Notes under the pieces: model-generated
What the model was told of the DNA's origin: nothing
Database searches by the model: none
The model's input: the letters and a program-made list of their open reading frames with translations, nothing else
Program-made: the position numbers and the translations under genes
Virus record (IMG/VR): IMGVR_UViG_3300030117_002061
Location: 1 to 21,911 of that record
DNA from: a virus
Direction: 5' to 3' (one strand)
DNA length: 21,911 bases
Shown: one piece after another, positions 1 through 21,911 of the stretch
Layout: each line of letters opens with the position of its first letter
How positions within the stretch are numbered: the first letter of the stretch is position 1

Positions 1-669
1 GGAGTTAAGTTAAGTAAAGAATCAAACAAATTACTTGAAGAGTTTATAGGTAAAGGACAAAATGAAGAAGAATTATTAGAAAAGTTTGACTTGATTGATG
101 AAATGGATGTTGACTATGACTTAGAAGATGAGCTTGACAAAAAAATAGATGAACTAAACAACGAAGTAAAATTAACATCTACAGGAAGAGCAAATAAAAC
201 AAGAAAAAGTGAGCAAGATGGGAAAAGTAAAAAAGAGGGCAAAGAAGATGTAACTTATTTAGTAAGATATATGTACACAGCATATAAGGGTGGTTACAAA
301 ACAGATTCTACTACAAATTCAAGAGAGTTTTGTAGAAAAATGATGAAAGCTAAAAAAATCTATCGTAAAGAAGATATTATAGCTATGGAAAATGTAGCAG
401 TCAATCCAGGCTTTGGAGTTAACGGAGCTGCAACATACTCTATATGGTTGTATAAAGGTGGTGCTAGATGTTCGCATAGATGGACTAGAAAAATATATGC
501 AAGAAAAGATGGTAGTAAATCTTTAGGAGATACTATAAGTACAACAAAAGCAAGAACAGAGGGTTTCAGACCAGAGGCTAATCCTAATAAAGTATCTATA
601 GCTCCTAGAAATATGCCTAATAAAGGTTATACAGCAGCATATTGGAATAAAATGGGTTTTAAAAATTAA
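1..669 (+). CDS. Phage head-associated protein, C-terminal part (5' end outside window)
   Basis: The frame is open from base 1, so this is the end of a larger gene; the first possible internal start (TTG at 91) is unlikely to be real. The visible 222 residues have an acidic, lysine-rich, low-complexity linker and then a compact domain. That domain carries an 'REFCRKM' stretch, 'YRKEDI', an 'NPGFG' turn and a C-terminal 'YKGGARCSHRW' segment, with Cys and His residues placed as in a metal site. Domains of this look occur at the ends of head-morphogenesis proteins (scaffold, protease or portal-associated) of Bacteroidota phages. The next gene, 2 bases downstream, is a head-tail connector, which fits a head module. 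The exact role is inferred. Alternatives are a portal C-terminus or a minor head protein. Confidence 0.55.
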   Translation, partial: GVKLSKESNKLLEEFIGKGQNEEELLEKFDLIDEMDVDYDLEDELDKKIDELNNEVKLTSTGRANKTRKSEQDGKSKKEGKEDVTYLVRYMYTAYKGGYKTDSTTNSREFCRKMMKAKKIYRKEDIIAMENVAVNPGFGVNGAATYSIWLYKGGARCSHRWTRKIYARKDGSKSLGDTISTTKARTEGFRPEANPNKVSIAPRNMPNKGYTAAYWNKMGFKN

Positions 670-671
670 TT

Positions 672-1172
672 ATGGCAACAGTTTTATTTATATCGAGAAC
701 AGATTTAGTTAAGAATAGTATCATTGATGGTAATGTAGATACTGATAAGTTTATACAATTTATAAAAGTTGCACAAGAGACAGAAATAAAAAACTATCTT
801 GGCACAAAACTATATGATAAAATTGGTTCTGATATTTCTGGTAGTGGTTTGTCAGGAAACTATGAAACCTTAGTAAACACTTATGTACAGCCTATGTTAA
901 TCTGGTACGCACAAGCAGAGTACATTCCTTATGCAGCATACCAAATAAAAAACGGAGGTATATTTAAAGGCAACTCAGAGAACGCAGAAAGCGTAGCAAA
1001 AGAAGAAGTAGATTATCTAGTAAACAAAGCAAGAAACACAGCAGAATACTATGTACAAAGGTTCTTAGATTACATAGACAACAACAGTAATTTATTTCCT
1101 GAGTATAATCAAAACACAGGTGGTGATGTTTACCCAGATAGTGATGGTTTGTTTAACGGATGGGTACTGTGA
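672..1172 (+). CDS. Head-tail connector protein (DUF6712/gp6-like)
   Basis: This 166-residue, mostly helical protein begins with a short hydrophobic strand and 'ISRTDLVKNS'. It continues with helices containing 'AQETEIKNYLGTKLYDKI', a typical start for head-completion adaptors, in which successive helices bind the portal ring from outside. The central 'YVQPMLIWYAQAEYIPYA' and 'NAESVAKEEVDYL' segments match what I recall of the DUF6712 family of Bacteroidota phages. Its position directly after a head gene supports a connector role. The ATG at 672 follows an A/T-rich leader and lies 2 bases after the upstream stop. The gene ends in a GTGA overlap with the next small gene. The family call rests on recalled pattern only. 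Confidence 0.7.
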   Translation: MATVLFISRTDLVKNSIIDGNVDTDKFIQFIKVAQETEIKNYLGTKLYDKIGSDISGSGLSGNYETLVNTYVQPMLIWYAQAEYIPYAAYQIKNGGIFKGNSENAESVAKEEVDYLVNKARNTAEYYVQRFLDYIDNNSNLFPEYNQNTGGDVYPDSDGLFNGWVL

Positions 1173-1297
1173 AATACAAACCAAAAAATAAAAATATAGT
1201 AAAACTTAAAAGGTATTTAGATATGAATTGGAGTTCAAGCAACACTTGGAATTATGAAGTAAGTTATAACAATCAAACAGTAAAAGATGTCAAGTAA
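1169..1297 (+). CDS. Small hypothetical protein between connector and tail fibre
   Basis: This short frame encodes about 42 basic residues from GTG at 1169, or 45 from ATG at 1160. GTG is preferred because it makes a 4-base GTGA overlap with the connector stop, the junction style used throughout this genome. The N-terminal half is lysine-rich ('KYKPKNKNIVKLKRYL') and the C-terminal half has tryptophans and tyrosines ('NWSSSNTWNYEVSY'). It overlaps the fibre gene start by 11 bases. Without it the 114-base gap would be noncoding, which is unusual here. No function is recognised. Confidence 0.5.
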   Translation: MKYKPKNKNIVKLKRYLDMNWSSSNTWNYEVSYNNQTVKDVK

Positions 1298-4200
1298 AAA
1301 GTTTTCAGAGTTTACGTTACAGACAGATAGTTCTAATGTTGCGTTTGTTGTTGGTTTTAATGGTTCAGATAATGTTAGAATATCACCTAGCAATCTTATA
1401 GGTAGTGGTTTCTTACCTACCTCTGGTGGTACTATGACAGGTAACTTACTTTTACAAGACAACATACAAGTTCAAGTAGGTACAGGAGGAGACCTAAAGT
1501 TATATCATAATGGTACAGATTCATTTATCGAGAATCAAACAGGCATCTTAAAAATACAAAGCTCTGTTGTAGATGGTGATATATCGTTTCTTGCAGATAA
1601 TGGTAGTGGTACTGCCACAGAATACTTTAGATTAGACGGTGGTGATGGTATAACAAGAGTTGCTAGAAACTTTAGAGCTAATGATAACGTAGCTCTACAA
1701 GTGGGTGTTGATGGTGATGCAGGTATGTATCACGATGGAACAAATACTTATTTTCAAAATGACACAGGAAATTTAATATTATTGCAAAATACTAACGATG
1801 GAGATATAATATTTCAATGTGATGACGGTAGTGATGGTGTAACTACATATTTGTTTTTAGATGGAAGCAACGCTTTTACACAAGTATTAAAAGATTTTTA
1901 CTTCTTAGATAGCGTTATGGCTAGATTTGGTGATGGTGGTGATTTGCAAATCAATCATAACGGCAGTAACAGTGTTATTGATAACGTAACAGGCGATTTG
2001 TTTATTAGGCAATTCACTGATGATGGTGATATAAGATTTCAAAGTGATGACGGCAGTGGTGGTACAACTGAATACTTTAGGGTAGATGGTGGTAGTGAGG
2101 TAGTGCATTTTTCTAAAGATTTTATAATAGCTGATAATGTTAAAGGTAGGTTCGGTGATGGTGGTGATTTACATATATATCACAATAGCACTGATTCTTT
2201 CATAGACAATAGCACAGGTACGTTTAATATAAGAAGCACAGTTACTGATGGTGATATTGTATTTAAAGCTGATAATGGTGCAAGTTCTACAACAACATAT
2301 TTTAAAGTTGATGGTACTAATTTTAGAACTAGCTTTGAACAAGATATACATATAATTGATAATAAAAAATTAAATATCGGAACTGGGAATGATTTACAAA
2401 TATTTCACGATGGAAGTGGAAGTAAAGTAGAAAATTACACAGGTAATCTTACAATACAACAAAGAGCTGATGATAGTGATATTGTTTTCCAATGTGATGA
2501 TGGCAGTGGTGGACTAACAGATTATTTTAGATTAGATGGTAGTCAAGCAGATGGCACATATAAATATATTGATTTTCCTGATAATAGTGTTATTTCTTTA
2601 GGAGATAATGATGCAGCTATTTTTCACGATGGCACTGATACAAGAATAAAAAATGAAACAGGTGATTTATTCATATCTCAGTTTGCTAATGATAAAGATA
2701 TTGTGTTTAGAAGCGATAATGGCAGTGGTGGTATTACAGAATATTTTAGACTTGATGGTGGAACTGTAACAAATATATTTAGCCAACATACAAACTTCAT
2801 AGATTCAAAAAAAGCATTGTTTGGTACAGGTAGTGATTTAGAGATTTACCACAACGGCACGGATAGTAAAATTGAAAATACTAATGGGGATTTACAAATA
2901 TCAAACTTTGCAGACGATAAAGATATTATATTCAAATCTGATGACGGTAGTGGAGGTACAACTGAATATTTTAAATTAGATGGTTCTGCTGTATTTACTA
3001 GATTTAGTAAAGATGCTAGATTTTCTGACGATGTAAAAGCAGAGTTTGGAGATTCTGGTGATTTAGATATTTATCACGATGGTACAGATTCTTATATTGA
3101 AAACACTACTGGCAATGTGTATTTTATGCAAAGAGCTGATGATAAAGATATAGTTTTTCAAGCTGATGATGGCTCTGGTGGTGATACTACATATTTTAAA
3201 CTAGATGGTGCTACGTCAAAAACAATATTTGAAACAAGTTCAAGGCATAAAGATAATGTAAAAGCTAACTTTGGTGATGGCGAAGATTTACAAATATACC
3301 ACAATGGTAGTAATTCTTTTATACAAGATGCAGGTACAGGTGGTTTAGTCCTTTTAAGTAATCAAACCAGTATTAATAATGCTAGTAATAGTGAAGATAT
3401 TGCTAAATTTATTGCAGATGGTGCAGTAGAACTTTACTACGACAATAGCAAAAAGATTGAAACCTCAAGTACAGGTGTAGATGTTTCAGGAGATATAACT
3501 TTAAACCCAACAAGTACAAGCAATAATGCTGCACCTCACAAATTAGTATTTAAAGGTACTGATTATCAAGGTAACACAGACACATATGGTGAAATAGGTT
3601 TTGAAGATGACGGAAACCTTACTCAAGACGGCTCAAATTTTTATATAAAAGGTAACTCAGATAGTGGTAGTTTATATAACATAATGACATCAGACGGATA
3701 TGGTCAAATAACTTTTGGTTCTAATGTTTCTGGCGTTGCTAATTTAACTTGTACAGGAATTAACACAGGGCAAGGAACCAATGAGGTTTATGCTATGGAC
3801 CAAAATGTTAGAACAACTGATGATGTAACTTTTCGTTCTGTCTCAATTACAAGTGATGGTTCAGATGCTGATGGAGCAGAAATATTTTTAAAACACGCAA
3901 ATAATAATACCACAGATACAATAGGTACTGTACACTTTGGTAATAATGCTGATACAAGTTTATCAACTATTGTCTCAGAAACTGCAACTAACAATACTAC
4001 AAGTAATTTAGTATTTAAAACATCAGCAACAGGCACAGTTGGTACAGTATTAACATTAGGTTCAGATAAAAGCGCAACTTTTACTGGAATAGTTGACGCT
4101 GTAAACTTTAAAATTAATGGCGCACAAGGTTCTGATGGTCAAGTATTAACATCAACAGGTAGTGGTGTAGCTTGGGAAAATGCAAGTGGTGGTGGCAGTA

Positions 4201-4634
4201 GTACAGATTCTTTTGTTCTAAATTTTTCAGCGAGTCATAGTAGCAACAACACAAGCAATTACTATGTTTTTAGAAACAAGTCAAATAGTACAATGCTTAC
4301 GTTTGGTACATCACACACTCACGCAGGAGATTATTATTATGCTTCTCTAGTTATGCCTGTTGCTTGTTATTTAAAGACTGTGCATATTAAGAACATACAG
4401 ACTACTCCGTCAGCAACAGTTGCAAAAATGAAAATATTTAAAAATGATAGTACAGTAGAGTTTGACGGCAGTAACATCAGTTGGAGTGGTGCAGGTTCAA
4501 CAGGTGCATCGTGGACACAAACTCTTTCAAGTTCTGATAATAGTTTTGCAGCAGGTGATAGAGTAGATATAGGGTTTAACTTAGATGGTACAATGGGTGG
4601 TGTTACTTGTACTATGCTATTTGAATTAACATAA
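1287..4634 (+). CDS. Large repeat-built tail fibre / receptor-binding protein
   Basis: This 1115-residue protein has the build of a marine phage tail fibre. Residues 1-58 form an N-terminal segment ('KKFSEFTLQTD', then 'PTSGGTMTGNL') probably used for virion attachment. Residues 59-656 hold eight tandem modules of 74-75 residues, each with 'GDLxIYHNGTDSxIEN', 'DDKDIVFxxDDGSGG' and 'TEYFRLDG'; a ninth degenerates after about 25 residues. A beta-rich shaft follows (about 680-960), then a hinge ('GQVLTSTGSGVAWENASGGG') and a final domain of about 135 residues that likely contacts the receptor. The modules suggest an elongated trimeric shaft; trimerisation is inferred from family behaviour. ATG 1287 overlaps the preceding small gene. 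There is no visible autoprotease or depolymerase motif. It is followed 10 bases later by a small fibre-adjacent gene. Confidence 0.85.
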   Translation: MSSKKFSEFTLQTDSSNVAFVVGFNGSDNVRISPSNLIGSGFLPTSGGTMTGNLLLQDNIQVQVGTGGDLKLYHNGTDSFIENQTGILKIQSSVVDGDISFLADNGSGTATEYFRLDGGDGITRVARNFRANDNVALQVGVDGDAGMYHDGTNTYFQNDTGNLILLQNTNDGDIIFQCDDGSDGVTTYLFLDGSNAFTQVLKDFYFLDSVMARFGDGGDLQINHNGSNSVIDNVTGDLFIRQFTDDGDIRFQSDDGSGGTTEYFRVDGGSEVVHFSKDFIIADNVKGRFGDGGDLHIYHNSTDSFIDNSTGTFNIRSTVTDGDIVFKADNGASSTTTYFKVDGTNFRTSFEQDIHIIDNKKLNIGTGNDLQIFHDGSGSKVENYTGNLTIQQRADDSDIVFQCDDGSGGLTDYFRLDGSQADGTYKYIDFPDNSVISLGDNDAAIFHDGTDTRIKNETGDLFISQFANDKDIVFRSDNGSGGITEYFRLDGGTVTNIFSQHTNFIDSKKALFGTGSDLEIYHNGTDSKIENTNGDLQISNFADDKDIIFKSDDGSGGTTEYFKLDGSAVFTRFSKDARFSDDVKAEFGDSGDLDIYHDGTDSYIENTTGNVYFMQRADDKDIVFQADDGSGGDTTYFKLDGATSKTIFETSSRHKDNVKANFGDGEDLQIYHNGSNSFIQDAGTGGLVLLSNQTSINNASNSEDIAKFIADGAVELYYDNSKKIETSSTGVDVSGDITLNPTSTSNNAAPHKLVFKGTDYQGNTDTYGEIGFEDDGNLTQDGSNFYIKGNSDSGSLYNIMTSDGYGQITFGSNVSGVANLTCTGINTGQGTNEVYAMDQNVRTTDDVTFRSVSITSDGSDADGAEIFLKHANNNTTDTIGTVHFGNNADTSLSTIVSETATNNTTSNLVFKTSATGTVGTVLTLGSDKSATFTGIVDAVNFKINGAQGSDGQVLTSTGSGVAWENASGGGSSTDSFVLNFSASHSSNNTSNYYVFRNKSNSTMLTFGTSHTHAGDYYYASLVMPVACYLKTVHIKNIQTTPSATVAKMKIFKNDSTVEFDGSNISWSGAGSTGASWTQTLSSSDNSFAAGDRVDIGFNLDGTMGGVTCTMLFELT
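1461..3254 (+). repeat. Eight tandem 74-75 residue modules inside the tail fibre gene
   Basis: Units start at about 1461, 1686, 1911, 2136, 2361, 2583, 2805 and 3030, that is, 225 bp each with two units of 222 bp. They share protein motifs (GDL..YHNGTDS, DGDI.F, DDGSGG, YF.LDG), but the DNA has diverged considerably, so this is an old protein-level repeat rather than a recent duplication. A partial ninth unit starts at 3255. Confidence 0.85.
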
Positions 4635-4644
4635 TATTAAGAAT

Positions 4645-4956
4645 ATGAGTTATATATGGAACATACAAGATTTAGAAGTTTACAGTAATCACAACGGAGA
4701 GGTAGATGTAATTTATAGTGCTAATTATTCTTTGACTTATACAGATGAAACAGGAAACGCTGAGACAATATTTAAGCAAATAAATTTTGATATATCAACT
4801 TTAGATAATTTTATTGCGTATGATAGCCTAAGTTCTGCAAACGTAATAGAATGGATAAGAAACAGCTTAGGTACAGATGGTGTGTCTGCTTTAGAAACAG
4901 AAGTAAACACAGCCTTGACTAATATGTTAAATACATCAACAAAAACATTAAGATAA
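4645..4956 (+). CDS. Small fibre-adjacent protein (DUF7936-like)
   Basis: The 103-residue product begins 'MSYIWNIQDLEVYSN', continues with two or three beta strands, and has a C-terminal helical part 'FIAYDSLSSANVIEWIRNSLG' followed by 'LETEVNTALTNML'. This pattern (aromatic beta start, then 'F..YD.L....V..W....LG...V...E') resembles the short proteins next to tail fibre or structural genes in marine phages that I know as DUF7936-like. The role is unknown; a virion decoration or fibre-assembly partner is inferred from position only. It starts 10 bases after the fibre gene, so it is very likely co-transcribed with it. Confidence 0.6.
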   Translation: MSYIWNIQDLEVYSNHNGEVDVIYSANYSLTYTDETGNAETIFKQINFDISTLDNFIAYDSLSSANVIEWIRNSLGTDGVSALETEVNTALTNMLNTSTKTLR

Positions 4957-5005
4957 CAAAACTAAATTTACTTATGAATTAATATTAACAAGTAAATAAA
5001 TAAAA

Positions 5006-5149
5006 ATGAAAATTACAGAAGAACAAGTTAAAAGAGTAAACCAAGTAATAGCAAGTTTGCCTATTGCATATCTAGCACAAGCACAAGAGATTGTAAAGAT
5101 TTTAAATGAAAGTGTTGAAAAGGATAAAACAGAAAAACCAAAAAAATGA
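5006..5149 (+). CDS. Small hypothetical protein, 47 aa
   Basis: ATG at 5006 follows the A-rich leader 'AAATAAATAAAA'. The product is one amphipathic helix ('ITEEQVKRVNQVIASLPIAYLAQAQEIVKIL') with a charged, lysine-rich tail. Its stop overlaps the next start as ATGA, so the frame looks translated. It may be a small oligomerising helix. No family is recognised. The 49 bases before it contain no clear promoter. Confidence 0.6.
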   Translation: MKITEEQVKRVNQVIASLPIAYLAQAQEIVKILNESVEKDKTEKPKK

Positions 5150-5322
5150 AATATAAATTTAAAGACAGAGAAGAGTTACTAGATAAGTATAACAGCATAC
5201 CTACACCACATTCTCACGGAATAGTCATTGACGGAAATGATTTAATTATTGAGTGGGAAGATAACGAGTTAGAGGGATGGAGTGAATACAGACCTAAAAC
5301 AAAAAAGTCTAAAAAGAAATAG
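5146..5322 (+). CDS. Small hypothetical protein, 58 aa
   Basis: This is joined to the preceding small gene by a 4-base ATGA overlap and ends 2 bases before the next gene. The product has an acidic and aromatic middle ('GNDLIIEWEDNELEGW') and a lysine-rich end ('KTKKSKKK'), with a 'TPHSHG' loop. No signal peptide or membrane segment is present. I do not recognise it. Co-transcription with the envelope/lysis block is likely. Confidence 0.6.
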   Translation: MKYKFKDREELLDKYNSIPTPHSHGIVIDGNDLIIEWEDNELEGWSEYRPKTKKSKKK

Positions 5323-5324
5323 TT

Positions 5325-5624
5325 ATGAAAATAAGTGAAAATACAAATGTACAATTAGACCTAAAAACAATAGGAATGATAATAGGGGGAGCAGTAATGT
5401 TAGCAGGAACGTATTTTACTTTACAGGCTCAGATACAAGTAGCTATGGAAGAACCAAAGCCAGAGGTACAAAAAATAGAGTTTGAATACAAAGATAAATT
5501 AGTTAGGTCAACCATAGAGAAGATAGATTCTGATTTATCTACTGTTAAAGAAGATGTAAATGAAATCAAAGAATCTCTTGAAAAAATGGATGAGAGATTA
5601 TATGAGATTAGTAAACAAAGATGA
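5325..5624 (+). CDS. Membrane-anchored coiled-coil protein (holin- or spanin-like candidate)
   Basis: The 99-residue protein has a polar start, one membrane segment at about residues 15-34 ('IGMIIGGAVMLAGTYFTL') and a long charged helix at about 58-97 with heptad spacing ('IDSDLSTVKEDVNEIKESL'). One N-terminal transmembrane helix plus a coiled coil fits an inner-membrane protein whose coil projects into the periplasm, as in i-spanins or some small holin-like lysis proteins. It opens the run of envelope genes, overlaps the next by ATGA, and lies about 1.9 kb upstream of the endolysin. A separate holin candidate exists at 8044, so an accessory or spanin-like part is the better guess. Function is inferred. 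Confidence 0.6.
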   Translation: MKISENTNVQLDLKTIGMIIGGAVMLAGTYFTLQAQIQVAMEEPKPEVQKIEFEYKDKLVRSTIEKIDSDLSTVKEDVNEIKESLEKMDERLYEISKQR

Positions 5625-5947
5625 GATGTGTAATAATTGCGTACTTTCTGACTTTTGCGAGTTTTGCCCAATCGGACATTGAGATTGTTCAATATAGTGC
5701 AGAGTTTGTAAAAGAAAATGAAATAAGTCTAAAACCTTTAAGACAATATAACATTAAAACTTTATATATGTCTAAGGCTAGTAGTGTGTTTGTAAAACAT
5801 AAAGTAGAATATATACCTAGTATAATTTTGTTTTACAATGGTGAAGAAGTATATAGAGTAGAATCAGGTATATCATTAAAATTACCAGAAGATACCTTAC
5901 AACAAATAAACGAACAAATAGAAAATATAATTGAAAGCAAGTTTTGA
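5621..5947 (+). CDS. Exported thioredoxin-fold-like protein without a CxxC site
   Basis: Residues 1-17 form a signal peptide ending 'SFAQ', so the 108-residue product is predicted to be exported to the periplasm or outer envelope. The mature part reads like a reduced thioredoxin fold: a first strand 'IEIVQYSAEF', a helix, a strand 'IKTLYMS', then 'VKHKVEYIPSIILFYNGEEVYRVESG', which matches the thioredoxin pattern of a cis-proline loop (IPS) followed by a strand, 'NG' hairpin and strand. The usual WCxxC site is absent; the equivalent region reads 'SAEFVKENE'. It is therefore unlikely to be a dithiol oxidoreductase and may be a binding or scaffold version. It is linked to both neighbours by 4-base overlaps. 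The fold is inferred by eye. Confidence 0.55.
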   Translation: MRCVIIAYFLTFASFAQSDIEIVQYSAEFVKENEISLKPLRQYNIKTLYMSKASSVFVKHKVEYIPSIILFYNGEEVYRVESGISLKLPEDTLQQINEQIENIIESKF

Positions 5948-6405
5948 TAAAATACATACTAATATTATTTGTAAGTTTTTCTTTTGCGCAAATACCAGAG
6001 GACAAAAAATTACACTTTGCAGCAGGTAATATGATTGGTGCAGGTGGTTATGCTTGGTCTTACCACCAACATTATGATAAAAAAAGAGCTACCATAAACG
6101 GTGTTTGTTGGGCATTTGCAGGGGGAGTAATGAAAGAAATATACGATGGAACAAGTGGTAATGGATATGTAGAATTGAATGACGTATGGGCTACAACTAT
6201 TGGAGGTTTGGTTAGCGTATATGTTATAAATTTATTTAATAAAAAAAAACGGTTAAACTATCGACAATTAGATAAAAAATTAGGAGGTTATTATTATGAA
6301 AAAAACTATAAAGAAATTAGTTACAATAATTATACTGCTTTTTACGAGCTTGACATTTACACAAGTTATAACACAAGAGAAGTTAGTAAAGCAAAGAAAA
6401 AATAA
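5944..6405 (+). CDS. Exported DUF2279/YfiM-like protein
   Basis: The start is TTG at 5944, chosen because it directly yields a signal peptide ('MIKYILILFVSFSFAQ') and makes a TTGA overlap with the upstream stop. The mature domain carries 'DKKLHFAAGNMIGAGGY', then 'GGVMKEIYDGTSGNGYVELNDVWATTIGGL'. This His/Asp/Glu pattern matches the DUF2279 (YfiM-type) putative periplasmic lipoprotein family; no lipobox Cys is seen here. The gene is odd at its end: after an A9 tract at 6241-6249 it runs 110 bases into the next gene, giving a tail rich in Tyr, Asn and Lys. A one-base change in the tract would stop translation before 6296. The role in infection is unknown. Confidence 0.65.
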   Translation: MIKYILILFVSFSFAQIPEDKKLHFAAGNMIGAGGYAWSYHQHYDKKRATINGVCWAFAGGVMKEIYDGTSGNGYVELNDVWATTIGGLVSVYVINLFNKKKRLNYRQLDKKLGGYYYEKNYKEISYNNYTAFYELDIYTSYNTREVSKAKKK

Positions 6406-7543
6406 TATATTTAAAAGTATATATAAAGAGCTGTTTCAGTATGGCACTTTGTATGTAGCAGGTGATGCTAGAAGTCCTTACGAGCAACAACGTAAAGATT
6501 ATTTCATAAGAACAAACCCAGATGATTTATATGACGTACCACAAGTAGTAGATGAAACTGTTTATCATCCTTTTGATTATAGATATGGTTTTGGTTTTAG
6601 ACGTTTAGCGAGATACGACTTTGAAATAAAACAAAACTACATAGATGGCACAGAGAATATGACAGGTCTATCTTCACCAACAGGTGCAGTTAAAGGCTTT
6701 GAATACCTTATACACTTTGAGAAAGAAAGACGTAGAGGAGAGACCTTTACAAACTCAAGGTACTTTGTAAGACATACAGGCAAGTATCACATACTAAAAG
6801 TAGAACAAAGAAAACAAGGTAACGTAGATTTTGAATATGCCTCAGCAGAAGCTAGACTACGATTACCAATAGGCAAAAAGTTTAGTATTAGTGCAGGAGT
6901 AATAGCAAGAACACATCAAAAAGCCTATGGATATAACCCAATTGAAATATGGTTAAACGAATCACAAACATATACTGACCCTGATGGTAATACTTTTGAA
7001 TACCCACTTAATGTTTGGTATAGCTTGGGTTATCAATATGGCTACACAGATGAGCCAACAACCTACACAAACGAAGCAACAGGTGAATCATTTTTTGATT
7101 GGATATGGAGAAACCCACAAGGAGAGATTGTAGCCTATGGTGATAGAGATTTTAGAGATAGAGTATATGGTGATTTGATGAATCGTTACAATAATGAAAT
7201 ATGGGATGAGCTAGAGCCTTATGCTGAGTATGCTCCTATTGTAGGCTTTGACTTTTATCATCAAAGAAAAAATTATTGGTTGATGGCTTATGGAAATTGG
7301 ATATTACCTCATCATAAATACTTTGAGGGAGACAATGACTTTAATTATCTAAACAGAAACAACTGGGGTTTAGGTGGACTAAGAGAAGATTCAACACCAG
7401 AACAATGGTCAGACTACCAAGCAGGTCTTATCATGGGTTGGAAGCTAACAAAGACTATTGGCTTTTTTGTTGAGGGAGAATACACAAAGTTTTGGGATAG
7501 TGAGTTATTTAACACAAGAGTAGGACTTAACATAAGATTATGA
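6296..7543 (+). CDS. Predicted outer-membrane beta-barrel-like protein
   Basis: The 415-residue product starts with a classic signal peptide ('MKKTIKKLVTIIILLFTSLTFTQ'-like, residues 1-23). The rest is rich in aromatic and charged residues, with repeated amphipathic strand-like segments such as 'YRYGFGFRRLARYDFEIK', 'SAEARLRLPIGKKFSISAGV', 'GLIMGWKLTKTIGFFVEG' and a final 'NTRVGLNIRL' ending in a hydrophobic residue. Alternating residues, turns rich in Asn/Asp/Gly and a terminal strand are typical of outer-membrane barrels. An AGGAGG at 6283-6288, 7 bases before ATG, is a rare Shine-Dalgarno-like site in this window. It overlaps the endolysin start by 4 bases. Plausible roles are receptor masking, envelope modification or lysis; none is demonstrated. 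A large structural protein is the alternative. Confidence 0.6.
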   Translation: MKKTIKKLVTIIILLFTSLTFTQVITQEKLVKQRKNNIFKSIYKELFQYGTLYVAGDARSPYEQQRKDYFIRTNPDDLYDVPQVVDETVYHPFDYRYGFGFRRLARYDFEIKQNYIDGTENMTGLSSPTGAVKGFEYLIHFEKERRRGETFTNSRYFVRHTGKYHILKVEQRKQGNVDFEYASAEARLRLPIGKKFSISAGVIARTHQKAYGYNPIEIWLNESQTYTDPDGNTFEYPLNVWYSLGYQYGYTDEPTTYTNEATGESFFDWIWRNPQGEIVAYGDRDFRDRVYGDLMNRYNNEIWDELEPYAEYAPIVGFDFYHQRKNYWLMAYGNWILPHHKYFEGDNDFNYLNRNNWGLGGLREDSTPEQWSDYQAGLIMGWKLTKTIGFFVEGEYTKFWDSELFNTRVGLNIRL

Positions 7544-7908
7544 GATATTTTAATTACACAGAATTTGACAGTCCTGATGAATTAGGCTCAGGAAAAAATA
7601 TGTCTCCTAAGATTTTGGAGATGCTTGACTTAGCAAGAGAGAAATACGACAAACCAATAAAAATAACAAGTGGTTATCGTACACAAGCATATAATGAGGA
7701 CTTAAAAGCAAGAGGCTATAAGGCATCAAAAAATAGTTCACACTTAAAAGGACTTGCAGTAGATATACTTTGTAACAATTCTAAAGATAGGTTTGAGCTT
7801 GTAGATATATTACTTGACGTAGGTTTTAATCGTATAGGTATAGCCAATACATTTATACACGTTGATATAGATGAGGACAAACCTACACACTTAATTTGGA
7901 CTTACTAA
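7540..7908 (+). CDS. Endolysin, M15-family peptidase
   Basis: The 122-residue protein is a single peptidase M15 domain (D,D-carboxypeptidase-like, M15_3 type) that cleaves peptidoglycan stem peptides. Visible signature: 'ITSGYRT' at residues 42-48, 'SSHLKGLAVDI' at 66-76 with zinc-ligand candidates His68 and Asp75, and 'FIHVDID' at 106-112 giving His107 and Asp109. No signal peptide is present, so release would depend on a holin, and a holin candidate follows at 8044. It overlaps the upstream barrel gene by ATGA and ends in a TAATG junction with the next small gene. Length is normal for a minimal M15 lysin. Confidence 0.9.
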   Translation: MRYFNYTEFDSPDELGSGKNMSPKILEMLDLAREKYDKPIKITSGYRTQAYNEDLKARGYKASKNSSHLKGLAVDILCNNSKDRFELVDILLDVGFNRIGIANTFIHVDIDEDKPTHLIWTY

Positions 7909-8051
7909 TGGACTTTTCTGTAATTCTATTATTGCCTAATGGTGTTAATGTTGGTGTAAATTATTACCCTGCTGATACAGAGCATAATTACGAGGAGTTA
8001 AATATTTATTTATTAATTGTACAGTTAAAATGGAGATTTTATTATGAGTAA
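7908..8051 (+). CDS. Small hypothetical protein between lysin and holin
   Basis: ATG at 7908 shares its A with the lysin stop, and the frame ends 8 bases inside the holin gene, so the 47-residue frame exactly fills the gap. The product is hydrophobic and aromatic ('FSVILLLPNGVNVGVNYYP', later 'LNIYLLIVQLKWRFYYE'), with no charged signal start. It may associate with membranes. No family is recognised. The placement argues that it is translated. Confidence 0.5.
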   Translation: MDFSVILLLPNGVNVGVNYYPADTEHNYEELNIYLLIVQLKWRFYYE

Positions 8052-8496
8052 GAAATTTAAAGATAGTAAAATAGGTCAAGTATTGTTGGGAGCTGCTAGT
8101 ATCTTAAACCCAACACTAGGAAATGTTTTAAAGGGTGTTACAACACCACAGGAAGCAATTGCAGAGATAACTAAGGCTGATGCACCACAAGACGATAAAA
8201 TCAAGTTACAGCAGCTAATATACGACCAACAAAACAAAGAGATAGAAGCCATAACGTCAAGATGGAAAGCAGATAGTATGTCTGATTCTTGGCTTAGTAA
8301 AAATGTAAGACCACTAGTGCTTGTGTGGTGTATATGTATATTTTCTTTAGCAGGTATTTTAGACAGTATTGAGAGTGTTCCTTTTCACATAAACGACACT
8401 TGGAATGACACTTTTGAGAAAGTTATGATGGCAGTAGTCTTAGCTTACTTTGGTGGAAGAACAACAGAAAAAGCTACAAGTTTATTTAAAAAATAG
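8044..8496 (+). CDS. Holin, 3TM-phage-holin-like
   Basis: The 150-residue product has a Gly/Ala-rich start ('KIGQVLLGAASILNP'), a charged helical middle (residues 35-75), the segment 'RWKADSMSDSWLSKNVRP' at 73-90, then membrane helices at about 90-106 and 126-139 and a charged tail. The 'W..D..SD.WL...RP' segment before the first strong membrane helix is what I know from phage 3TM-type holins. The N-terminal hydrophobic part could be the extra membrane segment. A holin permeabilises the inner membrane and times lysin release, which fits its place just after the M15 lysin. It is the last gene before a noncoding control region. Confidence 0.75.
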   Translation: MSKKFKDSKIGQVLLGAASILNPTLGNVLKGVTTPQEAIAEITKADAPQDDKIKLQQLIYDQQNKEIEAITSRWKADSMSDSWLSKNVRPLVLVWCICIFSLAGILDSIESVPFHINDTWNDTFEKVMMAVVLAYFGGRTTEKATSLFKK

Positions 8497-8606
8497 TTTT
8501 CCCCTTATATATAACGTACCTGATATAACGTATCTAGTTGTTTAAGGTATATAACGTATAATATATATATAGGCAAAGTTATATATTTTTTTTGTAACTT
8601 TCAAGT
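8497..8606. promoter_or_regulatory. A+T-rich intergenic region with three TATAACGTA repeats (possible origin or control region)
   Basis: This 110-base gap separates the lysis genes from the replication genes. It has three direct copies of TATAACGTA at 8510-8518, 8524-8532 and 8550-8558; the first and third extend to TATATAACGTA. An alternating AT stretch follows (8557-8571), then a T8 run near 8586. Repeats beside an easily melted tract resemble a replication origin or a regulator array. No Bacteroidota-type promoter matches cleanly. The inverse motif appears upstream of the terminase (14827) and tail (17213) genes. Function is inferred. Confidence 0.5.
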
Positions 8607-9047
8607 ATGCCTCGCAAACCCTCACGAAAAAATTTAATTAAACGTCTCGACAAAATATTTAGCGAATACATTAGGCTGAAACACGCTGACAAAAACGGTA
8701 TAGTAAAATGCTATACTTGTGGTAAAAAAAAATATTGGGAAAAAGACGGTATGCAAAACGGACACTTTATTTCCAGACGTAGTAGGATATTGCGTTGGAG
8801 AGAGGAAAACTGCAAACCTCAATGTTACTCTTGTAATGTTATGAGGTATGGTGAAAGCTATATATTTGGTGTCAAACTAAATGCAGAATATGGCTATAAC
8901 ATAGCTGAGGAATTGTTAATTGAAAGCAAAAAAATAATAAAACAATCTGACCAAGAGCTGTTAGAATTAATAAATCTCTATCAAGAAAAAGTACAATGTT
9001 TAAAAAAACTTATTAACAATAGTTTACTTTCCAAAAATAATTTATAA
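8607..9047 (+). CDS. ninG: NinG/Rap-like recombination nuclease
   Basis: The 146-residue protein starts with a basic helical region and then shows the NinG zinc pattern: C35-x2-C38 ('CYTCGK'), 'MQNGHFISRRS' at 49-59, a tryptophan-rich 'LRWREENCKPQC' and C73-x2-C76 ('CYSCN'). This arrangement is characteristic of lambda NinG (Rap), a structure-specific nuclease that acts on recombination intermediates such as Holliday junctions. After residue 90 the sequence is a helical, lysine-rich tail. It is the first gene after the repeat-bearing intergenic region and appears to head the early operon. The start is ATG 8607; no upstream alternative exists within the gap. The family call is strong; activity is from family knowledge. 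Confidence 0.85.
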   Translation: MPRKPSRKNLIKRLDKIFSEYIRLKHADKNGIVKCYTCGKKKYWEKDGMQNGHFISRRSRILRWREENCKPQCYSCNVMRYGESYIFGVKLNAEYGYNIAEELLIESKKIIKQSDQELLELINLYQEKVQCLKKLINNSLLSKNNL

Positions 9048-9075
9048 CTTTAAGCAAATTAAATAAATTTAAATT

Positions 9076-9198
9076 ATGGAAAGTCCAAAAGACCAGTTAA
9101 TAGAACTATACTATCAAAGAGTAATAGCTATGACTGAAAAAATTAATCAATTACAAAACCAATTAAATTATGAAAAAGGGAAAAATTACCCACATTAG
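9076..9198 (+). CDS. Small coiled-coil protein, 40 aa
   Basis: ATG at 9076 follows 'AATTTAAATT'. The product is a single helix with heptad character ('LIELYYQRVIAMTEKINQLQNQLNYE'), overlapping the next gene by 29 bases. Tiny coiled-coil proteins of this kind are frequent in early regions of Bacteroidota phages. No function is known, and the long overlap lowers confidence somewhat. Confidence 0.45.
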   Translation: MESPKDQLIELYYQRVIAMTEKINQLQNQLNYEKGKNYPH

Positions 9199-9523
9199 TC
9201 CTAGAGGCGAATATACAAACGCATCTGGTACTTTTAACAAATACCAAGTCAGATTTGACGATGGTCAAGAGTTTCAATTTCTTGCAAGAGGAGAATTTAA
9301 AAAACCTGTTGGAGAAGTTGTAGAATACGAAGTAACAAACGTAGAATATAAAACAGCAAAACTAGTTTACAATCCTCAACCTACACCTCCTAATAAAGAC
9401 CAACTAATTATTAGGCAGTCTATGGTAAAGGCAGCTTGTGAGTTTCACGCACATAGACCACAATCAGACATACATACTGTTTTAGCTGATAGTCAATTAA
9501 TGATAGACTTTGTAAATAAATAG
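9170..9523 (+). CDS. Early protein with OB-like N-terminal domain
   Basis: The 117-residue product has a beta-rich N-terminal half ('KGKITHISPRGEYTNASGTF', 'YQVRFDDGQEFQFLARGEF', 'VGEVVEYEVTN'), which looks like a small OB-type barrel. A short Pro-rich linker ('NPQPTPPNK') leads to a helical C-terminal part ('QLIIRQSMVKAACEFHA', 'VLADSQLMIDFVNK'). The layout suggests a nucleic-acid-binding domain plus an interaction helix, fitting its place beside the SSB-like gene. There are no catalytic motifs. I recall similar uncharacterised proteins in flavobacterial phages, but function is inferred only. Confidence 0.55.
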   Translation: MKKGKITHISPRGEYTNASGTFNKYQVRFDDGQEFQFLARGEFKKPVGEVVEYEVTNVEYKTAKLVYNPQPTPPNKDQLIIRQSMVKAACEFHAHRPQSDIHTVLADSQLMIDFVNK

Positions 9524-9525
9524 TT

Positions 9526-9744
9526 ATGGAAATAGTAAACGAAACATTTGAAAGCTATCGAGATGAGGTACGAAAAATACACTCAGCCATGAGACTATTA
9601 GTAAAGTATAAATATAGAATCATCGATTTAGAAAATCAACTTATAGATGATACAAACATTGATAGACCCATAGAAAGAGTAAGTTATAGCAGAGTACCAA
9701 GACACAAAAGAGTATATTTAAAAACTAATAATAAAAATGAATAA
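9526..9744 (+). CDS. Small hypothetical protein, 72 aa
   Basis: This starts 2 bases after the preceding stop and ends 8 bases inside the SSB-like gene. The product has an N-terminal helix of coiled-coil type ('VRKIHSAMRLLVKYKYRIIDLENQL') and a basic C-terminus ('RVPRHKRVYLKTNNK') that could touch nucleic acid. I do not recognise it. Its place in the replication operon suggests an accessory replication or transcription role. Confidence 0.6.
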   Translation: MEIVNETFESYRDEVRKIHSAMRLLVKYKYRIIDLENQLIDDTNIDRPIERVSYSRVPRHKRVYLKTNNKNE

Positions 9745-10081
9745 AATGTCAGTAATAGGAAAAATAAAAAGAATAACAGACGTAGAAGAAAGAGGTACGT
9801 TTAGATTTAGAAAACTAATAGTAGAAACACAAGAAAGAGAAGAAAAGTATAATCAAACAATATGCGTTGATTTTGTTCAAAATAATTGTGGGCTGCTAGA
9901 TGTTTGGAAAGTAGGAGACTATGTAGAAGTATTATTTAATCTTAGAGGTAGAGAGTGGACTAACCCAAAAGGTGAAATCTTATACTTCACTACCCTCAAC
10001 GGTTGGAAAGTAGAAAACTACAAAGAGGAGGTTTCCACGAGAGACCAAGCACCAGACAGAGAAGATGATTTACCATTCTAA
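9737..10081 (+). CDS. ssb: SSB-like protein, DUF3127-type OB fold with acidic tail
   Basis: The body (residues 4-95) has OB-fold strands: 'MSVIGKIKRITD', 'FRFRKLIVETQ', 'QTICVDFVQNN', 'VGDYVEVLFNLRGREW' and 'YFTTLNGWKVEN'. This matches DUF3127, a Bacteroidota family related to single-strand binding proteins. The C-terminus ends 'DREDDLPF', the acidic tip with terminal Phe by which bacterial SSBs recruit partner enzymes. Together these make a phage SSB very likely. The start is ATG 9737, overlapping the previous gene by 8 bases, or ATG 9746 just after its stop; the fold begins at the second Met. A strong terminator follows 15 bases after the stop, and the helicase comes next. Confidence 0.8.
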   Translation: MNKMSVIGKIKRITDVEERGTFRFRKLIVETQEREEKYNQTICVDFVQNNCGLLDVWKVGDYVEVLFNLRGREWTNPKGEILYFTTLNGWKVENYKEEVSTRDQAPDREDDLPF

Positions 10082-10096
10082 TTTTTGAATTTCAAT

Positions 10097-10121
10097 AGGG
10101 GGTCTCGTACCCCCTTTTTTT
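10097..10121 (+). terminator. Rho-independent terminator after the SSB-like gene
   Basis: The stem AGGGGGT (10097-10103) pairs perfectly with ACCCCCT (10109-10115) around a 5-base loop, and a run of seven T ends at 10121. This is one of the most G+C-rich elements in the window. The next gene's ATG begins at 10122, the base after the T run, so this may act as an attenuator rather than a full stop. Confidence 0.85.
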
Positions 10122-11045
10122 ATGCTTATAAACTATTCAGACCATATTAACAGACTTAACAACTTTCGTAAAGGCAAAGTAAAAGAATCACTTACAATAG
10201 GAATAAAAGAGTTTGACAAACATTTTAGGTTTGTGCATAGCAATTTGGTAATGTGGTTAGGGTTTCCAAACATAGGTAAGACACATTTTGTAATCTACAT
10301 AATGATGCTTTATGCTATAAAACATAAATTAAAGTTTTTAATTTTTTCAAGTGAAAATGACCCTGTTAGTTTGATACGCAAAATGATTGAAATGAGATAT
10401 GGTTTGCCAATAAATAAAATAGAAGAAGCAGACTATGTGAAAGGTGTAGATTTTGTAGATAAACATTTTAAGTTTGTCGATTGTTCAAAACAATATACCT
10501 ATACAAGTTTGCTTGATTTAGCTACTAATATTAAAAATGCTTGGGAGTATGATTGTCTAATGATTGACCCTATAAACTCTTTGAAGAAAGAAATAAAGGC
10601 AGGTAGTAATTCGTTTGAATATGGCTACGAGCAGCTTACTGAAATAAGAATTTTTTCAAAGAAACATAACATAGCTACTTGGGTTTGTTTACATACAAAT
10701 ACTGAAGCACTAAGAAAAGTACACCCTAAAGGACACGATTTTGAGGGTCAACCTGCTGTACCAAATTATGCCTCAGCAGAAAATGGACAGATGAACGCTT
10801 CTAGGTCTTGTGATTTTGTTACATTACATAGATACATATACGACAAAAGAGATTGGATGTACACAAGAATGTACGTTAGTAAGGTAAAAAACCAAGAATT
10901 AAATTACCGTCCAAATTCAATAAACGAACCCATAATGTGGAGAAGTATTAAAAACAATGTAGGTTTTGAAATAGCAGGTAAAAACCCAATAAAATATCCA
11001 ACTAAGAAACAACTAACCATTGACAATACTAGAAAAAATAGCTAA
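10122..11045 (+). CDS. DnaB-type replicative helicase ATPase domain
   Basis: This 307-residue RecA-fold ATPase has Walker A 'GFPNIGKT' at residues 47-54, a strand ending 'IFSSEND' at 74-80, where the catalytic Glu of DnaB-like enzymes sits, and Walker B 'CLMIDP' at 145-150. Later segments 'TWVCLHTN' and 'ASAENGQMNASRSCDFVTLHR' correspond to the sensor and loop regions of the DnaB/Twinkle/RepA class. At this length it is the ATPase domain without the DnaB N-terminal domain or a primase domain. It likely unwinds the replication fork as a hexamer. The ATG abuts the preceding terminator, so expression needs readthrough or a later start; no other Met precedes Walker A except Met44. It overlaps the next gene by 26 bases. 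Confidence 0.8.
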   Translation: MLINYSDHINRLNNFRKGKVKESLTIGIKEFDKHFRFVHSNLVMWLGFPNIGKTHFVIYIMMLYAIKHKLKFLIFSSENDPVSLIRKMIEMRYGLPINKIEEADYVKGVDFVDKHFKFVDCSKQYTYTSLLDLATNIKNAWEYDCLMIDPINSLKKEIKAGSNSFEYGYEQLTEIRIFSKKHNIATWVCLHTNTEALRKVHPKGHDFEGQPAVPNYASAENGQMNASRSCDFVTLHRYIYDKRDWMYTRMYVSKVKNQELNYRPNSINEPIMWRSIKNNVGFEIAGKNPIKYPTKKQLTIDNTRKNS

Positions 11046-11520
11046 ACATCACAAGCTCTGGGTAAAACAAGTTATATCTTTTGGCTGTAAACCATCTGAT
11101 GCTGAGGATGTAGTTCAGAATATGTATATCAAAATAAACACCTTAATAAATTCTGGTCTTGATATTACGTTTGACCAAGACATAAATAAGTTTTATATAT
11201 ATCGTACCCTTAAAAGTTTGTTCTATGACCAATGTAGAAAAGAGGCTAAGATACAAAAAGTAAACATAGAGTATTTAGAAAAGTATATTAAGGAAGAAGA
11301 AGAGTATAAAGAAAAAGATGTTGCAGGTAAGATAAAAGAATACAACAAAATACTAGATGAGTTGTACTGGTATGATAGAAAAGTCTGGGAGCTTACACGA
11401 GAAAAGAGTATCGCAGAAGTTAGTAAGCTAACAAACATTAGTTATTATTCGTTATATAATACAGTAAAAGGTGTTAAAAGATTAATAAAAGAAAAAATAC
11501 AATGGGACTTGGAGACTTAA
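11020..11520 (+). CDS. Phage sigma-70/ECF-like sigma factor
   Basis: The 166-residue product has the two-domain build of a small sigma factor. Region 2: 'SDAEDVVQNMYIKI' (26-39), matching the 'DAEDLVQ' core-binding helix, then 'FYIYRTLKSLFYDQCRKEA' (58-76), matching the -10 recognition helix. An acidic linker follows (about 84-118). Region 4: 'SIAEVSKLTNISYYSLYNTVKGVKRLIKEKI' (130-160) reads as a helix-turn-helix. It probably directs host RNA polymerase to phage promoters. The start is TTG at 11020, the only usable start before region 2, overlapping the helicase gene by 26 bases. Target promoters are unknown; a recurrent motif is noted under findings. A transcription-regulator role without core binding is the alternative. 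Confidence 0.7.
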   Translation: MTILEKIAKHHKLWVKQVISFGCKPSDAEDVVQNMYIKINTLINSGLDITFDQDINKFYIYRTLKSLFYDQCRKEAKIQKVNIEYLEKYIKEEEEYKEKDVAGKIKEYNKILDELYWYDRKVWELTREKSIAEVSKLTNISYYSLYNTVKGVKRLIKEKIQWDLET

Positions 11521-11633
11521 TAGAAAAGATTACAACATACACAGGAATCAAGTGGCTAGTAAAAAAAATCTACGGAGAAGATTGTGGCTGCGACAAACGA
11601 AAAGAAAAAGCTAACAAAGTAAAACTATGGTAA
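11502..11633 (+). CDS. Small Cys-motif protein, 43 aa
   Basis: The product reads 'MGLGDLIEKITTYTGIKWL', then 'KKIYGEDCGCDKRKEKANK'. The 'DCGCDKR' block with two Cys residues followed by basic residues recurs in short proteins of Bacteroidota phages as I recall them. It overlaps the sigma-like gene by 19 bases and the next gene by 7. The CxC pair could bind a metal, perhaps as a dimer. Function is unknown. Confidence 0.6.
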   Translation: MGLGDLIEKITTYTGIKWLVKKIYGEDCGCDKRKEKANKVKLW

Positions 11634-11836
11634 AAAAAGACAGAATACTTTGGGAGGCTTTTCTGAATAGAAAGAAACAAAACGAAATAAACAAACAAGA
11701 GATAGAACTTATAGCTAGACTACATTCAGAATTATACAGGCACAAGTACAACGAGCCTTGCACCTGCAACGGTAAGATATACAAACAATGGATTGTTGAG
11801 ATAAACAAAAAATATGAAGTCATTAATAAAAAATAG
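11627..11836 (+). CDS. Small hypothetical protein with CTCNG motif, 69 aa
   Basis: A basic helical protein ('KKDRILWEAFLNRKKQNEINKQEIELIARLHS') with a 'PCTCNGKIYKQWI' segment near residue 45. It is the second consecutive gene with a CxC motif. It overlaps both neighbours (7 and 23 bases), which fits a translationally coupled early operon. No family function is known to me; the basic helices and Cys pair suggest binding to nucleic acid or a host protein. Confidence 0.6.
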   Translation: MVKKDRILWEAFLNRKKQNEINKQEIELIARLHSELYRHKYNEPCTCNGKIYKQWIVEINKKYEVINKK

Positions 11837-12206
11837 AAACAGAGTCAAACAAGTAATAGATTTTACAGGTGTACAAAACAAAAAAATGCACCCCTCTGAC
11901 ATTGATGCTGTTCTTGAGTTTAATGATGAGGCTCTTATACTCATGGAAGTAAAATACAAATTTCATAAAATACCCATTGGACAGAAACTTCTTCTACAAA
12001 GAATAGCTGATAGATGGGGAGACAAAGCAATAGTTCTTAAAATAGAACACTCATTCAATAACGATAAAATAAATATTCCATTAGATAAATGTGAGGTAAC
12101 ACAAATTTATTATAATAATAAATGGACTGTAATAGAGAGAACTAACGTAGTTGATTATTTAAATAAATTAGGTAACCAATGGAATATAGAAAAATGTAAA
12201 TTTTAA
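11814..12206 (+). CDS. PD-(D/E)XK nuclease-like protein
   Basis: The 130-residue protein shows a compact PD-(D/E)XK nuclease pattern: 'HPSDIDAVLEF' (26-36, with Asp29 and Asp31), a strand 'EALILMEVKYK' (39-49, with Glu45 and Lys47), then 'IPIGQKLLLQRIADRWGD', the helix that often carries a Gln/Arg in this fold. It resembles small Holliday-junction resolvase or Mrr-type nucleases of phages. The basic N-terminus ('KSLIKNRNRVKQ') could contact DNA. It overlaps the previous gene by 23 bases. It lies between the sigma-like and RecE-like genes, so a role in replication, repair or branch resolution is likely; the substrate is not evident. Confidence 0.7.
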   Translation: MKSLIKNRNRVKQVIDFTGVQNKKMHPSDIDAVLEFNDEALILMEVKYKFHKIPIGQKLLLQRIADRWGDKAIVLKIEHSFNNDKINIPLDKCEVTQIYYNNKWTVIERTNVVDYLNKLGNQWNIEKCKF

Positions 12207-12209
12207 ATC

Positions 12210-12356
12210 ATGCCACTACCGAAACCCAAAGCAAACGAATCAAGACGAGACTATATGCAACGCTGTATGAACGACAAAGTAATGATTGACGAGTATAGAA
12301 ACGCTAATCAGAGAATTGCAGTTTGTTCTTCTATATTTGAAAAAAAAAGTAATTAA
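12210..12356 (+). CDS. Conserved mini-protein with QRxAVC motif, 48 aa
   Basis: The product has the layout 'MPLPKPKANESRRDYMQRCM', then 'DEYRNANQRIAVCSSIFEKK'. The combination PLP.P, E....(F/Y)..RCM and QR.AVC..(W/F) is a recurrent small phage motif also seen fused to head proteins, probably a two-Cys fold. Its function is not established. It begins 3 bases after the nuclease stop. The promoter-like element for the next operon begins 2 bases after its stop. Confidence 0.65.
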   Translation: MPLPKPKANESRRDYMQRCMNDKVMIDEYRNANQRIAVCSSIFEKKSN

Positions 12357-12358
12357 CA

Positions 12359-12390
12359 TTTGTTTATTTCATTTATAATTACTAGTTTTG
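12359..12390 (+). promoter_or_regulatory. Bacteroidota-type promoter
   Basis: TTTG at 12359-12362, a 20-base spacer and TAGTTTTG at 12383-12390 give an exact match to the TAnnTTTG -7 element with a proper -33 TTTG. The predicted start of transcription is near 12396, about 30 bases before the ATG at 12426. It lies in a 69-base gap with no gene. Confidence 0.65.
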
Positions 12391-12425
12391 ATTATTATTA
12401 AAAACAAAAACTAAATTTTATTATT

Positions 12426-12662
12426 ATGAAAAACGAAAAAAACATACCTGATTTTGATTCATTAACAGATAAACAAGTTGATAAAATAGTTAAAAATATG
12501 CCACACTATTTTGCTTTGTTAGATTTTAAAAAGGATATAAAAAAACTAAACAATAAATTTTTTATAAAATATGTAGAGGCTATGAGAGAAGAATATTCAA
12601 GAAGAATTAAGAAAAGTCCACAAATGAGAAAGTATTATAATCAAACACAAAAAGCTAAATAA
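12426..12662 (+). CDS. Small hypothetical protein, 78 aa
   Basis: This is the first gene after the candidate promoter at 12359; its ATG follows 'AAATTTTATTATT'. The product is helical and charged: 'LTDKQVDKIVKNMPHYFALLDFKKDIKKL', then 'YVEAMREEYSRRIKKSPQMRKYY'. Basic C-terminal residues suggest binding to nucleic acid or an acidic partner. No family is recognised. Being promoter-proximal, it is probably made early and in quantity. Confidence 0.6.
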   Translation: MKNEKNIPDFDSLTDKQVDKIVKNMPHYFALLDFKKDIKKLNNKFFIKYVEAMREEYSRRIKKSPQMRKYYNQTQKAK

Positions 12663-12663
12663 T

Positions 12664-12777
12664 ATGAGAACACTTAAAATAAATGAAACTAGAGAATGGT
12701 ATGAGTTTCTGTGGAAAAATAGATATAGAAAATCATACGAAGAATTATTAAAGGAATATAAAACTAAAAACAAATGA
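12664..12777 (+). CDS. Very small hypothetical protein, 37 aa
   Basis: ATG lies 1 base after the preceding stop and the stop overlaps the next start as ATGA. The product is basic and aromatic ('TREWYEFLWKNRYRKSYEELLKEY'), a likely single helix. No function is recognised. The exact fit between neighbours supports coding. Confidence 0.5.
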   Translation: MRTLKINETREWYEFLWKNRYRKSYEELLKEYKTKNK

Positions 12778-12920
12778 AAAAACTTATAGATGAATTAGTA
12801 ATCTTAGATGATTGTGTAGTAACAGGTACTTTTAAGTGGAGGTCAGAGATTGACCCTAATTGGAAACCTATGGTATGGAATGAAACCTTTGAATGTTGGA
12901 CTAAGAATTACTGTGGATAA
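12774..12920 (+). CDS. Small Trp-rich protein, 48 aa
   Basis: This is coupled to the previous gene by ATGA and to the next by GTGGATAA. The product has 'KLIDELVILDDCVVTGTFKWRS' and then five further Trp/Cys/aromatic positions ('NWKPMVWNETFECWTKNYCG'), suggesting a small folded beta unit. The three Cys residues could bind a metal. No family is known to me. Confidence 0.5.
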   Translation: MKKLIDELVILDDCVVTGTFKWRSEIDPNWKPMVWNETFECWTKNYCG

Positions 12921-13206
12921 AAAAATAGACAACCTTAAAGACATAGAGATTTGGTCAGACTTACATTTCTTGACTTCTATTGTCTCCTCCCAATTAGATA
13001 AAAGAAAAACAAAGAACTTACAAAAGATGTCCGAATCTTTAGTCAGGGTTGTTTTTTATTTTCAAGAATACTCTAACAACATACGATTATATAAACAAGC
13101 ACTTTCAGAATATAGACTTACAAAAAACAGAGCAATAGAAAGAGCAAGAAAAGCAGAAAAAGAAAATGAAAGATTACGAAAACAAAATGAAAGCCTTAGC
13201 ATTTAG
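12913..13206 (+). CDS. Helical coiled-coil protein of the early region
   Basis: GTG at 12913 is preferred over ATG 12880 or TTG 12850, because the earlier starts would lie wholly inside the preceding gene while GTG gives an 8-base junction. The product is about 97 residues: 'MDKKIDNLKDIEIWSDLHFLTSIVSSQLDKRKT', 'ESLVRVVFYFQEYSNNIRLYKQA', then a basic coiled coil 'RAIERARKAEKENERLRKQNESL'. I recall similar proteins preceding the RecE-like gene in flavobacterial phages, but their job is unknown. An assembly or DNA-associated scaffold is plausible from the coil alone. Confidence 0.6.
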   Translation: MDKKIDNLKDIEIWSDLHFLTSIVSSQLDKRKTKNLQKMSESLVRVVFYFQEYSNNIRLYKQALSEYRLTKNRAIERARKAEKENERLRKQNESLSI

Positions 13207-13255
13207 TTACTTAGGCTTAATACTTATTACACTATGGATAGTATTGAACTCTTAA
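13187..13255 (+). CDS. Possible membrane micro-ORF, 22 aa
   Basis: ATG at 13187 opens a 22-residue frame 'MKALAFSYLGLILITLWIV' plus LNS, an almost perfect single membrane helix. It overlaps the end of the coiled-coil gene by 20 bases and the start of the RecE-like gene by 22, bridging the 27-base gap. Such overlaps are common here, but the length is within chance; treat it as a candidate only. Confidence 0.25.
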   Translation: MKALAFSYLGLILITLWIVLNS

Positions 13256-14004
13256 ACGGAGAACACTTTAGACACGATGAGATACTAGAACTTATGAAAG
13301 ATGATAAGTTTTACTATGACTACTTGGGCAAAGCTGCACTAAGCTCCTCATCAATCAAACTACTCTTAGATAGCCCTAAGAAATACAAATACGTTACACA
13401 ATATGGCTCACAAGAATCAAGTGCTTTAGATGCAGGATGGTTGTTTCACACAGCAATCCTAGAGCCTGATGTATTCGAGAAACAAATATATGTAGATGTA
13501 CAATCTAAAAACTCTAAGGCATATAAGTTAGCAAAAGAAGAACATGGAAAGGTATTTACTATAAAACAAAAAAGAGATGCAGAAAGATTAGCTGATGCTT
13601 TTCTAAGAAACGAATACGCATTACAACTAATAACAAACTGTGAGTTTGAAGTACCTGCAATAGGTATGATACAAGGCTATCCATTTAGAGGTAAAGCAGA
13701 TGTATTAGGTAAACGTATTATAGATTTAAAAACTTGTAGTGATATAAAAGGTTTTAAATATCAGAGCTATAAGTATGGATATGATGTACAAGTATATTTA
13801 TACTCAGAACTATTTAACAAACCTTACGAGGAATTTAAATTCATAGCCATTGACAAAGGCAGTCTAGATATAGGTGTCTATGATGTAAGCGAGGAGTTTT
13901 ACAATTCAGGAAAAGATAAAGTTGCGAAAGCAATAGAAACATTTGAAACATTTTTTATTAACGGAGCAGACATAGATAGTTACTGCATAAAAGGAATATT
14001 ATGA
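13234..14004 (+). CDS. RecE/Exo VIII-like PD-(D/E)XK exonuclease
   Basis: The 256-residue protein carries the RecB-type nuclease set: 'LDAGWLFHTAILEP' (65-78, His72), 'FEVPAIG' (138-144, Glu139), 'GKADVLGKRIIDLKTC' (153-168, Asp156, Asp164, Lys166) and 'YDVQVYLY' (183-190, the QxxxY motif). This matches the exodeoxyribonuclease VIII / DUF3799-type domain, which resects double-stranded ends to leave 3' ssDNA for annealing or recombination. The expected partner annealase (RecT, Erf or Redbeta) is not recognised in the window. ATG 13234 follows an A/T-rich leader. It overlaps the DnaA-like gene by ATGA. Confidence 0.85.
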   Translation: MDSIELLNGEHFRHDEILELMKDDKFYYDYLGKAALSSSSIKLLLDSPKKYKYVTQYGSQESSALDAGWLFHTAILEPDVFEKQIYVDVQSKNSKAYKLAKEEHGKVFTIKQKRDAERLADAFLRNEYALQLITNCEFEVPAIGMIQGYPFRGKADVLGKRIIDLKTCSDIKGFKYQSYKYGYDVQVYLYSELFNKPYEEFKFIAIDKGSLDIGVYDVSEEFYNSGKDKVAKAIETFETFFINGADIDSYCIKGIL

Positions 14005-14429
14005 AAGAGGCAAATAAAATAGCAAAACATATTATTGATATATCTGGCGTAGATGTATTTAAGAACACTAGAAAAAGACAACATATAGAGATGAGGTCTT
14101 TACTTACATTTATTTTAAGACACCATTGTAATATGAAGTTTACAGACATAAGAGACTTTTACGAATCTAAGGGAAAGAGTTACGACCACGCAACAGCTTT
14201 ACATAGTTTGAAATCTTTTGAAACACATAGAAGATACAATCCTAAAATAGACAAGTATTTTGATATAGTCTTACTTAGAATTAGAAACAAATCAAAATTA
14301 AGAAAAGCACTAATAAACCACATAATAGACTACACAAAAGAAAAAGATTTAAAAAGATTACTAAAAATAGTAGACAAATTAAAAGATGGAAAAAAACAAA
14401 CTAAAGAGAAAGCAGACACCACTATATAG
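14001..14429 (+). CDS. DnaA domain IV-like DNA-binding protein
   Basis: The 142-residue product matches the DnaA C-terminal DNA-binding domain: a helix 'EMRSLLTFILRHHCN' (30-44), 'FTDIRDFYESKGKSYDHATALHSLKSFE' (47-74) resembling the 'IG..F.GRDHSTV.HA...' signature, and a basic helical tail. The AAA+ ATPase domain is absent, so it can bind DNA but not drive DnaA-type melting itself. It may mark a phage origin or regulate transcription. Candidate sites are the TATAACGTA repeats at 8510-8558; this link is speculative. It is coupled by ATGA to the RecE-like gene and overlaps the next gene by 44 bases. Confidence 0.65.
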   Translation: MKEANKIAKHIIDISGVDVFKNTRKRQHIEMRSLLTFILRHHCNMKFTDIRDFYESKGKSYDHATALHSLKSFETHRRYNPKIDKYFDIVLLRIRNKSKLRKALINHIIDYTKEKDLKRLLKIVDKLKDGKKQTKEKADTTI

Positions 14430-14712
14430 TGGACTAATAAAATACTTTCCTGATGCACTATGCGAAGTAGCAAGAGTAAGCTACATAGGAAGTAAACAAC
14501 ATCATCCTGAAGAAGAGATACATTGGGACAGAGATAAGAGTAAAGATGATTTAGATGCACTTATGCGACACCTAATGGAAAATGGTATGCACGATATAGA
14601 TGGAGTAAGACACTCAGCAAAAATAGCGTGGAGAGCATTAGCACACTTACAAAAAGAAATAGAAGGAGATAAGTACCATCCAACAGACCACATAATAGCA
14701 GGAACAGAATGA
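14386..14712 (+). CDS. dATP/dGTP diphosphohydrolase-like protein (DUF5664)
   Basis: The 108-residue protein has the DUF5664 pattern: 'YSGLIKYFPDALCEVARVSYIGSKQHHP' near the start, 'IHWDRDKSKDDLDALMRHLMENG' with clustered acidic residues, 'DIDGVRHSAKIAWRALAHLQKEIE', and a short tail. The family is annotated as the N-terminal domain of phage dATP/dGTP diphosphohydrolases, related to all-alpha MazG-type pyrophosphatases whose Glu/Asp/His residues bind Mg. It may trim the dNTP pool during replication. It starts within the last 44 bases of the DnaA-like gene and overlaps the next small gene by ATGA. Substrate is not visible from the sequence. Confidence 0.75.
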   Translation: MEKNKLKRKQTPLYSGLIKYFPDALCEVARVSYIGSKQHHPEEEIHWDRDKSKDDLDALMRHLMENGMHDIDGVRHSAKIAWRALAHLQKEIEGDKYHPTDHIIAGTE

Positions 14713-14828
14713 AGCCAAAGAAATACACAACAATACAAAGAATAAAAAGACTAGAGAATATAGTAGGTCAAATCTACTTGAGTGTTGAGGCAATTAAAAA
14801 ACATCTTGACAAAAAAGAAGAAAAGTAG
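14709..14828 (+). CDS. Small basic helical protein, 39 aa
   Basis: ATGA-coupled to the DUF5664 gene, this encodes a single charged helix ('YTTIQRIKRLENIVGQIYLSVEAIKKHLDKK') of coiled-coil type. It is the last gene before the terminase, and a regulatory-looking gap follows. No function is recognised. Confidence 0.55.
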   Translation: MKPKKYTTIQRIKRLENIVGQIYLSVEAIKKHLDKKEEK

Positions 14829-14851
14829 CGTTATATAATTGATTAATCAAT
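14827..14851. promoter_or_regulatory. CGTTATATAAT motif and 14-bp palindrome before the terminase genes
   Basis: CGTTATATAAT (14829-14839) matches the inverse of the TATATAACG repeats at 8508-8558 and is identical to an 11-mer at 11450. It runs into a perfect 14-base palindrome, ATTGATTAATCAAT (14838-14851), ending 11 bases before the terminase small-subunit ATG. A promoter with overlapping operator for the packaging genes is a reasonable reading; an activator site is the alternative. Confidence 0.45.
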
Positions 14852-14862
14852 CTTTTTCAATT

Positions 14863-15105
14863 ATGGATAAACGTAAACTTAATGGTGGTAAGAGAGAGGG
14901 AGCAGGTAGAAAACCAAAGGCAGAGGAAGTAAAACTAATAGAGAAACTTACACCACTAGAGCCATTAGCATTTGAAGCTCTTAAAAAAGGTTTAGAGAAA
15001 GGAGACTTTAAATATGTACAACTATACTACAATTATGTAGCAGGTAAACCAAAAGAAACAAAGGACATACATATAAACGAAGATGTACCTTTATTTATTG
15101 ATTAA
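14863..15105 (+). CDS. terS: Terminase small subunit-like protein
   Basis: From ATG 14863 the product is 80 residues; an upstream TTG at 14839 is rejected because it lies inside the palindrome and adds an unconserved-looking leader. The N-terminus 'NGGKREGAGRKPKAEEVK' is the basic segment typical of phage small terminase or DNA-packaging proteins, followed by helices 'LEPLAFEALKKGLEKGDFKYVQLYYNYVAGKPKE', which end in the 'GKP' turn often seen in these proteins. It recognises phage DNA and feeds it to the large subunit. The stop and next start share one base (TAATG). It is shorter than many small terminases but usual for this class. Confidence 0.8.
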   Translation: MDKRKLNGGKREGAGRKPKAEEVKLIEKLTPLEPLAFEALKKGLEKGDFKYVQLYYNYVAGKPKETKDIHINEDVPLFID

Positions 15106-16274
15106 TGCAACTAACTAAAACCTCAGCACTTAACAAACTAAGAGAACTAAACAAAAGAGTTCGCATAATTAGAGGTGGTTCTTCAGCAGGTAAAACAATA
15201 GGCATTATAGCAATCCTTATAGACTATGCAATAAGACACAAAGGAAAAGAAATAAGCATAGTAGCTGAATCAATACCACACTTGCGTAGAGGCGCTTTAA
15301 AAGATTTTCTTAATATACTTAAGGGTCTGAATAGGTATGATGATAGAAAGTTCAATAAGAGTACCTTAAAATACGAATTTAGCAACGGTAGTTATATAGA
15401 GTTCTTTAGTACAGACCAACCAGACAAACTAAGAGGAGCAAGAAGAACAGACTTATTTATTAATGAGTGTAACAATGTGAGCTTTGATTCTTACCAACAA
15501 TTAGCAGTAAGAACGTCAGGTAACATCTGGCTTGACTTCAACCCTGCTAATTTATTTTGGGTAGATAAAGAACTTGTAGGACAACAAGACACTAACTTCA
15601 TAACCTTAACCTACAAAGATAATGACAGCTTACCTGCATCAATAGTTAAGGAAATAGAGAAAGCAAAGACAAAAGCTAAGACCTCAACCTATTGGGCTAA
15701 TTGGTGGAAAGTGTACGGTCTTGGACAAATTGGTAGTTTAGAGGGTGTATGTATTCCTGATTGGAAACCTATTGATAATATACCTGATGAGGCTAGATTA
15801 CTTTGCTCTGGGTTAGACTTTGGTTATTCTGTTGACCCCTCAACTATTATAAGACTTTATAAATGGAATGATGCTTATATATTTGATGAGGTACTTTATC
15901 GTAAAGGAATGTTAAATAGAGACCTCAGCTATTTCATAAAACAGAACGAGATACGAGAACAAATATACGCTGATAGTGCAGAGCCTAAGTCTATTCAAGA
16001 ATTAAGAAACTACGGACATAAAGTTTACCCTGTAACAAAAGGTAGAGATTCTATTGTCTATGGTATTAATCTAATTAACCAAAATGAAATATACATTACA
16101 AGTCATTCTAAAAATCTAATAAGAGAGCTGCAAGGTTATATATGGGATAAAGACAAAGAGGGTAACAATCTACAAAAACCTACTGGCACACACCCAGATT
16201 GTATTGATGCAGCAAGATATGCACTAATGATGCAACTTAAAAACCCAAATAGAGGTAACTATGCAATACAATAA
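15105..16274 (+). CDS. terL: Terminase large subunit
   Basis: The 389-residue packaging motor has Walker A 'GGSSAGKT' (24-31), Walker B 'DLFINE' (116-121, catalytic Glu121), a coupling-motif region around 'DFNPAN' (144-149), and an RNase H-like nuclease domain with 'LDFGYSVDP' (Asp238), 'YADSAEP' (Asp290) and 'HPDCIDAARYAL' (Asp365/Asp368). ATPase and nuclease parts are both intact, so it should translocate and cut concatemeric DNA. Length is at the short end of normal. It follows the small subunit by a one-base overlap and is followed by a 143-base regulatory gap rather than the usual portal gene. Confidence 0.95.
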   Translation: MQLTKTSALNKLRELNKRVRIIRGGSSAGKTIGIIAILIDYAIRHKGKEISIVAESIPHLRRGALKDFLNILKGLNRYDDRKFNKSTLKYEFSNGSYIEFFSTDQPDKLRGARRTDLFINECNNVSFDSYQQLAVRTSGNIWLDFNPANLFWVDKELVGQQDTNFITLTYKDNDSLPASIVKEIEKAKTKAKTSTYWANWWKVYGLGQIGSLEGVCIPDWKPIDNIPDEARLLCSGLDFGYSVDPSTIIRLYKWNDAYIFDEVLYRKGMLNRDLSYFIKQNEIREQIYADSAEPKSIQELRNYGHKVYPVTKGRDSIVYGINLINQNEIYITSHSKNLIRELQGYIWDKDKEGNNLQKPTGTHPDCIDAARYALMMQLKNPNRGNYAIQ

Positions 16275-16307
16275 ATGTTAAAATTATGTTAAAGAAATGT
16301 TAAAGTT
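16275..16307. repeat. Three 11-bp tandem repeats starting ATGTTAAA
   Basis: ATGTTAAA begins at 16275, 16286 and 16297, exactly 11 bp apart (ATGTTAAAATT, ATGTTAAAGAA, ATGTTAAAGTT), starting at the first base after the terminase stop. One-helical-turn phasing would put three sites on the same DNA face, as for a cooperatively binding regulator. They lie about 57 bases upstream of the -33 element of the cassette promoter. Confidence 0.65.
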
Positions 16308-16363
16308 TATACTATTCTTCTCTGTTGGATAAAAATAATTAAAAAAAAGGTTCTTAACAATAG

Positions 16364-16393
16364 TTGAAAAACTAAAATATAGTTGTATATTTA
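16364..16393 (+). promoter_or_regulatory. Bacteroidota-type promoter of the moron-like cassette
   Basis: TTG at 16364-16366, a 19-base spacer and TATATTTA at 16386-16393 match TTG / TAnnTTTG with one mismatch at the last base. Transcription would start near 16400, just before the 'AAAACAAAACAAAATG' leader of the first gene at 16418. Confidence 0.6.
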
Positions 16394-16417
16394 AGTGTAA
16401 TTATAAAACAAAACAAA

Positions 16418-16552
16418 ATGAACAGATTAACATTTAACCAAGAAGAACAACAAATTTTAAGAGATTTAATTCTTAATTGTAACGATAATAAATTAATTAG
16501 TAATTTTAGAACTCAAAGATTAATTAAAAAATTAAACTCAAACTCGATTTAA
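16418..16552 (+). CDS. Cassette gene 1: small helical protein, 44 aa
   Basis: ATG follows the leader 'AAAACAAAACAAA', the A-rich initiation style of flavobacterial genes. The product is helical and Asn-rich ('LTFNQEEQQILRDLILNCNDNKLISNF', then 'TQRLIKKLNSN'). Possible helix-turn-helix character is too short to call. No family is recognised. It is the first gene after the cassette promoter. Confidence 0.55.
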   Translation: MNRLTFNQEEQQILRDLILNCNDNKLISNFRTQRLIKKLNSNSI

Positions 16553-16564
16553 AAACAAAACAAA

Positions 16565-16720
16565 ATGGAAGATTTAATAAAAGGTTTATATAAAAATAAC
16601 AAAAGCAAGTTGGTTTGGTTTGTAGATGATTTACAAGATGAAGTAGTAGTTTATAGAAATAATCAAACTAAATTAATTAGCAAAGAAAACTTTTTAAATA
16701 ATTGGACAAAACACATTTAA
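16565..16720 (+). CDS. Cassette gene 2: small hypothetical protein, 51 aa
   Basis: This again follows an 'AAAACAAAACAAA' leader, nearly identical to that of cassette gene 1. The product 'MEDLIKGLYKNNKSKLVWF' continues with a strand pair 'DDLQDEVVVYRNN' and a final 'KENFLNNWTKHI', suggesting a small beta-hairpin domain. No family is recognised. The 12-base gap and repeated leader suggest a duplicated expression signal rather than translational coupling as in the rest of the phage. Confidence 0.6.
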   Translation: MEDLIKGLYKNNKSKLVWFVDDLQDEVVVYRNNQTKLISKENFLNNWTKHI

Positions 16721-16740
16721 TAACAATAAAACAAAACATT

Positions 16741-17130
16741 ATGAAAAAAGTAAAAAATTTAAGCGAAATACTAACAAGAGATTACATTATGGTTTACCAA
16801 ACCGAATCATTAGAAGAAACTAATCCCAAAAAAGTTAAGATTACAAAACTAGAGGCACAAATGATACACTCTATATTTTTGGGAGAGGGTAGTGGTGTTG
16901 CTTGGGGTTATTCAGAATTCGAAAGATTTGATGGTAGCTTAACAAATCAAGACAAAGGTGTATTATCTAGCTTATACAAAAAAGGTTTAATATTCGAATC
17001 GGAGATTAATCAAGGTATGGGGTATCATCCAGAAACAGGCGAATGGTCATCAGAGATTATTATACCTACTTGGTCTAGTTGTAACAGCGAATTTGATTTT
17101 ATTAGATTCCCTGAACAAAATTGGAATTAA
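16741..17130 (+). CDS. Cassette gene 3: hypothetical protein, 129 aa
   Basis: ATG 16741 is chosen over TTG 16702, which lies inside cassette gene 2; the leader 'AAAACAAAACATT' resembles that of the two preceding genes. The protein has a helix-rich middle 'KLEAQMIHSIFLGEGSG', a segment 'LTNQDKGVLSSLYKKGLIFESE' that reads like part of a winged-helix or marR-like fold, and an aromatic acidic end 'WSSCNSEFDFIRFPEQNWN'. No membrane or catalytic motif is visible. Its neighbours are the terminase and the tail chaperone, to which it seems unrelated, and it ends just before a terminator. Candidate roles, such as host takeover or exclusion of other phages, are guesses from position alone. Confidence 0.65.
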   Translation: MKKVKNLSEILTRDYIMVYQTESLEETNPKKVKITKLEAQMIHSIFLGEGSGVAWGYSEFERFDGSLTNQDKGVLSSLYKKGLIFESEINQGMGYHPETGEWSSEIIIPTWSSCNSEFDFIRFPEQNWN

Positions 17131-17164
17131 CACAAATGCAATTATCATAAAAAACAATATAAAG

Positions 17165-17190
17165 ACCTCTACGAAAGTAGGGGTTTTTTT
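17165..17190 (+). terminator. Rho-independent terminator closing the cassette
   Basis: Stem ACCTCTAC (17165-17172) pairs with GTAGGGGT (17177-17184) with one T-G wobble around a GAAA tetraloop, followed by a T7 run to 17190. It separates the cassette from the tail genes. Confidence 0.85.
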
Positions 17191-17212
17191 ATGCTCTAAA
17201 ACTTTTATTTAT

Positions 17213-17224
17213 TACGTTATATAA
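17213..17224. promoter_or_regulatory. TACGTTATATAA motif just upstream of the tail operon
   Basis: TACGTTATATA (17213-17223) is the exact reverse complement of the TATATAACGTA copies at 8508 and 8548. It lies between the cassette terminator and the tail chaperone ATG (17227), where a new transcription start is expected. It is so close to the ATG that, as a -10 element, it would give a transcript starting inside the gene; a start at ATG 17239 or an upstream-binding activator would resolve this. Confidence 0.45.
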
Positions 17225-17226
17225 AT

Positions 17227-17877
17227 ATGAAAGTAGAAATGTACATACCTGACACTCTAAACGAAATTACATTAGGACAATACCAAAAGTATATCAAGTA
17301 TCAAAACGACAATGATGACGAAAATTTCTTAGCAATTAAAATGATAGAAGTATTTTGTGGTTTGAGAAATAATACAGTAAGAGCCATGAAAGCTAAAAGC
17401 ATTAGCGATATATGTAAGATACTAGTAGATATGTTTAACGAGAAACCTGACTTAGTAAAGCAATTTAAAATGAACGGTATTACTTATGGTTTTATTCCAG
17501 ACTTAGAGAATATCACATTCGGAGAGTATATTGACTTAGATACGTTTATAGGTGATTTTGAAAATATGCACAAAGCTATGTCTGTATTATATAGACCAAT
17601 AACACAAAGCTATAAAGACAAATATCTTATTGAGAAATACACAGGCGATAAATCTGAAGATATGATTCATATGCCGATGGATGCTGTATTTGGTTCTATA
17701 CTTTTTTTTTATCATTTAGGGATGGAATTATCGACAGCTATGCTGAACTCTTTGGAGGGTCAGGAGGAGGAGAACTTAGTGCATTATCTCAATTCAACAA
17801 AAAATGGGGATGGTATCAATCAATTTACAGCCTCTCTCAAGGAGATATTGGAAGATTTGAAAATATCACTAAACTAA
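17227..17877 (+). CDS. Tail assembly chaperone, short form (gpG-like)
   Basis: The 216-residue protein begins 'YIPDTLNEITLGQYQKYIKY' and has helical segments typical of the proteins that precede tail genes in Bacteroidota siphophages. These include 'ENFLAIKMIEVFCGL', 'ITFGEYIDLDTFIGDFENMHKAMSVLYRPI' and 'HMPMDAVFGSILFFYHLG'. Such chaperones bind the tape measure and recruit tail tube subunits. Its last ~220 bases overlap an open -1 frame with no start codon, encoding a conserved-looking domain, so this is the zero-frame product of a frameshift pair. The start may be ATG 17227 or 17239, the latter giving MYIPDTL. Confidence 0.75.
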   Translation: MKVEMYIPDTLNEITLGQYQKYIKYQNDNDDENFLAIKMIEVFCGLRNNTVRAMKAKSISDICKILVDMFNEKPDLVKQFKMNGITYGFIPDLENITFGEYIDLDTFIGDFENMHKAMSVLYRPITQSYKDKYLIEKYTGDKSEDMIHMPMDAVFGSILFFYHLGMELSTAMLNSLEGQEEENLVHYLNSTKNGDGINQFTASLKEILEDLKISLN

Positions 17878-17966
17878 ATGTACATCAATGTTTATACGCA
17901 TTAAGTTTTATGAAAGAAAAAGCAGAGTTAGAATCACAACAAATGAAAAGCAAATTTAAAAGATGA
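17227..17966 (+). CDS. Tail assembly chaperone, -1 frameshifted long form (gpGT-like)
   Basis: The -1 frame is open from 17658 to its stop at 17964-17966 and encodes 'FGGSGGGELSALSQFNKKWG', then 'WYQSIYSLSQGDIGRFENIT', 'NVHQCLYALSFMKEKAELES' and 'QQMKSKFKR'. It contains no ATG, GTG or TTG before the internal Met codon at 17911, so independent initiation is unlikely. Its stop overlaps the next gene's ATG as ATGA, showing the frame is built into the operon. A -1 shift at T_TTT_TTT (17703-17709) or A_AAA_AAT (17799-17805) gives a 246-residue product. This parallels lambda G/GT. The frame and overlap are directly visible; shifting is inferred. Confidence 0.7.
17703..17709 (+). other. Candidate -1 slippery site T_TTT_TTT
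   Basis: In the chaperone frame the codons CTT TTT TTT TAT give the heptamer T TTT TTT within a T9 run (17702-17710). Slipping back one base enters the open -1 frame. A second heptamer, A AAA AAT, lies at 17799-17805. A T9 run could also cause RNA polymerase slippage with the same outcome. Confidence 0.5.
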
Positions 17967-18436
17967 GCAATCAAGGAGTAAGAGGCTATTACCAAATAAC
18001 ACAAACATTAAAGACTAATCTCTTAACAGACGAGAATGTCAATACTGTAACAACAGGTGATATATTTGATATTGACTTATCCAAGCAGACAATCTTTCCT
18101 CTTGCTCATATTATAGTCAATAGTGTTACAATACAGGAGGCGGCTCTTAGCTTTAACATAACAGTTATGTGTATGGATATTGTTGACGTTTCTAAAGACG
18201 AAACAACAGACAACTTTGTAGGAAACAATAACGAGCAAGATATATTAAACACACAATTAGCAGTAGCAAATAAATTAATAGGAATATTAAGCAAGGGTAC
18301 ATTGTATCAAGACAAATATCAATTATCTGGTGATGCTTCTTGTGAGTTCTTTTATGAAAGGTTTGAGAATAGATTAGCAGGGGTGGCTTGTACCTTTGAT
18401 GTATTAATAGCAAATGATATAAACGTATGCAGCTAA
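17963..18436 (+). CDS. Tail terminator/completion-like protein
   Basis: The 157-residue protein reads 'SNQGVRGYYQITQTLKTNLL', 'DENVNTVTTGDIFDIDLSKQ', 'FPLAHIIVNSVTIQEAALSF', 'VMCMDIVDVSKDETTDNFVG', 'NNNEQDILNTQLAVANKLIG' and 'FENRLAGVACTFDVLIANDI'. This alpha/beta layout, with a conserved 'DIFDIDLSKQTIFPL' and 'NEQDVLNTQLA', is what I know from tail-completion proteins of flavobacterial phages that cap the tail tube at the head-proximal end. The exact assignment is from recalled pattern. It is ATGA-coupled to the frameshifted chaperone and overlaps the gp10-like gene by 10 bases. Confidence 0.65.
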   Translation: MSNQGVRGYYQITQTLKTNLLTDENVNTVTTGDIFDIDLSKQTIFPLAHIIVNSVTIQEAALSFNITVMCMDIVDVSKDETTDNFVGNNNEQDILNTQLAVANKLIGILSKGTLYQDKYQLSGDASCEFFYERFENRLAGVACTFDVLIANDINVCS

Positions 18437-18945
18437 AAGAAGTAGAAAAAATATTACACAAGTTTGCTAAGTATGTTGTAAAACAAGCTAGAACAAAATT
18501 AACTAGGGAAAGAAAGAACACTACTAAAAAACTATATGATAGTATAGAATACAAAGTAAATAGATACAAGGATAGTATTGATTTATTATTTAGTATGGAA
18601 GATTACGGAGCTTTTCAAGACTTGGGTGTAAGTGGTAAAAAGAACAAGTATAACACTCCATATAGTTACAAAAGTAAGATGCCTCCTAGTAAAGCATTTG
18701 ACCAATGGGTAGTTAGAAAAGGTTTAAAAGGAGCAAGAGATGAAAAAGGTAAATTTATACCTAGAAAAAGTTTGAGATATTTAATAGCTAGAGGTGTTTA
18801 TAATAACGGTATAAAACCAAGTTATTTTTTTACAAAGCCTTTTCAAACAGCTTTTAAATATATACCAAATGATTTGAGAGATGCTTTTATTTTTGATATT
18901 GAACAAGATAAAATGTTTTTTCCTGAAAATATGAATAAGAATTAG
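18427..18945 (+). CDS. HK97 gp10-like head-tail/neck protein
   Basis: The 172-residue product begins with a basic helix ('LKEVEKILHKFAKYVVKQARTKL'), a feature of HK97 gp10 family proteins. It then has strands 'SIEYKVNRYKDSIDLLFSMEDYGAFQDLG', the core 'MPPSKAFDQWVVRKGL' and a C-terminal 'GIKPSYFFTKPFQTAFKYIPNDL', where a proline-led turn and aromatic pair are typical. Such proteins sit at the head-tail joint. Its place after the tail terminator-like gene supports this. The start is ATG 18427, overlapping the previous gene by 10 bases; 2 bases separate it from the next. Confidence 0.7.
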   Translation: MQLKEVEKILHKFAKYVVKQARTKLTRERKNTTKKLYDSIEYKVNRYKDSIDLLFSMEDYGAFQDLGVSGKKNKYNTPYSYKSKMPPSKAFDQWVVRKGLKGARDEKGKFIPRKSLRYLIARGVYNNGIKPSYFFTKPFQTAFKYIPNDLRDAFIFDIEQDKMFFPENMNKN

Positions 18946-18947
18946 TC

Positions 18948-19913
18948 ATGGCAAATATATTATTAAGAAGTCCTTACTTTGTTACAATCACTACTAGTGG
19001 TCATTTATCAGCTCAAATGGCTTTGACCATTGATGGAGCTTTACGATACACAATACTTAAAAATGCAACAAGCAATAGAACAGTATTTGAAATATCTACA
19101 TTGGCTAGAGATTACTTTGTAGCAAACTATGGTGGTTCTGATGGTTCGTCATTTGATACAGTTTCTATATCTTATGTAATTACAACATTTACAGCAGTAG
19201 ATGGTGGAGGCACAGGTACAACTCAGACTACTGTAAATCATACAGGCTTTTACGGATATACTATGTTTTGGGATAGTGCAAATCAAGATATAGATGGAGA
19301 CGATGCAGCTTTAACAAATACAGGTGGAACTGATAAAATATATTTACCAGACAATACAGCAGGGTTTGTTTATGCTATGGCTAGTGGTACACCAACGAGG
19401 TATGCAGTAAGCACCTCAGCAAGTTCTGTGTCGGCTTCAACTATTACTTATCAAGTCATAAGAGTTTGTAGTGCTAAGTACACACCAATACAGATGAGGT
19501 TTATAAATAAAAATGGTATGCCACAAGACCACTATTTCTTTTTAAAAAATGTAGAAACAGTAAACACTACATCAGAACAATTTAAGCGTAACATATTTGT
19601 ACAATCTACTTCTACTTATGGCATACAAGACCATCAAATTCAAACCCTAAACAAGACAGGTAAAAAACGATTTACCTTAAACACAAACTATTTGTTAGAG
19701 GCATATAACGAGGTGATACAAGATATTATGTTAAGTGAGTATGTATGGATATATGTAAACACCTTTACACACAACGACAGCACAACTTTAAAATGGCATC
19801 CTGTAAATGTAGTTACCTCATCACTTACTAAAAAGACATCTCTAAATGATAAACTTACACAATACACTTTAGAGGTTGAGGATGCAAATGATGTTATTAA
19901 TAGTATAGTATAA
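18948..19913 (+). CDS. Tail structural protein, probable tube-end or baseplate component
   Basis: The 321-residue product is beta-rich with long Thr/Ser/Gly stretches. It starts 'MANILLRSPYFVTITTSGHL', has a middle rich in Gly-Thr loops (about 85-165), then 'RVCSAKYTPIQMRFINKNGMPQDHYFFLKN' and a C-terminal 'TLNTNYLLEAYNEVIQDIMLSEYVW' leading to 'LTQYTLEVEDANDVINSIV'. This profile resembles structural proteins preceding the large baseplate gene of Bacteroidota phages. No enzyme motif is seen. It might be the distal-tail or tail-tube-end protein; the specific role is unproven. It shares one base with the next gene's ATG (TAATG). Confidence 0.6.
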   Translation: MANILLRSPYFVTITTSGHLSAQMALTIDGALRYTILKNATSNRTVFEISTLARDYFVANYGGSDGSSFDTVSISYVITTFTAVDGGGTGTTQTTVNHTGFYGYTMFWDSANQDIDGDDAALTNTGGTDKIYLPDNTAGFVYAMASGTPTRYAVSTSASSVSASTITYQVIRVCSAKYTPIQMRFINKNGMPQDHYFFLKNVETVNTTSEQFKRNIFVQSTSTYGIQDHQIQTLNKTGKKRFTLNTNYLLEAYNEVIQDIMLSEYVWIYVNTFTHNDSTTLKWHPVNVVTSSLTKKTSLNDKLTQYTLEVEDANDVINSIV

Positions 19914-21911
19914 TGAAACGTGAGGTACAACTATTTATATCAGACACAAGAGTTGACTTATTTCAAGATGAATCTATAAGCATTACTGATTCAGTACAGA
20001 ATGTATCTGACATAAGTAAACTATTTACACCTTTCTCAAAACAATTTAATTTACCTGCATCTCAAACAAACAATAAATTGTTTAAGCATTATTACAACTT
20101 TGATATTCAAGGTGGCTTTGATGCTAGGTTTAAAGTAGATGCAAGGATAGAGATAAACTTTGTGCCTTTCAAGACAGGCAAACTTAGACTAACAGGCGTA
20201 TCACTTAAGGACAATAAACCACACACTTACAAAGTAGTATTCTTTGGTGAGCCTAATAGTCTTAAAGATATTTTTGGTGATGAAGATTTAAGTGGTCTAA
20301 ATGGCTTATCTACCTACGACATACAATATGATAACAATGATTTTTTAGATGGTTTTAAAACAGGCTTACAATCAACAGAAACAGCAGCTACAAACCTATC
20401 AAACAGAAACGTAGTAGTACCTTTAATATCTCTTAATACCTATTATACATATGACACCTCATCTACGGATAGACTAGACAATGTAACATTTACAGACTTG
20501 CGTAAACAATTAAAACCTGCGATAAAACTCAAAAGAGTTATAGAGGCAATACAAACTCAATATGATATAAACTTTAATATGGTAGATGTACACCTTGACG
20601 AATTTGTATTAGCTGAGGACACAAGCCAAGTAATTACAGAGGCAAGTCCAAGTGAAGATGTAATTTTAGAACCTGCAACAAGTGATATAAAAACATTCTT
20701 TGGTAGTGATATGTTTGATGAGCTTTATCTTTGGTTGCATAGAGAAAAGACACCTATTACCTCACCAGAAACGACAACTAAAACTTTTGGAATAGATACA
20801 ACAACTAGAAGTATTAAGTTTACTCTAGCTGACTTTACTTATAGTTCTGGTGATGGTGATGTATTAACAGGTGGTAAACTTGTTATAACTAATCCAGACG
20901 AATATACTATAAGAGTTGCTCTTACACCAAGCAACAATGCAACAACAGGCGAAATTATAGTTAAAGATAAAACTACTAATGAGCTTTTGTTTTTTGAAGA
21001 AGATATAACTTTTCAAAGTAGTGTAAATCTATCAATACCACTAATGAATTTAACAAGTGGTAATCTAAGTTCAAGAACTTATGACATAGAGTTTAGAATT
21101 AATTGTCAAACAAGTCAAACTTTTTCAAGTGTTACAATGTTAATTAATAAAAATGCTACTACAGCACACAATTACACAGCTACAAACAAAGTATTAGGAG
21201 ACAATATATTCATACAAGACTATCTACCTAAGATGAAAGTAATTGACTTTCTAACAGGACTATTTAAAATGTTTAATTTAGTTGCTTACAATAGATTAGG
21301 TGATAGTACAATATATGTAGAAACCTTTGATGATTTTATGACAGAGGGTCTAACAAGAGATATAACAAAATACATAGACGTTTCACAAAGTACAATAGAC
21401 AGACCTATACCATACAACCAAGTAAACTTCAAGTATTCAGAACCTGTTACACAAACTAGTCTAAGGTTTGTAAATCAGTTTGCTCAATCTTTTGGTGATT
21501 TAGAATATTCAGCACCTGAGAAGTATGACGGTCAAGCCTTTAACTTACAAGTACCTTTTGAAAGAAGTGTTCTAATTAATTTACAAAATAGCTCTGGTGT
21601 AAACACAAACAACATATTAGGATGGTGGGTAGATGATAAAGGAGACACTACATTAGGTAAACCATTTATATTTTTTAACAGAGTCATAGATTCAAGCACA
21701 TATACAGTAACAGGACTAAACATAACAGCTTATAATGCACCATCTAGCGTTTCTTCAGACGGTAATCATACCTTAAACTTTGGTGCTGAGTATGATGAAT
21801 TTAGCAAATCTGTAAATACAAATAGTTTGTTTGAGAGATTTTATAAAACATATATTCAACAAACATTTAATCAGAATGGTAGAATCATAAAAGTATCAGC
21901 TAGACTACCTG
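19913..21911 (+). CDS. Large tail hub/baseplate-like protein, 3' end outside window
   Basis: From ATG 19913 the frame stays open to the window's end (over 660 residues seen). It begins 'MKREVQLFISDTRVDLFQDE', then 'ISKLFTPFSKQFNLPASQTNNKLFKHYYNF', followed by domains such as 'INFVPFKTGKLRLTGVSLKD' and 'TYKVVFFGEPNSLKDIFGDE'. Later there is a repeat-like 'VIDFLTGLFKMFNLVAYNRL' region and 'RPIPYNQVNFKYSEPVTQTS'. The 'F.P.S..F..P.S..N...F' start and 'FFGE' segment recur in large baseplate or central tail proteins of Bacteroidota siphophages as I recall them. No peptidase motif is visible in the part seen. The role is inferred from family pattern, size and position after tail genes. Confidence 0.65.
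   Translation, partial: MKREVQLFISDTRVDLFQDESISITDSVQNVSDISKLFTPFSKQFNLPASQTNNKLFKHYYNFDIQGGFDARFKVDARIEINFVPFKTGKLRLTGVSLKDNKPHTYKVVFFGEPNSLKDIFGDEDLSGLNGLSTYDIQYDNNDFLDGFKTGLQSTETAATNLSNRNVVVPLISLNTYYTYDTSSTDRLDNVTFTDLRKQLKPAIKLKRVIEAIQTQYDINFNMVDVHLDEFVLAEDTSQVITEASPSEDVILEPATSDIKTFFGSDMFDELYLWLHREKTPITSPETTTKTFGIDTTTRSIKFTLADFTYSSGDGDVLTGGKLVITNPDEYTIRVALTPSNNATTGEIIVKDKTTNELLFFEEDITFQSSVNLSIPLMNLTSGNLSSRTYDIEFRINCQTSQTFSSVTMLINKNATTAHNYTATNKVLGDNIFIQDYLPKMKVIDFLTGLFKMFNLVAYNRLGDSTIYVETFDDFMTEGLTRDITKYIDVSQSTIDRPIPYNQVNFKYSEPVTQTSLRFVNQFAQSFGDLEYSAPEKYDGQAFNLQVPFERSVLINLQNSSGVNTNNILGWWVDDKGDTTLGKPFIFFNRVIDSSTYTVTGLNITAYNAPSSVSSDGNHTLNFGAEYDEFSKSVNTNSLFERFYKTYIQQTFNQNGRIIKVSARLP

Follow-up and report, generated by a model that had tools for sequence, protein, structure and literature searches.

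Phage morons are extra units that lie between genes adjacent to each other in related phages, carry a promoter and a terminator of their own and deviate in base composition; the term comes from work on HK97 and HK022, cited in PMC7067206. Two further systems offer points of comparison, the start-associated sequences of Cluster K mycobacteriophages, short conserved sequences found right before many unrelated small genes (PMC3203893), and GOLLD and ROOL, long structured non-coding RNAs on phages (PMC12286853). The locus described here, a slot between the terminase gene terL and the first tail gene, tailA, that carries a three-gene cassette in the phage analyzed, has traits in common with each. 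Like a moron, the cassette is an extra low-GC unit that has a promoter-like site and a terminator to itself and is placed between genes that are neighbors in relatives; unlike morons, it occupies a site that has been reused repeatedly with constant bookends, a tyrosine integrase went undetected in the relatives searched, and structured RNA serves as alternative cargo in relatives. As in Cluster K, a short conserved sequence directly precedes unrelated small genes, but the leaders of this slot are A-rich, have no Shine-Dalgarno-like core and occur mainly within one slot. Like GOLLD and ROOL, the slot RNA of the relatives is a long structured non-coding RNA on phages; unlike them, it measures ~340-370 nt, matches no Rfam 15 family at the gathering score (a permissive search gave only sub-threshold matches) and, by sequence profile, is absent from the window. 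The explanation that accounts best for these observations, to which we assign a probability of roughly 85%, is that marine Bacteroidota phages have long kept an accessory slot between terL and their first tail gene, that the cassette is one of its occupants, and that the cargo is most likely directed at the host in lytic infection.

The window, that is, the whole 21,911-bp stretch of an IMG/VR virus record that was analyzed, holds the cassette at positions 16275-17190 (Table 1). It is composed of three ATGTTAAA repeats, a promoter-like site, three small genes encoding proteins of 44, 51 and 129 aa, and a strong terminator hairpin. This layout had been noticed in an earlier, sequence-only reading and is borne out: the repeat copies, ATGTTAAAA, ATGTTAAAG and ATGTTAAAG, start at 16275, 16286 and 16297 with an exact 11-bp period, the three small genes with their near-identical A-rich leaders are present, and the terminator is indeed strong, a 12-bp hairpin that leads into a U-tract (-16.6 kcal/mol, z = -5.15, with none of 200 shuffles as stable). 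A stock promoter and terminator scan missed this terminator, probably because the stem reaches into the T-run, and returned promoter matches near the chance level.

Table 1. Features of the terL-tailA slot and its borders in the window.
Feature	Position	Strand	Evidence
Terminase large subunit gene (terL), bordering the slot upstream	15105..16274	+	PHROG phrog_2 5e-42; Pfam Terminase_3C 5e-19, Terminase_3 4e-17
Three ATGTTAAA(A/G) direct repeats, 11-bp period	16275..16305	+	directly after the terL stop
Upstream bookend: repeats, promoter-like site and first leader	16275..16418	+	82-92% identity in eight relatives with unrelated cargo
Putative sigma-A-like Bacteroidota promoter, TTG-N19-TATATTTA	16364..16393	+	sequence match; region kept in relatives with other cargo
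A-rich leader of gene 1	16405..16417	+	leader motif search
44-aa ORF, putative gene 1	16418..16552	+	open reading frame
A-rich leader of gene 2	16552..16564	+	leader motif search
51-aa orphan gene (gene 2)	16565..16720	+	second copy in the L008 slot; dN/dS about 0.16
A-rich leader of gene 3	16728..16740	+	leader motif search
129-aa orphan gene (gene 3)	16741..17130	+	present in three other phage types; purifying selection
Downstream bookend: terminator and empty-site sequence (TCTAAAACTTTT...TTACGTTATATAAATATG)	17147..17226	+	88-94% identity
Intrinsic terminator GACCTCTAC-GAAA-GTAGGGGTTTTTTT	17163..17190	+	z = -5.15; same terminator in relatives with other cargo
tailA, first gene past the slot, downstream border	17227..17877	+	phrog_32199 4e-20; weak phrog_166 tail match

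The promoter claimed in the same reading fared less evenly. The TTG at 16364 is followed after N19 by TATATTTA at 16386-16393, the site is intergenic and it recurs in relatives, but the TTG-N19-box pattern is not rare by itself and its count in the window is at the chance level (4 found vs 2.6 expected), so the evidence for a promoter consists in its intergenic place and its recurrence. In flavobacteria, the -7 box of sigma-A is TAnnTTTG (PMC9723704). An independent cassette transcript is predicted. In the whole window, AAAACAAAACANNATG is matched exactly by the leaders of genes 1-3 (AAAACAAAACAAAATG, AAAACAAAACAAAATG and AAAACAAAACATTATG) and nowhere else, and each of the three ORFs is preceded by AAAACAAAACA(AA/TT)ATG; A-rich leaders are of the kind favored by flavobacterial ribosomes, and an A at -3 favors translation in flavobacteria (PMC6847099). 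Past the terminator, the segment 17191-17226 (TCTAAAACTTTT...TTACGTTATATAAATATG), which is conserved in both empty and filled loci, is the sole sequence able to hold a promoter for the tail genes. The element TACGTTATAWATATG before tailA was considered as a repeated late promoter and rejected, the window containing just one copy. Elsewhere in the window, a weak match to sigma-70 region 2 was found at 11020-11520, and positions 1287-4634 encode a 1115-aa protein with many GDLxIYHNGxxSxIxNxTG-like repeats, perhaps a tail fiber.

The identification of terL is certain. Portal genes, expected after it in the earlier reading, do not normally occupy that place in this lineage, as a portal-family C-terminal region lies at 1-669 of the window; the gene normally next to terL is tailA, whose PHROG has no assigned function, complemented by a weak tail match, and a relative of which directly follows terL in Nonlabens phage P12024L. 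For comparison of the slot, the sequence between the terL stop and the beginning of tailA was extracted from 80 terL relatives, and a terL DNA tree was built for 71 loci, the window included. In 33 of these the slot is empty, with terL and tailA 37-41 bp apart, and the remaining 38, including the window, contain 296-1671 bp of varied cargo, so that the unit is absent from many close relatives in which both flanking genes are intact. The empty and filled states interchange at least 8 times on the tree (6 of these changes are forced by well-supported branches). The empty site reads TAGTTTCTAAAACTTTT...TACGTTATATAWATATG, and in filled loci the insert sits between the terL stop and TCTAAAACTTTT. 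Being empty or otherwise filled in close relatives, the slot seems to accept optional functions in the manner of a plug-in site. In the loci with ~83% identical terL, the slot is always filled and ends in other terminators, and the cargo may therefore be a fixed component in those groups; a cargo protein that recurs in these loci has a relative in the window ORF at 12850-13206. Two other observations concern individual slots: a tRNA gene lies within the slot of one relative (L061:7541-7614; Rfam RF00005, 68 bits), and in the slots of L063, L070, L076, L078, L081 and L084 the first cargo gene is preceded by a conserved leader, GTTGTTAAAGTCAGATCCC...GGATCGGTTGAGTGAGCAAAGG..., which may be a further structured RNA.

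Within the window's own group, eight protein-type relatives are 82-92% identical to the cassette over its first ~120-160 nt and 88-94% identical over its last ~67-90 nt; between these bookends, similarity is confined to short A-rich leaders at the gene starts, and the cargo ORFs vary from locus to locus. Comparison of these sequences shows that the putative upstream control region and the terminator stayed constant and the cargo changed. A set of 27 cargo proteins from the slots has almost no family matches, and defense annotation of the cargo proteins of the other slots yielded nothing convincing. Among the terL relatives, the 51-aa gene has a second copy in L008 only, where it is the first gene of the same slot (88% aa identity), and the 44- and 129-aa genes occur in none; for the 44-aa ORF, no relative was found.

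Many filled slots of the window's group contain no ATG ORF longer than 42 aa within the cassette, and these ORF-less cassettes combine a different promoter region with a related terminator. A pattern derived from one of them retrieved an RNA family of ~340-370 nt (alignment A3; for example, L093:1073-1422 on the minus strand, L003:1221-1579 and L188:4924-5254). In an alignment of 12 members, pairing reaches 95.7% over the 47 predicted pairs but only 39-47% once these are slid, and both partners vary in 22 pairs, compared with at most 9 after sliding; it is on this strong covariation that the structure claim rests. Single-sequence folding of the RNA cassettes gave mixed z-scores (+1.3 to -2.7). 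Among the loci compared here, the sequence profile finds the family in 35 entries, several of which are copies of one contig. Most members lie in the terL-tailA slot, even at 26-30% terL identity to the window, and some elsewhere; in L003/L004, a member is located directly upstream of the 129-aa gene. The ORF-less cassettes in the slots of L007, L015, L027, L038, L092, L095, L100 and L105 (189-631 nt) look modular: that of L092 seems to consist of an L105-like part and an L007-like part, and those of L092, L105 and L100 match the 3'-terminal two thirds of this RNA family. A more far-reaching proposal sees the terL-tail slot as a port through which virulent Bacteroidota phages in general express interchangeable protein operons or structured RNAs under constant control regions, and the ~340-370-nt RNA as a new class of functional phage RNA with a task of the same kind as that of the proteins, host takeover or counter-defense; we regard this proposal as tentative, at clearly less than even odds.

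Four viral contigs, representing three other phage types, carry the 129-aa gene, which is located after a tail gene in L002, after the major capsid gene in L003/L004 and before the terminase genes in L005, and followed each time by a GC-rich hairpin and a T-run (by eye). In 8,989 bp, L002 and the window have one common segment of 449 bp (91%), which comprises the 129-aa gene and its leader. As judged from such alignments, the gene is shown to have moved by itself between otherwise unrelated phages. Its dN/dS of 0.11-0.22 indicates purifying selection, and the gene is therefore a selected protein gene. A profile search of viral contigs for distant relatives returned the same loci only, and none was detected in 397 Flavobacteriaceae genomes, a set without a positive control. 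The anti-phage or host-interaction function suggested earlier for the cassette is not established, given that the three window proteins have no PADLOC match up to E 0.1 and no significant Pfam match.

Structure prediction, also suggested in that reading, was run for the 129-aa protein on a four-row alignment and gave a model of pLDDT 47 that leans, weakly and without significance, to winged-helix folds. Such a lean would fit a winged-helix DNA-binding regulator of phage or host genes, with the two small proteins as accessories, and a weak PHROG match (E 0.002) across the presumed recognition helix, the helix-helix-helix-strand order of the poor model and several MarR/MecI-type winged helices among the Foldseek matches, none of them significant, point the same way. 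The low pLDDT, a best Foldseek E of 0.23 and the absence of a PDB sequence match all speak against this assignment, which is possible but doubtful.

The repeat array may bear on cassette control. Dinucleotide shuffling of the leader produced a triple 8-mer at a period of 9-13 in 1 of 20,000 trials. Read on the minus strand, the array is TTTAACAT-N3-TTTAACAT-N3-TTTAACAT; 149 Flavobacteriaceae genomes contain 72 matches to the two-copy motif, compared with 4 to its reversed control, and the spacers of the window (AAT and TTC, minus strand) are among the commonest in these matches. Because of this enrichment and the common spacers, the array is probably a site for a host-type transcription factor. 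It also occurs just upstream of a -7 box in other phages (L088, L098), but is not essential to the design, since L014 and L033 retain the same promoter with a single repeat copy. The sequence TTTAACATNNNTTTAACAT recurs in the Flavobacteriaceae genomes 5' of a small membrane protein that precedes an alanine-dehydrogenase-like gene (e.g. L141, L153, L168). A leftward promoter from the array into terL was considered and discarded, no conserved -7 box being apparent by eye.

Phosphate-starvation control of phage genes is known for cyanophages, and the 8-bp direct repeats with 3-bp spacers and an 11-bp period would suit a Pho box; in that case, the cargo would be made when host PhoB binds the repeats under phosphate starvation. 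Besides the strong enrichment of the motif in Flavobacteriaceae, the same triple array adjoins pst genes in L114, L123, L125 and L130 (a few distant taxa, with genes named by eye). However, no phosphate gene was recognized downstream of the motif in ~30 Flavobacteriaceae contexts judged by eye, the recurrent downstream genes being those for a membrane protein, an rpsF-like protein and repeat-rich secreted proteins, and the array runs in the opposite orientation to the slot promoter. The motif is thus real in Flavobacteriaceae without recognizable phosphate genes after it, and the Pho box, kept as a rival only, is improbable.

The cassette had also been described as textbook moron design, and this description stands for its architecture. 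By the structural definition the cassette is a moron: its flanking genes are neighbors in close relatives (37-41 bp apart in 33 of the 71 loci), its terminator is its own and conserved (z = -5.15), and its GC content deviates (25.4% vs 31.4% for the window, in the lowest 2% of equal-sized windows), although the 129-aa gene alone is at 32.3% and the low value stems from the two smallest genes and the leader. In the strict sense, a moron would be expressed from the prophage and serve the lysogen, for instance in superinfection exclusion, and an autonomous promoter-like site with a terminator is the classical design (PMC7067206). The search for tyrosine integrases found none in 10 relative records, possibly fragments, two of them of ~48 and 53 kb, so a lysogen function lacks support, and the 397 Flavobacteriaceae genomes contained no relative of the 129-aa protein. 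A strict moron is improbable as well, and for the same lack of tyrosine integrases a lytic role is to be favored. Least credible of all are ordinary structural or packaging genes lost in some relatives, to which the position between packaging and tail genes and the common direction would be suited, since no cassette gene shows the conservation in all lineage members typical of a virion protein (only L008 has one of the three, the 51-aa gene), other filled slots carry unrelated genes, the cassette has its own promoter-like site and terminator, and the 129-aa gene occupies different places in other phage types. The earlier reading had named conservation of this gene trio throughout the relatives, in the role of virion proteins, as grounds for giving up the moron view; the comparison gave no such result.

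For the accessory-slot explanation, the following course of events may be envisaged. Cargo would be exchanged by ordinary homologous recombination in terL and tailA, in the conserved bookends and in the repeated A-rich leaders. Transcription of the cassette would start at a host sigma-A promoter, with a host regulator on the 11-bp repeats perhaps modulating it, and the terminator would insulate the cassette from the tail genes. Most likely, the proteins would act on the host during lytic infection, in takeover or counter-defense, and neither in the virion nor in the lysogen.

The novelty lies in a slot whose control regions stay constant while the cargo alternates between operons of orphan proteins and structured RNAs. 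It constitutes a defined and screenable site in common marine phages that collects small genes and RNAs which probably act on the host, and thanks to its constant flanks, cargo can readily be harvested from metagenomes. The alternation of proteins and a structured RNA at one locus also means that the function of a new phage RNA is testable by exchange.
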